64,000 bases of DNA from Roseococcus pinisoli (GTDB taxonomy: Bacteria; Pseudomonadota; Alphaproteobacteria; Acetobacterales; Acetobacteraceae). Each line of letters opens with the position of its first letter. Within the stretch, counting starts at the first letter, position 1. The notes beneath the pieces were generated by a model. That model was not told the DNA's origin. It saw only the letters and a list, made by a program, of their open reading frames with translations, and did no database searches. This document shows, piece by piece, positions 1 through 64,000 of this stretch. The stretch is from contig NZ_JAHCDA010000002.1 in assembly GCF_018413645.1 (NCBI RefSeq), positions 310,001 to 374,000 on the forward strand, written 5' to 3'. Made by a program: the position numbers and the translations under genes.

Positions 1-359
1 TCATGGCCGACGGTTGGCCGAAGCGGTTCTCCTACGATGCCATCCGCATCCCGCTGCATCTCTGCTGGGGTGGCCACAGGCAGGAGGCCACGCTCGCCGC
101 CTCGGCCGATTTCTGGTTCAGCCGTCGCCATCGCGAGATCCCGGCCTGGACGGATCTGATGACCAACGTCGTGGCCCCCTATCCGGCCCCGCCTGGCACG
201 CGCGCGATCGCGCGGCTGGTGGCGGCGGCGCTCGCGGGCCGGGGGGATATCGCCCTCCTCCCTTCGGTCGCCAGCGCGCCCGATTACTATTCCGCCGCCC
301 TGGTCAGCCAGGCGCGCCTGGCCTGGCAGGATGTCGAGCTGGGAGGCGAGGGGCCCTAA
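1..359 (+). CDS. Glycoside hydrolase family 8 (endoglucanase-type), C-terminal fragment
   Basis: Only the last ~119 codons are present; the gene starts upstream of the window. The segment RFSYDAIRIPLHLCWGG matches the conserved C-terminal part of GH8 cellulases (BcsZ/CMCax type), followed by a PAWTDL-type stretch also seen in that family. GH8 enzymes are secreted beta-1,4-glucanases; in cellulose-producing Acetobacteraceae they accompany cellulose synthase genes. No other cellulose gene is visible, so whether this is a bcs-operon member cannot be judged. It converges on xth with 17 bp between the stop codons. The family call rests on a short fragment, so other GH8 activities (chitosanase, xylanase) are possible. 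Confidence 0.7.
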   Translation, partial: MADGWPKRFSYDAIRIPLHLCWGGHRQEATLAASADFWFSRRHREIPAWTDLMTNVVAPYPAPPGTRAIARLVAAALAGRGDIALLPSVASAPDYYSAALVSQARLAWQDVELGGEGP

Positions 360-376
360 AGTTCCCCCGCCGGCAC

Positions 377-1141
377 TCAGTCGGCCAGCTCGATCCAGAC
401 GGGCGCGTGGTCGGAAGGGCTCTCCTCCGATCGCGCCGCCAGGTCCACGCCAGAGGTCACGAGCCGTTCCGCGAGCTCCGCCGAAAGCAGCGCATGGTCG
501 ATGCGCAGGCCGCGATTCTGCTCGAAGGCAGCGCCGTAGTCCCAATAGGTGAAAGGTGCGTCCTTGGGATGCAGCGCGTGCAGCGCGTCCGTCAGGCCGA
601 GATGGGTGAGGGCCCGCCAGCGCGCGCGCGATTCCGGGTGGACCAGCGCGTCGGTCGGCGGCAGCGCGCCGGGCGCGAGATCGTGATCGGTGGGACAGAC
701 ATTGTAGTCGCCGAGGATCGCCAACGGCTCGAAGGCGTCCAGATGCTCGCTGGCCCAGCCGCGCAGCCGGTCCATCCAGCGCCATTTATAGGCCATGCCC
801 TCGGCGCCGCCGCTATTGCCGTTGGGCAGGTAGATGCCGGCAGCGACCATGCCCTCCTTCCGGACGGCGACGAAGCGAGCATGCGTGTCCTCGTCCTCGC
901 CGGGAAGCGCCTCGGCGAGCAACTCGAAGGGCCCGCGCGAGACAACGGCCACGCCGTTGCGCCCGCCATGCTGGCCGATGGCCTTGTAGCTGTATCCCTC
1001 GACCTCGAGTGCCGGGAATTCCTCGTCCTTGCATTTCGTCTCCTGCAGGAAGACGAGGTCCGGTTCGTGCCGCTCGAGGAAGCGGCGCAGATGCGGCATC
1101 CGGCGGCGGATGGAATTCACGTTGAAGGTGGCGAGGCGCAT
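377..1141 (-). CDS. xth: Exodeoxyribonuclease III
   Basis: A 254-residue protein of the usual size for the exonuclease III/AP endonuclease family. It begins MRLATFNVNSIRRR and carries the metal-binding Glu34 in LQETKC, the catalytic GDYNV motif in the middle, and the C-terminal SDHAPVW motif with the catalytic Asp-His pair. The enzyme acts in cytoplasmic base excision repair, cutting 5' of abasic sites and degrading 3' ends. It lies 48 bp downstream of erpA on the same strand, so the two are probably co-transcribed. Family and start are secure. Confidence 0.95.
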   Translation of the reverse strand: MRLATFNVNSIRRRMPHLRRFLERHEPDLVFLQETKCKDEEFPALEVEGYSYKAIGQHGGRNGVAVVSRGPFELLAEALPGEDEDTHARFVAVRKEGMVAAGIYLPNGNSGGAEGMAYKWRWMDRLRGWASEHLDAFEPLAILGDYNVCPTDHDLAPGALPPTDALVHPESRARWRALTHLGLTDALHALHPKDAPFTYWDYGAAFEQNRGLRIDHALLSAELAERLVTSGVDLAARSEESPSDHAPVWIELAD

Positions 1142-1189
1142 GGCCCCTTGTGGCGTCCGGTCAGGCCGAGGGCAAGCGCGCCCTCGGGG

Positions 1190-1540
1190 TCAGACCGCGA
1201 AGCTGACGCCGCAGCCGCAGCCGCTCGTCGCCTGCGGGTTGCGGACGACGAAATGCGAGCCGATCAGCGCCTCGTGCCAGTCGAGCTCCGAACCGGCGAG
1301 GAAATCGAGCGAGACGGCGTCCACGAATACGTTCGTGCCCTCGACCGTGACCACGAGGTCGTCCTCGGCGGCGCTGTCCGCCAGGTCGAAGCCATATTGC
1401 AGGCCCGAGCATCCGCCCGCCGAGACGCTGACCCGGAGGCCTGCCTCCGGCCGGCCCTGGCGGTCGGCTATGGCGGCGATCTCCTCGGCTGCGCGGGGCG
1501 TGACGTGGAAGGCGCGAGTCTGCTGGGTGCCGTCGGGCAT
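1190..1540 (-). CDS. erpA: Iron-sulfur cluster insertion protein, ErpA/IscA (HesB) family
   Basis: A 116-residue A-type Fe-S carrier. The three conserved cysteines are present: Cys44 in AGGCSGLQY, and Cys108 and Cys110 in the C-terminal SGCGCGVSF. A-type proteins pass clusters from the assembly scaffold to apo-enzymes. The chosen ATG at 1540 has GGAG six bases upstream; an in-frame ATG seven codons earlier has no such site. It is divergent from dgt and precedes xth, an arrangement I recall from other alphaproteobacteria. ErpA rather than IscA is favoured because no isc or suf genes are adjacent, but the two are hard to separate by sequence alone. Confidence 0.88.
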   Translation of the reverse strand: MPDGTQQTRAFHVTPRAAEEIAAIADRQGRPEAGLRVSVSAGGCSGLQYGFDLADSAAEDDLVVTVEGTNVFVDAVSLDFLAGSELDWHEALIGSHFVVRNPQATSGCGCGVSFAV

Positions 1541-1618
1541 GGGGGTCTCCTTACCTCGCAATGTAGGGCCGCCCTTTCAGGATTTCCACCGGCGCCCGCG
1601 CCTGATACCCCGTGAGGC

Positions 1619-2791
1619 ATGCCATCGACTCCCGAGCGCCCGCAGTCCCGCCCCCTGGCCCCCTGGGCCGTGAGCACCACCCGGGGCCGTCTGTATCCCG
1701 AGCCGGAGGATCCCACGCGCAGCCCCTGGCAGCGCGACCGGGACCGGATCATCCATTCCCGGGCCTTCCGCCGCCTGCAGTACAAGACGCAGGTCTTCGT
1801 CTTCCATGAGGGCGACCATTTCCGCACCCGGCTGACCCACAGCATCGAGGTGGCCCAGATCGCCCGCAGCCTGGCGCGCCGGATGATGCTGGACGAGGAC
1901 CTGGCCGAGGCCCTGGCCCTGGCGCATGACGTGGGCCACCCGCCCTTCGGCCATGCCGGCGAGGAGGCGCTCGACACCGCCATGCGCCCCAAGGGCCGCT
2001 TCGACCACAATGCCCAGAGCCTCAAGCAGGTGACGCTGCTGGAGCGCCGCTACGCCGCCTTCGACGGGCTGAACCTCACCTGGGAAACCCTGGAAGGGCT
2101 GGCCAAGCACAACGGCCCGGTGCGCCGCCCGGGCGCCTATCTGGTGCAGTACAACGCGCTCCACGACCTCGAGCTCTCGACGCATGCCAGCGTGGAGGCC
2201 CAGGTCGCGGCGCTCGCGGACGACATCGCCTATAACAACCACGACCTCGAGGACGGCATCCGCGCCGGGCTCTTCCGGCTGGAGGAGGTGGCGGAGCTCT
2301 CGCTGCCGGGCCGGGCGCTGGCGCGGGCGCGGGCCGCCCATCCGGACATGCCCGCGGGACGCGCTGCCCCGGAGATGGTGCGCCGCGTCATCTCCGAGAT
2401 GGTCGACGACGTCGCGGTCGAGTCGGAGCGGCGCCTCGCGGTCCTGGCGCCGCGCTCGGCACAGGATGTCCGCATGGCGTCGCAGCCGGTCGTGGCCTTT
2501 AGCGAGGGGATGACGAAGGACAATGCCGATGTCCGGGCCTTCCTGCGGGAACGCATGTACCGGCATTTCCGCGTGAACCGCGCCACCCAGAAGTCGAAGC
2601 GCGCCTTGCAGATCGTCTTCCAGCTTCTGCATGGCGGGCCGCAGATGCTGCCCGACGAATGGCGGGCCCGGGCTGGCGACGCCGGGACGCCCCAGGCGGC
2701 CGAGACGGTCTGCGACTATATCGCCGGCATGACCGATCGTTTCGCGCTGGAAGAATATCGCCGGCTCACTGACCCGCATGTCGGGGGGTGA
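1619..2791 (+). CDS. dgt: Deoxyguanosinetriphosphate triphosphohydrolase-like protein
   Basis: A 390-residue HD-domain dNTPase. The N-terminal block RDRDRIIHSRAFRRLQYKTQ and the HD motifs (RLTHSIEVAQIAR, then LAHDVGHPPFGHAGE) are characteristic of the dGTPase family. These enzymes hydrolyse dNTPs to deoxynucleosides and triphosphate and help balance nucleotide pools. Length suits the type-2 (dGTPase-like) subfamily common in alphaproteobacteria. The start is divergent from erpA (78 bp between starts). Substrate preference cannot be deduced from the sequence. Confidence 0.93.
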   Translation: MPSTPERPQSRPLAPWAVSTTRGRLYPEPEDPTRSPWQRDRDRIIHSRAFRRLQYKTQVFVFHEGDHFRTRLTHSIEVAQIARSLARRMMLDEDLAEALALAHDVGHPPFGHAGEEALDTAMRPKGRFDHNAQSLKQVTLLERRYAAFDGLNLTWETLEGLAKHNGPVRRPGAYLVQYNALHDLELSTHASVEAQVAALADDIAYNNHDLEDGIRAGLFRLEEVAELSLPGRALARARAAHPDMPAGRAAPEMVRRVISEMVDDVAVESERRLAVLAPRSAQDVRMASQPVVAFSEGMTKDNADVRAFLRERMYRHFRVNRATQKSKRALQIVFQLLHGGPQMLPDEWRARAGDAGTPQAAETVCDYIAGMTDRFALEEYRRLTDPHVGG

Positions 2792-2826
2792 GAAGCGGCG
2801 GGCCTGAAACGGAAAGGGGCTGAAAC

Positions 2827-2861
2827 AAAAACCGCCCGCGTGCCGGTTGGCAGCGGGCGGT
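2827..2861 (-). terminator. Rho-independent terminator of the lipoprotein gene
   Basis: A 9-bp GC-rich stem (ACCGCCCGC at 2831-2839 with GCGGGCGGT at 2853-2861), loop of 13. Read on the minus strand it is followed by a T-rich tail (complement of AAACAAAA). It lies between dgt and the lipoprotein gene, whose stops converge, so it may serve both. Confidence 0.7.
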
Positions 2862-2898
2862 TCAGGCGTGGTCGCGCCCCTTGCGGGGCGCGTCCGGC

Positions 2899-3408
2899 TT
2901 AGCGGTTCGGCTGGACGACCGGGTTGACGCCCGGGGCGAGCGTGCCCGGAGCCGTCGGGGCCACGTTGCGCTGGCCGCGGCGGCCGGCGACGGCACCCTG
3001 CGGCGCCTGCTGGCCGGGCTGCACATAGGTGATGATCGGGCGGCCATTGGTGTCCGTGCCCGTGATGACCGGCGTGCCGGCGGGGGCGAGGTCACCCTGG
3101 CCCTGGCCGATATGGGCCACGACGGGACGGCCATTATCGGTGCCGATGATGACCGGCGTGCCGGCCGAGGTCGCCGGGCTGATACGCGGGCCAAGCGTCA
3201 CGAGCTGATCCGTGCCGTTGATGTTCATGCGGATCGCCGTGCCCGGGGGCGTATTGCGGACGGCCGACGCCGGCGCGTAAGCGACGACCCGACCCGTGTT
3301 GTCCAGCAGGGGGTGCATCTCCGTAAAGCCCTGCTGGCCCGTCGTCGTTTCACATGCCGCGAGAGCAAGCATGGCGCCCATCGCGAGAAGCGGCTTCATT
3401 TTCGACAT
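2899..3408 (-). CDS. Putative lipoprotein with two internal repeats
   Basis: A 169-residue protein starting MSKMKPLLAMGAMLALAAC; the LAAC lipobox predicts signal-peptidase-II cleavage and lipidation, so it should be an envelope lipoprotein. The mature part carries two imperfect copies of a ~25-residue unit, AGTPVIIGTDNGRPVVAHI and AGTPVITGTDTNGRPIITYV, then a Pro/Gln/Gly-rich tail ending VVQPNR. The ATG at 3408 follows GGGAG. I do not recognise a family with a known function. It has its own downstream terminator and a long AT-rich leader, so it is probably monocistronic. Confidence 0.72.
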   Translation of the reverse strand: MSKMKPLLAMGAMLALAACETTTGQQGFTEMHPLLDNTGRVVAYAPASAVRNTPPGTAIRMNINGTDQLVTLGPRISPATSAGTPVIIGTDNGRPVVAHIGQGQGDLAPAGTPVITGTDTNGRPIITYVQPGQQAPQGAVAGRRGQRNVAPTAPGTLAPGVNPVVQPNR

Positions 3409-3582
3409 CAGTTCGGCTCCCAAACCCTGCACAGCAGCGGACGTGACGGCTGCAGGCTCACACCGCCCATCCATAATAACCTACCCCTGGAGGGTAACAT
3501 CAACATTGCACTAGGGAATAGCAGTGTTAACCCAAGGCTGTGCTTCGCGTGCCAATGATGTGTCTATCTTGCCCCATGTGAT

Positions 3583-3588
3583 ATTATA
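3583..3588 (-). promoter_or_regulatory. Possible -10 element TATAAT
   Basis: A perfect TATAAT on the minus strand in a locally AT-rich stretch, which stands out in this high-GC sequence. It would give a leader of ~165 bases before the lipoprotein start at 3408. No good -35 is visible at 16-18 bp (best is about 3 of 6 matches), so this is a tentative call. Confidence 0.25.
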
Positions 3589-3618
3589 GGCACAGTCGGC
3601 CTGTCGATAACGCGCGGG

Positions 3619-4248
3619 CTACTCCCGTCGCAGGACCTTGTCGGTGAACCAACTCGCCACCGGCTGCGGCCGGAAGGAGGCCCGCAACGCCGTCTCGTCA
3701 TACTCGGTCGTGAGCCAGGTCTCGAAGTCGATGCCCCGGGCCTCGGCCTCCGCATAAAGCTCGAAGAAGGCGTCCAGGATGCCGGTCCGTGCCGCGGCGA
3801 CATGGCCGTGGCGCAGAGTGAGCTCACGGGCGGCCGTCGCGGCGTCTCGCCCTTCCAGGAGATGCCAGATGCCGGCGGCGAGGCCCGTCCGGTCGGCGCC
3901 GGACTTGCAATGGATCAGGATCGGCTGCGGCAGGGAGCGGTAGAGCTGGATCAGCCGCAGCAGGCGGTCCTTATGCGGGGCGCCCCGGCTTTCGAAGGGC
4001 TGGTCCGCATGGACGAGGCCCAGCCGCGCGGCCTCCTCGCGGCCTAGGGAGTCCGAGCCGCAATCCTGCCGGTGGCCACGCAGGTTGATGACGCTCTTGA
4101 TCCCATGCCGCCGCACCGCCTCGGCGAGCTGCCAGGGCAGGGGGTGGTTGGAGCGGTAGAGCCGGCCGCTCTCCACCACGCCCCAGTTGCGCCAGGGAAT
4201 GCGCAGGAAGGCGTGGTCGACGAAGAGCGAGTTGAGCCAGGTGGTCAT
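3619..4248 (-). CDS. Dual-specificity/tyrosine protein phosphatase
   Basis: A 209-residue cytoplasmic protein with the Cys-based phosphatase signature HCKSGADRTG (HC-X5-R-T). The upstream segment SGRLYRSNHP...INLRG is typical of bacterial DSP-type phosphatases. The start was set at the ATG encoding MTTWLNSLF (position 4248); the longer frame upstream has no family-like sequence. Substrate unknown: it may act on phosphotyrosine, phospholipid or polyphosphate esters. It is separated by ~200 bp from the formaldehyde dehydrogenase gene on the same strand, with a hairpin between, so probably not in its operon. Confidence 0.8.
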   Translation of the reverse strand: MTTWLNSLFVDHAFLRIPWRNWGVVESGRLYRSNHPLPWQLAEAVRRHGIKSVINLRGHRQDCGSDSLGREEAARLGLVHADQPFESRGAPHKDRLLRLIQLYRSLPQPILIHCKSGADRTGLAAGIWHLLEGRDAATAARELTLRHGHVAAARTGILDAFFELYAEAEARGIDFETWLTTEYDETALRASFRPQPVASWFTDKVLRRE

Positions 4249-4414
4249 GCCCCGCGATGTGGACGCCCGGGCTCCGGATGGCAACGGTTCAGGCAAGTGG
4301 GCTGCGTCCCGAAAGCCGGGGACCCTTGGAAGGCTTAGGCCGAGGGACGCTTCGACCAAAAGGCGGTCGGCGCCCCCTGGCGACCCTCAGGGCCCGGTGG
4401 CCCGGCATCCTGGC

Positions 4415-4447
4415 GACGCCAGGCACGCGGAGTGCGGGCCTGGCGTC
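4415..4447 (-). terminator. Candidate terminator hairpin downstream of the formaldehyde dehydrogenase gene
   Basis: A 10-bp perfect inverted repeat (GACGCCAGGC at 4415-4424, GCCTGGCGTC at 4438-4447) starts 8 bases after the frmA stop on the minus strand. No T-run follows. The left arm also forms part of a 15-base palindrome at 4409-4423, so alternative folds are possible. Confidence 0.4.
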
Positions 4448-4455
4448 CGAGGAAA

Positions 4456-5568
4456 TCAAAAAACCACCACGCTCCGGATGCTCTCGCCCGAATGCATCAG
4501 GTCGAAGCCCTCGTTGATCTTCTCGAGGGGCATCACATGGGTGATGAGCGGATCGATCTGGATCTTCCCCTCCATGTACCAGTCGACGATCTTCGGCACC
4601 TCGGTGCGGCCACGCACGCCGCCGAAGGCCGTGCCGCGCCAGTTGCGGCCCGTGACCAGCTGGAAGGGCCGCGTCGAGATCTCCTGCCCGGCCGCCGCCA
4701 CGCCGATGATGATGGAGGTGCCCCAGCCGCGATGGGTGCATTCCAGCGCCTGGCGCATGACGTTGGTGTTGCCGATGCATTCGAAGCTGAAATCGGCCCC
4801 GCCATCGGTGAGGTCCTGGATGGCCTGCACCACCTTGTCGCGCCCGACCTCGTCGGGGTTCACGAAATGGGTCATGCCGAAGCGGCGCGCCATCTCCTGC
4901 CGGGCGGGGTTGATGTCCACGCCGATGATCTTGTCGGCGCCGACCATGCGGGCGCCCTGGATCACGTTGAGGCCGATGCCGCCCAGCCCGAAGACCACGA
5001 CGCTGGCGCCCGGCCAGACCTTGGCGGTGTTGGTGACGGCGCCGATGCCCGTCGTCACGCCGCAGCCGATGTAGCAGATCTTCTCGAAGGGCGCGTCCTC
5101 GCGGACCTTGGCGAGCGCGATCTCGGGCAGGACCGTGAAGTTCGCGAAGGTCGAGCAGCCCATGTAGTGCATGACCTGGGCACCATCGCAGCTGAAGCGG
5201 CTGGTGCCGTCCGGCATCACGCCCTTGCCCTGGGTGGCGCGGATCGAGGTGCAGAGGTTGCTGCGCTGGCTGAGGCAGGTTTTGCACTGCCGGCATTCCG
5301 GCGTGTAGAGCGGGATCACGTGGTCGCCGGGCTTGAGCGAGGTCACGCCCGCGCCGATCTCGCGCACGATGCCCGCGCCCTCATGGCCGAGGATGGCGGG
5401 GAACACGCCCTCGGGGTCGAGGCCCGAAAGCGTATAGGCGTCGGTGTGGCAAAGGCCCGTGGCCATGACCTCGACGAGGACCTCGCCGGGCCGCGGCCCG
5501 GAGATATCGACCTCGCCGATGGTGAGGGGCTTGCCGGCCTCGAAGGCGATGGCGGCACGGGTCTTCAT
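4456..5568 (-). CDS. frmA: S-(hydroxymethyl)glutathione dehydrogenase / class III alcohol dehydrogenase
   Basis: A 370-residue zinc-dependent medium-chain dehydrogenase. It has the catalytic zinc site ([12 protein letters not shown] and GHEGAGIV), the four-cysteine structural zinc lobe (PECRQCKTC...NLC) and the NAD-binding GLGGIG motif. The class III enzyme oxidises S-hydroxymethylglutathione to S-formylglutathione in formaldehyde detoxification and can also reduce S-nitrosoglutathione. The partner S-formylglutathione hydrolase and an frmR-type regulator are not adjacent. Family assignment is very firm. Confidence 0.95.
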
Positions 5569-5654
5569 GGCATGGCTTCCGTCTTCATGCCGGGGAACCT
5601 GCCGTCAAAAGCGTAGCGTCTCAAGCCCGTGGTCCGGATCGGGCCGCCGGTGTC

Positions 5655-5680
5655 GATTCGCCCGCCGGGGCGGGCGAATC
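5655..5680 (-). terminator. Candidate terminator of the Bug-type receptor gene
   Basis: An inverted repeat of GATTCGCCCGCC (5655-5666) with GGCGGGCGAATC (5669-5680) begins 11 bases after the receptor stop codon on the minus strand. There is no T-run, so factor-independent termination would be weak. Confidence 0.4.
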
Positions 5681-5690
5681 GCGAACAGGA

Positions 5691-6668
5691 TCAATCGAGG
5701 CGAGCGCCGGCGATGCGGACCATCTCCTGCCAGAGCGGCCGCTCGCGCCGTGCCCGCTCCCAGACGCCGTCGGGAGCCGAGCCGAGCGCGATGGCACCGG
5801 TCCGCAGGAAGCGGGCCTTCACGTCCGGATCGTTGGCGATCTGCTGCATGGCCTGCGAGGCCTTCTCCACGATCGCCGCCGGCACGCCCGCCGGGAAGGC
5901 CATGGCGCACCAGGAGTTCACGACGAAGTCGGGCACGCCCGCCTCTGCCATGGTCGGAACATCGGGCAGCGCCGGGTGGCGTTCGGCACCCGTGACCGCG
6001 AAGGCGCGCATGCGGCCCTCCTGCACGACGGGCACATAGCTCGCGAGGTTGTCGATCGCGAAGGTGAGGTCGCCCGAGAGCATGGCCGGGATGATCTGCG
6101 CCGCGCCGCGGAACGGCACGTGCTGGCCGTCGATGCGCTGGCGGTCGCAGAAGAGCGCGCCGCAGAGCTGCGCGGTGGTGCCCACGCCCGGGCTGCCGAA
6201 GCTGACGCCCTGGGGACGCGCCCGGGCCCATTCGATGAACTCCCTCAGATTCGTGGAGGGCACGTACTGGCTGGGGGCCACCACCACATTGGGCAGCTGC
6301 CAGTGCATGGAGATCGGCTGGAAGTCCTTGTCCCAGTCGAAGGGCAGGCGGCTGTAGAGGTAGTTGGCGATGGACCAGACGCCGAGCGTCAGCGGACCCA
6401 TGGTGTAGCCGTCCGCCGGCGACTTCGCGATCGCCTCGGCGCCGATGTTCCCGCCGGCGCCCGGGCGATTCTCGATGACGAAGGACTGGCCGAGGCGCGT
6501 GGAGAGCTGCTCGCAGAGAAGGCGGCACAGGACGTCGGTGCTGCCGCCCGGGGGCCAGGGCACGATCACGCGAACCGGACGGTCGGGCCACTGGGACTGG
6601 GCGCGGGCGGTGGAGATAAGGGTGGGGGCGGCGAGGCCGGCGGCCAGAACATGGCGGCGAGTGGTCAT
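5691..6668 (-). CDS. Bug-family tripartite tricarboxylate transporter substrate receptor
   Basis: A 325-residue periplasmic binding protein. The N-terminus MTTRRHVLAAGLAAPTLISTARAQ is an export signal with a twin-arginine-like RR. The mature part has WPDRPVRVIVPWPPGGSTD and the later ENRPGAGGNIGAEA and SPADGYT motifs of the Bug family. Such receptors deliver carboxylic acids to TctAB-type permeases, but no tctA or tctB gene is near, so this is an orphan receptor as is usual for the large Bug families of Acetobacteraceae and Burkholderiales. The ligand cannot be read from the sequence. Confidence 0.9.
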   Translation of the reverse strand: MTTRRHVLAAGLAAPTLISTARAQSQWPDRPVRVIVPWPPGGSTDVLCRLLCEQLSTRLGQSFVIENRPGAGGNIGAEAIAKSPADGYTMGPLTLGVWSIANYLYSRLPFDWDKDFQPISMHWQLPNVVVAPSQYVPSTNLREFIEWARARPQGVSFGSPGVGTTAQLCGALFCDRQRIDGQHVPFRGAAQIIPAMLSGDLTFAIDNLASYVPVVQEGRMRAFAVTGAERHPALPDVPTMAEAGVPDFVVNSWCAMAFPAGVPAAIVEKASQAMQQIANDPDVKARFLRTGAIALGSAPDGVWERARRERPLWQEMVRIAGARLD

Positions 6669-6896
6669 TCTAGATCATTTCCCTGGACGTTTTCGTATTC
6701 CAGGCACGATGCCGCAACTATGACGGGAGGGCGAGAGGGCAAATGGAATCGTTGCGCGCCCCCGGGCCCGCCCCGCCGGCGCACGCCTGTGGGCGCCTGA
6801 CGGGCCCTCGTCGTTGCCACAAATTTGCCCCGGAGCGGGCCAAGGCCTGCCTCAAGGCAGGCCCAGAAGGACATGCCTTCAAGGAGTAATCAGGTG

Positions 6897-6980
6897 ATGT
6901 TCGCTCGGCTTATGCAACGGCTCAGGCACTGGATCGGGTACCGTCCCGAGCGGCGCTACATGCGCGGCTCCGCGCGCTGA
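6897..6980 (+). CDS. Possible small basic protein (27 residues)
   Basis: An ATG at 6897 (or the GTG just before it at 6894) follows AAGGAG at 6881-6886 and opens a 28-codon frame ending in TGA at 6980. The product begins MFARLMQRLRHWIGYRPERR and is rich in Arg and aromatic residues. An 8-bp hairpin (GGCCTGCC/GGCAGGCC, 6844-6863) precedes it. I recognise no family. It converges with hemF, whose stop is 18 bases away. The good ribosome-binding site is the main support. Confidence 0.35.
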   Translation: MFARLMQRLRHWIGYRPERRYMRGSAR

Positions 6981-6998
6981 GCTTTTTGCGCCGGGCCG

Positions 6999-7889
6999 CT
7001 ACCAAGCGGCTTCCGGCGGCAGCGACATCAGGATCGCCTCGACATTGCCCCCCGTCTTGAGGCCGAAGACCGTTCCGCGGTCGTGCAGCAAATTGAATTC
7101 TGCGTAACGGCCGCGCCGCAGGAGCTGGTGCTGCCGCTCCTCGGGGGTCCAGGCCTCGTGCATCCGCTTCGCGACGATGGCCGGGTAGGCATCGAGGAAG
7201 GCAAGCCCGACATCCTTGGTAAAGGCGAAATCCGCCTCGATTCCGTGCCCGGGCGTGCGGTCACCCAGCCAGTCGTAGAAGATGCCGCCCAGGCCCCGGG
7301 TTTCCTTACGGTGCGGGAGGTAGAAGTACTCGTCGCACCACTGCTTGAAGCGTGGGTAGTAGGTGGGATCGTGCGCATCGCAGGCGCGCTGGAAGGCCGC
7401 GTGGAAGAAGGCGGCGTCCTCCAGGCTCTCCGGCGCCGTCACGTTCATCGGCGTGATGTCGCCCCCGCCACCGAACCAGGCCTTCCGCGTGACGATGAAG
7501 CGCGTGTTCATGTGGGCCGTGGGCACCCGGGGCGAGCGGGGATGGGCCACGAGCGAGACGCCGGTGGCCATGAAGCGCGGATCCTCGTCCGCCCCCGGGA
7601 TATGACTCCGGAACTCGGGGGAGAATTCGCCGTGGACGGTCGAGATATTCACGCCGACCTTCTCGAACACGCGGCCGCGCATCACGCCCATCGTGCCGCC
7701 GCCACCTTCGGGCCGCTTCCAGCTCGTATAGGTGAACCGGCCGGCGGGCAGATCGGCATGGGGGCCGGAGGCCAGGGCGTCCTCGTTCGATTCGAACGCC
7801 GCGCAGAGCCGGTCGCGAAGCTGGGTGAACCAGGCCTCCGCGGTCGAGGCGAGGGGATGATCCAGGGGGAGGGGGGCGGCTTCTGTCAT
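6999..7889 (-). CDS. hemF: Oxygen-dependent coproporphyrinogen III oxidase
   Basis: A 296-residue cytoplasmic haem-biosynthesis enzyme that oxidatively decarboxylates coproporphyrinogen III to protoporphyrinogen IX. Family landmarks are present: [22 protein letters not shown] near the N-terminus, [13 protein letters not shown], the [18 protein letters not shown] region, and [14 protein letters not shown] near the end. The start [12 protein letters not shown] at 7889 gives family-typical length. It is divergent from petABC, which makes the haem proteins cytochrome b and c1, so proximity is functionally sensible. Oxygen-dependent HemF implies aerobic growth. Confidence 0.95.
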
Positions 7890-8046
7890 GGTTCCCCAGC
7901 ATCGCACCGTGCGCCGCCGGCCGCGAGAGGGGTGGATCGGCCGGGAGAATCCGGGCGTCCGGCCGGGACGTCGGCGCCGGGGTCCCTGGAGGGCCTTGAA
8001 TAGCCAAGCCACGGAGCCAATTGCGCGTTCTGAAGCGTGAGCGCGG

Positions 8047-8075
8047 TTGCCACATTCCCAAACCGACCGTAATAG
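8047..8075 (+). promoter_or_regulatory. Sigma-70-like promoter of petABC
   Basis: TTGCCA (8047-8052), exactly 17 bases, then TAATAG (8070-8075). This predicts transcription start near 8082 and a leader of ~90 bases before petA. It lies in the 285-bp divergent region between hemF and petA; no comparably good promoter for hemF was noticed there. Confidence 0.5.
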
Positions 8076-8174
8076 GCACGGAAGCCTCCGGGGACCTGGG
8101 CGACGTGTGCCCAAAGCCCCGGGGATCAAGGGTTTCATCCGAAACTTCGACGGATGGGCAGAGAGGTGACCTGA

Positions 8175-8732
8175 ATGGCTGACGCGCTGGCAACGCCTGG
8201 GACGCACGGGGACCACCCGGGCGCCACCAAGCGGGATTTCCTCAAGCTCTCGGCGGCGGCCTTCGCCGCTGTGGGCACCGGTGCCATCGTTTGGCCCTTC
8301 ATCTCCCAGCTTGCCCCGGCCCGCGACGTTCTCGCGCTGGCCAGCACGGATGTCGACATCGGGCCGATCACGGTCGGTCAGGCCGTCACCGTGATGTGGC
8401 GCGGCAAGCCGGTCTTCGTGCGTCATCGCACGGAAGAGGAAGTGGCCGCCGCCCGCGCTGTGCCGATGAGCGACCTGAAGGATCCCGCCACGGACGAATC
8501 CCGCGTGCAGCGCGGGCCCTGGCTGATCGTCGTTGGCGTGTGCACGCATCTGGGCTGCATCCCGCTGGGCCAGAAGCCGACCGACCCGAAGGGTGACTAC
8601 GGCGGCTGGTTCTGCCCCTGCCACGGCAGCCACTACGATACCTCCGCGCGCATCCGGAAGGGGCCTGCTCCCCTCAACCTGCCGGTGCCCGCCTATGCGT
8701 TCACCTCCGACAGCGCCATTCGCATCGGCTGA
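8175..8732 (+). CDS. petA: Ubiquinol-cytochrome c reductase, Rieske iron-sulfur subunit
   Basis: A 185-residue Rieske protein of complex III. The two cluster-binding boxes are CTHLGC (Cys123, His125, Cys128) and CPCHGSH (Cys147, Cys149, His150). The N-terminal membrane segment begins with [15 protein letters not shown], a Tat-type signal in which the twin arginine is Lys-Arg. It transfers electrons from ubiquinol to cytochrome c1. It is the first gene of petABC, 64 bp before petB. Confidence 0.97.
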
Positions 8733-8796
8733 ACCGGTCCGGGCGGCCGGCATGACGCCGCGCCGCCCACGTCGCAACTTCTAGAGGACGAGCAAC

Positions 8797-10095
8797 ATGG
8801 CCGGCGGCCTGCACGACTCTCAGTTCACAAACCCGGTAGTCCGCTGGATCGACCAGCGCATGCCGGTGTTCACCATGGTGCAGAAGGAATACGGCGTTTT
8901 CCCGACGCCGCGTAACTTCAACTACTTCTGGAACTTCGGCGCGCTCGCCATGATCAATCTCGTGATCATGATCGTGACCGGCATCGTCCTCGCGATGCAT
9001 TACACGCCGCATGTGACCATGGCCTTCGACAGCGTCGAGCGCATCATGCGCGACGTGAACTTCGGCTGGCTGATCCGCTACGCCCATGCGAACGGCGCCT
9101 CGATGTTCTTCATCGTGGTCTACGTCCACATCTGGCGCGGCATGTACTACGGCTCCTTCAAGGCGCCGCGCGAGCTGCTGTGGATGCTGGGCGTCGCGAT
9201 CTTCCTGCTGATGATGGCGACGGCGTTCATGGGCTACGTGCTGCCCTGGGGCCAGATGTCCTTCTGGGGCGCCACCGTCATCACGAACCTGTTCAGCGCC
9301 ATACCCGTGGTCGGCGACACCATCGTGACCTACCTGTGGGGCGGCTTCTCGGTCGACAACCCGACGCTGAATCGCTTCTTCTCGCTGCACTACCTGCTGC
9401 CCTTCGTGATCACGGGCGTGGTGTTCCTGCACATCGCGGCCCTGCACATCACGGGCTCGAACAACCCGCTCGGCATCGAGCCGAAGGGTCCGCAGGACAC
9501 GCTTCCGTTCCACCCGTACTACACGATCAAGGACAGCGTCGGCATCGTCGTCTACCTCATGGTCTTCGCCGCGCTGGTGTTCTTCGCGCCGAACTACCTG
9601 GGCCACGCGGACAACTACATCCCCGCGAACCCGATGGTGACGCCGCCGCACATCGTGCCGGAGTGGTACTTCCTGCCCTTCTACGCGATCCTTCGCGCGG
9701 TGCCGGATAAGCTCGGCGGCGTGCTGCTGATGGGCGGCTCGATCGTGCTGCTGTTCTTCCTGCCCTGGCTCGACTCTTCCAAGGTGCGGTCGCTGCGGTT
9801 CCGTCCGATCTCGCGGATCCTGTTCCTTCTCTGGACGGTGAACTTCTTCGTCCTGATGTGGTGCGGCGGTAAGCCGGCCGAGCAGCCCTACGTGCTGATC
9901 AGCCAGATCTCGACCCTGCTCTACTTCGCCTACTTCCTGGTGGCGCTCCCGCTGCTCGGTCGCTTCGAGCGCACGCTGCCGCTGCCGGAGAGCATCTCCG
10001 TCGCGGTCCTGGGCAAGAAGGCCCATGGCGGCGGCCATTCGGGCGGCGGACCCCTCCCGGGCGGTGCCACCGCCAAGCCGATGGAAAAGGCCTGA
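8797..10095 (+). CDS. petB: Cytochrome b of the bc1 complex
   Basis: A 432-residue multi-helix membrane protein, the haem b subunit of complex III. It contains the Qo-site PEWY motif ([11 protein letters not shown]) and paired haem-ligand histidines in the second and fourth helices ([24 protein letters not shown]). The C-terminus has a His/Gly-rich tail ([12 protein letters not shown]). It is followed after 3 bp by petC. Length and motifs fit a complete proteobacterial cytochrome b. Confidence 0.97.
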
Positions 10096-10098
10096 ACC

Positions 10099-10875
10099 AT
10101 GTTCAAGATCCAGGTCGCCTCCCTAAAGGCCGCTGCCGTCGCCGCGACGCTGCTCTTCGCCGGTCCGGCGTTGGCGGCGGAGGGCCACGGCCCGCAGATC
10201 CCCGATGCGGGCTTCAGCTTCGCCCGCCTCTTCGGCACCTATGACCGGGCGGCCGCGCAGCGCGGCTTCCAGGTCTACAAGGAGGTCTGCTCGAACTGCC
10301 ACTCCATGCGGCAGATGTATTACCGTAACCTGACCGAGCTCGGCCTGAGCGCGGACCAGGTGCGCAACATCGCGGCGAGCTTCCAGATCACGGATGGCCC
10401 GAACGACGAGGGCGCGATGTTCGAGCGCGCCGGCCGCGTCTCGGACCACTTCCGCCGGCCCTTCCCGAACGACAACGCCGCGCGTTCCGCCAATGGCGGC
10501 GCGCTGCCGCCCGACCTGTCGGTCATCACCAAGGCCCGCGAGAACGGCGCGAACTACCTCTACGCGCTGCTGACCGGCTACCGCGACGCGCCGGCCGGAG
10601 TCACGGTGATGGAGGGGATGCACTACAACGAGTACTTCCCAGGCCATCAGATCGCCATGGGCCCGCCGCTCAGCGACGGGCAGGTGGATTTCGGTGCCGG
10701 CGTCCCGAACACCGTCGAGGCGATGGCACGCGACGTGACGACGTTCATGGCCTGGGCTTCCGAGCCCGAGCTGGAGACGCGGCGCGCGATGGGCGTGAAG
10801 ATCCTGATCTTCCTCAGCATCCTGGGCGTCCTCGCCTATCTGACGAAGCGCCGGATCTGGGCCGACGCGCACTGA
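10099..10875 (+). CDS. petC: Cytochrome c1 of the bc1 complex
   Basis: A 258-residue precursor with an N-terminal signal (ending FAGPALAAE), one haem c site VCSNCHSM (Cys64, Cys67, His68), and a C-terminal membrane anchor (KILIFLSILGVLAYL) followed by KRRIW. It accepts electrons from the Rieske subunit and passes them to soluble or membrane cytochrome c. It is the last gene of petABC and is followed by a strong terminator. Confidence 0.96.
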   Translation: MFKIQVASLKAAAVAATLLFAGPALAAEGHGPQIPDAGFSFARLFGTYDRAAAQRGFQVYKEVCSNCHSMRQMYYRNLTELGLSADQVRNIAASFQITDGPNDEGAMFERAGRVSDHFRRPFPNDNAARSANGGALPPDLSVITKARENGANYLYALLTGYRDAPAGVTVMEGMHYNEYFPGHQIAMGPPLSDGQVDFGAGVPNTVEAMARDVTTFMAWASEPELETRRAMGVKILIFLSILGVLAYLTKRRIWADAH

Positions 10876-10936
10876 GCGTCGCCGGACTGTCATCGCCGGG
10901 GCGATTTGAACCGGCGGCCAGCTGATCTAGACCCTG

Positions 10937-10962
10937 GGGGGCGCCATGCAGCGCCCCCTTTT
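10937..10962 (+). terminator. Rho-independent terminator of petABC
   Basis: An 8-bp stem GGGGGCGC/GCGCCCCC with a six-base loop (CATGCA), followed immediately by TTTT. Located 61 bp after the petC stop and 20 bp before mtnP. Confidence 0.85.
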
Positions 10963-10982
10963 CGCATTTTGGAGATTGCAGC

Positions 10983-11870
10983 GTGAGCGAGATCGTCGAA
11001 CCCGTGATCGGCCTCATCGGCGGTTCCGGCCTCTATGACATCGAGGGGCTCGAGGACCGTCAGTGGCGCCGCGTGGCCACGCCCTGGGGCGAGCCCTCGG
11101 ACGAGCTGCTTTTCGGCCGGCTGGCCGGGATCAGCTGCGTCTTTCTGCCCCGCCACGGCCGCGGCCACCCCACGCCGCCCTCCGCCCTGAACTTCCGGGC
11201 GAACATCGACGCGCTGAAGCGCTCGGGCGTGACGGACATCATCTCACTCTCGGCCGTCGGTTCCCTGCAGGAGAACCTGCCGCCGGGCCATTTCGTGATC
11301 GTCGACCAGTTCATCGACCGCACCTTCGCGCGGGAGAAGTCCTTCTTCGGCCCGGGCTGCGTGGCGCATGTCAGCCTGGCCCATCCGACCTGCCCACGCC
11401 TGTCCGACGCCATCGAGGCCTCGGGCCGCGAGCTCGGCCTCGAGATGACGCGCGGCGGCACCTACCTGGCGATGGAAGGGCCGCAGTTCAGCACCAAGGC
11501 CGAGAGCCTGCTCTACCGGCAGTGGGGCTGCCACGTGATCGGCATGACCAACATGCCGGAGGCCAAGCTCGCCCGCGAGGCCGAGATTTGCTACGCGAGC
11601 GTCGCCATGGTGACCGACTTCGACTGCTGGCACCCGGACCATGACCACGTCACGGTCGACCAGGTGGTGAAGGTCCTCTTCTCCAATGCCGACAAGGCGA
11701 AGAGCCTGGTGAAGGCGCTGATCCCGCGTGTCGGCGTCGCGCGCGGCCCGTGCCCTGCGGGCTGTGACCGCGCGCTGGACCACGCCCTCATCACGGCGCC
11801 CGACAGCCGCGATCCCGAGATGCTGCGCAAGCTGGACGCGGTCGCGGGCCGCATCCTGAAGGCGGCCTGA
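10983..11870 (+). CDS. mtnP: S-methyl-5'-thioadenosine phosphorylase
   Basis: A 295-residue protein with a GTG start preceded by GGAG. It begins with the IGLIGGSGLYDIEGL block of MTA phosphorylases and has PRHGRGHPTPPS, MEGPQFSTKAES, IGMTNMPEAKLAREAEICYA and VTDFDCWH, all diagnostic of the MTAP branch of purine nucleoside phosphorylases. It splits methylthioadenosine into adenine and methylthioribose-1-phosphate in methionine salvage. No other salvage gene is adjacent. Its start lies just past the pet terminator, so it has its own promoter or depends on read-through. Confidence 0.93.
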   Translation: MSEIVEPVIGLIGGSGLYDIEGLEDRQWRRVATPWGEPSDELLFGRLAGISCVFLPRHGRGHPTPPSALNFRANIDALKRSGVTDIISLSAVGSLQENLPPGHFVIVDQFIDRTFAREKSFFGPGCVAHVSLAHPTCPRLSDAIEASGRELGLEMTRGGTYLAMEGPQFSTKAESLLYRQWGCHVIGMTNMPEAKLAREAEICYASVAMVTDFDCWHPDHDHVTVDQVVKVLFSNADKAKSLVKALIPRVGVARGPCPAGCDRALDHALITAPDSRDPEMLRKLDAVAGRILKAA

Positions 11871-11890
11871 GGCAAGGCCTCCCTTGGCGT

Positions 11891-11911
11891 CGTGCTCCAC
11901 TTCGGAGCACG
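11891..11911. terminator. Hairpin between convergent mtnP and glycosyltransferase genes
   Basis: An 8-bp perfect stem CGTGCTCC/CGGAGCACG-type (11891-11898 with 11904-11911) with a five-base loop lies between two converging stop codons. It lacks a T-run on either side; probably a shared transcription stop. Confidence 0.4.
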
Positions 11912-11918
11912 GCGTCGG

Positions 11919-13430
11919 CTAGGTCGGTGACAGGATTTTCCGAAGCTGACGAAGAGGCCGGGTGAGGCGCCAGGATCGGCTGTTCCGAAGCGCGAGGAGC
12001 TCGTCCGAAAGCTCGATGTTCTTCAGCTGTGCGGAGCTGAGAAGGGATTCCGTTTTCCCAACCGCGGCTAATTGCCGTTCGAGATCCGCGATCCGGCCTC
12101 GGCTCTGATCCAGCTCGGCGGCGCGAAGTTCCAAGAGGGGCCTGATTTCCTCAGCCGCGGTCAATTGACGCTCGAGATCTGCGACGCGCCCATGATTTTC
12201 ATTCAGTTCGGCGAGGCGAAGTTCCAAGAGAGCCTTGGTTTCAGACGTTTCGGCGCGGCGAAGTTCCAAGAGAGCCTTGGTTTCAGACATTTCGGCGACC
12301 GAGGCGACGTAGTGCGCCTTCCATTTCTCGATTTCGCCCGCCATCCATTCCTGTTCTTCCTGCCAAAACCACCGCTTGTCATAAGGCAAACGCGGCAGGG
12401 CTGCCTTGAGGAACTTCCGCAGCGCGCCCTGATGCGCGGTGGCGGAGACCGGTGAATCAGCAGATTCCTGCAGAATATCCCCGTAAATCTCTTCGAACCG
12501 ATCGAGCTGTGCATCGAGCGAGGCGACCTCGCGCACCCTGGCGCTGACCTGGGCGACCTCTGCCGGGTCGCAGGCCTGTATCTCCTTGATGAGATCATCG
12601 GTCGAGACCGGTCGGGTGAAGGCTGGGCCTGCGAAGTTGCACCGTCTGAACCAGTCAAAGTTCCGGGGCGTGACAAGGCCGGCCATTCCGGCTTCTCCGC
12701 AGAGAATGACCGCGCAACCGCAGGCCATGGCCTCGAGCGCCGATCGTCCGGTCGCGAAGACGATGTCGTGCGCGAGAAGCTCGACCTCCGGCGTGTCTGT
12801 CATGCGGTCGCCGCCACGGCCCAGGGAGGTCAGGGGAAGGCCGAGATTGGAGGCCGCCTCACGAATGAAGGGCTGGTGGAGACCGCCGCCATGAAACGCC
12901 AACAGGCGGGGAGCCATATCGGGCCAGGGTCGCTGCCTCGGGCCGAAGCGCCGCAGATCGACCGCGTTGGGGATGAGGGCAACCCGCTCCGCCGGCAGGC
13001 CGTTCTGCGATACCAATTGACTGACGATGGTTTCGTTGACGCCGGCGTGAAGCCGAATCTGCGGAAAAACCGGAGGTTGCTCCACCCAAAAGCGCCAGGA
13101 GTGGCACACATACAGCGCAGCGGTGCCGGGAAAGCGGATGATGGCTTCGGCCGTCGGGATGAAGTGGTGGCCGTGGATGATGTCGGGAACCTCGGTCACC
13201 GCCTCCAGGTCATCGACGACGGTGATGCCGCTTTCCCGGATCGTCCGGGCAAAGTCGCCCAGCCGGGGAGAGTAGACGATCGGGCGATGTCCTCTGGCCA
13301 GCAGCCCCTGGGCCACCTCCCGCACGACACACTCCGTGCCGCCGGGACCGTCCAGCCAGACATTTGTCAGCAGAACGGTGAGCGGTGGGTTGCCGGCGCT
13401 TCGCCTCTCGGCATTCGAATTGTGCAACAT
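11919..13430 (-). CDS. Glycosyltransferase (GT4-like) with C-terminal coiled-coil repeats
   Basis: A 503-residue protein. The N-terminal ~330 residues look like a GT-B glycosyltransferase: LLTNVWLDGPGGTECVVREVAQGL at the donor-domain start, IHGHHFIP, and IPNAVDLRRFG, with a later EAMACGCAVIL segment where GT4 enzymes bind the nucleotide sugar. Residues ~370-470 form a coiled coil with 14-residue tandem units (SETKALLELR) and a longer LADLERQL-type repeat. It ends with a basic NSRSWRLTRPLRQL tail that I recall from other polysaccharide-associated glycosyltransferases. The upstream region is AT-rich. The acceptor is unknown. Confidence 0.72.
   Translation of the reverse strand: MLHNSNAERRSAGNPPLTVLLTNVWLDGPGGTECVVREVAQGLLARGHRPIVYSPRLGDFARTIRESGITVVDDLEAVTEVPDIIHGHHFIPTAEAIIRFPGTAALYVCHSWRFWVEQPPVFPQIRLHAGVNETIVSQLVSQNGLPAERVALIPNAVDLRRFGPRQRPWPDMAPRLLAFHGGGLHQPFIREAASNLGLPLTSLGRGGDRMTDTPEVELLAHDIVFATGRSALEAMACGCAVILCGEAGMAGLVTPRNFDWFRRCNFAGPAFTRPVSTDDLIKEIQACDPAEVAQVSARVREVASLDAQLDRFEEIYGDILQESADSPVSATAHQGALRKFLKAALPRLPYDKRWFWQEEQEWMAGEIEKWKAHYVASVAEMSETKALLELRRAETSETKALLELRLAELNENHGRVADLERQLTAAEEIRPLLELRAAELDQSRGRIADLERQLAAVGKTESLLSSAQLKNIELSDELLALRNSRSWRLTRPLRQLRKILSPT
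12215..12288 (-). repeat. 42-bp direct repeat inside the glycosyltransferase gene
   Basis: A 32-base sequence (GGCGAAGTTCCAAGAGAGCC and 12 more bases) occurs identically at 12215-12246 and 12257-12288, a period of 42 bp (14 codons, two heptads). A degenerate third copy lies near 12124. It encodes the coiled-coil units and is a likely site of length variation. Confidence 0.85.
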
Positions 13431-13525
13431 TATTGCTCTTAAGTATTGGTCAATAAATCCCTGCGCAATCCATGCGATGCCATTTTTGGATCGTTATAAT
13501 CGCTTTGTCCGATATGCATTCGTGG

Positions 13526-16500
13526 TCACCGTCGTTCCGGCAACGCCGCAAGGATGGCTTGCGCCATCGGCGTCACGAGAAGATCGTCCGTTTCCACGCT
13601 CAGCCGCCGGCGCCAATTCGGGCGCTCCCGATCCGTACCGGGCAGGTTCACGGCGATGCGCTCACCGGCCAGGTCTTCGGCTTGGACAAGCAGCATCAGG
13701 CTGGGCGTCGCCGCCACGAAGGCATGGATGGCGCCAGCCAGCTCAGGAGGCAGGGGACCTTCCCCTGGGGCCGGGAGTTCGATGCCGGCGGCATGCAGGG
13801 CCGCGAAAAGCCGCTGGCGCTCCGCGTCGCGTTCCTGGCGGGCGGCTTCGGCCCAATCCCGATCCACCATGCCCAGCGCTTCGCGCTCGGCGATGTCGGT
13901 CATCTCCCACCAGCCGGCCAGCGTGGGCAGGTCATGGGTGGAGACGCAGGCGGCGGCCAGGGCTGGATACCGCGACGGGGGTGTGAAGGCAGCACCTTCG
14001 CGCTCGAACCAGAGAACGCGGTAGGAGAGAGCGCGCGCATCGTGCAGCGCCTCGCGCAGGCCTGCAGGCACGGTGCCCAGATCCTCGCCGACCACCGTGC
14101 AGCTGGCCCGATGCGATTCCAGTGCGATCTCCCCCAGCCACGCCTGGAAGGGCTGATCAAGATAGCAGCCCTCGGCCGCGGTGGCCCCGTCCGGAACCAG
14201 GAAGAGGCGCTTCAGCCCCAGCACATGGTCGATCCGCAGGGCCGTCGCGTGGCGCATATTGGCGCGAATGAGCGCGCCGAAGGCCGCGTGCCCCTGCGCC
14301 TCGGAAGCGAGCGGATCCGGCGGCGGCACGCCCCAGACCTGCCCGGCCGGGCCGAGCGGGTCCGGCGGTGCCCCGATGGAGAGGTCGGGCAGGAAGGCCA
14401 TCTCGCCCGACCAGAGCTCGGCCCCATCCGGCGCGGTGCCGACGGCGAGGTCGCGATATAGGCCAGCGCCGGCAGAGGCAGCCTCGGCCAGCTGGCGGTC
14501 GGCCACGAATTGCAGCCAGGCGTGGAAGCCGACGGCCTCCGCCTCCGCCGCGCAGAAGGCTTCCACCCCGCTGTCGTGGCCATGGCGCAGGCCGGCGGGC
14601 CAGCGGCGGGCATCCCCATGTCCCAGCCGCTCCGCCAGGGCGCCGAAGGCGGCGAAGCGCTCCAGCGCTGCACCACCCTCAAGGCGGAAGGCGGCGAAGG
14701 CCGGGTCGGTGCGATCGAAGCGTGCCCAGGCAGCCTGCAGCGCAGCGCGCTTGGCGCGCCAGACGGCGGGGTAGTCGATCCAGGGTGAGGCCCGCAGCGC
14801 GGCGAAATCATCCGCACCGCCGAGCCGCGACACATCGATCAGCATCGGCTCGAGGAAGCGGCGGTCCGAGGGCTGGTAGGGGCTGGCACGCTCCCGATCC
14901 GTGAGGGGAAGGGCATGCGGCGGGCTGATGCCCAGCCACAGCGCGCTCTCCCGGTCCGCCCGCCGCGCGAGCTCGGCGATGGCGGTGAAGTCGCCCATGC
15001 CCTGGTCGGCGGCGTGGCGCAGGGAATAGCTCTGCGCGGTGACGCCGAAATGGCGCTGGCCGGCTTCCATCGACGGCGGCAGGAAGCAGGCTGGCGGCGC
15101 TACGGTGATCCGGCAAAGCGCCTCCCCAAGCCGCAGCTCATGTCGCCCCGTGGGCAGGATCGGAAGGGGGACACGCCCGCCTTCCGCCTCGGCGCTCCAT
15201 TCGATCCGGCCGCCATCCTCCAGCGTCAGCCCGAATTCGAGCCGCGCTGGAATACTCTCGCCGAGGGCGATCTCCGCAGGCGATCCGACCCGAACGGCGA
15301 GATGGGCGGGAAGCGAGGGGCGTTGCTGGCGGCGGACGAGGCTGTCGCGCGCCTGGCTCGATGTCTCGGCCGGCAGGCCCAGCGTGCCCAGGATATGGCG
15401 CAGCGTGCCCTCGGGCACCTGATGCTCGCGGCTTTCCAGATCGCGCCAGACAGGCGCCAACCCGGCGGCCCTGGCGAGCCGGGCGAGCAGTTCGGGATCG
15501 GGGGCCGAAGCGCTGCGCGGCGCGACCGGTACCTCTGCCAGCAGTGCCACCGAACGCGGCGCCAGATCGCTGATCGCCGCGGCCTCGGGACGAGCGCTAT
15601 CGGCCAGGAGCTGCCAGCGGAAACCCCATCGGGGCGAGGGCATGCGCAGGGCCAGCGCATCATCGCCCCCGTTGACGGCAACGAGCACCCGGTCGCCGGC
15701 GCTATGAAGCAGCGCCACGAGTGCGCGTGAGCCATCCCAGTCCTCGGGGGCGATAGGGTGGCCGGCGGGATGCAGCCAGGCCACGTCGGGCAGGCTGCTC
15801 TCCTCCGTCGCGCGGCCGGTGAGCGCGACCGTTGCGTGCAGGGCCGGATGCGCCCGCCTGGCCGCGATCAGCCGCGCGGTGAAGTCGACGAGGCCCTGGT
15901 CCATCCCCTCCCAGTCGAACCAGGACAAAGCATTGTCCTGGACATAGGCATTGTTGTTGCCGCCCTGGCTGCGCCCGGCCTCGTCGCCCATCGAGATCAT
16001 GGGCAGGCCCCTCGCGGCGAGCAGCGTGGCGAGCAGTGCCCTGACGTCCTGCCTGCGTCCGGTCTCGATCGCGGGATCGTCGCTCGGACCCTCGACGCCG
16101 CGGTTCCAGGAATGGTTGTCGGTGGTGCCGTCCCGGTTCTCCTCGCCATTGGCGAGGTTGTGGCGCTGCTCGTGGCTCACGAGGTCGCGCAGCGTGAAGC
16201 CGTCATGCGCGGTGACGTAGTTCAGGCTGTCGGCCACGCGATCGCCGAAGATGTCGTCCGAGCCGGCGAGCCTCGTCCCCAGCGGACCCAGGCCGCCGCT
16301 TTCCGCCCCGCGCCAGAAGCGGCGGACGTCGTCGCGGAAGCGGTCGTTCCATTCGGGCCAGCCGGGCGGAAACTGGCCGAGCTGATAACCGCCCGGCCCC
16401 GGATCCCAGGGCTCGGCAATGAGGCGGCGGGTCCGCAGGATGGGATCCTGTCGCATCGCGGCCAGCAGCGGCGCATGCGGGTCGAAGCCCGCCGGCCGAC

Positions 16501-17470
16501 GCCCCAGCGTCGTCGCCAGATCGAGGCGGAAGCCGTCCACGCCCGCCTGCTCGGCCCAATGGCGCAGCGCATCCATGGCGAGGCGCAACGGCCAGGGGCG
16601 GTCCAGTGCCAGCGTGTTGCCGCAGCCGGTGTCGTCGACGTAATGGCCGTCATGCAGCCGGTACCAGGCTTCGTGACCGAGGCCGCGAAGCGAGAGGGTG
16701 GGCCCCAGCGCGTCGCCCTCGCCGCTGTGGTTCAGCACGATGTCGAGCACGACGCCGATCCCCGCCGCCCGCAGCGCGGTCACGGCGGCACGGACCTCGG
16801 CCATGCCGCCCGGCGCCAGGCGTGGGTCGGGCGCGAGCCAGCAGATGGAGTTGTAGCCCCAGTAATTCGTCAGCCCGAGCGGGCCGAGATGCCGCTCATC
16901 CACCCAGGCGGCGGTGGGCATCAGCTCCACCGTGGTGACGCCAAGCCGGAGCAGATGCGCGATGGCGGCCGGATGCGCGAGGCCGGCGAAGGTGCCTCTT
17001 ATCGCCTCGGGGATATCCGGATGGCGCACGGTGAAGCCACGCACATGCAGCTCGTAGATCACCTCGGGGCGGGGCGGGAAGGGTTGCCAGTCCTGTACGG
17101 GCAAGGGCGCCTGGACCACCGCGTGGACGAGGTGTGGGCCGCTATCGGCCGTATCGGGTTCACCGGCCGTGTCGAAGGCGCTGGGATGGAGCCTAAGCGG
17201 GGCTTCCAGAGCGCGCGCCCAGGGGTCGAGCAGGAGCTTGGCCGGGTTGAAGCGCGCGGCCCACGGGCCCTCCGCCCGCAGCCCATAGCGCGTGCCTTCA
17301 CGCAGGCCGGGGATGTGCCCGTGGAAGACGTCGCCTTGCCGATGCGGCAGAGGGTGGCGCGCGACCTCGCGGTCCCCCTCGAAGACGCAAAAGGTCAGGC
17401 GCGTGGCGCCGGGGGCGGGGATGGCGACCTCCACCCCCTTCGGGCCGGGCGTGACGCCTAGGGCGCGCAT
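13526..17470 (-). CDS. Fused glycogen debranching enzyme GlgX and 4-alpha-glucanotransferase MalQ
   Basis: One 1314-residue reading frame holding two enzymes. Residues ~1-645 are GlgX-like: an N-terminal CBM48-type region, the GH13 nucleophile segment DGFRLDLATTLG (~319), acid/base LIAEPWDPG (~353) and VTAHDGFTLRDLVS. Residues ~650-1314 are GH77 MalQ-like: ALRIDHVLGLKRLF (nucleophile ~1080), VVGEDLGTVP (~1128) and CVSTHDLPTL (~1177). The first half should cut alpha-1,6 branches left by phosphorylase, and the second should disproportionate the released malto-oligosaccharides. All catalytic residues appear present in both halves. It is the last gene of the glycogen cluster, 12 bp after glgA. 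Confidence 0.92.
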   Translation of the reverse strand: MRALGVTPGPKGVEVAIPAPGATRLTFCVFEGDREVARHPLPHRQGDVFHGHIPGLREGTRYGLRAEGPWAARFNPAKLLLDPWARALEAPLRLHPSAFDTAGEPDTADSGPHLVHAVVQAPLPVQDWQPFPPRPEVIYELHVRGFTVRHPDIPEAIRGTFAGLAHPAAIAHLLRLGVTTVELMPTAAWVDERHLGPLGLTNYWGYNSICWLAPDPRLAPGGMAEVRAAVTALRAAGIGVVLDIVLNHSGEGDALGPTLSLRGLGHEAWYRLHDGHYVDDTGCGNTLALDRPWPLRLAMDALRHWAEQAGVDGFRLDLATTLGRRPAGFDPHAPLLAAMRQDPILRTRRLIAEPWDPGPGGYQLGQFPPGWPEWNDRFRDDVRRFWRGAESGGLGPLGTRLAGSDDIFGDRVADSLNYVTAHDGFTLRDLVSHEQRHNLANGEENRDGTTDNHSWNRGVEGPSDDPAIETGRRQDVRALLATLLAARGLPMISMGDEAGRSQGGNNNAYVQDNALSWFDWEGMDQGLVDFTARLIAARRAHPALHATVALTGRATEESSLPDVAWLHPAGHPIAPEDWDGSRALVALLHSAGDRVLVAVNGGDDALALRMPSPRWGFRWQLLADSARPEAAAISDLAPRSVALLAEVPVAPRSASAPDPELLARLARAAGLAPVWRDLESREHQVPEGTLRHILGTLGLPAETSSQARDSLVRRQQRPSLPAHLAVRVGSPAEIALGESIPARLEFGLTLEDGGRIEWSAEAEGGRVPLPILPTGRHELRLGEALCRITVAPPACFLPPSMEAGQRHFGVTAQSYSLRHAADQGMGDFTAIAELARRADRESALWLGISPPHALPLTDRERASPYQPSDRRFLEPMLIDVSRLGGADDFAALRASPWIDYPAVWRAKRAALQAAWARFDRTDPAFAAFRLEGGAALERFAAFGALAERLGHGDARRWPAGLRHGHDSGVEAFCAAEAEAVGFHAWLQFVADRQLAEAASAGAGLYRDLAVGTAPDGAELWSGEMAFLPDLSIGAPPDPLGPAGQVWGVPPPDPLASEAQGHAAFGALIRANMRHATALRIDHVLGLKRLFLVPDGATAAEGCYLDQPFQAWLGEIALESHRASCTVVGEDLGTVPAGLREALHDARALSYRVLWFEREGAAFTPPSRYPALAAACVSTHDLPTLAGWWEMTDIAEREALGMVDRDWAEAARQERDAERQRLFAALHAAGIELPAPGEGPLPPELAGAIHAFVAATPSLMLLVQAEDLAGERIAVNLPGTDRERPNWRRRLSVETDDLLVTPMAQAILAALPERR

Positions 17471-17482
17471 CGGCCCGCCGCC

Positions 17483-18973
17483 TCAGCCACGCCCTGCCAC
17501 CATCTCGCGGAAGATGGCCGCGTACTTCGTCGCTGAGCGTGTCCAGGACACGTCCTGTGCCATGGCATTGGCCTGGACCTGCCGCATCAGCGCGGGCTCG
17601 CGGTAGACGCCGATGGCCCGCTCGATCGCGGCCGACAGCATCTCGTGGCCGACGGGCGCGAAGTTGAAGCCGGTCCCCACGCCCGAAGCGAGCGCCATCT
17701 CATTCGCATCCACCACGCTGTCCGCAAGGCCGCCCACATGCGCGACAACCGGCGGCGCGCCGTAGCGCAGTGCACAGAGCTGACCCAGGCCACAGGGCTC
17801 GAAGCGCGACGGCATCAGGACGAAGTCCGCCCCGCCGTAGCAGAGGCGGGCGAGGCCCTCGTCGAAGCCGACATAGCTGCCGACGCGGCCGGTCTGCGCG
17901 GCGGTGGCGCCATGCACGCGGTTCTCCAGCGCCCGCTCCCCGCTGCCGAGGACGGCGAGCTGCCCACCCTGGTCGAGAATGGCCGGCAGCGCCTCCAGGA
18001 TGAGGTCGACGCCCTTCTGCCAGGCAAGCCGGCCGATGAAGACGAAGAGCGGCGCGTCGGGCGCAGCGGCGAGGCCCATGCGCTTCTGCAGCTCGGCCTT
18101 GTTCCGGGCACGCGCGGCGGCAGCGGTCTTTGCCTCGAAGCGCGCCGGCAGATGGGCGTCGGCGGAGGGGTCCCATTCGGCGGTGTCGAGGCCGTTGAGG
18201 ATGCCGCTCAGCGCGCCGCCGCGGCCGCGCAGCAGCCCGTCGAGCCCCATGCCCCATTGCGGCGTGCGGATCTCGGCCGCGTAGCCAGGCGAGACGGTCG
18301 AGACGCGATCGGCGAACCAGATGCCGGATTTGAGGTAGCCGACCATGCCGAAATACTCGAGGCCTTCCGTCCGGAAGGCCGCCGCCGGCAGGCCCAGCAG
18401 CCCGAAGACATCGGCCGGGAACTGCCCCTGGAAGGCGAGGTTGTGGATGGTGAAGAGCGTCGGGACATTGGAGCCCGAGAAGCGGAGATAGGCGGGCGCC
18501 AGGCCGGCCTGCCAGTCATGCGCATGGACGGCGTCGAACCCCGCCATCGCGCCCAGCCCCGGCACCGCCTGCGCGACCGCGCGGCCGAGTGCGGCGAAGC
18601 GCATGGCGTTGTCCGGCCAGTCGCCGCCCGTGGGCGAGAGATAGGGCGAGCCGGAGCGCGCGAAGAAATGCGGCGCGTCGAGCACCAGCAGGTCCCGCCC
18701 CGCGGCTTGCGCGCGCACGAGCCGCGCCGGCGCGCCGAAGAGGTCGGCCACCGTCTCGCTGGCCTCCACCGGGCCGAGCGCGGCCATGACGGCGGGATAG
18801 CCGGGCAGCATGGTCGTGACCGCGATGCCCTCCGGCGCCAGCGCGCCGGGCAGGGCGCCGACCACATCGGCCAGCCCCCCCGTCTTCACGAAGGGAAAGC
18901 CCTCCGAGGCCACGGCCAGCACGCGCAGCGGTGCGGAGGGCGCCGCCGCGGCCTTCTTCGGCGCTACGCTCAT
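17483..18973 (-). CDS. glgA: Glycogen synthase (ADP-glucose)
   Basis: A 496-residue GT5 enzyme that extends alpha-1,4-glucan from ADP-glucose. It has the N-terminal [13 protein letters not shown] motif binding ADP-glucose, [14 protein letters not shown], and the C-terminal [18 protein letters not shown] nucleotide-sugar motif. The start MSVAPKK at 18973 was chosen because its ATG overlaps the glgC stop as ATGA, implying coupled translation; a longer frame upstream would run into glgC. Located in the order glgP-glgB-glgC-glgA-glgX/malQ. Confidence 0.96.
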
Positions 18974-20235
18974 GCCAGCCGGTCGAGCATCGCCTGGGTG
19001 ATCAGGCACACGCCTTTTTCCGAGACGCGGAAGCGGCGGGAATCCTCTGCGGGATCCTCGCCGATCACCATGCCTTCGGGGATGCGCACGCCGCGGTCCA
19101 CCACGACCTTCGTCAGCCGCGCGCCGCGCCCGACATCCACATTCGGCAGCAGCACCGCGCCATCGACCTTGGCGTAGGAATGCAGGTGCACGCCCGTGAA
19201 GAGCAGCGAGCGATGCGCCGAGGCGCCCGAGACGATGCAGCCGCCCGAGACCAGCGAGGAGATGGTCTCGCCGCGCCGGCCCGCCTCGTCATGGACGAAC
19301 TTCGCCGGCGGCACGACCTCGCCATAGGTCCAGATGGGCCAGCTCTTATCGAAGAGATCGAGCGGCGGGATGATGTCGGTGAGGTCGATATTCGCCTCCC
19401 AATAGGCATCGACCGTGCCGACGTCGCGCCAGTAGGGCGCCTCCTCCATGCTGGAGCGCACGCAGCTCCGCTCGAAGCGATGGGCCGCGACGCGGCCGTT
19501 CTGCACCAGCCAGGGGATGATGTCCTTGCCGAAGTCGCGGCTGGAATTCGGGTCCGCCGCGTCGCGCTTCAGCTGCTCGATCAGGAACTTCGTCTCGAAG
19601 ACGTAGATGCCCATGGAGGCGAGCGCGAGATCGGGGCGGTCCGGAATGCCGGGCGGGTCCTTGGGCTTCTCGACGAAGTCCACCACCCAGCTCGACGCAT
19701 CGACATGAATGACGCCGAAGCCCGTGGCCTCCATGCGCGGCACCGCCATGCAGGAGACGGTGCAATCCGCCCCCTGATCGACATGCTGCTGGAGCATGCG
19801 CTCGTAGTCCATCTTGTAGATGTGGTCGCCCGCCAGGATGACCATGTGCTTCGGCGCCAGGTCCTCGATGATGTCGATGTTCTGGAACACCGCATCGGCT
19901 GTGCCGAGGTACCAGGACTGCTCTGATACGCGCTGGCTGGCGGGCAGGATGTCGAAGCTCTCGTTCCGCTCGTGCCGGAGGAAGTTCCAACCGCGCTGGA
20001 GATGGCGGATGAGGCTGTGCGCTTTGTACTGGGTCGCGACGGCCACGCGGCGGATGCCGGAATTGATGGCGTTGGACAGCGCGAAGTCGATGATGCGCGA
20101 CTTGCCGCCGAAGAAGACGGCGGGCTTGGCGCGCTTGTCGGTGAGTTCCATGAGGCGGGAACCTCGCCCTCCCGCCAGCACGAAGGCCATGGCGGTGCGG
20201 GCGAGGGGAGCGGGCGCAAGGGCGCTGTCAGGCAT
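18970..20235 (-). CDS. glgC: Glucose-1-phosphate adenylyltransferase
   Basis: A 421-residue ADP-glucose pyrophosphorylase, the committed step of glycogen synthesis. It begins [10 protein letters not shown] and has the pyrophosphorylase signature [20 protein letters not shown] and [17 protein letters not shown], followed by a C-terminal beta-helix part. The ATG at 20235 has a strong GGAGGA site and overlaps the glgB end by 8 bases; its own stop overlaps glgA. Allosteric control by glycolytic metabolites is usual in the family but is not visible here. Confidence 0.96.
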
Positions 20236-22459
20236 GCGATTCCTCCGGGAGGACGTTCCGGGCCTCCCCTGGCTGGGGGACGAGATAGACGGTGGCAAGC
20301 GGCGGCAAAAGGACCCGCGCCGAAGCGGGCTGACCGAAGGCAGGCTCGGCGGCGGCCATCACGACACCGCCGTTTCCAAGGCCGGATCCTCCGTATTCCT
20401 GGGCGTCCGTATTGAGCACCTCCCGCCAGGGCCCGGCATGGGGCAGGCCGATCAGCGTCTCAACCCGGGGCACGGGCGTGAAGTTGCAGAGTACCGCAAC
20501 AGGCGGGCCACCCCGCTCATCGAAGCGCAGCCAGGTGAGGACGGAGCGCTGCGTGTCGTCGGCATCGATCCAGGCGAAGCCGCTGGCCTCGCCGTCGAGC
20601 TCGTGCAGCGCCGCGATCTGCCGGTGCAGGCGATTGAGGTCGCGCACCAGGGAGCGGACGCCCTGGTGGCGCGGGTATTGCAGCAGCCGCCAGTCGAGCT
20701 CGCGCGTCTCGGACCATTCGCGCCATTGCCCGAACTCCTGGCCCATGAAAAGCAGCTTCTTGCCGGGATGCCCCCACATGAAGCCGAAATAGGCGCGCAG
20801 ATTGGCGAAGCGCTGCCAGTCGTCGCCGGGCATGCGGCCCAGGATGGTCCCCTTCCCGTGCACGACCTCGTCATGGCTGAGCGGCAGCACGAAATTCTCG
20901 TTGAAGGCATAGACCAGCCCGAAATTCATGAGCCGATGATGCCAGCGCCGGTGCAGCGGGTCCTTGGCGACGTAGCGCAGGGTGTCGTTCATCCACCCCA
21001 TGTTCCACTTGAAGCCGAAGCCCAGGCCGCCCTCGGCCACGGGCGCGGAGACGCCCGTCCAGTCCGTGGCTTCCTCGGCGATCATCAGCGCGCCCGGCGC
21101 CCTCTCCGCGATCATCGCATTGGTGCGGCGCAGGAAGCCCACGGCGTCGCGGTTGTCGTTGCCGCCATCCTCGTTGGGCGCCCATTCGCCGGGGGCGCGC
21201 GAATAGTCGAGATGGATCATCGAGGAGACGGCATCCACCCGCAGCGCATCCGCGTGGAAGCGGTCGAGCCAGAAGAGGGCGTTGGAAGCGAGGAAGGCCT
21301 CCACCTCCTTGCGCCCGTAGTCATAGATCGCGGTCTTCCAGTCCGGATGATAGCCGCGCCGCGGATCGGGATGCTCGTAGAGCGCGGTGCCGTCGAAATG
21401 CGCCAGGCCGTGCGCATCTTCGGGGAAATGCGCGGGCACCCAGTCGAGGATGACGCCGATGCCGGCGGTATGGGCGGCGTCGATGAAGCGGGCGAGGCCC
21501 AGCGGGTCACCCAGCCGCGCGGTGACCGCGAACATGCCGATGGGCTGATAGCCCCAGGAGCCGTCCAGCGGATGCTCCATCACCGGCATGAACTCGATAT
21601 GCGTGAAGCCCATCTCCTTCACGTAGGGGATGAGGTCGGCGGCGAGCTCGTCCCAATGCCAGAAGCGGCCGTCGGGATGGCGCTTCCAGGAAGGGGCGTG
21701 GACCTCGTAGATCGCCATCGGCTCGCGGCGGAAATCCTTCGCTGCCCTTGCCTCCATCCAGGCGGCATCGGTCCATTCGAAGCCGTCGATCCGGGCGACG
21801 ATGCTGGCATTGGCGGGCCGCAGCTCGGCCGCGAAGCCGACCGGATCGGCCTTGAGCGGCAGGACCGTGCCCTGGGCGCCCAGGATCTCGTATTTGTAGG
21901 CCGCGCCCTCGCCGAGGCCGGGCAGGAAGAGCTCCCAGATCCCGGAATCCACGCGGCGGCGCATGGGATGGAGGCGGCCATCCCAGCGATTGAAGGCGCC
22001 CACCACCGAGACGCGTCGTGCATCGGGTGCCCAGACGGCGAAGCGCACGCCCTCGGCGCCCTCATGCTCCAGCAGATGTGCGCCCAGCCGCTCATGCAGG
22101 TGCCGATGCGTGCCCTCGATCAGCAGATGATCGTCGAGCGGGCCGAGCGAAGGGCCGAAGGCGTAGGGATCGAGGATGTCCATCTGGCCGCCGCCTTCGC
22201 GGAGGCGCAGCCGGTAGGGGGCGGGCAGGGCGGTGCCAGGCCGCCGTCCCTCGAAGAAGGCGGTGGCGCCGCGCCGTTCCAGGGGAAGGACCTTGCCGTC
22301 GTCGAAGACGGCCTCCACGGCCTCGGCGCCGGGCCGAAGGGCGCGGATGGCAAGGCCACCCTCAACCTCGTGCGGGCCCAGCACCGCGAAGGGATCGCCA
22401 TGGCGGGCTTCCAGCAGGGCCGCCGCGTCCTCCTCGCTTGTTCGCCAGGCCTCGGGCAT
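20228..22459 (-). CDS. glgB: 1,4-alpha-glucan branching enzyme
   Basis: A 743-residue GH13 enzyme that introduces alpha-1,6 branches. It has an N-terminal CBM48-like region ([15 protein letters not shown]), the catalytic motifs [17 protein letters not shown] (nucleophile Asp), [11 protein letters not shown] (acid/base Glu) and [14 protein letters not shown], and a C-terminal all-beta domain ending near [12 protein letters not shown]. Length is typical of the two-domain N-terminal class. The start lies 4 bp after the glgP stop, so the two are translated from one message. Confidence 0.96.
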
Positions 22460-22463
22460 CGGG

Positions 22464-24947
22464 CTATCCCGGCACCGGTACTTGCCAGATCTCCTGCGCG
22501 TATTCCGCGATGGTGCGATCGGACGAGAACCAGCCCATCCCGGCCGTGTTCAGGATGGCGGAGCGGCCCCATTCGGCCGGCCGTGCCCAGCGCTGCGCGA
22601 CCTTGCGCTGCATGTCGTAGTAGCTGTCGAAATCCGCGGTCACCATGAAGTGATCATTGTCGCGCAGCATCTGGACGAGATCGCGGTAGCGGCCGGGATC
22701 GTCGGGCGAGAAGACGCCGGAAGACAGGGCTTCCAGCGCCTGCTGCAGCCGCGGCGACTGGTCGATGGAATCCTGGCCGCGCCAGCCTTCAGCCCGGCGC
22801 TGCGCCACCTGGTCGGTGGTGAGGCCGAAGATGAAGATGTTCTCGTCGCCCACATGCTCGTGGATCTCGACATTGGCGCCGTCCATCGTGCCGATGGTGA
22901 GCGCGCCGTTGAGCGCCAGCTTCATGTTGCCGGTGCCCGACGCCTCCATGCCCGCCGTCGAGATCTGCTCGGACAGGTCGCAGGCGGGCACGATCATCTC
23001 CGCCAGGGAGACGTTGTAGTTCGGCAGGAAGGCCACCTTCAGCCGGTCGCGGATCGCGGGATCGCGATTGACCCGGCGCGCAATGTCGTGCGCGAGCTTG
23101 ATGATCAGCTTGGCGCGGTGATAGCTCGCCGCCGCCTTGCCGGCGAAGATCTTCACGCGCGGCACGTAATCGCGCTGCGGCTGGGCGTGCATCTCGTTGT
23201 AGAGCGCCACCGTCTCCAGCAGGTTCAGCAGCTGGCGCTTGTATTCGTGGATACGCTTGATCTGCACGTCGAAGAGCGCGCCGGGATCCACGCGGAGGTT
23301 GATCTCGCGGCGGATCAGCGCGGCGAGCGCCTCCTTGTTCGTCCGCTTCACGGCGGCGAAGCGCTGCTGGAAGGTGGTGTCGGTGGCGAGGGGGCGCAGC
23401 GCGGAAAGCGCCGCGGGGCGGTCGAGGAAATCGGGCCCGATGCTCTCCACCAGCAGTTCCGTCAGGCACGGGTTGCACTGCTGCAGCCAGCGCCGGAAGG
23501 TGATGCCGTTGGTCTTGTTGGTGATGCGCCCCGGGAAGAGCGTGTCGAAGTCGTGGAAGACCGTCTTCTTCAGCAGGTCCGAATGGAGCGCTGAGACGCC
23601 GTTCACCTTGTGCGAGCCGACGAAGGCGAGGTTGCCCATGCGCACACGCCGGCCATGCCCTTCCTCGATGAGCGACACCGAGGCCAGCAGGCCGAGGTCG
23701 CCCGGATGCGACGCGGCGACCGTGTCCAGATGGATGGCGTTGATCAGGTAGATGATCTGCATGTGGCGCGGCAGCAACCGCTCCATCAGCGAGACCGGCC
23801 AGGTCTCCAGCGCCTCGGGCAGGAGGGTATGGTTCGTGTAGGAGATGGTGGCCTGCGTGACGCGCCAGGCGTCGTTCCACTCCATGCCATGATCGTCGAG
23901 CAGCAGGCGCATCAGCTCCGCCACGACGATCGCCGGGTGGGTGTCGTTGAGCTGGATGGCGACGCGGTCGGGCAGTGTCTCGAGGCTGCCATAGACGCGG
24001 ACATGGCGGCGGATGAGGTCCTGCAGCGCGGCGGAGCTGAAGAAGAACTCCTGCCGCAGCCGCAGCTCCTGCCCGGCGGGCGTGTCGTCCGAAGGATAGA
24101 GCAGCCGGGAGATGGCCTCCGCGCGCACGCGGTCGGACAGCGCGCCGATATGGTCGCCGCGGTTGAAGGCCTCGATCTGCAGCGGATCGGCCGCGCGGGC
24201 GGACCAGAGGCGCAGCGTGTTCACGTGCTTGCCGCGCCAGCCGACGACCGGCGTGTCATAGGCCACGGCAAGGACCGTCTCGGCCGGCTTCCAGACGTGA
24301 TGCGGCTCGCCATCCTCGCCATTCACCTGCTCGACGGAGCCGCCGAAGCCGATGGGATGGGCGATCTCGGGCCGGGCGAATTCCCAGGGGTTGCCGAATT
24401 CTAGCCAGTTCTCGGGATATTCCTCCTGCCAGCCCTGCCGGATCACCTGGCGGAAGAGCCCGTGATCGTAGCGGATGCCGTAGCCGAAGGCGGGAATCTG
24501 CAGGCTGGCCAGACTCTCCATGAAGCAGGCGGCGAGGCGGCCGAGGCCGCCATTGCCCAGCGCCGCGTCGGGCTCGCTGGCGAAGACCTTCGCCGCGTCG
24601 ACATCGAGCGAGGCAAGCGCCGCCTTCACCTCCGTCGTCAGCAGGAGGTTGGAGATATTCTCGCGCAGCAGCCGCCCGATCAGGAACTCCAGGGAGAGGT
24701 AGTAGACCTGCTTCTGGCCGTGCTCGTAGGTGGACCGCATGTCCTTGAGCCAGGGGGCGACGATCTGGTCGCGCACCGCCAGCGCCGTCGCGATGAACCA
24801 GTCGCGGTCCAGCGCGCCGGCCCGGCTCTTGCCGAGATCGTAGGTCAGCTTGCGCAGGATGGTGTCGTGCAGTGCCTCGCCGTCATGCGGGGAGGGCGGG
24901 ATGTCGCCATGCAGGGCAGGGATGGGGGGCTTGTCGGCTTCGTTCAC
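22464..24947 (-). CDS. glgP: Glycogen/alpha-glucan phosphorylase
   Basis: An 827-residue GT35 phosphorylase that releases glucose-1-phosphate from glycogen. It has YYLSLEFLIGRLL, ALGNGGLGRLAACFMESLA and the pyridoxal-phosphate lysine region EASGTGNMKLALNGALTIGT. I chose the GTG at 24947 because GAGG stands 7 bases upstream; another in-frame GTG at 24995 would add 16 residues but lacks a good site. First of the closely packed glg genes; the sugar kinase gene ends 95 bp upstream on the same strand. Confidence 0.95.
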   Translation of the reverse strand: MNEADKPPIPALHGDIPPSPHDGEALHDTILRKLTYDLGKSRAGALDRDWFIATALAVRDQIVAPWLKDMRSTYEHGQKQVYYLSLEFLIGRLLRENISNLLLTTEVKAALASLDVDAAKVFASEPDAALGNGGLGRLAACFMESLASLQIPAFGYGIRYDHGLFRQVIRQGWQEEYPENWLEFGNPWEFARPEIAHPIGFGGSVEQVNGEDGEPHHVWKPAETVLAVAYDTPVVGWRGKHVNTLRLWSARAADPLQIEAFNRGDHIGALSDRVRAEAISRLLYPSDDTPAGQELRLRQEFFFSSAALQDLIRRHVRVYGSLETLPDRVAIQLNDTHPAIVVAELMRLLLDDHGMEWNDAWRVTQATISYTNHTLLPEALETWPVSLMERLLPRHMQIIYLINAIHLDTVAASHPGDLGLLASVSLIEEGHGRRVRMGNLAFVGSHKVNGVSALHSDLLKKTVFHDFDTLFPGRITNKTNGITFRRWLQQCNPCLTELLVESIGPDFLDRPAALSALRPLATDTTFQQRFAAVKRTNKEALAALIRREINLRVDPGALFDVQIKRIHEYKRQLLNLLETVALYNEMHAQPQRDYVPRVKIFAGKAAASYHRAKLIIKLAHDIARRVNRDPAIRDRLKVAFLPNYNVSLAEMIVPACDLSEQISTAGMEASGTGNMKLALNGALTIGTMDGANVEIHEHVGDENIFIFGLTTDQVAQRRAEGWRGQDSIDQSPRLQQALEALSSGVFSPDDPGRYRDLVQMLRDNDHFMVTADFDSYYDMQRKVAQRWARPAEWGRSAILNTAGMGWFSSDRTIAEYAQEIWQVPVPG

Positions 24948-25042
24948 GGAAGTACCTCGGCTCTGTCCCGGCAATCTATCGGGCGAATGTGGCACGGTTT
25001 GCGCGGCGATCGAAGGATTCGGGCCGCCGCGCCGCCCTTGGG

Positions 25043-25954
25043 CTATCCGGAGAACTCCCGGAGGAATTCCTCCAGCTCCGGCCGGTGGGCGGTGGCGCCG
25101 TCACGCGCGCGGAGCGCGCCCGCGGCGCTGCTGAAGCGGATGGCCTGTTCCATCTCCATCCCCTCCGCCATCGCCAGCGCGAAGGCGCCGTGGAAGACGT
25201 CGCCGGCGCCCGTCGTGTCGCGCGGCTCGATGCGGAAGATGGGCGTCTCGCGGATCGTGTCCTCGCCGCGCAGGATCCAGAGGGTGCTCTTCTCGCCGCG
25301 GGTGACGGCGGCCATGCGCGTGGCGCCCTCGGAGACCGCCTTGCGCAGGGCATCGGGCGGGCGCGCGCCGGAGCCGTAATTGGTGAGGCCGGGGACGGAG
25401 AAGATCGCGTAGCGGACGCGCGGCACGAGGTCGAGCAGCAGGCGGGTCTCGCTGCGCTCGCCGTCCAGCACGGTCGGGATGTCGCGCTTCTCGGCCTCCT
25501 CCAGCGCCACATGGGCGCCTTCCGGCCAGCGCGGATCGCAGAGAACGGCCTTGGCCTCGGCCAGCATGCCGAGCGGCAGCCAGGACGGGTCGGTGCCCAG
25601 GCCGTCGCCGCGATAGCCCATGATGGCGCGCTCGCCGTAGCGGTCCACCAACACGGCGGAGACCGGGCTACGCGCCCCGGCGATCTGCCTCATTCCCGTG
25701 AGGTCGATCTCCTCGCTCCTGAGACCGTCGATCAGCAGATCCGCATTGGAATCGCCGCCAACGCGGCCCCAGAAGGCGGCGCGGCCGCCGAGGCGGGTCA
25801 CCGCGATCGCCGCATTGGCGGCCATGCCGCCGACATTGAGGTGATAGGCCTTGGCCTGGGACTTTGAAGGGGGTTGGGGAACCTCATCCACCCGGAAGAC
25901 GTGATCCGCGACGACATTCCCGAGGCAGACCACAAGGGGCTTGGATGTCTTCAT
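25043..25954 (-). CDS. PfkB/ribokinase-family carbohydrate kinase
   Basis: A 303-residue sugar kinase starting MKTSKPLVVCLGNVVADHVF. The N-terminal GGMAANAAIAVTRLGGRAAFWGRVGGD segment is PfkB signature 1 and the C-terminal DTTGAGDVFHGAFALAMAEG is signature 2, with the catalytic Asp in GAGD. The substrate cannot be read from sequence; ribose, fructose or a deoxy-gluconate are all possible. It lies 95 bp upstream of glgP on the same strand, so it might be co-transcribed with the glycogen genes and feed sugar phosphate into them, which is an inference. It is divergent from an esterase gene. Confidence 0.85.
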   Translation of the reverse strand: MKTSKPLVVCLGNVVADHVFRVDEVPQPPSKSQAKAYHLNVGGMAANAAIAVTRLGGRAAFWGRVGGDSNADLLIDGLRSEEIDLTGMRQIAGARSPVSAVLVDRYGERAIMGYRGDGLGTDPSWLPLGMLAEAKAVLCDPRWPEGAHVALEEAEKRDIPTVLDGERSETRLLLDLVPRVRYAIFSVPGLTNYGSGARPPDALRKAVSEGATRMAAVTRGEKSTLWILRGEDTIRETPIFRIEPRDTTGAGDVFHGAFALAMAEGMEMEQAIRFSSAAGALRARDGATAHRPELEEFLREFSG

Positions 25955-26000
25955 CGGGTGGAGGGTAACCCATTTCTCCGTCGCGTTGAAACCGCGTCGG

Positions 26001-26036
26001 CTCTCCGCAGGCGGAGAGATCTGCTTCAATTTGAAG
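26001..26036. promoter_or_regulatory. Two adjacent palindromes in the kinase/esterase divergent region
   Basis: CTCTCCGCAGGCGGAGAG (26001-26018; 8-bp arms, 2-base spacer) is followed six bases later by CTTCAATTTGAAG (26024-26036; 6-bp arms). They sit 47 bp from the kinase start and ~120 bp from the esterase start, so they could be operators for either gene, or the first could be a leader hairpin. Confidence 0.35.
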
Positions 26037-26157
26037 ACATTGCGGGGATTTCCCGAAGCGCAACCTTCAATATTCGGCCAGGGCGGTGGAGTTGCCGGCC
26101 GCACGGCCGTGGCCAAAGATGCCGGAGACGGATGAAACCAAGAGAAGAGGAGCCCAG

Positions 26158-27102
26158 ATGGCCGCGCCGCTGCACCCCGATTGCCAGGCCTTCCTGAACT
26201 TCGTCGCCGAGCTGGGCCGGCCCCGCTTCGAGGACATGGCCGCGCTGGACACACGAACCCTCTATGCCGCCGGCCGAAAGGTGCTGCAGCCGGCCTCACC
26301 GGATGTGGCCGAGGCACGCGATCTCGTCCTGCCCAGCGGCGTCGCGGCCCGCCTCTACCGGCCGATGGGCAGCACGGCGGGCGAGGCGTTGCCCTGCCTC
26401 GTCTTCGCGCATGGCGGCGGCTGGGTGGTCGGCGACCTCGACACGCACGACCACCCGGCACGGACGATCGCGAACCTCTCCGGCTGCGCGGTGCTGAGCG
26501 TCGACTACCGCCTGGCGCCGGAGCATCGCTTCCCCGCCGCGGTCGAAGATTTCGGCGAGGCGGTGCGCTATGCTGCCGCGAATGCCGTCGCGCTCGGCAT
26601 CGATCCGGATCGCCTGGCCGTGGGCGGCGACAGCGCGGGCGGCAATCTCGCGGCGGTCGCGGCGCTCATGTCCCGCGACGGGAGCCTGCCGCCGCTGCGC
26701 TTCCAGATGCTCATCTACCCCGTCACCGAGATGGCGCAGACCCATGAGAGCTATGTGCGCTTCACCTCGGCCTCGGGCCTGCCGCTCACCGACGCCACCA
26801 TGCGCTGGTTCCGCGACCACTATGCGCCGGAGTCCGCGAGCTGGAACGACTGGCGGGCCTCACCGCTGCGCGCGGCCAGCCTCTCGGGCACGGCGCCCGC
26901 CTTCGTGCTGACGGTGGGCCACGACCCGCTTTGCGACGAGGGGCGCGACTATGCCGCCCGGCTCGAGCGCGAGGGCGTGCGCGTCACGCATGTGCACGCG
27001 GCCGACATGCTGCACGGGGTGATGACCATGAGCGCGATCGTGAAGCCCGCGCTCGGCTACATGGAGATGGCCGCGCGCGCGCTGCGCGACGCCATGGGGT
27101 GA
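26158..27102 (+). CDS. Alpha/beta hydrolase, hormone-sensitive-lipase (HSL) family
   Basis: A 314-residue esterase. It has the HSL oxyanion motif FAHGGGWV, the nucleophile elbow GGDSAGGNLA, and a C-terminal DPLCDEG aspartate and DMLHGV histidine completing the triad. No signal peptide is seen, so it is probably cytoplasmic. The ATG at 26158 follows AGAGGAG. It precedes an SDR gene by 23 bp, so the two likely form an operon processing an ester and its alcohol, which is an inference. Physiological substrate unknown. Confidence 0.87.
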   Translation: MAAPLHPDCQAFLNFVAELGRPRFEDMAALDTRTLYAAGRKVLQPASPDVAEARDLVLPSGVAARLYRPMGSTAGEALPCLVFAHGGGWVVGDLDTHDHPARTIANLSGCAVLSVDYRLAPEHRFPAAVEDFGEAVRYAAANAVALGIDPDRLAVGGDSAGGNLAAVAALMSRDGSLPPLRFQMLIYPVTEMAQTHESYVRFTSASGLPLTDATMRWFRDHYAPESASWNDWRASPLRAASLSGTAPAFVLTVGHDPLCDEGRDYAARLEREGVRVTHVHAADMLHGVMTMSAIVKPALGYMEMAARALRDAMG

Positions 27103-27125
27103 CAACAACAAAGAAGGGAGACGAC

Positions 27126-27914
27126 ATGCGCTTCGAAGGAAAGGTCGCCGTGGTGACCGGTGCCGCCAACGGCATCGGGCTGGAGGCCGCGCAGGCCTTT
27201 GCGCGCGAGGGGGCGAAGGTGCTGCTGGTCGATCGCGACCAGGCCGGCGAAGCGCGGGCCGCCGAGCTCAGGGCCGAAGGGCTCAAGGCGCGCTTCCAGC
27301 AGGCCGACGTGACGAAGTCCGACGAGGTGCGCGCCTATGTTGAGGCCGCCGTCGCGGCCTGGGGCGGCATCCACTGCTTCTTCAACAATGCCGGTATCGA
27401 GGGGAAGGTCGCCGCCATCCATGAGCAGGACGAGGCGGATTTTGACCGGGTGATCGCCGTGAATGTCCGCGGCGTTTTCCTCGGCCTCAAATACGTGCTG
27501 CCGGTGATGATCCGCCAGGGTGGCGGCGCGGTGGTGAACACGGCCTCGACGGCGGCGCTGGTCGGCTCGGCCGGCATCTCGCCCTACACGGCGTCCAAGC
27601 ATGCGGTGCTGGGGCTCACGCGCAGCGTCTCGGGCGAGGTGGCGCGCCAGGGGGTGCGGGTGAACGCCCTCTGCCCGGGCCCGACCGACACGCGGATGAT
27701 CCATTCGCTGGAGGACCAGGCGACCGCGCGTGGCGCCAACGACGCCGCGGAGCGCTACCGCTCGGCCATCCCCCTCGGCCGCTACGCCACGGTGGAGGAG
27801 GTGGTGGCGATGGTGCTGTTCCTCTGCTCCGACGCGGCCACGGCCATCACGGGCGGGCAGTTCCAGGTCGATGGCGGACGTACCGCCTGTCCGGGCGGCA
27901 GCGCGCTGCGCTGA
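27126..27914 (+). CDS. Short-chain dehydrogenase/reductase
   Basis: A 262-residue classical SDR. It has the cofactor motif TGAANGIG, the NNAG motif (FFNNAGIEG), the catalytic Ser in NTASTAALVGSAG and Tyr-X3-Lys in SPYTASKHA. An acidic residue after beta-2 (LLVDRD) suggests preference for NAD(H). The ATG has GGGAG eight bases upstream. It follows the esterase gene within one operon and converges on the nitrile hydratase genes. Substrate not determinable. Confidence 0.88.
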   Translation: MRFEGKVAVVTGAANGIGLEAAQAFAREGAKVLLVDRDQAGEARAAELRAEGLKARFQQADVTKSDEVRAYVEAAVAAWGGIHCFFNNAGIEGKVAAIHEQDEADFDRVIAVNVRGVFLGLKYVLPVMIRQGGGAVVNTASTAALVGSAGISPYTASKHAVLGLTRSVSGEVARQGVRVNALCPGPTDTRMIHSLEDQATARGANDAAERYRSAIPLGRYATVEEVVAMVLFLCSDAATAITGGQFQVDGGRTACPGGSALR

Positions 27915-27929
27915 ACCCGCCCGAGGCGG

Positions 27930-27953
27930 CAGGAGAGGGGGGTCGGCCCCTCT
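27930..27953. terminator. Hairpin between convergent SDR and nitrile hydratase genes
   Basis: A 9-bp perfect stem (GGAGAGGGG at 27930-27938 with CCCCTCTCC at 27945-27953) and six-base loop between two converging stops; no T-run. Probably a shared terminator. Confidence 0.45.
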
Positions 27954-27962
27954 CCCCGTAAC

Positions 27963-28577
27963 TCAGGGCTGCGGCACCTTTTCCAGGTAGCTCTGGAAGA
28001 CGCCGACATGGTTGAAGGCCTCGTCGCTGCTGTCCGGCCAGAGCTCCGTGGAGCGGAAGCGCACGTCGTAGGTCGGCTCCATGGTCGCCTGCATCTGGTG
28101 GGCGCTGGCGTCAGGGAAGGGATAGGGCGGCGAGATTCCGACCACCACGCCCGTCTTGCCGCGGATATAGCCCGGCATGCGGTGGTGCCCCGAAACGAAC
28201 TCGTACTTCACGCGCACCGTCTCGCCGATCTCGAAGGTCTGCGGCGGCGCGGCCATGCGCCCCGGGCCGATCGGCAAAGCGAGCGGAAAGCTGCCCTCGA
28301 CCAGCGCCTCCAGCTCCTCCTTCGTGGTGATGCCCTTTTCCACGGCGAGGGTGGCGGCCGCCGTCAGCACGCGCTCGTAATAGGGCGCACTCATATAGTG
28401 GATCGGCGCCATGCGCTCGATGGCGTGGCGGTACTCGTCCATGTTGTAGATGTGGGTCTTCACCGAGATGGCCGAGAGCGCCCGGGCCAGCGGCTCCCAG
28501 GTTTCGTCATGGGGTTGCGCCGGGTAGGCGATGGTCCCGAAGCCCTGCTTGCCGCCGAGGTCGTGCATGCTGTCCAT
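27963..28577 (-). CDS. nthB: Nitrile hydratase beta subunit
   Basis: A 204-residue protein. The N-terminal MHDLGGKQGFG block, the DEYRHAIERM segment (its Arg matches the arginine that contacts the oxidised claw cysteines in nitrile hydratases), and the C-terminal GETVRVKYEF...GYIRGKTGVVVG and YDVRFRSTELWPD are typical of the family. With the alpha subunit it would hydrate nitriles to amides. It starts 3 bp after the alpha stop. It is full length, so this is not the split beta/alpha arrangement of thiocyanate hydrolase. No activator gene follows; the next gene converges. Confidence 0.87.
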   Translation of the reverse strand: MDSMHDLGGKQGFGTIAYPAQPHDETWEPLARALSAISVKTHIYNMDEYRHAIERMAPIHYMSAPYYERVLTAAATLAVEKGITTKEELEALVEGSFPLALPIGPGRMAAPPQTFEIGETVRVKYEFVSGHHRMPGYIRGKTGVVVGISPPYPFPDASAHQMQATMEPTYDVRFRSTELWPDSSDEAFNHVGVFQSYLEKVPQP

Positions 28578-28580
28578 GGT

Positions 28581-29186
28581 TCAGCCCTTCACCTCGTCGA
28601 GGCGCGAGGCCCCGATCATGGAATCCTGCGTGACGATCGGCGCCAGCTTTTCGGCCGGCCATCCCGCGGTCGCCGGCGGCTGCACGGGCAGCACCATGTA
28701 GCGGGTGTCCGCCGTCGTGTCCCAGACGCGGATCTCGGTCGTGGCCGGCAGGTCGAGGCCCATCTCGCGCAGCGCCGTGCGGGACTCGCGGACCACGCGG
28801 GCGCGGTACTCCATGTCCTTGTACCAGTCGGGCGCGGCGCCGATGATCGTATAGGCGGTGCAGGAGCACAGCGTGCAGACGATCAGGTTGTGGATGTCCG
28901 GCGTGTTCTCCAGCACCACGAGCTGGCGGTGATGCTCCGGGAAGTCGAAGCCCATCTCGCGCGCGGCGGCAGTGCCGTCCTTCAGCATGCGTTCGCGGTA
29001 TTCGGGATCGGTCCAGGCGCGGGCGACCATCTGCCCGCCATTGGAGGTGACCCACTCATCCTCGGCGTGCTCGGTGAATTCCTCGACGAAGCCGTCGGGA
29101 AGGATGCCCTTGCCCTTCAGCACGATCTCGAGGGCCGCGGTACGCTGCTCGATCGGGGCGGGCGGTTTGGGGGCGGTGGCGACCAT
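28581..29186 (-). CDS. nthA: Nitrile hydratase alpha subunit, cobalt-type claw
   Basis: A 201-residue subunit carrying the metal claw VCTLCSC (Cys104, Cys107, Ser108, Cys109); Thr between the first two cysteines is the cobalt-type pattern. Downstream DWYKDMEYRARVVRESR and IRVWDTTADTRYMVLPVQPP are conserved. Odd point: the residues after the claw are TAYTIIG where most nitrile hydratases have a Trp-Pro (YPWPVLG-like), so Tyr112-Thr113 replace them. The ATG at 29186 follows AGAGGAG. An in-frame ATG at 29291 would add 35 residues. It is the first gene after a cobalamin riboswitch. Confidence 0.87.
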   Translation of the reverse strand: MVATAPKPPAPIEQRTAALEIVLKGKGILPDGFVEEFTEHAEDEWVTSNGGQMVARAWTDPEYRERMLKDGTAAAREMGFDFPEHHRQLVVLENTPDIHNLIVCTLCSCTAYTIIGAAPDWYKDMEYRARVVRESRTALREMGLDLPATTEIRVWDTTADTRYMVLPVQPPATAGWPAEKLAPIVTQDSMIGASRLDEVKG

Positions 29187-29365
29187 GGCAGTTTCTCCTC
29201 TTTTATCGTTCGTATCCAGCAGGCTGGGTGAATCGCACAGCAAGGCGGCCGGGCCGAGGGCTGGCGAAGGCTTCAGCCAGGAAATGCACATCCCGAATAC
29301 CTTGCCCCGGTGCACCCCGCCCGGATCCTGAAGGGGTTGCGACGGCGCCCGGGGCGCATCGGCAA

Positions 29366-29570
29366 GGGCAGGTCTCCTGGCTCGCGGGTCGTCGAGGCTG
29401 GCCCACCTTCCCGCGGCATCCGCCGCAGTGGCCCGCCCCAGAACCTGGGAGCGGAGGGGCCAGCGTCTCGCCGCTGACAGTTGCGGGGGCAGCTGCCGAC
29501 TTGCCCGGGCGGAGGAGCATTCCTCCGGCGGACGCACGGCATTCCCTTTTCACCCGCTCGCGCGGGACCA
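29366..29570 (-). promoter_or_regulatory. Cobalamin riboswitch
   Basis: Read on the minus strand, the region holds the hallmark blocks of the AdoCbl-type aptamer in order: GGGTGAAAAGGGAATGCC (around 29536-29555), the core GCTGCCCCCGCAACTGTCAG (around 29472-29492), a variable arm, and the 3' B12 box GAGCCAGGAGACCTGCC (29367-29383). Total ~205 bases. It starts 44 bases after the upstream methyltransferase stop and ends 180 bases before nthA. Just 3' of the aptamer, CCTTGCC (29361-29367) can pair with GGCAAGG (29300-29306), which may be the switching helix. Such elements normally lower expression when cobalamin is high. Confidence 0.93.
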
Positions 29571-29613
29571 TTGCGCTCCCATGCTGGCAAGGCGGCGCCC
29601 GGGGCGCAAGGGC

Positions 29614-30327
29614 TCAGAGCGCGTGGCCGTCCCGCAGCACGGCGTGGCTGGCGGGGGTGGCCGCGCCGTCTGCCTCGTGCAGCACGAGGCCCGGCAGCAC
29701 CTCGTCGGCGCCGCGGCCGCCCTTGCGGGCGCGGAGGAGGATGCGCTTGGCCGGAACGCCGGCCCGCGGCCAGAGCGGCAGCAGCCGCACCGAACCGCAG
29801 CCGGCCTCCCGCAGGCCCGCGACCGCCTCGGCCAGCCGCGCGGCGGGCAGCACCAGCGAGACCGTCCCCTTGTGCCGGACGGGGCGGGCGAGGGCGGCGA
29901 TCCAGGCCGAAAGCGGCGCGTCCTCATGGGCCGCCTGCCGCCGCCCCGCATCCGGAGAGGCCGTGCCCGCGCTCCAGTAGGGAGGATTGGAGAGGGCATG
30001 GTGCATGGGCGGCAAGGCGGGCAGGGCGCGGCAATCCCCGGCCAGGATCCGGGCGTCCACACCGTTCAGGCCGGCATTCCGCTCGGCCAGGGCCGCCAGT
30101 TCGGGATCGCGCTCCACGGCGGTGACGGCGATGCCGGGCAGGCGCGCCGCGAGGCACAGGAAGGCCGCCCCGGTCCCGGCGCCGAATTCCAGCACCGATT
30201 CGCCGGCTCGCGCCGGAACGAAGGCCGCCAGCAGCACCGGGTCGATGGCCGCGCGGAAGCCATGGCGTGGCTGGAGCAGCCGCACCCGTCCCCCAAGCAG
30301 GGCATCCTCGGTGAGGTCGTCAGACAC
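29614..30327 (-). CDS. TrmN6-like N6-adenine methyltransferase
   Basis: A 237-residue class I SAM-dependent methyltransferase with LEFGAGTGAAFLCLA (motif I) and the N6-adenine motif SNPPYW (NPPY). The N-terminal LLGGRVRLLQPRHGFRAAIDPVLLA block is typical of the tRNA1(Val) A37 methyltransferase family. A GTG at 30327 overlaps the end of the DUF2007 gene by 8 bases, supporting that start and a two-gene operon. The exact RNA substrate in this lineage is inferred from the family. Confidence 0.82.
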   Translation of the reverse strand: MSDDLTEDALLGGRVRLLQPRHGFRAAIDPVLLAAFVPARAGESVLEFGAGTGAAFLCLAARLPGIAVTAVERDPELAALAERNAGLNGVDARILAGDCRALPALPPMHHALSNPPYWSAGTASPDAGRRQAAHEDAPLSAWIAALARPVRHKGTVSLVLPAARLAEAVAGLREAGCGSVRLLPLWPRAGVPAKRILLRARKGGRGADEVLPGLVLHEADGAATPASHAVLRDGHAL

Positions 30328-30517
30328 CCGCGTCCCGCAGCAGGCGTCGCGCCCGGCCGGCATGCTCGGCGGCGACGGCCAGCCGGCGCGGGAAGATCGA
30401 CAGGCCAAGGCCTACGACATTGTGGTCGAGCTGCACCGCCTCGATCCCCGCATCCCGCAGCAAGGCCGCCAGGAATTGGATTCGAATGGGATCGGCGTCC
30501 TCGGCGACCACGTTCAT
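30320..30517 (-). CDS. DUF2007-family small protein
   Basis: A 65-residue protein, MNVVAEDADPIRIQFLAALL onward, with the pattern of a small alpha-beta fold (two short strands and two helices) seen in DUF2007 proteins, which resemble signal-transducing PII-like small domains and have no firm function. It overlaps the downstream methyltransferase start and is divergent from the polyprenyl synthase gene; I recall this neighbourhood from other alphaproteobacteria. The start ATG at 30517 was chosen on length and family fit. Confidence 0.75.
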   Translation of the reverse strand: MNVVAEDADPIRIQFLAALLRDAGIEAVQLDHNVVGLGLSIFPRRLAVAAEHAGRARRLLRDAGV

Positions 30518-30641
30518 CGCGGGAAATCCTTGATTTGCCTCGCCTTGCGGCCACATCTGCTGCTCGGGTATCCTGCATCGTCCCGGGCCGGGTCAAGTAG
30601 GCCGGACCCAAGGCGGACATGAACTTCAGGGGTTAGAGCGA

Positions 30642-31673
30642 GTGGCTGGTGCGATCGACGCGAAACGGGACGGCGCGCGGCAGAAGGATCATGGGGAAGG
30701 GGCCCTTACCCGACTCATGGACCTCGTCGCCGAGGACCTGTCCGCCTGCAACACGCTCATCGTCGAGCGCATGCACAGCCATGTCGCCCTCATCCCGCAG
30801 CTGGCGGCGCATATCGTCGCGGCCGGCGGGAAGCGGCTGCGGCCGCTGCTGACGCTCGCGGCTTCCCGCCTCTGCGGCTACGAGGGGGTTCGTCACGTCT
30901 CGCTCGCCGCCTGCGTGGAATTCATCCACACCGCGACGCTGCTGCATGACGACGTGGTGGACGAGAGCGAGCTGCGGCGGGGCCAGGCCAGCGCCAATGC
31001 GCTCTTCGGCAACAAGCCCTCCGTCCTCGTCGGCGATTTCCTCTTCGCCCGCGCCTTCCAGCTGATGATCGAGGATAAGAGCCTCGAGACACTGCGCATC
31101 CTGGCCGCGGCCTCGGCGACGCTGGCCGAGGGCGAGGTGCTGCAGCTCATCACCCAGAACGACCTCTCCACCACCGAGGCCCAGTATCTTGAGGTCATCG
31201 AGGGCAAGACGGCGGCGCTCTTCGCGGCCGCGACCCGCCTCGGCGCCGTGGTGGCCGACCGTCCGCAGGCCGAGGCGGAGGCGCTGGACGCCTATGGTCA
31301 CAACCTCGGCATCGCCTTCCAGCTGGTGGACGACGCCCTCGACTACTCGGCCGAGCAGGCGAGCCTCGGCAAGACCGTGGGCGACGACTTCCGCGAGGGG
31401 AAGATGACCCTTCCGGTGCTGCTGGCCTTCCACGACGGCGACACGGCCGAGCAGGCCTTCTGGCGCCGGACCCTGGAGGAAGGCGAGCAGGGCGAGGCTG
31501 ATCTTGGAGAGGCGCAGCGGCTGCTGGAGCGGCACAACGGTATCGGCCGCACGATCGACCGCGCCGAGACCTACGGCGAGGCGGCGATCCGGGCCCTCGA
31601 CATCTTCCCGGCGAACGAGGCGAAGCTCGCGCTGATCGACGTTGTCCGCTTCTGCATCGACCGCGCGAGGTAG
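30642..31673 (+). CDS. ispB: Polyprenyl diphosphate synthase (octaprenyl/decaprenyl type)
   Basis: A 343-residue trans-isoprenyl diphosphate synthase with a GTG start. Both aspartate-rich motifs are present: LLHDDVVDES (first, DDxxD) and FQLVDDALDY (second). GGKRLRPLLTL near the N-terminus binds the pyrophosphate. It makes the long isoprenoid tail of ubiquinone, serving the respiratory chain that includes the bc1 complex encoded earlier in the window. The residue before the first motif suggests a long-chain product, but chain length cannot be fixed by reading. The sulfurtransferase gene starts 4 bp downstream. Confidence 0.92.
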   Translation: MAGAIDAKRDGARQKDHGEGALTRLMDLVAEDLSACNTLIVERMHSHVALIPQLAAHIVAAGGKRLRPLLTLAASRLCGYEGVRHVSLAACVEFIHTATLLHDDVVDESELRRGQASANALFGNKPSVLVGDFLFARAFQLMIEDKSLETLRILAAASATLAEGEVLQLITQNDLSTTEAQYLEVIEGKTAALFAAATRLGAVVADRPQAEAEALDAYGHNLGIAFQLVDDALDYSAEQASLGKTVGDDFREGKMTLPVLLAFHDGDTAEQAFWRRTLEEGEQGEADLGEAQRLLERHNGIGRTIDRAETYGEAAIRALDIFPANEAKLALIDVVRFCIDRAR

Positions 31674-31677
31674 AGCC

Positions 31678-32526
31678 GTGCTCGTGGACCCCGATTGGCT
31701 GGCGGCGCGGCTCGGGGATCCTTCGGTCCGCGTCATCGACTGCAGCGTGGGGCTGGTGCCGCAGCCGGTCGGCGCCTCGCTGGTCACCAGCGGCCGCGAT
31801 GCCTGGCGGGAGGGGCATGTCCCCGGGGCCGCCTATCTCCACATGACGGAAGACCTCTCCGCGCCGCGCGAGGGCCTGCCCTACAACCTGCCTCCGGCCG
31901 AGCGGATGACCGCGCTGTTGCAGGGTATCGGCATCAACCAGGACACGACCGTCGTGCTCTACGGCACGGGCTATCCGCCCGCCGTGACCCGCGCCTGGTG
32001 GGTGCTGAGGGCCTCCGGCGTGCGGGACGTCCGCATCCTGGACGGCGGGTGGCGGCGCTGGGTGAGCGAGGGCCATCCGGTCTCGACCGAGGCGCCGGTC
32101 TTCTCGCGCGGGGATTTCGTGGCCGGCACGGACCACCGCCTCCTCGCCGACCGGGAGACGGTCCGGCAGGCGCTCGGTGCCGCGGATGTGCTGCTGGTCA
32201 ATGCGCTGTCGCCCCAGCAGTTCCAGGGCACGGGCGGCGCGCATTACGGCCGGCCGGGCCGCATTCCGGGCAGCGTGAACCTGCCGAGCGCCGAGTTGGT
32301 CGATCCCGCCACCCGGCGCTACCGGACGCCGGAGGAACTGCGGAAGATCTTCGTGGAGCTCGGCGCCTTCGATCATGGGCGCGTCATCGCCTATTGCGGC
32401 GGAGGCATCGCGGCCAGCGCCACAGTCTTCGCGCTGGCGCTCCTCGGCCACCCGGACGTGGCGCTCTACGACGCCTCGCTGCTGGAATGGTCCGCCGACG
32501 AGACCCTGCCGATGGAGGCCGGCTGA
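31678..32526 (+). CDS. sseA: Rhodanese-type sulfurtransferase (3-mercaptopyruvate sulfurtransferase-like)
   Basis: A 282-residue tandem-rhodanese protein. The N-terminal domain is the inactive copy; the C-terminal domain has the active-site loop IAYCGGGIAAS with the catalytic cysteine. The loop is CGGGIAA where SseA-type enzymes usually have CGSGVTA, so donor preference (thiosulfate or mercaptopyruvate) is uncertain. The start GTG at 31678 has GAGG seven bases upstream and lies 4 bp past the ispB stop, so translation is probably coupled. Cytoplasmic; no signal peptide. Confidence 0.82.
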   Translation: MLVDPDWLAARLGDPSVRVIDCSVGLVPQPVGASLVTSGRDAWREGHVPGAAYLHMTEDLSAPREGLPYNLPPAERMTALLQGIGINQDTTVVLYGTGYPPAVTRAWWVLRASGVRDVRILDGGWRRWVSEGHPVSTEAPVFSRGDFVAGTDHRLLADRETVRQALGAADVLLVNALSPQQFQGTGGAHYGRPGRIPGSVNLPSAELVDPATRRYRTPEELRKIFVELGAFDHGRVIAYCGGGIAASATVFALALLGHPDVALYDASLLEWSADETLPMEAG

Positions 32527-32536
32527 GGCCGGCCTC
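32515..32536. terminator. Hairpin overlapping the sulfurtransferase stop codon
   Basis: GAGGCCGGC (32515-32523) and GCCGGCCTC (32528-32536) form a 9-bp stem with loop TGAG that contains the stop codon, between two converging genes. No T-run; possible bidirectional terminator. Confidence 0.35.
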
Positions 32537-32547
32537 CGGCGCGCGGG

Positions 32548-33510
32548 TCAGTCCGCGCGGATATTGACGGCCTGGATGACGCGCAGCCAGTTCTCGCGAT
32601 CGGCGGTCATGCGGCGCTGGAAGGTCGCCGTATCCTCGAAATGCGGCGTCATGCCGCCGGCCACGATGCGTTCGCGGACCGTCTCGTCGGCCAGCGCCTG
32701 GCGGATGCCGTCGGTCCACCGCGCCAGCGCCTCGGCGGGGATGTCGCGCCGCGCGCAGATGCCGAACCAGCCGACGACCTCGAGCCCGGGGACGCTCTCC
32801 GCCAGCGGCCGTGCCTCGGGGAAAATCGGCGAAGGCGTGCCATCAGCGATGCCCAGCAGGCGCAGGCGCCCACCCTGGATATGCCCTACCGCGTCGCCGA
32901 GGTTGGTCATGCTGAAGTCGATGCGGCCGGCGAGGATCTCCAGCATGGCCGGCGCCGCGCCGCGAAAGGAGATGTGCGAGATGTCCGTCCGGGTCAGCTG
33001 CTTCAGCAGCTCGCCCCCCAGGTGCTGCGCCGAGCCCACGCCGGGGCTCGCATAGGTGAGCTCGCCGGGGCGCCGCCGCGCCGCCTCCACGATGTCGTTG
33101 AGGCTGCGATAAGGGCTCTCCGCCCGGACCACGAGGCCGTAGCTGGACATGGTGACCACCGCGACGGGGCCCAGATCCGTGCCGGGGTCGACCGGCATCC
33201 GGGCGCCGAGGAGCTGCGGCGTGATGGTGGCCGTGCTCATCGGGCAGACAAAGGTCGTGTAGCCGTCGGCCGGGCTGTTCACCACGGCCTCGGCGCCCAG
33301 GACGCCGTTCACGCCCGTGCGGTTCTCCACGACGATGCGCTGGCCGAAGATCGTGCCGACGGCATCCGCCACTACGCGGCCCACGAAGTCGCTCGACCCG
33401 CCGGCGGCCGAGCCGCTGACGATGCGAAGAGGGCGATCGGGGAAGGCGGCGGCAGCGGGCGCCAGGCTCGCGGCGAGGACCGCCGCCGAGCAGATGAGAG
33501 TCTTGAACAT
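32548..33510 (-). CDS. Bug-family tripartite tricarboxylate transporter substrate receptor
   Basis: A 320-residue exported binding protein. The signal MFKTLICSAAVLAASLAPAAAA precedes FPDRPLRIVSGSAAGGSSD, then VENRTGVNGVLGAEAVVNSPADGYT and YASPGVGSAQHLGGELL, the Bug-family landmarks. Its ATG follows GGAGGA. No permease gene is nearby. It is the second orphan Bug receptor of the window and is only distantly similar to the first (5691-6668). Ligand unknown, probably a carboxylate. Confidence 0.9.
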   Translation of the reverse strand: MFKTLICSAAVLAASLAPAAAAFPDRPLRIVSGSAAGGSSDFVGRVVADAVGTIFGQRIVVENRTGVNGVLGAEAVVNSPADGYTTFVCPMSTATITPQLLGARMPVDPGTDLGPVAVVTMSSYGLVVRAESPYRSLNDIVEAARRRPGELTYASPGVGSAQHLGGELLKQLTRTDISHISFRGAAPAMLEILAGRIDFSMTNLGDAVGHIQGGRLRLLGIADGTPSPIFPEARPLAESVPGLEVVGWFGICARRDIPAEALARWTDGIRQALADETVRERIVAGGMTPHFEDTATFQRRMTADRENWLRVIQAVNIRAD

Positions 33511-33877
33511 TGTTTCCTCCGGTTGAGTGGGGACGCAGGACGTCCCGATGGCATGGCCCGAGCGACGCGGGTCGATCGGGCCTCAAGGCATGCCCGCCAG
33601 GGTGATTCGGCGCGCAAGCGCGCGATTCGCCTGACTGGGCAATAAGTTACCAGAGGAGCGGCGCGGGGTCGCATCGGGGGGCAGCCGTGGCGTCCGGAGA
33701 GCGCCAAGTTCCGCACGGTTGCATCGATTGCTGCATGTGGGACGGCCCGCCAAGGCTCGGGACACCCGACGCATCCATCCGTTGAACTGAGTCGATAGCC
33801 TTCCCAGAGGGCGGGAGCGACGTTGCGGTGCAAAGGTGCCCGGGACAGCTTCGCGCAGAAGTTCCTCCGGAGGCCCC
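33511..33877. other. Divergent intergenic region, 367 bp, no gene found
   Basis: Separates the Bug receptor from the M20 peptidase gene. It holds a short palindrome GCGCGCAAGCGCGC (33610-33623) flanked on both sides by direct repeats of GATTCG. I found no convincing -35/-10 pair, no tRNA and no reading frame with a supported start. Confidence 0.6.
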
Positions 33878-35260
33878 ATGACTCAGCTCGACCAGGTTCT
33901 CGCGCATATCGATGCCGATCTCGACGCCGCGCTCGATCGGCTTTTCGCCACGCTGCGCATCAAGTCCATCTCCACCGATCCCGCCTTTGCCGGCGATTGC
34001 CAGGCCTGCGCCGATTGGCACGTCGCCGACCTGGCCAGCATCGGCTTCGAGGCCAGCGCCCGGCCGACGCCGGGCCACCCCATCGTCGTGGCGCATGACC
34101 GCAAGACCGCGGGCCCCTCGGCGCTCTTCTACGGCCATTACGACGTCCAGCCGGTGGATCCGCTGGAGCTCTGGACGAAGGATCCCTTCGAGCCGGTGAT
34201 CGAGACGCGCGAGGACGGCACCAAGGTCATCCGCGGCCGCGGCACCGCCGACGACAAGGGCCAGCTCATGACCTTCGTCGAGGCCTGCCGCGCCTGGAAG
34301 GCCGTCACCGGCAAGCTGCCCATCCCCGTCTCCATCATCCTGGAGGGCGAGGAGGAGAGCGGCGGCGTGAACCTGCCGCCCTTCCTGAAGTCCAACGCCG
34401 ACGAGCTGAAGGCCGATATCGGCCTGATCTGCGACACCAACATGTGGGACGCGCAGACGCCCGCCATCACCACCATGCTGCGCGGCCTCTGCGGCGAGGA
34501 GGTGATCATCCACGCCGCCGACCGCGACCTGCATTCGGGCTTCTACGGCTCGGCCGCCGCCAATCCGAACCGGGTCCTGGCGAAGATCATCGCCGGCCTG
34601 CATGACGAGAACGACCGCGTGACGCTGCCGGGCTTCTATGACGGCGTGCCCGAGCTGCCCAACGCCCTGCGCGAGCAGTGGGACACGCTGGGCTTCGACG
34701 CCGGGCAGTTCCTGGGCGCCGTCGGCCTCTCGGTCCCGGCCGGCGAGAAGGGGCGGACGGCCCTGGAGATGGTCTGGTCGCGCCCGACCTGCGAGATCAA
34801 CGGCATGGGCGGCGGCTATCAGGGCGCGGGCTTCAAGACCGTGATCCCGTCCATCGCCTCGGCGAAGATCTCCTTCCGCCTCGTCTTCGACCAGGACCCG
34901 CACGCCATCCGCAAGGCTTTCCGCGAGTACGTCCAGGCGAACCTGCCGGCGGATTGCCGCGCCGAGTTCCTCGAGCATGGGTCGGGCCAGGCCATCCGCT
35001 TCCCGATCGACGCGCCCGAGTTCGAAAAGGCCCGCCAGGCGCTGACCGACGAGTGGAACAAGCCCGGCGTCTTCATCGGCGGCGGCGGCTCCATCCCCGT
35101 GACGCACGAGCTCAAGAAGGCCCTGGGGATGGACGTGATCCTGGCCGGCTTCGGCCTGGAGGACGACCGCATCCACAGCCCCAACGAGAAGTACGACCTG
35201 GAGTGCTTCCGCAAGGGCATCCGCTCCTGGGCCCGCATCCTCGACGCCCTCTCGCGCTGA
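33878..35260 (+). CDS. M20-family metallopeptidase (CNDP-type dipeptidase)
   Basis: A 460-residue cytoplasmic dinuclear zinc peptidase. Metal-ligand motifs are GHYDVQPVDP, RGTADDKGQ (bridging Asp), ILEGEEESGG (general-base Glu and ligand), and DRDLHSGFYG. It belongs to the CNDP/dipeptidase branch rather than the AbgA/AbgB aminohydrolase branch, as far as these motifs tell. The ATG at 33878 follows CCGGAGG. It is the first gene of a four-gene run with an AbgT-type transporter and two SLC13-type permeases, so it probably cleaves a peptide or acyl-amino acid that the transporters bring in; that link is inference. Confidence 0.88.
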   Translation: MTQLDQVLAHIDADLDAALDRLFATLRIKSISTDPAFAGDCQACADWHVADLASIGFEASARPTPGHPIVVAHDRKTAGPSALFYGHYDVQPVDPLELWTKDPFEPVIETREDGTKVIRGRGTADDKGQLMTFVEACRAWKAVTGKLPIPVSIILEGEEESGGVNLPPFLKSNADELKADIGLICDTNMWDAQTPAITTMLRGLCGEEVIIHAADRDLHSGFYGSAAANPNRVLAKIIAGLHDENDRVTLPGFYDGVPELPNALREQWDTLGFDAGQFLGAVGLSVPAGEKGRTALEMVWSRPTCEINGMGGGYQGAGFKTVIPSIASAKISFRLVFDQDPHAIRKAFREYVQANLPADCRAEFLEHGSGQAIRFPIDAPEFEKARQALTDEWNKPGVFIGGGGSIPVTHELKKALGMDVILAGFGLEDDRIHSPNEKYDLECFRKGIRSWARILDALSR

Positions 35261-35297
35261 TCCGCAACAAGACCCGAAACAAGAAGAAGACAGACCG

Positions 35298-36836
35298 ATG
35301 AGCGACGCCGCCGCATCCAAGACCGCGATGCAGAAGATGCTTGATGTGGTGGAGCGCGTTGGGAACCGGGTGCCGCACCCGGTTCTCATCTTCGTGATCC
35401 TGATCGGGCTGGTGATCGGCCTTTCGGCGATCCTGGGGGGCATGGGGGTCAGCGTCTCCTACCCCCAGGTGAACCTGGAGACCGACCAGATTGAATACCT
35501 GACCACCTCGGCGCGGAGCCTGCTCACCGTCGAGGGCATCCGGTTCATGTTCACCGGGATCGTCCAGAACTTCATGAATTTCAACGCGGTGGGCGTCATC
35601 ATCATCGCGATGGTGGGCGTCGGCGTCGCCGAGGAGGCGGGGCTCGTCAAGGCGCTGATCCGCAAGCTGGTCGTGGTCGCGCCGCCCAAGGCGCTGACCT
35701 ATATCCTCGTCTTCGTCGGCATCGTCTCCAGCATCGCGGCCGATGCGGGCTACCTGGTGCTGATCCCGCTGGCGGCGGCGGCCTTCCTGAGCGTGGGCCG
35801 GCATCCGCTGGCCGGTCTGGCCGCGGCCTTCGCCGCCGTGGCCTCCGCCTTCCTGGTGAACGTGCTGATCGTCCCGGTGGACGGCATCCTGACCGAGATC
35901 ACCAACGACGCCATCGCGCTGGTGAACCCGAACATCAAGATCGACCTCGCGGCCAATGTCTGGTTCTCCATCGCCTCGGTGGTGATGCTGACCGTGCTCA
36001 TCGCCGTGATCACCGAGCGCGTGATCGAGCCGCGCCTGGGCACCTATACGGGCGACTACAAGCTGGAGGGCGATACCGGCCTTTCGGATGACGAAGGCCG
36101 CGGGCTGCGCTGGGCGCTCTACGGGCTGATCGGCGTCTTCGCCTTCCTGGCCCTGCTGACGCTCCCGCCCGGCGCGCCGCTGCGCAACCCGACGACGGGC
36201 GCGATCATCGGCAACTCGCCCTTCATGAACAGCCTGATCGTCTCGATCGCGCTGGTCTTCCTGGTCTGCGGCGTCGCCTACGGCAAGGGCGCGCGGACGA
36301 TGAACACGACCAACGACGTGATCGGGGCCATGCAGAAGGCCATCGCGAGCCTCTCCGGCCTGATCCTGCTGCTGCTGGTCATCAGCCAGTTCATCGCCTT
36401 CTTCAACTACACCAACATGGCGACCCTGGCCGCCGTCTCGCTGGCCGAGGTGCTGACGCGGGCCAACCTCAACGCCATCTGGCTGCTGGTGGGCTTCGTC
36501 GTGGTGGTCTTCCTGCTCGACCTGATCATCACGGCGGCCATCGCCAAATGGGCCATCTTCGCGCCGATCTTCGTGCCGCTGCTCATGCAGCTCGGCATGT
36601 CGCCGGAGGCGGTGCTGGCGGCCTATCGCGTGGGCGATTCGCCGATGAACGCCATCACGCCGCTGAACGCCTATTTCGCGATGATCGTGACCTTCGCCAT
36701 CAAGTATCAGAAGGACGCCGGCGTCGGCACCGTGATCGCGCTGATGCTGCCCTATGTGGTGGTGCTGAGCGTGGTCTGGACCTTCTTCCTGGTGGGTTGG
36801 TATCTGCTGGGCCTGCCTTGGGGATTGGGAGCCTGA
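35298..36836 (+). CDS. AbgT-family transporter
   Basis: A 512-residue inner-membrane protein with many hydrophobic helices and the N-terminal VVERVGNRVPHPVLIFV block and later GDSPMNAITPLNAYFAMIVTF segment typical of AbgT proteins. E. coli AbgT imports p-aminobenzoyl-glutamate; other members export sulfonamides. Its location 37 bp after an M20 peptidase gene favours import of an amide-linked glutamate or peptide compound. No abgA/abgB pair is visible. Family firm, substrate open. Confidence 0.88.
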   Translation: MSDAAASKTAMQKMLDVVERVGNRVPHPVLIFVILIGLVIGLSAILGGMGVSVSYPQVNLETDQIEYLTTSARSLLTVEGIRFMFTGIVQNFMNFNAVGVIIIAMVGVGVAEEAGLVKALIRKLVVVAPPKALTYILVFVGIVSSIAADAGYLVLIPLAAAAFLSVGRHPLAGLAAAFAAVASAFLVNVLIVPVDGILTEITNDAIALVNPNIKIDLAANVWFSIASVVMLTVLIAVITERVIEPRLGTYTGDYKLEGDTGLSDDEGRGLRWALYGLIGVFAFLALLTLPPGAPLRNPTTGAIIGNSPFMNSLIVSIALVFLVCGVAYGKGARTMNTTNDVIGAMQKAIASLSGLILLLLVISQFIAFFNYTNMATLAAVSLAEVLTRANLNAIWLLVGFVVVVFLLDLIITAAIAKWAIFAPIFVPLLMQLGMSPEAVLAAYRVGDSPMNAITPLNAYFAMIVTFAIKYQKDAGVGTVIALMLPYVVVLSVVWTFFLVGWYLLGLPWGLGA

Positions 36837-36870
36837 CCTCCGGCCCCGCCGGAGCGCCAGGTGGCGCGCC

Positions 36871-38682
36871 ATGAGCGATATCACCATCACCTTCACCATC
36901 ATCGGCGTGATGGTTCTGCTCTTCGTCTCCAACCGGGCGCCCATCGGCCCGGTGGCGCTGGCGGCCGCGCTGACGCTCTACTTCACCGGCATCCTCGACC
37001 ATCATGAGGCGCTGGCGGGCTTCGGCGACACGACGGTGCTCTTCATCGCCTCCCTTTTCGTGGTGAGCGCCAGCCTGGACGCGACGGGCGTCACCGCCTG
37101 GGCCGGTAAGCTGCTGATCGCCCAGGCGGGGAAGAGCCGCCGGCGGCTGCTGATCCTCGCCATGCTCCTTGTGGGCTTCCTGACGGCGCTGATCGGCTCC
37201 AGCGGCGCGGTCTCGGCGCTCCTGCCGGTGCTCGTGCTGGTGGCGGTGCGACTGGGCTGGTCGCCCTCGCAGCTCATGATGCCGCTGGCCTTTGCCTCCT
37301 ATTCGGGATCCATGCTCGTGCTGACGGGCAGCCTGGTGAACGTGCTGGTCTCGGACGCCGCCACGGAGGCCGGCATGCCTCCCTTTGGCTATTTCGAGGT
37401 GACGGCCGTCGGGCTGCCGCTGCTGGCCGGGACGATCGTCATCGTGGTCTTCCTCGGCGAGAAGCTGCTGCCGATGCGGGCAGGGCGGGGCATCCCGCAG
37501 GATCTCAGCCGGCATTCCGGCACGCTGGCCGAGCAGTACCAGGTCTTCGAGAGCATCCACCGCCTGGTGATCACGCCGGATTCGCCCTTCGTCGGCCAGC
37601 CGAGCCCGGCCATCGAGGCCGAGAACCGCCCGGGCCTCAGTCTCATCGCGGTCCGTCCCGGCGGGGGGCGGCCGCCCATCGCCAATCCGGTCCTTGCCGC
37701 GGGCGACGTCCTCTTCATGCGCGGCGAGGCCCAGACCATCGCCGACTTCGCCGCCGATAAGCGTCTCGAGAATGCCGAGCCCGCCCGGCACGCCGAGATC
37801 AGCGCCTCGCTCTTCAACCAGACGCACGGTTTTACCGAGGTGGTGCTGCCGCCGCGCTCCAACCTGATCGGCGATACGGTCTTCCCCGGAATGGTCACGC
37901 CGGCGGGTGACCTCATCATCCTCGGCATTCAGCGCCGCGGCGAAAATCAGGGCCCGGGCAAGGTCGTGCTGGCGGTCGGCGACACGCTGCTTATCCAGGG
38001 CCGCTGGGAAGCGCTGGAGAAGCATTCGGGCGATCACGACGTGCTGGTGGTGGCGGCACCTGAGGCCATCCGTGGCCAGGCCATCCCCCTCGGGACAGGG
38101 GCGGCGCGCGCCGTCACGATCCTGGTGATGATGGTCGTGGCCCTGGCGACGGGCGTCGTACCGAGCGTCGTCGCTGGCGTCACGGCCGCCTGCGCGGCCG
38201 TGCTGCTCGGCGTGCTGAAGGTCGAGCGCGCCTATCGCGCGATCAACTGGACGGCGCTGATCATGATCGCCTCGCTGATCCCGCTCTCCACCGCCATGCG
38301 CAAGACCGGCGCGGCCGAACTCATCGCCGATACGCTGGTCGGCCTGCTGGGCGAGGCGAGTCCCTACAAGATGCTGGCGGCCCTCTTCGTGCTGACGGCG
38401 CTCCTCGGCCAGCTCATCAGCAGCACGGCGACGGCGCTGATCCTCATCCCTGTCGCCATCGCGGCGGCGACGGAGATCGGCATCTCGCCTCGCACGGCGC
38501 TGGTCACGGTGGCCATCGCCGCCGCAGCTTCCTTCCTCACGCCCATCGCCTCCTCGGCCAGCCTGATGGTCCAGGGGCCAGGCGGCTATCGCTTCGGGGA
38601 CTACTGGAAGCTCGGCCTGCCGCTCCTTGGCTGGTCCTTCCTGATCGCGACCTTCCTGGTCCCGGTCTTCTGGCCTTTCTGA
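36871..38682 (+). CDS. SLC13-type permease with internal TrkA-C (RCK_C) domains
   Basis: A 603-residue membrane protein. Two halves of hydrophobic helices flank a soluble segment at roughly residues 200-400, which carries two RCK_C-like repeats (GQPSPAIEAENRPGLSLIAV and NLIGDTVFPGMVTPAGDLIIL). This is the layout of SLC13/CitT-like permeases with inserted TrkA-C domains. Substrates of relatives include sulfate, dicarboxylates and citrate; not resolvable here. It follows the AbgT gene by 34 bp, and a paralog follows by 29 bp. Confidence 0.82.
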   Translation: MSDITITFTIIGVMVLLFVSNRAPIGPVALAAALTLYFTGILDHHEALAGFGDTTVLFIASLFVVSASLDATGVTAWAGKLLIAQAGKSRRRLLILAMLLVGFLTALIGSSGAVSALLPVLVLVAVRLGWSPSQLMMPLAFASYSGSMLVLTGSLVNVLVSDAATEAGMPPFGYFEVTAVGLPLLAGTIVIVVFLGEKLLPMRAGRGIPQDLSRHSGTLAEQYQVFESIHRLVITPDSPFVGQPSPAIEAENRPGLSLIAVRPGGGRPPIANPVLAAGDVLFMRGEAQTIADFAADKRLENAEPARHAEISASLFNQTHGFTEVVLPPRSNLIGDTVFPGMVTPAGDLIILGIQRRGENQGPGKVVLAVGDTLLIQGRWEALEKHSGDHDVLVVAAPEAIRGQAIPLGTGAARAVTILVMMVVALATGVVPSVVAGVTAACAAVLLGVLKVERAYRAINWTALIMIASLIPLSTAMRKTGAAELIADTLVGLLGEASPYKMLAALFVLTALLGQLISSTATALILIPVAIAAATEIGISPRTALVTVAIAAAASFLTPIASSASLMVQGPGGYRFGDYWKLGLPLLGWSFLIATFLVPVFWPF

Positions 38683-38711
38683 ACCCGGTTTCTTGAACAA
38701 GGGGCTGCCAC

Positions 38712-40538
38712 ATGGGCACCGACCTGATTCTCGTCCTTCTCCTCCTCGGCGCCGCAGTCGTCATGTTCGTGATGAACCGGCCGCGGATGGATGCCGTCGC
38801 CCTCATCATGATCGCGGTGCTGCCCTTCACGGGCGTCCTCACGATCAACGAGGCGCTGGCCGGATTCTCGGACGCCAATATCGTGCTGATCGCGGCCCTC
38901 TTCGTGATCGGCGAGGGCCTGGTGCGGACCGGCGTCGCCCGCCACATGGGGGACTGGCTGAACGCCAAGGCGGGTGACAGCCAGACCAAGATGCTGGTGC
39001 TGCTGATGCTGGCCTCGGGCGTCCTCGGCGCCTTCATGAGCTCGACGGCCGTGGTGGCCATCTTCATCCCGGTGGTGCTGCGGATCTGCCAGAACACCGG
39101 CACGGCCCCCAGCCAGCTCATGATGCCGCTCAGCATCGCGGCGCTCATGAGCGGCATGATGACGCTGGTGGCGACGGCGCCGAACCTCGTGGTGAATGCC
39201 GAGCTGATGCGCCAGGGCGGGACGGGCTTTGGCTTCTTCAGCTTCACGCCCTTTGGCCTGCCGATGCTGGTGATCGCCATCCTCTACATGCTCTTCGCAC
39301 GCCGGCTGCTGCCGCGGGGGACCGTGCTCACGGGCGTGCTGGGGCAGGCGAACCTGCAGACCTGGGTGGCGCAGTATGGCCTGGCGCAGCGCGCCTACCG
39401 GGTGCGGATCATGGCGGACTCGCCGCTGATCGGCCAGAAGCTGGACGACCTGTCGCTGCGGAGCAGCGGCGTGAACCTGCTGGCCATCGAGATCGGCGGG
39501 CGCTTCTCCACCGAGGTCATCCGGCCGACCGCCTATACCGTGCTGGAGGCGGGGCAGATCATGCTGCTCGACGTCATCCTGCCGGATGTCGAGATCGAGG
39601 CCCTGCGCGAGAAGTTCGGCCTGCAGATCCTCCCGCTGGGCGACGGCGCCTATCTGACGGAGAGCTCGCAGGAGATCGGCATGGCGGAGGCCATCATCCC
39701 CGCCGATTCGCCGCTGCTGGGCCAGACGGTGCTGGATGCCCGGGTGCGCTCGGAATCGGGGCTCACGGTCATCGGCCTGCGGCGAGGCAAGCGGGTCTTC
39801 GACCAGGACCTGCTGGAGGAGAAGCTCAAGATCGGCGACACACTGCTGGTGACGGGCTTCTGGTCGGATATCCGCCGCCTGCAGTCCGGCACGGCGGAGC
39901 TGGTGCTGCTCAACCTCCCGGCCGAGATGGAAGAGGTCCTGCCGGCGGCCAGCAAGGCGCCCCATGCGGTGGCGATCCTGGCGCTGACGGTCGGCCTCAT
40001 GATCAGCGGGCTGGTGCCCAACGTCCATGCGGCGCTGCTCGGCTGCCTGCTCATGGGCGCGCTCGGCTGCATCGACATGAACGCCGCCTATCGCAGCATC
40101 AGCTGGAAGAGCCTGATCCTGATCGTCGGCATGCTGCCCTTCTCCCTGGCCCTGCAGCGGACGGGGGGCGTGGAGCTCGCGGCGGATGCGGTGACGGCCA
40201 TCGCCGGCAATGCCTCCCCGCGCATGGTGCTGGGGGTGCTGTTCCTGATCACGGCCATGCTGGGCCTGTTCATCTCCAACACGGCGACGGCGGTGCTGAT
40301 GGCACCCGTGGCGCTGGCGGTGGCGCGGGACATGGGGGCCTCGCCCTATCCATTCGCCATGACGATCGCCCTGGCGGCCTCCACGGCCTTCATGACGCCC
40401 ATCTCGTCGCCGGTGAATACGCTGGTGGTGGGGCCCGGCAACTACGGCTTCGGCGATTTCGTGAAGGTGGGCGTGCCGCTCAGCCTGATCGTGATGGCGG
40501 TCAGCCTGGTGCTGGTTCCCATCATCCTGCCGCTCTGA
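38712..40538 (+). CDS. SLC13-type permease with internal TrkA-C (RCK_C) domains, second copy
   Basis: A 608-residue paralog of the preceding gene with the same architecture: NRPRMDAVALIMIAVLPFTGVLT in the first membrane half, RCK_C-like repeats (GQKLDDLSLRSSGVNLLAIE and GQTVLDARVRSESGLTVIGL) in the middle, and a second membrane half with ITAMLGLFISNTATAVLMAP. Side-by-side paralogs could form a heteromer or differ in substrate. It ends 20 bp before the tRNA-Cys gene on the other strand. Confidence 0.82.
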   Translation: MGTDLILVLLLLGAAVVMFVMNRPRMDAVALIMIAVLPFTGVLTINEALAGFSDANIVLIAALFVIGEGLVRTGVARHMGDWLNAKAGDSQTKMLVLLMLASGVLGAFMSSTAVVAIFIPVVLRICQNTGTAPSQLMMPLSIAALMSGMMTLVATAPNLVVNAELMRQGGTGFGFFSFTPFGLPMLVIAILYMLFARRLLPRGTVLTGVLGQANLQTWVAQYGLAQRAYRVRIMADSPLIGQKLDDLSLRSSGVNLLAIEIGGRFSTEVIRPTAYTVLEAGQIMLLDVILPDVEIEALREKFGLQILPLGDGAYLTESSQEIGMAEAIIPADSPLLGQTVLDARVRSESGLTVIGLRRGKRVFDQDLLEEKLKIGDTLLVTGFWSDIRRLQSGTAELVLLNLPAEMEEVLPAASKAPHAVAILALTVGLMISGLVPNVHAALLGCLLMGALGCIDMNAAYRSISWKSLILIVGMLPFSLALQRTGGVELAADAVTAIAGNASPRMVLGVLFLITAMLGLFISNTATAVLMAPVALAVARDMGASPYPFAMTIALAASTAFMTPISSPVNTLVVGPGNYGFGDFVKVGVPLSLIVMAVSLVLVPIILPL

Positions 40539-40558
40539 TCGTCATGTCGGGAGGGGGG

Positions 40559-40632
40559 TGGAGGTCCGAGGCGGAATTGAACCGCCGTAGCAGGTTTTGC
40601 AGACCTGTGCCTAACCACTCGGCCATCGGACC
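40559..40632 (-). tRNA. tRNA-Cys(GCA)
   Basis: The minus strand folds as a complete 74-base tRNA including an encoded CCA. The 7-bp acceptor pairs GGTCCGA with TCGGACC, the discriminator base is U as expected for tRNA-Cys, the anticodon loop reads CTGCAAA (anticodon GCA), and the T loop is GGTTCAATTCC. It lies between the second SLC13 gene and pcm. Confidence 0.96.
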
Positions 40633-40742
40633 ATACCTGTCGCGGTGTATCGGGCTACTCGACGCATCGGTCAAGGCATGCCGCTTTCCGCTCCCGCTCC
40701 TGGGGCCTATAAACCGCCCCATCAGGATTAGGGTGAGTGAAG

Positions 40743-41453
40743 ATGGCGCATAGCCTGGTGACCGAAACGCCGCTGGCGGAGATGCCGCGTGTGGAAGAGG
40801 ACTTCGCGCTGGCGCGGCGCTTCATGCTGGACTGCCAGCTGACGCCCAACGGCATCACCGACCCGCTGCTGCTGGGCGCGATGGGCGAGATCCCGCGCGA
40901 GGCCTTCGTTCCCGAGGCGCTGCGCGCCCGGGTCTACGCCGATGACGCGGTTCCCCTGGGCGAGGGCCGTACCCTTCTGGCGCCGATGGTGCTGGCGAAG
41001 ATGATCCAGCTGGCCCTGGTCCAGCCCGGCGAGCGCGCGCTCGTCCTCGCGGCCGGCACGGGTTACGGCGCGGCGGTGCTCGCGCGGATGGGCCTCATCG
41101 TCACCGGCGTCGAATCCGAGGCGGGCTTCGTCGAGGCGGCCAGGCAGGCCGTGGATTTCGCCCTGGAAGGCAACCGGCCGACCCTGGTGGAGGGCGATGC
41201 CAAGGCGGGCCAGCCCGCCGGGGCGCCCTATCGGGTCATCCTCATCGAGGGCGCGGTCGAGTCGCTGCCGAGGGAGCTGGCGTCCCAGCTCGGCGAGGGG
41301 GGGCGGCTGGTCGTCATCCTGCGCCGGCGCGGCGAGCCCGGCCGGATCGTGATGCTGCGCAAGCTGGGGGGTGGCCTCACCGAGGTGGTGGGGCCGGACG
41401 CCGTCGGTCCTCTGCTGCCCGATTTCGCGCCGCCGCCCGGTTTCGTGTTCTGA
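40743..41453 (+). CDS. pcm: Protein-L-isoaspartate O-methyltransferase
   Basis: A 236-residue SAM-dependent methyltransferase of the PCMT family, with VPEALRARVYADDAVPLGEG, LLAPMVLAKMIQLALVQPGE and motif I VLAAGTGYGAAVLARMG. It methylates isoaspartyl residues for protein repair, although the alphaproteobacterial branch next to tolC is divergent in sequence and may have another role. The ATG at 40743 was preferred; a GTG two codons upstream is possible. It is upstream of tolC, a neighbourhood I recall from related genomes. Confidence 0.85.
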   Translation: MAHSLVTETPLAEMPRVEEDFALARRFMLDCQLTPNGITDPLLLGAMGEIPREAFVPEALRARVYADDAVPLGEGRTLLAPMVLAKMIQLALVQPGERALVLAAGTGYGAAVLARMGLIVTGVESEAGFVEAARQAVDFALEGNRPTLVEGDAKAGQPAGAPYRVILIEGAVESLPRELASQLGEGGRLVVILRRRGEPGRIVMLRKLGGGLTEVVGPDAVGPLLPDFAPPPGFVF

Positions 41454-41467
41454 CGACTTGCCGTCCC

Positions 41468-41520
41468 GGAGGCGCCTCCCATTTGCGGCGTGGCGCGACC
41501 TCCCGGGAGGTGGCTATAAT
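41468..41520 (+). promoter_or_regulatory. tolC promoter region with two GGAGG palindromes
   Basis: TATAAT at 41515-41520 is a perfect -10 about 28 bp before the tolC ATG. Directly upstream is a 14-base perfect palindrome ACCTCCCGGGAGGT (41498-41511), where the -35/-10 spacer would be, and further up a 12-base palindrome GGAGGCGCCTCC (41468-41479). No recognisable -35 exists at 16-18 bp. This suggests a regulator acting on tolC; the upstream palindrome could instead end pcm transcription. Confidence 0.4.
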
Positions 41521-41547
41521 CCCCCAAGCGGGAACGGAGTTAGACAA

Positions 41548-43026
41548 ATGCACAAGGGCATGAGGTTCGCTCTCCTGTCGGCCACGGCGGTTTGTGGTGT
41601 GGCGAGCGCCATCCTGGCAGCCGCTCCGGCCTCCGCGCAGACGATGCAGGAGTCCCTGGCCTTCACCTACAACAACAACCCGACGCTGCTCGCCGCGCGC
41701 GCGCAGCTCCGGGCGGTGGATGAAGGCGTGCCCCAGGCCCTGGCGGGCTGGCGGCCGACCGTGGTGATGGCCGGCAATGCCGGCGCCGCCGACGTGCGGA
41801 CCCGCAGCCAGCAACAGGTCTTCCGCCCCGACGGCAGCTTCTTCTGGCGCGACCCGGCCGGCCAGCTGTCGAACGGCGTCATCGGGCCCATCCCGAACAC
41901 CATCCGCCAGGAGCGGACCTCGGCCTCGGCCACGGTCACGCTGACCCAGCCGATCTATCGCGGCGGCCGGACCGTGGCGCAGACCCGTCAGGCGGAGAAC
42001 ACGGTCCTGGCCCAACGGGCCCGCCTGCTCGCCGTCGAGCAGCAGGTGCTGGGCGATGCCGTCCAGGCCTATATCGGCGTGATCCAGAACGGCGAGCTGC
42101 TGCGCCTAAACATCAACAACGAGCAGGTGCTGGTGCGCCAGCTCCAGGCGACCAACGAGCGCTTCCGCGTCGGCGAGATCACCCGCACGGACGTCGCCCA
42201 GGCCGAGAGCCGCCTGGCCGGCGCCCGCGCCACGCGCACCAACTCCGAGGGCACGCTGCAGATCGCCCGCGCCACCTTCGAGCGCGTGGTGGGCGCGGCG
42301 CCCCAGCGGCTGACCAATCCCCAGCCGCTCGCGGTGCCGATCCGCAGCGCCGCCGAGGCGCAGGCCGTGGCCATCGCGAACAACCCGAACGTGGTGTCGG
42401 CCCTCTTCAACGCCGCCTCGGCGCGCGACAACATCGATGTCCAGATGTCGGTGCTGCTGCCCCAGGTCTCCGCCAATGCGCAGGCCTTCCGGCAGGACAA
42501 CCAGGTATCCCCGCACACCCGCCAGACCGGCGGCCAGGCGACGATCAACCTCTCGGTGCCCATCTTCCAGGGCGGCGCGGAGCATTCGGCCGTTCGCCAG
42601 GCGCGGCAGCAGGCGCAGCAGAACATCACCCTGGTGGACGAGCAGCGCCGGCTCGCGGCCCAGAACGCCTCCCAGTCGTGGGAGAATCTGCGCAGCAACC
42701 GCTCGCAGGTCGACAGCGTCCGTGCCCAGATCCGTGCGGCCGAGATCGCCCTGGACGGCGTGCAGCGCGAGGCCATCGTCGGCAGCCGCACCACGCTGGA
42801 CGTGCTGAACGCCGAGCAGGAGTTGCTGAACGCGCGCACGAGCCTCGTGAACGCCCTGGCCTCGGTGGTGACGGGCTCCTACGCCCTGGCGGCCTCGATC
42901 GGGCGCCTCACGGCCCAGGACCTTGGCCTCCCCGTCGAGCTCTACGACATGCGCGCCTACTACAACGCCGTGCGCAACCGCTGGGTGGGCCTGGGCGACT
43001 ACTCCACCGTGGCCGTGCGGCGCTGA
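41548..43026 (+). CDS. tolC: TolC-family outer-membrane channel protein
   Basis: A 492-residue precursor with a signal peptide ending APASA-Q. Two tandem outer-membrane-efflux domains follow, with helical-barrel heptads such as QAENTVLAQRARLLAVEQQV and QRREAIVGSRTTLDVLNAEQELLNARTSL-type segments (second half, ~385-430), typical of TolC. It forms the trimeric exit duct of type I secretion and efflux systems; no partner pump gene is adjacent. The ATG at 41548 follows CGGAG. The popZ-like gene begins 1 bp after its stop. Confidence 0.92.
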   Translation: MHKGMRFALLSATAVCGVASAILAAAPASAQTMQESLAFTYNNNPTLLAARAQLRAVDEGVPQALAGWRPTVVMAGNAGAADVRTRSQQQVFRPDGSFFWRDPAGQLSNGVIGPIPNTIRQERTSASATVTLTQPIYRGGRTVAQTRQAENTVLAQRARLLAVEQQVLGDAVQAYIGVIQNGELLRLNINNEQVLVRQLQATNERFRVGEITRTDVAQAESRLAGARATRTNSEGTLQIARATFERVVGAAPQRLTNPQPLAVPIRSAAEAQAVAIANNPNVVSALFNAASARDNIDVQMSVLLPQVSANAQAFRQDNQVSPHTRQTGGQATINLSVPIFQGGAEHSAVRQARQQAQQNITLVDEQRRLAAQNASQSWENLRSNRSQVDSVRAQIRAAEIALDGVQREAIVGSRTTLDVLNAEQELLNARTSLVNALASVVTGSYALAASIGRLTAQDLGLPVELYDMRAYYNAVRNRWVGLGDYSTVAVRR

Positions 43027-43027
43027 C

Positions 43028-43549
43028 ATGTCCGGCGCGAGCTCCCCGGGTGGGTCGGATCCGTCGATGGACGACATCCTGGCCTCGATCCGCAAGATCC
43101 TGAACGAGGACGAGGCGCCCGCGTCTCCCCTCGCGCCGGGGGCGGAGCCGCCGATCCAGCTTACCACCGAGATGATGATCTCGGCGCCGGAACAATTTCC
43201 GGCGGCGGCCCCTGCGGCCGCCCTGCCTATCCTCGAGATCAGCCCTGCTCCCCCGGCCGCGCAGCCGCCCCAGACGGAGGCGTCCTTCATGTCCCTGGCA
43301 CCCGAGCCGCCGGCCTCTGGCCTCGTCGATCCTCTGGCCGCCGCTGCCGCCGCCTCCGCCTTCGGCCAGCTTTCCCGCCTCGCGCAGGATCGCGGCGCAG
43401 CCGTGACGCGGAATGGGCCCACGATCGAGGACGTGGTGCGGGAGGAGCTCCGGCCCATGCTGAAGGCCTGGCTGGACGCCCATCTGCCCGCCACGGTCGA
43501 GCGGCTGGTGCGCGCCGAGATCGAGCGGGTGATGTCCCGCCAGGGCTGA
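43028..43549 (+). CDS. DUF2497/PopZ-like polar organizing protein
   Basis: A 173-residue protein with the PopZ architecture: a short N-terminal helix SMDDILASIRKILNEDE, a Pro/Ala-rich disordered middle (~residues 30-110), and a C-terminal helical block VVREELRPMLKAWLDAHLPA followed by ERLVRAEIERVM. In Caulobacter PopZ forms the pole-organising matrix and binds ParB and cell-cycle kinases. It sits 1 bp after tolC and before valS, the usual DUF2497 position in alphaproteobacteria. Role in this species is inferred from the family. Confidence 0.85.
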   Translation: MSGASSPGGSDPSMDDILASIRKILNEDEAPASPLAPGAEPPIQLTTEMMISAPEQFPAAAPAAALPILEISPAPPAAQPPQTEASFMSLAPEPPASGLVDPLAAAAAASAFGQLSRLAQDRGAAVTRNGPTIEDVVREELRPMLKAWLDAHLPATVERLVRAEIERVMSRQG

Positions 43550-43655
43550 TCTTGGCGACTTCGCGGAGCTGATTCGCGTCTTCCGGCCCCCAGGACCGGG
43601 AGGCGAGGGGCTTTGGGGACTTGACGCGCCGCTCGCCGCGTTCGACCTCTGGGCG

Positions 43656-46352
43656 ATGCTCGACAAGGCCTTCGACCCCGCCTCCATGGAAGCCCGGCTC
43701 TATGCCGCTTCCGAAGCCTCCGGCGCCTTTGGTGCGCATCCGGAGAGCAATGCTCAGCCCTTCACCGTCGTGATTCCGCCGCCCAATGTCACGGGCAGCC
43801 TCCATATCGGACACGCGCTGAACAACACGTTGCAGGACGTGATGGTGCGCTACCGGCGCATGCAGGGGCGAGACGCCCTCTGGATGCCCGGTACCGACCA
43901 TGCCGGCATCGCCACCCAGATGGTGGTCGAGCGCCTGCTCGGCACCCAGGGCAAGACCCGCAAGGAATTGGGCCGCGAGGCCTTCGTGGACCGCATCTGG
44001 GAATGGAAGGCCGAGAGCGGCGGCACCATCACCCGCCAGCTTCGTCGCCTGGGCGCCTCGCTCGACTGGCCGCGCGAGCGCTTCACCATGGATGCCGGCC
44101 TCTCCAAGGCCGTGGTCGAGGTCTTCGTGCGTTTGCACAAGGAAGGCCTGATCTACCGCGACACGCGCCTGGTGAACTGGGACCCCGTCTTCCAGACCGC
44201 GATCAGCGACCTCGAGGTCGAGAGCCGCGAGACCAAGGGCCAGATCTGGACGCTCCGCTATCCCGTCGAGGGCGAGCCGGGCCGCTACATCCTGGTCGCC
44301 ACCACGCGTCCCGAGACCATGCTGGGTGACACGGCCGTGGCTGTGCACCCCGAGGACGAGCGCTTCAAGGACCTGATCGGCAAGAAGGCCATCGTGCCCC
44401 TGGTCGGCCGCGCCATCCCCATCGTGGCCGATACCTACAGTGACCCCGAGAAGGGCACGGGCGCGGTGAAGATCACCCCCGCGCACGACTTCAACGACTA
44501 TGAGGTCGGCCGTCGGCACGACCTGCCCATGCCCTCCGTGCTGGATGCCGAGGCGCGCATCTGGCTCGACGAGATCGCGGGCGACCTGCGCGCCCTCGAC
44601 GGTGTGGCCGAGCCGGACTTCGTGCGCTCCCTGGCGGGCGTGGACCGCTTCGAGGCGCGCAAGCGCATCGTGGCCGAGCTGGAGCGCCTCGAGCTCTTCG
44701 AGAAGGCTGAGGCCCACAGCAACACCGTCCCGCATGGCGACCGTTCGGGCGTGCCGATCGAGCCGCGGCTGACGCTGCAGTGGTATTGCGACGCCGCGAC
44801 GCTGGCCAAGCCCGCCATCGAGGCGGTGGAGACCGGCAAGACCGAGTTCGTGCCCAAGCAGTGGGAGAACACCTTCTTCGCCTGGATGCGCGACATCCAG
44901 CCCTGGTGCATCTCGCGCCAGCTTTGGTGGGGCCATCGGATCCCGGCCTGGTACGGCCCGGAGGGCAGCATCTTCGTCGAGAAGGACGAAGAAACCGCCA
45001 AGGCCGCGGCCAAGGCGCAGTTTGGCCGCGACGTGGAGCTGACGCGCGACGAGGACGTGCTGGACACCTGGTTCAGCAGCGGCCTCTGGCCCTTCTCGAC
45101 CCTGGGCTGGCCGGAGCAGACGCCGGAACTGGCGAAGTACTACCCGACCGACGTGCTGGTGACGGGCTTCGACATCATCTTCTTCTGGGTCGCCCGGATG
45201 ATGATGTTCGGCATCCACATTATGGGCGAGGTCCCCTTCAAGCACGTGGTCATCCACGGCCTCGTGCGGGACGAGAAGGGCGCCAAGATGAGCAAGTCGA
45301 AGGGCAATGTCCTCGACCCGCTTGAGCTCATCGACGCCTATGGCGCCGACCCGGTGCGCTTCACGCTCTGCGCCCTGGCCTCGCCCGGACGCGACATCAA
45401 GCTCGCGAAGACGCGGATGGAGGGCTACCGCGCCTTCGCCACCAAGCTGTGGAACGCCGCGCGCTTCTGCGAGATGAACGAGATCGCAGCGCGCCCCGGC
45501 TGGGATCCGGCGACGGCGAAGAGCCCGCTGGCGCGCTGGATCCTCGACGGCGCCAATGCGGCCATCGCCGAGGCGACGGCGGCGCTCGACGCCTTCCGCT
45601 ACGACGATTACGCGAACGCGCTCTACCGCTTCACCTGGAACAGCTTCTGCGACTGGTTCCTGGAATTCGCCAAGCCTGTCCTGAACGGGCCCGACGGCCC
45701 GGAGAAGGAGGAGGTGAGGGGAGCCGCGCAGCATGTGCTGGGCGTGATTCTGCGCCTGCTGCACCCGGTGATGCCCTTCATCACCGAGGAGCTCTGGACG
45801 CATCTGGGCTATGGCGGCGAGGCCAGCCTCATCACCGCGCCCTGGCCCGAGGCGACGGCCGTGAACGGCGCCGCCGAGGCGCGGGCCGAGCTGGACGGTG
45901 TGGTGCGCCTCATCTCCGAGGTGCGTGCCGTGCGCGCCGAGGTGAATGTGCCGCCCTCGATCAAGACCAAGCTGCTCGTGCAGGGCGCCTCGGCCGAGAC
46001 GCTGGCCCGTGCCAACCGCTGGATCGACGCCATCGGGCGCCTCGCGCGCGTGACGGAGATCGAGGTGCTGGAGGGCGCGCCGCCCAAGGGCGTGGTCCAG
46101 GCCGTGGTGGGTGAGGCGACGCTGATGCTGCCGCTGGCCGAGGTGATCGATCTCGGTGCCGAACGCGCGCGCCTGAACAAGGACCGCGTGAAGGCCGAGG
46201 GCGAGGTCAAGAAGATCAACGCCAAGCTCGGCAACGCCGAGTTCATCGCCAAGGCAAAGCCGGAAGTGATCGAGGAGAACCGCGAGCGCCTCGCCGATGC
46301 GGAGGCCGAGATCGCACGGCTGGATGCGGCGTTGGCGCGTATCGCCGGCTGA
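43656..46352 (+). CDS. valS: Valine--tRNA ligase
   Basis: An 898-residue class I aminoacyl-tRNA synthetase. It has the HIGH motif at residues 50-53 (GSLHIGHAL), the KMSKS motif at 544-548 (GAKMSKSKGN), an inserted editing domain between, the TTRPETMLGDTAVAVHP editing segment, the anticodon-binding region and a C-terminal coiled coil (ERARLNKDRVKAEGEVKKIN). It charges tRNA-Val and edits misacylated Thr. The upstream 106 bp separate it from the popZ-like gene. Length is family-typical. Confidence 0.97.
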   Translation: MLDKAFDPASMEARLYAASEASGAFGAHPESNAQPFTVVIPPPNVTGSLHIGHALNNTLQDVMVRYRRMQGRDALWMPGTDHAGIATQMVVERLLGTQGKTRKELGREAFVDRIWEWKAESGGTITRQLRRLGASLDWPRERFTMDAGLSKAVVEVFVRLHKEGLIYRDTRLVNWDPVFQTAISDLEVESRETKGQIWTLRYPVEGEPGRYILVATTRPETMLGDTAVAVHPEDERFKDLIGKKAIVPLVGRAIPIVADTYSDPEKGTGAVKITPAHDFNDYEVGRRHDLPMPSVLDAEARIWLDEIAGDLRALDGVAEPDFVRSLAGVDRFEARKRIVAELERLELFEKAEAHSNTVPHGDRSGVPIEPRLTLQWYCDAATLAKPAIEAVETGKTEFVPKQWENTFFAWMRDIQPWCISRQLWWGHRIPAWYGPEGSIFVEKDEETAKAAAKAQFGRDVELTRDEDVLDTWFSSGLWPFSTLGWPEQTPELAKYYPTDVLVTGFDIIFFWVARMMMFGIHIMGEVPFKHVVIHGLVRDEKGAKMSKSKGNVLDPLELIDAYGADPVRFTLCALASPGRDIKLAKTRMEGYRAFATKLWNAARFCEMNEIAARPGWDPATAKSPLARWILDGANAAIAEATAALDAFRYDDYANALYRFTWNSFCDWFLEFAKPVLNGPDGPEKEEVRGAAQHVLGVILRLLHPVMPFITEELWTHLGYGGEASLITAPWPEATAVNGAAEARAELDGVVRLISEVRAVRAEVNVPPSIKTKLLVQGASAETLARANRWIDAIGRLARVTEIEVLEGAPPKGVVQAVVGEATLMLPLAEVIDLGAERARLNKDRVKAEGEVKKINAKLGNAEFIAKAKPEVIEENRERLADAEAEIARLDAALARIAG

Positions 46353-46359
46353 GGCAAAG

Positions 46360-46400
46360 GGACGGCCCCCTCGCTTTCGGGGCCGTCCTGCGCTTTCCTC
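46360..46400 (+). terminator. Terminator of valS
   Basis: A 10-bp perfect stem GGACGGCCCC (46360-46369) and GGGGCCGTCC (46379-46388) with a nine-base loop starts 7 bp after the valS stop and is followed by a moderately T-rich TGCGCTTTCCTCT. Confidence 0.65.
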
Positions 46401-46424
46401 TGTGCCAACATAGAGGATGACGCC

Positions 46425-48143
46425 ATGACCACCTGGGACAAGTCGCGCCTGCCGAGCCGCCATGTCAGCGTCGGTCCGGAGCGCGCGCCGCATCGCAGCT
46501 ACTATTTCGCGATGGGCATGACGCGCGAGGAGATCGAGAGCCCTCTGGTCGGCGTCGCCTCCTGCTGGAATGAGGCGGCGCCCTGCAACATCGCACTCAG
46601 CCGCCAGGCGCAGGCGGCCAAGCGCGGCGTCACGGCCGCCGGCGCCGCGCCGCGCGAATTCACGACCATCACCGTCACCGACGGCATCGCCATGGGCCAC
46701 CAGGGCATGAAGGCCTCGCTGGTCTCGCGCGAAGTCATCGCGGATTCCGTCGAGCTCACGATGCGCGGCCATTGCTACGACGCGCTGGTGGGCATCGCGG
46801 GCTGCGACAAGACGCTACCGGCCATGATGATGGTCATGCTGCGGCTGAACGTGCCGAGCGTCTTCCTCTATGGCGGCTCCATCATGCCCGGCCGCCATCA
46901 CGGCCGCGACGTGACGGTCCTCGACGTCTTCGAGGCGGTGGGCCAGCACGGCGCCGGCAATATGTCCGACGAGGAGCTGCGGGAGCTCGAGGAGCATGCC
47001 TGCCCCGGGGCGGGCGCCTGCGGTGGGCAGTTCACCGCCAACACCATGGCCTGCATCTCCGAAGTGATCGGCCTGGCGCTGCCCTATTCGGCCGGCGCGC
47101 CCGCGCCCGACACGGAGCGTGACGAATACGCCTATCGCAGCGGCTATGCGGTGGTGGACCTCATCCGCAACCAGCTCCGTCCGCGCGACATCGTGACGCG
47201 CAAGGCACTGGAGAATGCGGCGGCGATCGTGGGCGCCACCGGCGGCTCCACCAATGCCGGCCTGCATCTGCCGGCGATCGCCAACGAGGTAGGCATCGAC
47301 TTCCCGCTGGAAGAGGTCGCCTCGATCATGCGCAAGACACCACACATCGCCGACCTGAAACCGGGCGGGAAGTACGTGGCGCTGGACGTGCACCGTATCG
47401 GCGGCGTGCCGGTGATCATCAAGGCGCTGCTGGAAGGCGGGCTGCTGCACGGCGACTGCATGACCGTGACCGGCAAGACGCTGGCCGAAAACCATCGGGA
47501 AGTCGTCTTTCCGAAGGGGCAAGACGTGGTGCGCCCGGTCTCCAATCCGATCTCCCCGATCGGCGGCGTGGTGGCACTGAAGGGCAACCTCGCGGAAGAG
47601 GGCGCCATCGTGAAGATCGCCGGTATGGAGCGGCTGCGCTTCGAGGGCACGGCGCTCTGCTTCGACGGTGAGGAGGAGGCCTTCGCCGCCGTGGAGGCCC
47701 GCGCCTACAAGCCCGGCGACGTCATCGTCATTCGCTACGAGGGGCCAAAGGGCGGTCCGGGCATGCGCGAGATGCTGAGCACCACCAGCGCCATCTACGG
47801 CCAGGGCATGGGCGAGAAGGTGGCGCTCATTACCGACGGGCGCTTCTCGGGCGCTACGCGCGGCTTCTGCATCGGCCATGTCGGGCCGGAGGCGGCGGTG
47901 GGCGGCATGATCGGCCTGCTGAAGAATGGCGACCGCATCATCATCGATGCCGAGGCCGGGACGATCGACGTCGAACTGGACGAGGCCGAGATCGCGCGCC
48001 GCCGGGCCGAATGGAAGCCGCGCGGCCATAACTTCAATTCGGGCGCGCTGTGGAAATACGCGCAGACTGTGGGTCCCGCGCGAACGGGGGCCGTGACGCA
48101 GCCGGGCGCCCGGGCCGAGACGCATATCTACGCGGATATCTGA
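46425..48143 (+). CDS. ilvD: Dihydroxy-acid dehydratase
   Basis: A 572-residue Fe-S dehydratase of the IlvD/Edd family making 2-oxoisovalerate and 2-oxo-3-methylvalerate for valine, leucine and isoleucine. Cluster-region cysteines are in GVASCWNEAAPCN, GIAGCDKTLPAMMM and CPGAGACGGQFTANTMA; the C-terminal ITDGRFSGATRGFCIGHVGPEA is diagnostic. No other ilv gene is near. It lies after the valS terminator, so it has its own promoter. Confidence 0.96.
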   Translation: MTTWDKSRLPSRHVSVGPERAPHRSYYFAMGMTREEIESPLVGVASCWNEAAPCNIALSRQAQAAKRGVTAAGAAPREFTTITVTDGIAMGHQGMKASLVSREVIADSVELTMRGHCYDALVGIAGCDKTLPAMMMVMLRLNVPSVFLYGGSIMPGRHHGRDVTVLDVFEAVGQHGAGNMSDEELRELEEHACPGAGACGGQFTANTMACISEVIGLALPYSAGAPAPDTERDEYAYRSGYAVVDLIRNQLRPRDIVTRKALENAAAIVGATGGSTNAGLHLPAIANEVGIDFPLEEVASIMRKTPHIADLKPGGKYVALDVHRIGGVPVIIKALLEGGLLHGDCMTVTGKTLAENHREVVFPKGQDVVRPVSNPISPIGGVVALKGNLAEEGAIVKIAGMERLRFEGTALCFDGEEEAFAAVEARAYKPGDVIVIRYEGPKGGPGMREMLSTTSAIYGQGMGEKVALITDGRFSGATRGFCIGHVGPEAAVGGMIGLLKNGDRIIIDAEAGTIDVELDEAEIARRRAEWKPRGHNFNSGALWKYAQTVGPARTGAVTQPGARAETHIYADI

Positions 48144-48150
48144 GCGCGCC

Positions 48151-48166
48151 TTAGCCGTGCATTAAC
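48151..48166 (+). promoter_or_regulatory. CtrA-like box upstream of a methyltransferase gene
   Basis: TTAG-N7-TTAAC, one mismatch from the alphaproteobacterial CtrA consensus TTAA-N7-TTAAC, 46 bp before the start at 48212. A near-matching box lies before the flagellin gene. Confidence 0.45.
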
Positions 48167-48211
48167 CTTCGCGGATCCATCCTGACGGCAGATCAGGATT
48201 GGACCCGCAAA

Positions 48212-48802
48212 ATGCTGGACGCGATCGCTCCTCTCGCCGGGCTGACCCCGGCCATGTCCCCCGCTGAACAACGGCTTCTGCGCGAGGCGGCGGCTGGCGC
48301 CGCCTCGGCCGTGGAATTTGGCTGCGGCGGCAGTACCGGATTGCTCCTCCAGGAGGTGCTCGGCCCGGTGGTCTCGGTGGAATCCGATCCGCGCTGGCTG
48401 TCCCGGTTGCGCGGTGAGCCCGATTGCGTCGAGGCCGCGGCCTCGGGCCGGTGGCATGGGCTCCATGCCGATCTCGGGCCGGTCGGCGCCTGGGGCTGGC
48501 CCCGCGACGCCGCCCGCCGGGCCGATGGAACCGTCTATTGGAACGCACCCTGGTCCCTCAGCCCGGCGCCCGCCTTCGTCCTGGTGGATGGCCGGTATCG
48601 CGTGGCCTGCGCGCTGGCTGCGCTACAGCGCCTGGCGCCCGAAGGGATCGTCGCCGTGCATGATTTCTGGGGGCGGGAGCATTACCGGCCCCTCCTGGAT
48701 TTTGCCGAGCTGATCGGCACCACGGCGAGCCTCGTGCTGCTGGCCCCGAAACGGGGCGTGGAGCTGCCCGATCCGGCAGCCTTCTCCGGCGACGCGCGCT
48801 GA
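48212..48802 (+). CDS. SAM-dependent methyltransferase-like protein near flagellin
   Basis: A 196-residue protein with a Rossmann-type glycine-rich motif VEFGCGGSTGLLLQEVLG (residues ~34-50) followed by an acidic VESDPRW, the pattern of a class I SAM-binding fold, and later AFVLVDGRYR and GIVAVHDFW segments. I recognise no specific subfamily. A CtrA-like box and the location 100 bp before the flagellin gene suggest a flagellar-associated role, such as modifying flagellin or its glycan, which is inference. Confidence 0.65.
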   Translation: MLDAIAPLAGLTPAMSPAEQRLLREAAAGAASAVEFGCGGSTGLLLQEVLGPVVSVESDPRWLSRLRGEPDCVEAAASGRWHGLHADLGPVGAWGWPRDAARRADGTVYWNAPWSLSPAPAFVLVDGRYRVACALAALQRLAPEGIVAVHDFWGREHYRPLLDFAELIGTTASLVLLAPKRGVELPDPAAFSGDAR

Positions 48803-48821
48803 GCGCGGAAACGCGCTGGCC

Positions 48822-48837
48822 CTAAACCTTCCTTAAC
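48822..48837 (+). promoter_or_regulatory. CtrA-like box upstream of flagellin
   Basis: CTAA-N7-TTAAC, one mismatch from TTAA-N7-TTAAC, 68 bp before the flagellin ATG. CtrA governs flagellar genes in many alphaproteobacteria. Confidence 0.5.
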
Positions 48838-48904
48838 CTTCCGACGGCAAGGATGCGCATGCCCCCGGAATGCGGGGGTGGCCAAGAGGCAAAGGAAAAA
48901 CCCC

Positions 48905-49810
48905 ATGTCGCTGAATTCCGTGAACACCAATCTGGGCGCGATGGTGGCGCTCCAGTCGCTCAACAAGACCAGCGCCGAGCTTGAGGCGACGCAGAAGCGC
49001 ATCTCGACCGGCTATCGCGTGGCCGATGCGCGGGACGACGGCGCGGCCTATGCGGTGGCTGAGCGCATCCGCGGCGACCTCGCCGCAACGACTTCGGCGA
49101 ACCAGCAGCTCGGCGGCATCAAGGGCCTGCTCGACACGACGCGCACGGGCCTCGAGAACATCTCGAACGCGCTGAAGGATGTGAAGGCCACCATTGTGGC
49201 GCTGTCCGACGCCAATATCACCCCGAGCCAGCGCAGCCAGTACATGGCCTCCCTCAAGGAGAAGTTCAGCCAGATCGCGAACTTCGTGACGGACACGACC
49301 TATAACGGCCAGTCCATGCTGAACACGACCGCCGACGTCACGGCCACCGGCACCACGCTCGGCGAGATCAGGACGGTACGGAACGGGGAAGGGGCGTCCT
49401 ACTCCTTCGCCAAGATCGCCTCCAAGGGCATCAACGGGCAGGCGGGCTTCAGCGCGCTGACGGGCCTGGGAATGACGACGAGCGGCGTCGCGGCGGGCGG
49501 GACCCTGGCGGCGGCGATCAGCAGTTTCGGGGCAGCCCTGACCACGGGCGGCGCCGTGAACATCGCCATCAACAACACGCTGACCGCGATGAACAACCTC
49601 GGCAGCTACAGCAAGTATGTCGACAGTCAGATCAACTTCAACAAGGCGAAGATGGACGCCCAGGAGGCGGGCATGGGTGCCTTGATCGACGCCGATCTGG
49701 CGAAGGAATCGGCGCGGCTGCAGTCGCTGCAGATCCGCCAGCAGCTGAGCAGCCAGGCCCTGGGGATCGCGAACCAGGCGCCGCAGGTCCTGCTGTCGCT
49801 CTTCCGCTGA
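48905..49810 (+). CDS. Flagellin
   Basis: A 301-residue flagellin. The conserved N-terminal D0/D1 region is SLNSVNTNLGAMVALQSLNK through ISTGYRVADARDDGAAYAVA, and the C-terminal D0/D1 region is LIDADLAKESARLQSLQIRQ through ALGIANQAPQVLLSLFR. The variable centre (~150-230) is short and Gly/Thr/Ala-rich, a plausible glycosylation zone. It lacks a signal peptide, as expected for export by the flagellar type III apparatus. AAGGAAAAA precedes the ATG. flaF follows by 93 bp. Confidence 0.95.
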   Translation: MSLNSVNTNLGAMVALQSLNKTSAELEATQKRISTGYRVADARDDGAAYAVAERIRGDLAATTSANQQLGGIKGLLDTTRTGLENISNALKDVKATIVALSDANITPSQRSQYMASLKEKFSQIANFVTDTTYNGQSMLNTTADVTATGTTLGEIRTVRNGEGASYSFAKIASKGINGQAGFSALTGLGMTTSGVAAGGTLAAAISSFGAALTTGGAVNIAINNTLTAMNNLGSYSKYVDSQINFNKAKMDAQEAGMGALIDADLAKESARLQSLQIRQQLSSQALGIANQAPQVLLSLFR

Positions 49811-49903
49811 TCGATGGAAGCCGGGCTGGCAGAAGGCCGCCCGACCTCGCCGCGGAATTCAGAAGGCCGCTGATAGGCCCCCACCATGGAGGAGAGCCGA
49901 GCC

Positions 49904-50245
49904 ATGTCGTTCGCCACGAATTCCGATGCGGCCGGAAGCTACCGTCGCCAACTGACGCCCAAGCAGATGGAGGCCGAGGTCTATGGCCGCACCACGCGCG
50001 CCCTGCGCGAGGCGGCGGGCACCGAGAACACGCTCGTCCGCGCCCGGGCCCTGGCCGATAATCGCCGTCTCTGGGACGCGGTGCTGAGCGCCGTGATCGA
50101 TCCCGGCAATCGCCTTCCCGTGGCGCTTCGTGCGCAGATCGCGTCGCTGGCGCGCTCCGTTCTGCGTGAATGCGACCTGGAGGCGCCCGACATGGATCAC
50201 CTCATCGACGTCAACGAGCAAATCGCCGCCGCGCTCTGGGCCTGA
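49904..50245 (+). CDS. flaF: Flagellar biosynthesis regulator FlaF
   Basis: A 113-residue protein beginning MSFATNSDAAGSYRRQLTPK, with the ANRRLW-like segment (ALADNRRLWDAVLSAVIDPGN) and LRAQIASLARSVLREC typical of FlaF. In Caulobacter and other alphaproteobacteria FlaF acts with FlbT to control flagellin translation and secretion; flbT is not adjacent here, where it would be expected next. The ATG at 49904 follows GGAGGAG; an earlier in-frame ATG at 49886 overlaps that site and was rejected. Confidence 0.9.
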   Translation: MSFATNSDAAGSYRRQLTPKQMEAEVYGRTTRALREAAGTENTLVRARALADNRRLWDAVLSAVIDPGNRLPVALRAQIASLARSVLRECDLEAPDMDHLIDVNEQIAAALWA

Positions 50246-50255
50246 GGGCAGTTGG

Positions 50256-51704
50256 ATGTCCACGCTCCCCACGACCAGGACGGCCGCAGATCCCGGTATC
50301 CTGGCCCGGCTCATCGACCGAAGCCGACGCGCGCTGGATGCGCGGCGGGCGCCGGAGGCCGTTCTCATGCTCGAGCGCGCGGTGGTGATGCCTGATGCCC
50401 CACCTGAGGCCTACGGCCTTCTGGCGGAAGCCTTGCTGCAGACCGGCCGCTCGGAGGAGGCGCTGCGGGCCGCCGATACGGCGCTCACCGCCCAGGCAGA
50501 AGATCCCGCGCTGCGCCTGCTGCGCGCACGGATCCGGCGCGAGGGAGGCGATATGCGAGGGGGGATGGACGATGCCGCCGCGGCGGTGATGAGCCAGCCC
50601 TCCAGCCTCGAAGCCAGAACGCTTCTTGCGATCTGCCTCTCGGAAGCCGGCTTGCATGATGAGGCGCTGCTCCTCTTCCATCAGGTGCTGACGGCGCAGC
50701 CGGCGAACGCTCTCGCGGCCGCGATGCTGGCCATGGCGCTGATGCGCTCCAACCGGCACGACGCGGCCGAGGAGGTCTACGCCCTGGCGGAATCCCTCTC
50801 CGGCAAGCCGCGCGGCCTCGTCGTGCTGCGGGCGCAGAATGCGATCCTCGGTGGTGAGGCGCAGTGCGCGGTGGTGATGCTGGAACAGGCGGTGGTCGCC
50901 GCGCCGGATAGCGGCATCTGGGCCATGCTGGGTCAGGCCTATCACCGGCTCGGCCTCATCGACGAAGCGGGTCACGCCTATGCGGAGGCCTCCGCGCTGG
51001 AGAAGGACAACGCCTATCTGCGCCATCTGGCAGTCGCCGTCGGCGGGCTTCCGCCCGAGGGCGACCGCGCGAGCGAGCGATACGTTATCGAGGTCTTCGA
51101 TGGCTTCGCTGGAAGGTTTGAGGAATCGCTTTTCTCCCTCGGCTATCGGATTCCCGGCGTCATGCTTCGCATGCTTGAAGCACGCCATGAGCAAACCGGC
51201 CGGGGATCGGCGAAGCTCGGCGACGTGCTGGATCTCGGATGCGGAACGGGGCTGATGGGCGCCGCTCTTCATGACCTTCTGGGGGGACGTCTGGTCGGGA
51301 TCGACCTCTCACCTCGGATGCTGGAAGTGGCGGGCGGGAAGGGCATCTATACCGAGCTGCGATGCGAAGATGTGGTCGCTGCCCTGCGATGGGACCGGAC
51401 GACCTATCAGATCATCCTGATGGCCGACCTGCTTTGCTATTTCGGGGCGCTGGAGGAGGTATTCACCGCGGCTCGTTCCTGCCTCTCGCCTGACGGCATC
51501 CTTCTCTTCAGCATCGAGGCCGCCGAACCTGGGGCACGCTGGAGCCTCACGCGCAGCGGCCGATATCAGCAAAGCGAGGACTACATGCGTTCGGCGCTGA
51601 TGCAGTCCGGCATGGTCCTGCTCGAATGCCGCGAGGAGATCCTGCGCTTCGAGAGTGGCGAGCCGGTGAGGGGCTTCGTCGTGCTGGCCGCGATGGCGCA
51701 TTGA
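50256..51704 (+). CDS. TPR protein with C-terminal methyltransferase domain
   Basis: A 482-residue two-part protein. Residues ~15-270 are tetratricopeptide-like helical repeats (AYGLLAEALLQTGRSEEALR, and GIWAMLGQAYHRLGLIDEAG). Residues ~290-480 are a class I methyltransferase with motif I VLDLGCGTGLMGAALHDLLGG and VGIDLSPRMLEVA. Starts 10 bp after flaF and is followed after 1 bp by the TPR/OGT-like gene. Such TPR-methyltransferases are often paired with glycosyltransferases; modification of flagellin or its sugars is an inference from position. Confidence 0.82.
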   Translation: MSTLPTTRTAADPGILARLIDRSRRALDARRAPEAVLMLERAVVMPDAPPEAYGLLAEALLQTGRSEEALRAADTALTAQAEDPALRLLRARIRREGGDMRGGMDDAAAAVMSQPSSLEARTLLAICLSEAGLHDEALLLFHQVLTAQPANALAAAMLAMALMRSNRHDAAEEVYALAESLSGKPRGLVVLRAQNAILGGEAQCAVVMLEQAVVAAPDSGIWAMLGQAYHRLGLIDEAGHAYAEASALEKDNAYLRHLAVAVGGLPPEGDRASERYVIEVFDGFAGRFEESLFSLGYRIPGVMLRMLEARHEQTGRGSAKLGDVLDLGCGTGLMGAALHDLLGGRLVGIDLSPRMLEVAGGKGIYTELRCEDVVAALRWDRTTYQIILMADLLCYFGALEEVFTAARSCLSPDGILLFSIEAAEPGARWSLTRSGRYQQSEDYMRSALMQSGMVLLECREEILRFESGEPVRGFVVLAAMAH

Positions 51705-51705
51705 G

Positions 51706-53958
51706 ATGAGCGCCCTGGCGGAATTCGATGCCGGGTTGGACGCACTCCGAGCGGGTCGGACGGAAGCCGCGATCCCGCTACTGGCCTCGGCGCTGGTCCA
51801 AGAGCCGGTGCATGCCCTGGCCGCCCTTAATCTCGGCATGGCGCTGATGGATCTGGGGCGTCTCGAAGATGCCGCGCCGCATTTGCGGCAGGCTGCTGCG
51901 GCATTGCCCCATGTGCCGGAAGTGCATTTCCGGCTTGGCCGCCTCGCGCATCTGCGTGGCGACGGTGAGGTTGCCCGAAAGGGCTACGACGCCGCGCTGG
52001 CGCGCGAGCCCGGCCATGTCGCGTCGCTGGCCGGCCTTGCCGTGCTGGAGCGCAGGGCGGGGGCCAAGGCGCGAGCGGAAGCCTTGATGGCCGAAGCGCT
52101 GCTGCATGCGCCGGAGGATAGCGGCCTGGAGCTCGAATACGCCCAGATCCTGCGCGAGACTGGTGCCGAAGACCGCGCGGCCGCGGTGGCGGAAGCGGTG
52201 ATGGCGCGGGAGCCCGGACTAGGGCAGGCGGGTCTCGTCTGGGTCGATGCCTTGGTGGCCTCGCAGGGCGCAGCGGAGGCACGGCTACGCATCGAGGCAG
52301 CGTTGGCGCTGGACCCGCTTTCCGCCGCGCGCGTGGCCGGCTTGGCAAGCCTGATCGAAACCATGGAAGGCGGCGTCGCCGCCCTGCCGCACTGGCGCCT
52401 GGCCGAGGCGCTGGCCCCGGAGGACGGCCAGATCCTCAGCGGCCTCGGCCATTGCCTATGGCGCCAGCGCCTGCATCCGGAAGCCCTGGACCTCTTTCAG
52501 CGGGCGGTGCGGCTGCTGCCCAACGAGAGGAAGCTGCGTGTCGCGCTGGGGGACCAGCTGTTCCGTGTTCATCGTTTTGCCGAGGCGGCGACAACGCTGC
52601 AGGGCGCCATGAGGGATTGGGGAAGCGACTATCGCGCCCAGGCGACGCTGGGCCTCGTTCAGGTCTCGCAGGGCCTCCATGACGAGGCCATCGCCGCCGC
52701 GACGGCGGCAGGTGGCGAGAATGAGATGCTGCTGCGGCTCTGCGGTATCGGGCCATATCACCCGGAGCTGGCGGATGCGGCCATCCTGCGCGAGGTCGCG
52801 GATCACCTGCATGATGCCCTTTCCGGCGATCTGCCGCCGGCCGTTCTCCCGCCGCGTGAGCCACGGCCTCGATTGAGGGTCGGCTTCCTCTCCCCGCATT
52901 TCGGCACCCATCCGGTGGGATGGTTCACCCTGGCAGGTATCGAGCATCTGCCGCGAGACGGGTTCGAGGTCATCCTCCTGTCGCTCGGCGAAAGGGCAGG
53001 GCCTCACGCTCAACGCTTCCGCGACAGGGCCGATCGCTGGGTGGTGCTCGACCCTTCCCTGGGCGATCTGCCGCTGGTGGAGCGTCTGCGCGCCGAGGAG
53101 CTCGACGTTCTGGTCGAGCTGGGCGGCCATGGATTGGGGGGAAGGGTCCGCGCCTTGCGGCACCGTTGCGCGCCCGTGCAGATCAAATGGGTCGGCTCGC
53201 AATCGGCGAGCACCGGGGTGCCCAATATCGACTGGATGCTGACCGACCGGTGGGAGACGCCCGAAGGGTTCGAGCCGTACTACCTGGAGCGCCTCCTGCG
53301 CCTGCCTGACGGCTACGTCTGCTACGATCCGCCGGCCGCTGCGCCCGAGATCGCGCCGGCCCCCTGGCAGCGGCGGGGGTATGTCACCTTCGGCTGCTAC
53401 AACAATCTGGCGAAGGTCACCTCGCGCGTCCTGGCCTGCTGGGCACGCATCCTTGAAGCCGTGCCGAGCAGCCGCCTGGTTCTCCGCACCCATGCGCTCG
53501 GCGATGCGCCGACACGGGAGGCCTTCGTCGCCAGAGCGGAGGCGCTGGGCCTGCCGCGGGAGCGGATGGATCTCCATGGCGCCATTCCGCATGCCGAGCT
53601 GCTGGCGGCCTATGGCGATATCGACATTTCCCTCGACCCCTTTCCGTACAATGGCGGCCTGACGGTCTGCGAATCCCTCTGGATGGGTGTTCCGGTCCTG
53701 ACCCTGGTCGGCGGAAGCTTCGCGGCGCGCCACGCGCTCTCGCATCTTTCCAATGTCGGCCTGCCGGACTGGGTTACCTTCGACGAGCAGGAATATGTCG
53801 CGCAGGCCGTGGCCCGGGCCGCTGCGCCGGAAAAGCTGGCGACGCTGCGCGCCAGCTTGCGTGGGCGGGTCGCGGCGTCGCCTTTGTGCGATGCGCCCCG
53901 CTTCGGCCGAGGCCTCGCCGACGCTCTGCGCCGGGCCGCGCAAGCGGCTTTTGCTTGA
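51706..53958 (+). CDS. TPR protein with SPINDLY-type O-GlcNAc-transferase domain (GT41)
   Basis: A 750-residue cytoplasmic protein. Residues ~1-370 are TPR repeats. Residues ~385-750 match the bacterial SPINDLY/OGT family: RLRVGFLSPHFGTHPVGWF, DRWETPEGFEPYYLERLLRL, YVTFGCYNNLAKV, and DISLDPFPYNGGLTVCESLW followed by GVPVLTLVGGSFAARHA, the UDP-sugar-binding part. It should transfer a sugar to Ser/Thr residues of protein. It is 1 bp after the TPR-methyltransferase and near flagellin, making flagellin O-glycosylation a reasonable prediction. The sugar donor is not known. Confidence 0.86.
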   Translation: MSALAEFDAGLDALRAGRTEAAIPLLASALVQEPVHALAALNLGMALMDLGRLEDAAPHLRQAAAALPHVPEVHFRLGRLAHLRGDGEVARKGYDAALAREPGHVASLAGLAVLERRAGAKARAEALMAEALLHAPEDSGLELEYAQILRETGAEDRAAAVAEAVMAREPGLGQAGLVWVDALVASQGAAEARLRIEAALALDPLSAARVAGLASLIETMEGGVAALPHWRLAEALAPEDGQILSGLGHCLWRQRLHPEALDLFQRAVRLLPNERKLRVALGDQLFRVHRFAEAATTLQGAMRDWGSDYRAQATLGLVQVSQGLHDEAIAAATAAGGENEMLLRLCGIGPYHPELADAAILREVADHLHDALSGDLPPAVLPPREPRPRLRVGFLSPHFGTHPVGWFTLAGIEHLPRDGFEVILLSLGERAGPHAQRFRDRADRWVVLDPSLGDLPLVERLRAEELDVLVELGGHGLGGRVRALRHRCAPVQIKWVGSQSASTGVPNIDWMLTDRWETPEGFEPYYLERLLRLPDGYVCYDPPAAAPEIAPAPWQRRGYVTFGCYNNLAKVTSRVLACWARILEAVPSSRLVLRTHALGDAPTREAFVARAEALGLPRERMDLHGAIPHAELLAAYGDIDISLDPFPYNGGLTVCESLWMGVPVLTLVGGSFAARHALSHLSNVGLPDWVTFDEQEYVAQAVARAAAPEKLATLRASLRGRVAASPLCDAPRFGRGLADALRRAAQAAFA

Positions 53959-53989
53959 CCGGAGCCCGGCTTCGGGAAACTGCTGGGGG

Positions 53990-54736
53990 ATGAGCAGAAC
54001 CGAGATCGCCAGCCATCGCGGCGGCGCCTTCCTCTGGCCGGAGAACAGCCTCCTGGCCTTTCGCCATGCGCTGGGCTTGGCGGCCGAGCAGGTGGAGTTC
54101 GATGTGCACGCCAGCCGGGATGGCGAGCCCTTCGTGATCCACGATGCGACGCTGGACCGGACGAGTGACGGCGCCGGTCCGGTCGCCGCGCTGGAGGGCG
54201 CGGCATTGCGCCGCCATCGCCTGCGCGGCACGGGCGGCGAGGCGGTGCCGAGCCTGGAGGATGTCGTCGCCCTGATCGGCCCGTCTCCCCAGCGGCTGCG
54301 CATGGAAATCAAGGCCGGCGCGGACGGACGGCCCTATCCCGGCCTCGTCCGGCGCTGCGCCGAGGTGCTGGGCGACCGGGTGGCACGCACGGTCTTCATG
54401 AGCTTCGAGGCGGCGACGGTCGCGGAAGCGGCGGCACTGGGCGGTTTCGAGCAGCTGGTCTTCCTGGTCGAGACGCGGCCCCTACGCGGCATGCGACCGG
54501 TCGATCTCGTGGCGCTGAGCCGAAGCTGTGGCGCGACGGAGGTGGGTGTCCATGAAGGCATGGCCGACGAGGCGCTGCGGGACGCGCTTCGCGCGGCGGG
54601 CCTTCGGCTCTCCGTCTGGGGCGCCAATCACGCGCCGAGCATCGCGAGGGCCTTGGCCCTCGGCGTGGATGTGCTGGCGACGGATGATCCGCCCCTCGCC
54701 ATCCAGATGCGGGAAGGCGCAATTTCATTGCGTTGA
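53990..54736 (+). CDS. Glycerophosphodiester phosphodiesterase
   Basis: A 248-residue GDPD-family enzyme. The catalytic HRGGAFLWPENSLLAF motif (HR...PEN) is at residues ~9-24, EFDVHASRDGEPFVIHD gives the metal-binding Glu-Asp and the second catalytic His, and the C-terminal VLATDDPPLA is typical. It hydrolyses glycerophosphodiesters to glycerol-3-phosphate and an alcohol. No signal peptide, so cytoplasmic. It starts 31 bp after the OGT-like gene, but the link may be only positional. Confidence 0.88.
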   Translation: MSRTEIASHRGGAFLWPENSLLAFRHALGLAAEQVEFDVHASRDGEPFVIHDATLDRTSDGAGPVAALEGAALRRHRLRGTGGEAVPSLEDVVALIGPSPQRLRMEIKAGADGRPYPGLVRRCAEVLGDRVARTVFMSFEAATVAEAAALGGFEQLVFLVETRPLRGMRPVDLVALSRSCGATEVGVHEGMADEALRDALRAAGLRLSVWGANHAPSIARALALGVDVLATDDPPLAIQMREGAISLR

Positions 54737-54754
54737 CGGGTTCGGCCCGCCTAG

Positions 54755-54783
54755 CCTCCCGGTAACGAAAGAAACCGGGGAGG
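54755..54783 (+). promoter_or_regulatory. Hairpin that buries the ribosome-binding site of the first ABC ATPase
   Basis: CCTCCCGGT (54755-54763) can pair with ACCGGGGAGG (54774-54783, one bulged G), loop of ten A-rich bases. The right arm contains the GGGGAGG that serves the TTG start at 54791, so the fold would limit translation of the first gene. Confidence 0.35.
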
Positions 54784-54790
54784 TCGCGCA

Positions 54791-55588
54791 TTGCAGGAGG
54801 TGATCCTGGCCGTGGAGGGCGTGTCGCTTCGCTTCGGCGGCGTCCGCGCGCTCACCGATGTGAGCTTCGAGGTCCGGCGCGGCGAGGTCTTCTCCATCAT
54901 CGGTCCGAACGGGGCCGGCAAGACCTCCATGGTCAATTGCATCTCTGGCCGCTACCGCCCGACGGAAGGCCGCATCTCCTTCGATGGCCAGGACATCACG
55001 CGGCTGCCTCCGAGCCGTCGCGCGCCGCTGGGCATCGGCCGGACCTTCCAGAACCTGGCGCTGTTCGGGCACATGACGGTGCTCGACAACATCATGGTCG
55101 GCCGCCACCACTTGCTGAAATCCGGCTTCCTGCGCGGGATGGTCTACTGGCTCGGCGGCGCGCAGACGGAGGAGATCGCACATCGCCGCGAAGTCGAGGA
55201 CATCATCGACTTCCTGGAGATCCAGCACATCCGCAAGGAGCCGGCGGGCACGCTCTCCTACGGGTTGCGCAAACGGGTAGAACTGGCTCGCGCCATCGCC
55301 CTCAAGCCCCGGCTGATCCTGCTGGACGAGCCCATGGCCGGCATGAACCTCGAGGAGAAGGAGGACATGGCGCGCTTCATCCTCGAACTGAACCAGGAAT
55401 GGGGCATGACGGTGCTCATGATCGAGCACGACATGGGCGTGGTGATGGACATCTCCTCGCGCGTGATGGTGCTCGATTTCGGTAAAAAAATCGCCGACGG
55501 CACGCCGGACGAGGTGCTGGCCCATCCGCAGGTTCGCCGCGCCTATCTCGGCGAGGATCTGGATGAAAGCGTGGAGGCCGCCGCGTGA
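54791..55588 (+). CDS. ABC transporter ATP-binding protein (LivG type)
   Basis: A 265-residue cytoplasmic ATPase with Walker A GPNGAGKTS, Q-loop FQNLALF, signature LSYGLRKRVELARAIA (in place of the usual LSGGQ) and Walker B LILLDEP. The TTG start is preceded by GGGGAGG. It belongs to the branched-chain-amino-acid-type (HAAT) group and is the first gene of a six-gene transporter operon. The signature LSYGLRK differs from LSGGQ in a way seen in LivG-type proteins. Confidence 0.87.
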   Translation: MQEVILAVEGVSLRFGGVRALTDVSFEVRRGEVFSIIGPNGAGKTSMVNCISGRYRPTEGRISFDGQDITRLPPSRRAPLGIGRTFQNLALFGHMTVLDNIMVGRHHLLKSGFLRGMVYWLGGAQTEEIAHRREVEDIIDFLEIQHIRKEPAGTLSYGLRKRVELARAIALKPRLILLDEPMAGMNLEEKEDMARFILELNQEWGMTVLMIEHDMGVVMDISSRVMVLDFGKKIADGTPDEVLAHPQVRRAYLGEDLDESVEAAA

Positions 55589-57462
55589 TGGCGCCGGATA
55601 CCCTGCCACGGCTGCTCGCGCATAATGCGGAACGCTACGGCAGCGAGGTGGCGCTGCGCGAGAAGCGCTACGGCATCTGGCACAGCGTGACCTGGGCGCA
55701 GTACCAGGCGCGCACGCGCCTCTTCGCGCTGGGGCTACGACGGCTCGGCATGCAGCCGGGCGAGGTCATCGGCCTCATCGGCGACAATCGGCCGGACTGG
55801 GTGATGGGAGAGGTCGCGGCCCATGCGATCGGCTGTCGCAGCCTAGGCCTCTATCGGGACGCGCTGGAGGATGAGGTCGCCTGGCTGCTGGAGCATTCCG
55901 GTGCCAGCATCGTCTTCGCCGAGGATGAGGAGCAGGTGGACAAGCTGCTCGGCGCCTCGAACCGCCTGCCGGCGCTGCGCTATATTGTCTTCAGCGACCC
56001 GCGCGGGATGCGCAAGCTGGATGATCCACGGCTGCTCTCGGCGCAAGAGCTGGCGAAGATCGGCGCCTCGGAAGACCCCGCCGACTACGATGCGCTGCTG
56101 GCGGCCCAGGACCCCCAGGCCGTCGCCATTCTTTGCACCACCTCGGGCACCACGGCCCGGCCAAAGCTCGCCATGCTGAGCTCAGCCGCGCTGGTGGGGC
56201 ATTGCCGCGCCTATCTGCGGGCCGACCCCAAGGGGCCGCAGGACGAATACGTCTCCGTGCTGCCGCTGCCCTGGATCATGGAGCAGATCTACGCGCTGGG
56301 CTGGAACCTCATCGCGCGCATGAAGGTCAACTTCGTCGAGGAGCCCGAGACGATGATGGCCGATTTCCGCGAGATCGGTCCCAGCTTCGTTCTCTTCGCC
56401 CCCCGCACCTGGGAGGCCCTGGCCGCGGAGGTGCGCGCGCGTGTGCTGGATGCGAGCCCGCTGAAGCGCCGGCTCTACGACGCCGGCATGAAGATGGGCC
56501 TCGCCGCGCTGGATAAGGGCGGCCGAAGTGCTGCGGCGGACCAGATCCTGTTCCGGGCGCTGCGCGATCGGCTCGGCTTCTCCAACCTCACCTCCGCCTC
56601 GACGGGCGGCGCGGCCCTGGGGCCGGAAACCTTCCGCTTTTTCCTCGCGCTCGGCGTGCCGCTGCGGCAGCTCTACGGCCAGACGGAGCTGCTCGGCGCC
56701 TATACGCTGCAGGAGAAGGGCAGGGGCGACTTCGACACCGTCGGCGTGCCCTTCGGCCCGGAGGTCGAGCTGCGGGTGAACGAGCCGGACGCCAATGGCG
56801 TGGGTGAGATCGTCACGCGGCACCCGCACATGTTCCAGGGCTATTTCGGCACGGCGGAGGTCGCCGATATGCGTGACGGCTGGATGCACACGGGCGATGC
56901 CGGATATTTCGACCGGCAGGGCCGCCTGGTCGTGATCGACCGCATCAAGGATATCGCGAGCACCTCCGGCGGCACGCGCTTCAGCCCACAATACATCGAG
57001 AACAAGCTGAAGTTCAGCCCCTATATCGCCGAGGCCGTGGTGCTGGGCGACGGCCGGCCGCACCTCGCAGCCATGATCTGCATCCGCTTCCCGATCGTCA
57101 GCAAATGGGCCGAGCGGCAGCGTATCGCCTTCACCACCTATACGGATCTCGCGGCGCGGCCGCAGGTCCAGGCGCTGCTTGCGGCCGAGGTCGCGCGGGT
57201 GAACGCCACCCTGCCGGAAGCCCAGCGCATCCGTGACTTCCTCCTTCTCTACAAGGAGCTGGACGCCGACGACGATGAGCTGACGCGCACGCGAAAGGTC
57301 CGGCGCGGCGTCATCAACCAGAAGTACGGCGACATCATCGAGGCCATCTACCGGGGCGAGGCCGCCATTCCGGTGGACACCACCATCAGCTTCCAGGACG
57401 GCACCAAGAGCCGCATCCGTACCACCCTCCTGGTCCAGCGCACCGAGAAGGAGGCCGCCTGA
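55588..57462 (+). CDS. AMP-dependent acyl-CoA synthetase embedded in the ABC operon
   Basis: A 624-residue ANL-family ligase. Motifs are TTSGTTARPKLAMLS (the P-loop, with Ala where Gly-Lys is common), YGQTELLGAY, WMHTGDAGYFDRQGRLVVIDR and KDIASTSGGTRFSP. It resembles long-chain/aromatic acyl-CoA ligases of the FadD-related type. Its ATG overlaps the LivG-type stop by one base (TGATG), and it overlaps the permease gene likewise. The classical C-terminal catalytic Lys region is altered, so CoA ligation should be tested. Substrate inferred: a carboxylic acid imported by the transporter. Confidence 0.85.
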   Translation: MAPDTLPRLLAHNAERYGSEVALREKRYGIWHSVTWAQYQARTRLFALGLRRLGMQPGEVIGLIGDNRPDWVMGEVAAHAIGCRSLGLYRDALEDEVAWLLEHSGASIVFAEDEEQVDKLLGASNRLPALRYIVFSDPRGMRKLDDPRLLSAQELAKIGASEDPADYDALLAAQDPQAVAILCTTSGTTARPKLAMLSSAALVGHCRAYLRADPKGPQDEYVSVLPLPWIMEQIYALGWNLIARMKVNFVEEPETMMADFREIGPSFVLFAPRTWEALAAEVRARVLDASPLKRRLYDAGMKMGLAALDKGGRSAAADQILFRALRDRLGFSNLTSASTGGAALGPETFRFFLALGVPLRQLYGQTELLGAYTLQEKGRGDFDTVGVPFGPEVELRVNEPDANGVGEIVTRHPHMFQGYFGTAEVADMRDGWMHTGDAGYFDRQGRLVVIDRIKDIASTSGGTRFSPQYIENKLKFSPYIAEAVVLGDGRPHLAAMICIRFPIVSKWAERQRIAFTTYTDLAARPQVQALLAAEVARVNATLPEAQRIRDFLLLYKELDADDDELTRTRKVRRGVINQKYGDIIEAIYRGEAAIPVDTTISFQDGTKSRIRTTLLVQRTEKEAA

Positions 57463-58355
57463 TGGAATGGGCCCTGCTGCTGCAGCTGGTGTTGAACGGG
57501 CTGATCGTGGGCGCGCTCTACGGCGTTGTCGCGATGAGCTTTGTGCTGATCTACAAGGCCAGCCAGGTGGTGAACTTCGCCCAGGGCGAGTTCATGCTCA
57601 TCGGCGCCTGGGTCTGCTGGTGGCTGCTGACGAAGTGGCAGCTGCCCTTTTGGATCGGCTTCCCGGTCTGCCTGGCCTTCATGACCATTTTCGGTGTCAT
57701 CGTGCAGGTGGTGGTGCTGCGGCCCCTGATCGGCGAGCCGGTGATCAGCGTCATCATGGCGACCGTGGGCCTCTCCATCTTCTTCCAGGCGCTGATGAAG
57801 TGGATGTTCGGCGTCTTCGCGCAGCCTTTCCCGCCGATCTTCCCGGCCGAGCGCCTCTCACTCTTCGGCCTGCAGATCCAGAGCGTCTACCTGCTGTCCC
57901 TGGCGCTCTCGGCCGTGATCATGCTGGGCTTCTGGTGGTTCTTCACCTTCAGCAAGCACGGGCTGGCCATGCGGGCTACGGCCTTCGACCAGCAGGTGGC
58001 GCAGTCGCTGGGTGTGTCCGTCCCGAAGGTCTTCGCCATGTCCTGGGCGATCTCGGCGGTGGTGTCCGCGGTCGCCGGCGTCGTGGTGGGCGTGGTCTCC
58101 GGCGTGAGCTCCGGCCTCAGCTTCTACGGCATCAAGGTCTTTCCGGCGGTGATCCTGGGCGGGCTGGATTCCATCGTCGGCGGGATGCTGGGCGGGCTCA
58201 TTGTCGGCGTGCTCGAGAATCTGGCGCAATATGTGGACGCCCAGTGGCTCAACTGGGGGAACATGACCAATATCGCGCCCTTCTACGCGCTGGTGCTGAT
58301 CCTGCTGATCAAGCCCTATGGGCTCTTCGGCACCAAGAACATCGAGCGCGTCTGA
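57462..58355 (+). CDS. ABC transporter permease (LivH type)
   Basis: A 297-residue inner-membrane protein with about eight hydrophobic segments. It has the LivH-type N-terminus LNGLIVGALYGVVAMSFVLIYKAS and ASQVVNFAQGEF, and near the end GLDSIVGGMLGGLIVGVLENL. One-base overlaps with its neighbours (TGATG) show tight operon packing. With the LivM-type subunit it forms the membrane channel of the importer. Confidence 0.9.
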   Translation: MEWALLLQLVLNGLIVGALYGVVAMSFVLIYKASQVVNFAQGEFMLIGAWVCWWLLTKWQLPFWIGFPVCLAFMTIFGVIVQVVVLRPLIGEPVISVIMATVGLSIFFQALMKWMFGVFAQPFPPIFPAERLSLFGLQIQSVYLLSLALSAVIMLGFWWFFTFSKHGLAMRATAFDQQVAQSLGVSVPKVFAMSWAISAVVSAVAGVVVGVVSGVSSGLSFYGIKVFPAVILGGLDSIVGGMLGGLIVGVLENLAQYVDAQWLNWGNMTNIAPFYALVLILLIKPYGLFGTKNIERV

Positions 58356-59416
58356 TGAGCATGACGCCGTCCGGCGACTTCCGCACCAGCTACGCGGCGG
58401 ACATGACCATCTTCCCTACGCGTAACTCGCGCTTGGCGCTGCTGATCGGGCTGGCGGTGCTGCTCTGCGCGCCGCTGGTCCTCGGGCGCTACGAGCTTTC
58501 GCTGATGATCCAGATCGGCTTTCTGGGCATCGCCGCGCTGGGGCTGAACATCCTGGTGGGCTTCACCGGGCAGATCAGCATCGGCCATGCGGCCTTCTTC
58601 GGCTTCGGCGCCTTCGCTTCGGCCTGGCTGGTCGAGCACGGGGTGCCGGTGCCGCTGGCCATTCCGCTCGCGGGGGTGGCGACGGCGCTGGTCGGCCTCG
58701 TCTTCGGCCTGCCGGCGGCGCGGTTGAAGGGGCTCTACCTCGCCATCGCCACGCTGGCCGCTCAGTTCATCCTTGAGGACTTCTTCGCCCGGGCAAGATG
58801 GTTCACCGGCGGGGTGGCCGGCCGCATCACCGAACCCTTCACGCTGCTCGGCCTGCGCTTCGACCATGACGAGACCTATTTCTACGTGGTGGTCTTCTGG
58901 GTGGTGGTGATGTTCGTGGCCGCCGCCAACCTCATGCGCAGCCGCGACGGCCGGGCGCTGGTGGCGGTGCGCGACCACTACCTCAGCGCCGAGCTGATGG
59001 GCATCAACCTGGCCTATTACCGCACGCTCTCCTTCGGGATCGCAAGCTTCTATGCCGGCGTCGGCGGGGCGCTCTACGCGCACTACCTGCTTTTCGTGAG
59101 CGTCGAGGCCTTCAACATCCTCTTCTCCATCCAGTTCCTGGCGATGGTCATCATCGGCGGGCTGGGCTCCGTCATGGGCAGCCTGATGGGCGCGGCCTTT
59201 ATGGTGCTGATGCCCGAGCTGGTGCAGAGCGCAGCCCAGGCGCTGGAGGGCGGGGCGATCGACCGCGCGCTGTCGCTCGGCGCCTCGATCAACTTCCTGC
59301 GGGAGATGGCGATAGGCGCCGCCATCATCCTCTTCCTGATCTTCGAGCCGGACGGCCTTGCCCGAAGATGGCGGCTGATGAAGGCCTATTGGAAGCTGTA
59401 CCCCTACTCGCACTAA
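58355..59416 (+). CDS. ABC transporter permease (LivM type)
   Basis: A 353-residue inner-membrane protein with the LivM signature GLNILVGFTGQISIGHAAFFGFGAF, LPAARLKGLYLAIATLAAQ and AMVIIGGLGSVMGSLMGAAF. Its ATG overlaps the LivH stop. The LivH and LivM partners together form the translocation pathway. It ends with a basic cytoplasmic tail (KAYWKLYPYSH). Confidence 0.9.
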   Translation: MSMTPSGDFRTSYAADMTIFPTRNSRLALLIGLAVLLCAPLVLGRYELSLMIQIGFLGIAALGLNILVGFTGQISIGHAAFFGFGAFASAWLVEHGVPVPLAIPLAGVATALVGLVFGLPAARLKGLYLAIATLAAQFILEDFFARARWFTGGVAGRITEPFTLLGLRFDHDETYFYVVVFWVVVMFVAAANLMRSRDGRALVAVRDHYLSAELMGINLAYYRTLSFGIASFYAGVGGALYAHYLLFVSVEAFNILFSIQFLAMVIIGGLGSVMGSLMGAAFMVLMPELVQSAAQALEGGAIDRALSLGASINFLREMAIGAAIILFLIFEPDGLARRWRLMKAYWKLYPYSH

Positions 59417-59441
59417 GAAAAACAAAACGGAGGCAACGGAA

Positions 59442-60719
59442 ATGAGGACAACGATCCTTGCGGGCGCGGCGGCGCTGCTGATGACAGCGCCAGCCTTCGC
59501 ACAGGCACCCTATCCCATCGGCCATATCGCGGATTACAGCGGCGCGACCTCCGATGTCGGCGTGCCCTATGGCCGTGGCGTCCAGGACGCGCTGGCCTGG
59601 GTGAACGCCAACCGCCGCATCGGCGGGCGCACCATGAACGTCATGACCATGGATTACGGTTATCAGGCGCAGAGGGCCATCGCGCAGTATCAGGCCTGGA
59701 TGAGCCGCGAGCGCCCGGTCGCGATCCAGGGCTGGGGCACGGCGGACACCGAGGCGCTGACCACCTTCGTCACGCGCGACCGCGTGCCCTATATCTCCGG
59801 CTCCTACTCGGCCGCGCTGACGGATCCCACCGGCCGTGCGCCGCGCGCCGAGAAGGCGGCCCCATTCAACTTCTTCTACGGCCCGTCCTATTCGGACTCG
59901 CTGCGCGCCATGCTGATCTGGGCACAGCAGGACTGGCGGGCCCGCGGCCAGACGGGCCGCCCGCGCTATGTCCATATGGGGGCCAACCATCCCTATCCGA
60001 ACTCGCCCAAGGCGGCAGGCGAGGCGCTGGCGACGGAACTCGGTTTCGACGTGATCCCCGCCATCCAATTCGCCCTGACGCCCGGCGACTACACGGCGCA
60101 GTGCCTGACCCTGAAGAACCAGGGCGCCAACTACGCCTATCTCGGCAACACGGCGGGCTCGAACATCTCCGTGCTGCGCGCCTGCCAGACGGTGGGGGTA
60201 CAGGTGCAGTTCCTCGGCAATGTCTGGGGGATGGACGAGAATGCGATGAAGGCGGCGGGGGCGGCGGCCAATGGTGTCGTCTTCCCGGTTCGCACCTCGG
60301 CGGTCTGGGGCCAGGATGCGCCCGGCATGGCCAATATCCGCGCCATCTCGCGCATCAGCGACCAGGCGGGAACGGCCTATCGGCCCGTGCACTACCTGGC
60401 GGGCGTCTGTGCGGCGATGCTCATGGTGGAAGCCATGGAGACGGCGGCCGAGCGCGGGCAGGTCAACGGCGTCAGCATTCGAGATGGTTTCTACACCCGC
60501 CAGAACTGGGTGCCGAACGGTTTCGACGGCGTCTGCGCCCCGTCCAATTTCACGGCCGAGGACCATCGCGGCACGTTGTCCGTCGCCCTCTACCGCGCTG
60601 TCGTGAACGGCGACACGACGCAGGGCAGCGTGGATGACCTCATGCGCGCAGGTACCATGCGGCTGGAGCCGGTGACCACGATCAACCTCGACCGCCGGCG
60701 CGACTGGCTCGGCTGGTGA
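59442..60719 (+). CDS. Periplasmic substrate-binding protein of the HAAT importer
   Basis: A 425-residue precursor; signal peptide MRTTILAGAAALLMTAPAFA-Q. The mature protein resembles LivJ/LivK-type binding proteins: IGHIADYSGATSDVGVPYGRGVQDALAWVNAN near the N-terminus and repeated GANYAYLGN and GVQVQFLGN blocks. Ligand cannot be read; with an acyl-CoA ligase in the operon an aromatic or fatty carboxylate is more likely than an amino acid. Its stop overlaps the next gene by four bases. Confidence 0.87.
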   Translation: MRTTILAGAAALLMTAPAFAQAPYPIGHIADYSGATSDVGVPYGRGVQDALAWVNANRRIGGRTMNVMTMDYGYQAQRAIAQYQAWMSRERPVAIQGWGTADTEALTTFVTRDRVPYISGSYSAALTDPTGRAPRAEKAAPFNFFYGPSYSDSLRAMLIWAQQDWRARGQTGRPRYVHMGANHPYPNSPKAAGEALATELGFDVIPAIQFALTPGDYTAQCLTLKNQGANYAYLGNTAGSNISVLRACQTVGVQVQFLGNVWGMDENAMKAAGAAANGVVFPVRTSAVWGQDAPGMANIRAISRISDQAGTAYRPVHYLAGVCAAMLMVEAMETAAERGQVNGVSIRDGFYTRQNWVPNGFDGVCAPSNFTAEDHRGTLSVALYRAVVNGDTTQGSVDDLMRAGTMRLEPVTTINLDRRRDWLGW

Positions 60720-61549
60720 GCCAGGCGCAGCCCGCGCAGGAGGCGTCTGCGGCAGCCGGGGAGCTGCTGCTGCAGGTGAACAACATCGAGGTCGTCTACA
60801 ATGACGTCATCCTCGTGCTGCGCGGGTTGTCGCTGGAGGTACCGAAGGGGCGGATCGTGGCCCTTCTCGGGGCCAATGGCGCGGGGAAGTCCACCACGCT
60901 CAAGGCCATCTCGGGCCTGCTGAAGACGGAGGAGGGCGAGGTCACGCGCGGCGAGATCCGCTTCGCCGGCGATCGCATCGACGGGATCGACCCGCACCTC
61001 ATCGTCCGGCGCGGCATCTTCCAGGTGATGGAGGGGCGGCGGATCATCTCGGACATGACCTCCATCGAGAACCTGCGGCTCGGCGCCTTCACCCGCTCGG
61101 ACGGAGAGGTGAAGCGCGATATCGAGATGGTCTTCGAGTATTTCCCGCGATTGAAGGAACGCACGGGCCTCGCCGGCTACCTCTCCGGTGGCGAGCAGCA
61201 GATGCTGGCGATCGGCCGCGCGCTGATGGCACGGCCCAAGCTCATCCTGATGGACGAGCCTTCCATGGGCCTCTCGCCGCTGCTGGTGAAGGAGGTCTTC
61301 TCCATCATCCGGCGGCTGAACCGTGACCTCGGCATCACCATCCTGCTGGTGGAGCAGAATGCGCGCATGGCGCTCTCCGTCGCCGATTACGGCTATGTGA
61401 TGGAGCAGGGGAAGGTCGTGCTGGACGGCACGGCCTCCGCGCTGATGGACAATGAGGATGTGAAGGAATTCTACCTCGGCGGCCACGGCACCGAGCGGAA
61501 GAGCTTTCGCGACATCAAGAGCTACAAGCGGCGCAAGCGCTGGCTTTGA
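60716..61549 (+). CDS. ABC transporter ATP-binding protein (LivF type)
   Basis: A 277-residue ATPase with Walker A GANGAGKST, signature LSGGEQQMLAIGRAL and Walker B LILMDEPSMGLSP. A GTG start overlaps the binding-protein stop (GTGA). It has a basic C-terminal tail (SFRDIKSYKRRKRWL). It completes the importer with two ATPases (the other at 54791-55588), two permeases and one receptor. Confidence 0.9.
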   Translation: MSQAQPAQEASAAAGELLLQVNNIEVVYNDVILVLRGLSLEVPKGRIVALLGANGAGKSTTLKAISGLLKTEEGEVTRGEIRFAGDRIDGIDPHLIVRRGIFQVMEGRRIISDMTSIENLRLGAFTRSDGEVKRDIEMVFEYFPRLKERTGLAGYLSGGEQQMLAIGRALMARPKLILMDEPSMGLSPLLVKEVFSIIRRLNRDLGITILLVEQNARMALSVADYGYVMEQGKVVLDGTASALMDNEDVKEFYLGGHGTERKSFRDIKSYKRRKRWL

Positions 61550-61601
61550 GGCGAGAGGGCGCCGCCCCCTCGCGCTCGATCAATAAACCCTCGGACCTTC
61601 G

Positions 61602-62453
61602 TCAGTCGCGGTAGTCCAGCCCGATATCCAGCACCGTCGCGCTGTGCGTGAGCCAGCCGATCGAGATCAGGTCCACCCCCGTCGCCGCCACGTCCGGCGC
61701 CGTCTCGGGCGTGATCCGGCCGGACGCCTCGGTGATCATGCGGCCGTCGACCAGCGCCACCGCCTCGCGCAGCATCGCCGGTCCCATATTGTCGAGCAGC
61801 ACCGCGTCCAGCTTCAAGGTCAGCGCCTCCTCGAGTTGCGCCAGGCTGTCCACTTCCAGCTCGATCTTCACCATATGGCCGACATGCGCGCGGACGCGCT
61901 CCACTGCGGGCCGAATGCCACCGGCCATGGCGACGTGGTTGTCCTTGATCAGCACGGCGTCATCCAGGCCGAAGCGATGGTTGGAGCCACCGCCGACGCG
62001 CACCGCGTATTTCTGCACGGCCCGCAGGCCTGGCATGGTCTTGCGCGTGCAGCAGATGCTGGCCTTGGTGCCCTTCACCGCCGCGACGATGCGCGCGGTG
62101 GCGCTGGCGATGCCGCTGAGGTGGCAGAGGAAGTTGAGCGCCGTGCGCTCGGCGGTAAGCAATCCGCGCGCCGGACCGGACAGCGTGGCGATGACGTCGC
62201 CGGGGGCGAGGGGGCTGCCATCCGGCCGCTCGACCACCGCTTCGATGCGCGGATCGATCAGGCGGAAGGCCAGCAGGGCCAGATCGAGCCCCGCGATGAC
62301 GCCCGGCTGCCGCGCGACCAGCGCGACGGTGGATCGCGCCTCGGCCGGAATCACGGCTTCCGTCGTCACATCGCCGGCGCGGCCGAGATCCTCGAGCAGC
62401 GCCATGCGCACGAGAGGTTCCAGCATGACCTGGGGCAGGGAAGAAAACGTCAT
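61602..62453 (-). CDS. nadC: Nicotinate-nucleotide pyrophosphorylase (carboxylating)
   Basis: A 283-residue quinolinate phosphoribosyltransferase. Landmarks are TALNFLCHLSGIAS, TRKTMPGLRAVQKYAVRVGGG, HRFGLDDAVLIKDNH and the C-terminal EASGRITPETAPDVAATGVDLIS. It converts quinolinate and PRPP to nicotinate mononucleotide. It lies 10 bp downstream of nadA on the same strand. nadB, the third de novo gene, is not in the window. Confidence 0.95.
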   Translation of the reverse strand: MTFSSLPQVMLEPLVRMALLEDLGRAGDVTTEAVIPAEARSTVALVARQPGVIAGLDLALLAFRLIDPRIEAVVERPDGSPLAPGDVIATLSGPARGLLTAERTALNFLCHLSGIASATARIVAAVKGTKASICCTRKTMPGLRAVQKYAVRVGGGSNHRFGLDDAVLIKDNHVAMAGGIRPAVERVRAHVGHMVKIELEVDSLAQLEEALTLKLDAVLLDNMGPAMLREAVALVDGRMITEASGRITPETAPDVAATGVDLISIGWLTHSATVLDIGLDYRD

Positions 62454-62463
62454 GTCCGGGACC

Positions 62464-63444
62464 TCAGATGGCGAGCATGCGCTCGACGGCGCGGCGCGCG
62501 CGGTCGGCGATCTCGGGGGCGATGGTGACCTCGTGGCGCATTTCCTGCAGCGCGGCGCGGATGCCGGGCAGCGTGATGCGCTTCATGTGCGGGCAGAGAT
62601 TGCAGGGCCGCACGAAGCCCACCTCGGGATACTGCGCGGCCAGGTTGTCGCTCATCGAGCATTCGGTGATGAGAGCGACGCTCGCGGGCCGCTTCTGCGC
62701 GACGAAGTCGTTCATCATCGCGGTCGAGCCGGCGAAGTCCGCCTCGGCCACCACGTCGGGCGGGCATTCCGGATGGGCGAGCACGATGACGCCCGGATGC
62801 CCTTCGCGCAGCTGGCGGATATCGGCCGGGGTGAAGCGCTCATGCACTTCGCAATGGCCGTTCCAGGTGATGACCTCGACGCCTGTCTCGCGTGCCACGT
62901 TCTGCGCCAGGTATTCATCCGGCAGCAGGATCACGCGCGGGACGCCCAGACCCTCCACAATCTTCCGGACATTCCCCGAGGTGCAGCAGATGTCGGACTC
63001 CGCCTTCACGGCGGCCGAGGTGTTCACGTAGGTCACGACCGGCACGCCGGGATGGGCCGCGCGCAGCCCCCGGATATCGGCCGGCGTGATGCTCTCGGCG
63101 AGCGAGCAGCCGGCCTCGGTATCGGGGATCAGCACGGTCTTGCTGGGGTTCAGCAGCTTCGCCGTCTCGGCCATGAAGTGAACGCCGGCCAGCAGGATGA
63201 CATCGGCCTCGACCGACATCGCCTCGCGCGCCAGGGCCAGGCTGTCGCCCACGATGTCGGCGACGCAGTGGAAGATCTCCGGCGTCTGGTAGTTATGCGC
63301 GAGGATGACCGCGCGCCGTTGGCGCTTCAGCTCCAGGATGGCGTCGATCTCCTCGGCGAAGGAGGGCCATTCGATCGGTGGGATGACGTGGCGTACCCGC
63401 TCGTATAGCGGCGCCGTGCGCGCCTGCAGGGCGTTCATGGGCAT
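62464..63444 (-). CDS. nadA: Quinolinate synthase
   Basis: A 326-residue [4Fe-4S] enzyme that makes quinolinate from iminoaspartate and dihydroxyacetone phosphate. Motifs include [38 protein letters not shown] and [13 protein letters not shown], which include the cluster cysteines. The start MPMNALQ at 63444 follows an AT-rich region holding two palindromic operators; an internal ATG at 63438 is a possible alternative. nadC follows. Regulation by the adjacent NrtR-like protein is likely. Confidence 0.95.
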
Positions 63445-63453
63445 GACTCCTCA

Positions 63454-63474
63454 TTATGCTCTTTTAGAGCATTT
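63454..63474 (-). promoter_or_regulatory. Putative NrtR-type operator 1 at nadA
   Basis: TTATGCT-N7-AGCATTT, nearly palindromic and of the same form as operator 2. Within it, ATGCTCTTTTAGAGCAT (63456-63472) is a perfect 7-bp-arm palindrome. It ends 10 bp before the nadA start, where it could block transcription or ribosome access. Confidence 0.6.
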
Positions 63475-63519
63475 CTGGGCCGCAGGACGGCCGGACGGGC
63501 GATCATCACCGCCTGCCAG

Positions 63520-63540
63520 TTATGCTAGAAGTGAGCATAA
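63520..63540 (-). promoter_or_regulatory. Putative NrtR-type operator 2 upstream of nadA
   Basis: A perfect TTATGCT-N7-AGCATAA palindrome, centre 66 bp from operator 1, between the NrtR-like gene and nadA. Confidence 0.6.
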
Positions 63541-63579
63541 GATTGTCAAGGGATCGTCAAACGGCCGACGGGCGGCCGT

Positions 63580-64000
63580 TCAAACCATGCGTGAGATCGG
63601 CAGCGTGGTGCCGGTGATGGCGCGCTCCTGGAGCACACGCTCGCGGAAGCGGAAGAGCTTGGCCGGGCGGCCGCCCGTCTCGCTCGTGACCTCGCCGGTC
63701 TCCTCGACGAGCGACTGCTGCTCGACCAGGCGGCGGAAGTTCTGCTTGTGCAGCATCTGGCCGGCCAGCGCCTCCACCGCGCGCTGGAGTTGCAGCAGCG
63801 TGAAGCTCTCGGCCATCAGCTCGAAGACCACGGGCCGGTATTTGATCTTGGCCCGCAGACGCGCGATGCCGGTCGCAAGGATGCGGCGGTGGTCGTGCAG
63901 CATCTCCTCGCCCGGCAGGGCCTCGGCCATGTCGCCGCCACGCCGGCGGATCGCCTCCGCCACCAGCCCGGCCTCGAAGAGCAGCTCGTAGCGCTGGAGC
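63580..64000 (-). CDS. nrtR: NrtR-like Nudix-related transcriptional regulator, C-terminal part
   Basis: The gene runs off the window end, so only the last 139 codons are seen. The frame begins in a LFEAGLV stretch of the Nudix-like N-terminal domain and continues to a winged-helix domain with FELMAESFTLLQLQRAVEAL and KQNFRRLVEQQSLVEETG, then GGRPAKLFRFR, the NrtR DNA-binding pattern. NrtR represses NAD-synthesis genes and releases them on binding ADP-ribose. It is on the same strand as nadA and 135 bp before it; the two matching palindromes lie between. Confidence 0.8.
   Translation of the reverse strand, partial: LQRYELLFEAGLVAEAIRRRGGDMAEALPGEEMLHDHRRILATGIARLRAKIKYRPVVFELMAESFTLLQLQRAVEALAGQMLHKQNFRRLVEQQSLVEETGEVTSETGGRPAKLFRFRERVLQERAITGTTLPISRMV

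Follow-up and report, generated by a model that had tools for sequence, protein, structure and literature searches.

The window, a 64,000-nt stretch of the Roseococcus pinisoli genome, carries a cobalamin riboswitch directly upstream of nthA and nthB, which encode the two subunits of a nitrile hydratase that is probably of the iron type. The best explanation, to which we give a little short of an even chance, is that nthAB encodes an iron nitrile hydratase isozyme repressed by B12, following the metE/metH logic, with a cobalt-claw enzyme of the same genome as its counterpart. The features of the locus are as follows (positions of the window).

29350-29587, minus strand: cobalamin riboswitch aptamer (RF00174; 88.4 bits, model 1-189).
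29483-29488, minus strand: L5 motif CCCCGC, the proposed kissing-loop partner (sequence).
29305-29328, minus strand: expression-platform hairpin P13/L13, loop GCGGGG complementary to L5 (same in 5 of 5 aligned copies).
29299-29306, minus strand: first Shine-Dalgarno-like stretch GGCAAGGT, placed as in other copies (by eye).
29289-29291, minus strand: ATG at the start position nearer the riboswitch, 35 codons upstream of nthA and in its frame (by eye).
29191-29202, minus strand: second, strong Shine-Dalgarno (GGAG) of nthA, predicted to be mostly unpaired (mean pairing probability 0.26).
28581-29186, minus strand: nthA, nitrile hydratase alpha, 201 aa, claw VCTLCSCTA, probably Fe-type (Pfam, NCBIfam, PDB kinship, tree).
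27963-28577, minus strand: nthB, nitrile hydratase beta, 204 aa (Pfam, NCBIfam, PDB kinship).
27915-29613, minus strand: riboswitch, leader, nthA and nthB together, flanked by a convergent SDR gene and a methyltransferase gene of weak TrmN likeness; missing from the genus mates compared (genus-mate comparison).

The riboswitch was the only one of its kind found by cmscan over the whole window. It matched the full RF00174 model at 88.4 bits, against a gathering cut-off of 31.5, with an E value of 1.7e-20 over the window; given this score, E value and full-length match, it is near certain from its sequence to be a genuine cobalamin riboswitch, and a chance match is ruled out by the score together with the conserved platform. 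It was also considered as a part of the upstream methyltransferase gene, which lies on the same strand, and this was rejected since the gene ends before the riboswitch. An earlier note, made from the letters of the window, had read a cobalamin aptamer on the minus strand before nthA and had proposed the covariance-model run that now bears it out. Of the span 29186..29570 that it had assigned to the riboswitch, the aptamer stands, at 29350-29587, whereas 29187-29349 is expression platform and leader.

The conserved core and the L5-L13 complementarity are both present in the sequence of the window riboswitch, the labels L5 for CCCCGC and P13/L13 for the hairpin being those that we take over from the cobalamin riboswitch literature. 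The P13/L13 sequence, GGATCCGGGCGGGGTGCACCGGGG, shows no difference among the five aligned riboswitch copies, and both CCCCGC and GCGGGG are retained in the 21 genus riboswitches inspected, of 44 found in the genus. Both motifs occur in 23 of 28 riboswitch rows, the exceptions being L039, L059, L065, L085 and L111. In a comparison with four genus copies, which agree with one another in 234 columns, 14 changes in these columns (one of them an insertion) are private to the window riboswitch. The approximately 66 columns that Rfam prints in capitals as conserved contain none of these changes (P about 0.008, with these columns counted by hand from the Rfam alignment and all assumed to lie among the 234). 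None falls in 101 self-chosen core columns either, a set for which the P value was dropped as circular.

The leader offers two possible start sites. The ATG at 29291 matches the position of the start codons after the riboswitches at L003, L004, L171 and L156 (by eye). The ribosome site of nthA itself is strong and mostly unpaired, and lies at most 113 bases past the riboswitch block; it could escape translational control by the riboswitch, so that control may have to run through transcription (e.g., Rho). Distance alone is no objection to control of nthA, given that metE of the same genome starts 118 bases after its riboswitch. The leader was analyzed by plain folding with accessibility, which cannot model the kissing loop. 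A scan for intrinsic terminators and consensus promoters found neither; a TTGCGC/CAGCAT-like pair was seen by eye only, just 3′ of the methyltransferase gene.

No gene lies between the riboswitch and nthA, and nthB follows nthA after 3 bases; the earlier note had described the same order, with nthA as the first gene, its VCTLCSC claw, and nthB straight after it. Membership of the nitrile hydratase family is indicated by PF02979 (233.6 bits) together with the CxLCSC claw. The beta subunit scored 169.2 bits with TIGR03888, above the cut-off of 152.2, and the alpha subunit 237.5 bits with TIGR01323, slightly below the cut-off of 249.85. Identity as a thiocyanate hydrolase was rejected (TIGR03887, 163 bits vs. 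a cut-off of 291).

The surroundings of the locus were compared with those in genus mates. In G093 and G210 the SDR and methyltransferase genes stand end to end, with homology to the window at 21171-27907 and 29666-31667 (G093) and at 26167-27917 and 29614-31674 (G210). In G174 and G201 about 1.8 kb separates the same two genes, with a flavin-monooxygenase-like ORF (by eye) and neither nthAB nor a B12 box. Given this varying gene content in four genus mates, the riboswitch-nthAB unit of about 1.7 kb is an insert of the window lineage or a replacement. No riboswitch was found beside the methyltransferase gene in the 16 genus mates (of 20) where that gene was found, and the absence in genus mates rules out an old arrangement conserved at this place. 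The flavin-monooxygenase-like gene (by eye; L166:7362-8996 and L167:7331-8998) occupies the place of riboswitch-nthAB in two genus mates, so the junction may be a gene-exchange spot.

The two parts of the unit have different relatives. The stretch 29593-29299, comprising aptamer and platform, is almost a copy of riboswitches found at loci of the B12 type in the same genome, G093 and G211 (with DUF6925 genes or, named by eye, TonB-receptor-like ones); identity to the genus copies is 85-88% by BLAST and 83-87% in the alignment, and this homology ends 113 bases short of the nthA start codon. Relatives of nthA are patchily distributed: with the own genome counted each time, they occur in 5 of 397 family genomes at E <= 1e-65 and, at E <= 1e-60, in 5 of 385 class genomes and 1 of 398 phylum genomes. 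From this distribution, nthAB was probably gained by horizontal transfer. A plasmid search returned 72 records matching parts of the cassette, none of which covers 80% of it.

Comparison with related nitrile hydratase loci covered the best 80 of 111. On the strand of nthA and directly ahead of it, a riboswitch was found in none of these 80 and in the window only (motif script on all 80 loci, Rfam on 20; several loci have less than 700 bases before nthA, L088 is without an nthA ORF, and L009 = L071, L176 = L038 and L177 = L042 are duplicates). The earlier note had held that absence of the aptamer from orthologous nthA loci would speak against its proposal, and on this point the comparison goes against it: the exact arrangement looks lineage-specific. 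In flanks of up to 6 kb, a riboswitch was present in 7 of the best 80, all seven confirmed by Rfam. By contrast, none was found within 6 kb of a nitrile hydratase at 94 other places, spread over 73 genomes, the nearest on the same contig being 55 kb off (the claw was read in 29 of the 94, L006 and L010-L037; the same-contig comparison was made by hand, one of two with stricter filters). The difference gives a Fisher P of 0.0037, or 0.018 with kin collapsed to five loci; the seven include the kin pairs L059/L065 and L085/L111, and the enrichment rests on few independent loci. The chance expectation is 0.4 near loci, from 0.49 riboswitches per Mb, a density that is that of this genus and not of the loci's taxa.

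The near loci differ in their arrangement. In L039 and L043 the nthAB locus faces a riboswitch-metE gene. In L048, a MAG labeled Bradyrhizobium that also carries a Co-claw nitrile hydratase, one strand holds a riboswitch, metE, a small ORF, a Rieske protein gene, nthA and nthB, with gaps of less than 10 bases from metE to the Rieske gene and about 95 bases before nthA. L059 has nthA, nthB, DUF6925, a riboswitch and a B12-receptor-like gene, and L065 has the same order, whereas the riboswitch precedes a CbiX/2Fe-2S protein gene in L085 and an AMP-ligase gene in L111. That cobalamin riboswitches were recruited in at least two lineages to swap cobalt for iron nitrile hydratase, with B12 gauging cellular cobalt, is possible, and we lean somewhat against it; if true, this would be, to our knowledge, the first case of a riboswitch running a metal swap for an enzyme of non-corrin cobalt.

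An accidental capture, in which the promoter-riboswitch unit of a B12-uptake-type operon landed before nthAB with no physiological logic and with weak or neutral regulation, is a rather unlikely account of the locus. It would fit an arrangement seen in one genome, with 0 of 16 genus mates having a riboswitch at the methyltransferase gene, at a junction whose gene content varies anyway; it would also fit the near identity of the block to the genus's own riboswitches, the independent ribosome site of nthA, and the -10-like stretch, which has one base fewer in the window than in G093 (by eye). Against it, core and platform are unaltered while 14 other columns changed, B12 riboswitches occur more often near this enzyme clade than near other nitrile hydratases (7/80 vs. 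0/94), and in a second lineage nthAB ends a riboswitch-metE run.

The earlier note had called the enzyme cobalt-type, a label that its sequence probably does not sustain: the claw is CSC-Thr and not CSC-Tyr, both subunits are nearest to 4fm4/4zgd, and the gene order is alpha-beta. The enzyme is quite probably of the Fe type, and iron is likely in its active site. We take 4fm4/4zgd to be the Fe-type nitrile hydratase of Comamonas testosteroni Ni1, and the 2ahj/2qdy group to be that of Rhodococcus. As shown by phmmer against the PDB, the alpha subunit matched 4fm4/4zgd first (250/247 bits), then the 2ahj/2qdy/1ahj group (205-208 bits), and then cobalt-named and other chains (168-204 bits), among which the cobalt-named chain 4ob1 (204 bits) nearly ties with the Rhodococcus group. 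For the beta subunit the gap is wide: 239/238 bits for 4fm4/4zgd, 153-155 for the 2ahj/2qdy/1ahj group, and 76-98 for cobalt-named and other chains. An excerpt of PMC7329996 describes the C. testosteroni Ni1 enzyme as Fe-type and active in E. coli without its activator, and mentions an activator gene in the C. testosteroni genome.

Within the clade of the window enzyme, the claw ends in CSCTA in 81 of 81 rows (the window included; L009 and L071 are one locus), and the two residues in front are Thr-Leu in 77, Ser-Leu in 2 and Thr-Gln in 2; CSCSA, with a terminal Ser, was read in one more relative, L209. When set against the Fe-type claw C-S-L-C-S-C-T, the clade has the terminal Thr in 81/81 rows, and Ser is replaced by Thr in 79/81. 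Part of PMC2667541 gives CTLCSCY as the cobalt-binding and CSLCSCT as the iron claw, so the mixed claw CTLCSCT of the clade belongs in neither metal class as given there; the window enzyme, with CSC-Thr, lacks the C-Tyr ending of CTLCSCY.

Gene order also points to iron. The usual orders are alpha-beta for Fe-type and beta-alpha for Co-type enzymes, according to a portion of PMC7193024; the beta-alpha-activator order, which is usual but not strict for the Co type, is absent from the window locus. Of the 82 loci in the clade of the window enzyme, 74 have alpha-beta and 8 are unclear. The 44 Co-claw loci divide into 28 with beta-alpha and 16 scored as alpha-beta, and these 16 may include beta-like activators matched by the NthB query. 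In the tree, 29 Fe-claw rows (hand-chosen from 83, and with a long-branch warning) and 44 Co-claw rows are parted by one branch with 100/100 support. The C. testosteroni Ni1 enzyme is one of the closest known systems: it is the best match of both window subunits and shares the C[ST]LCSCTA claw and the alpha-beta order. It differs in having Ser in the claw where the window enzyme has Thr, and the window genes have a riboswitch upstream.

These data bear on the model of the earlier note, in which a cobalt-type nitrile hydratase is tied to B12 and free cobalt is shared between corrin and hydratase; we consider this model improbable. The first half of the claw, CTLC, is indeed that of Co-type enzymes (PMC2667541, in part), and 4ob1 comes near the Rhodococcus group for alpha. 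The closest solved relatives of both subunits, though, are presumed Fe-type, the claw ending and gene order are not the usual ones of Co-type enzymes, and no third nth-like ORF was found at the window locus. Moreover, a cobalt enzyme made under B12 shortage would be expected to worsen that shortage.

A candidate cobalt-claw counterpart is present in the same genome. The second nitrile hydratase, at C1:851812, has the claw VCTLCSCYP (cobalt type) and no riboswitch. Against the PDB, four cobalt-named chains came first and 4fm4 was 32nd of 36; since most other cobalt-named chains come after the Rhodococcus chains presumed to be Fe-type (179-181 bits), the PDB ranking alone is a weak test for this enzyme. 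Its beta subunit is spread over two overlapping ORFs (L175:5774-6992), by a true split or a frameshift, and this enzyme may therefore not share substrates with the window enzyme; the beta subunit is split in two in thiocyanate hydrolase as well. Among 21 distinct, hand-chosen Fe-clade genomes (24 genome handles, from 20 of the 80 loci plus 4), 15 have at least two nitrile hydratases, with a Co claw read in 13 of these 15; the remaining six, all betaproteobacterial, have one only, of the Fe type. The same genome also has metH and a riboswitch before metE, and metE/metH is a known pair of a B12-independent and a B12-dependent isozyme.

The explanation by a B12-repressed iron isozyme would thus run as follows. 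A B12-responsive riboswitch unit, as found at the B12-uptake-type loci of the genus, would have been placed before a probably horizontally acquired nthAB, whose product, an iron-type nitrile hydratase like that of C. testosteroni Ni1, would use no cobalt. When cobalamin is plentiful, it would bind to the aptamer, and the L5-L13 kissing loop would close the P13 hairpin beside the ribosome site, so that nthAB is repressed. Under a shortage of cobalamin, which usually means one of cobalt too, nthAB would be made. The second nitrile hydratase, with its cobalt claw and no riboswitch, would serve when cobalt is at hand, and we infer that the two enzymes overlap in their substrates. The plan would copy the metE/metH pairing of the same genome, with B12 as the gauge of cobalt. 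The earlier note had tied B12 status to cobalt use. In that, the riboswitch-nthAB arrangement is real and a link between cobalt and B12 is the best reading, but the premise of a cobalt enzyme probably falls, iron being indicated. Because homology, claw and gene order point to iron, the logic is reversed, and a cobalt-free isozyme would be switched on when B12 is short.

It is hardly probable that the enzyme instead serves B12 or cyanide metabolism (e.g., against cyanide or nitriles that harm B12 enzymes or arrive when corrinoids are taken up) and for that reason shares its regulation with B12 uptake and metE: some relatives adjoin a B12-receptor-like gene, DUF6925, a CbiX/2Fe-2S protein gene, or metE or MetE-like genes, but neighbors change between lineages, none of these genes appears in the gene lists of most of the loci (best 80 of 111), and we know of no nitrile step in corrin metabolism.

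The B12-repressed iron isozyme shares with riboswitch-metE and riboswitch-nrd systems the aptamer and platform logic, and would likewise pair an enzyme free of cobalt and B12 with a cobalt-dependent one in the genome. It differs in that the counterpart, the Co-claw enzyme with its split beta subunit, would use non-corrin cobalt, B12 being a stand-in for cobalt. Targets of B12 riboswitches, as given in part of PMC3766115, are B12 synthesis, B12 transport, cobalt transport and isozymes of B12-dependent enzymes, and the available main text of that paper has no word starting with “nitrile”. In CblA of Rhodococcus rhodochrous (PMC7689651, in part), metal status likewise governs a nitrile hydratase, but CblA is a protein repressor that responds to cobalt and nickel and derepresses a Co-type enzyme, whereas the window would have an RNA sensing B12. 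The available part of PMC8400943 has nthAB and riboswitch-metE as separate items. A riboswitch before a nitrile hydratase is not described in the open-licence literature searched, which included parts of PMC7689651, PMC2770081, PMC2667541, PMC8400943 and PMC10604320; it may be described elsewhere.

If this explanation is true, an RNA that senses B12 would govern an enzyme that does without B12 and probably also without cobalt, and B12 would act as a general signal of cobalt status. The metE/metH rule would be extended from corrin cobalt to free cobalt, and there would be a direct way to test how bacteria rank their uses of cobalt. It would also bear on the choice of host and media for industrial nitrile hydratases.

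Several further observations were made on B12-linked genes. The genome (G000) has five cobalamin riboswitches, vs. one to three in its 20 genus mates. At C5:1183716-1186645 a riboswitch-metE unit is followed by riboswitch-DUF6925-TonB-receptor-like and transporter-like genes (by eye), and at L003:1739-2574 of the same genome a methyltransferase-like ORF (by eye, no Pfam match) lies between the riboswitch and a TonB-receptor-like gene. DUF6925 (PF21973) was found at L004:1959-2954, L059:7199-8131 and L065:7241-8185, the last assigned by clustering; in two distant lineages it has cobalamin riboswitches and TonB-receptor-like genes as its neighbors, which points to a role in B12 uptake. Short MetE-like genes (PRK09121 and PRK06520) lie directly upstream of Fe-type nthA at L050:4849-5868 and L081:4762-5898, two loci of betaproteobacterial MAGs, neither of which has a riboswitch. 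The metE neighborhood was counted without a control set, and the cluster search gave seven loci, of which L060 and L074 were dropped as not confirmed by eye. In Rhodovarius (L071:3342-5945; L009/L174), ABC-transporter genes, including one for an SsuA/NMT1-like binding protein (by eye), precede Fe-type nthAB, and this transporter is perhaps the uptake system for the nitrile of nthAB.
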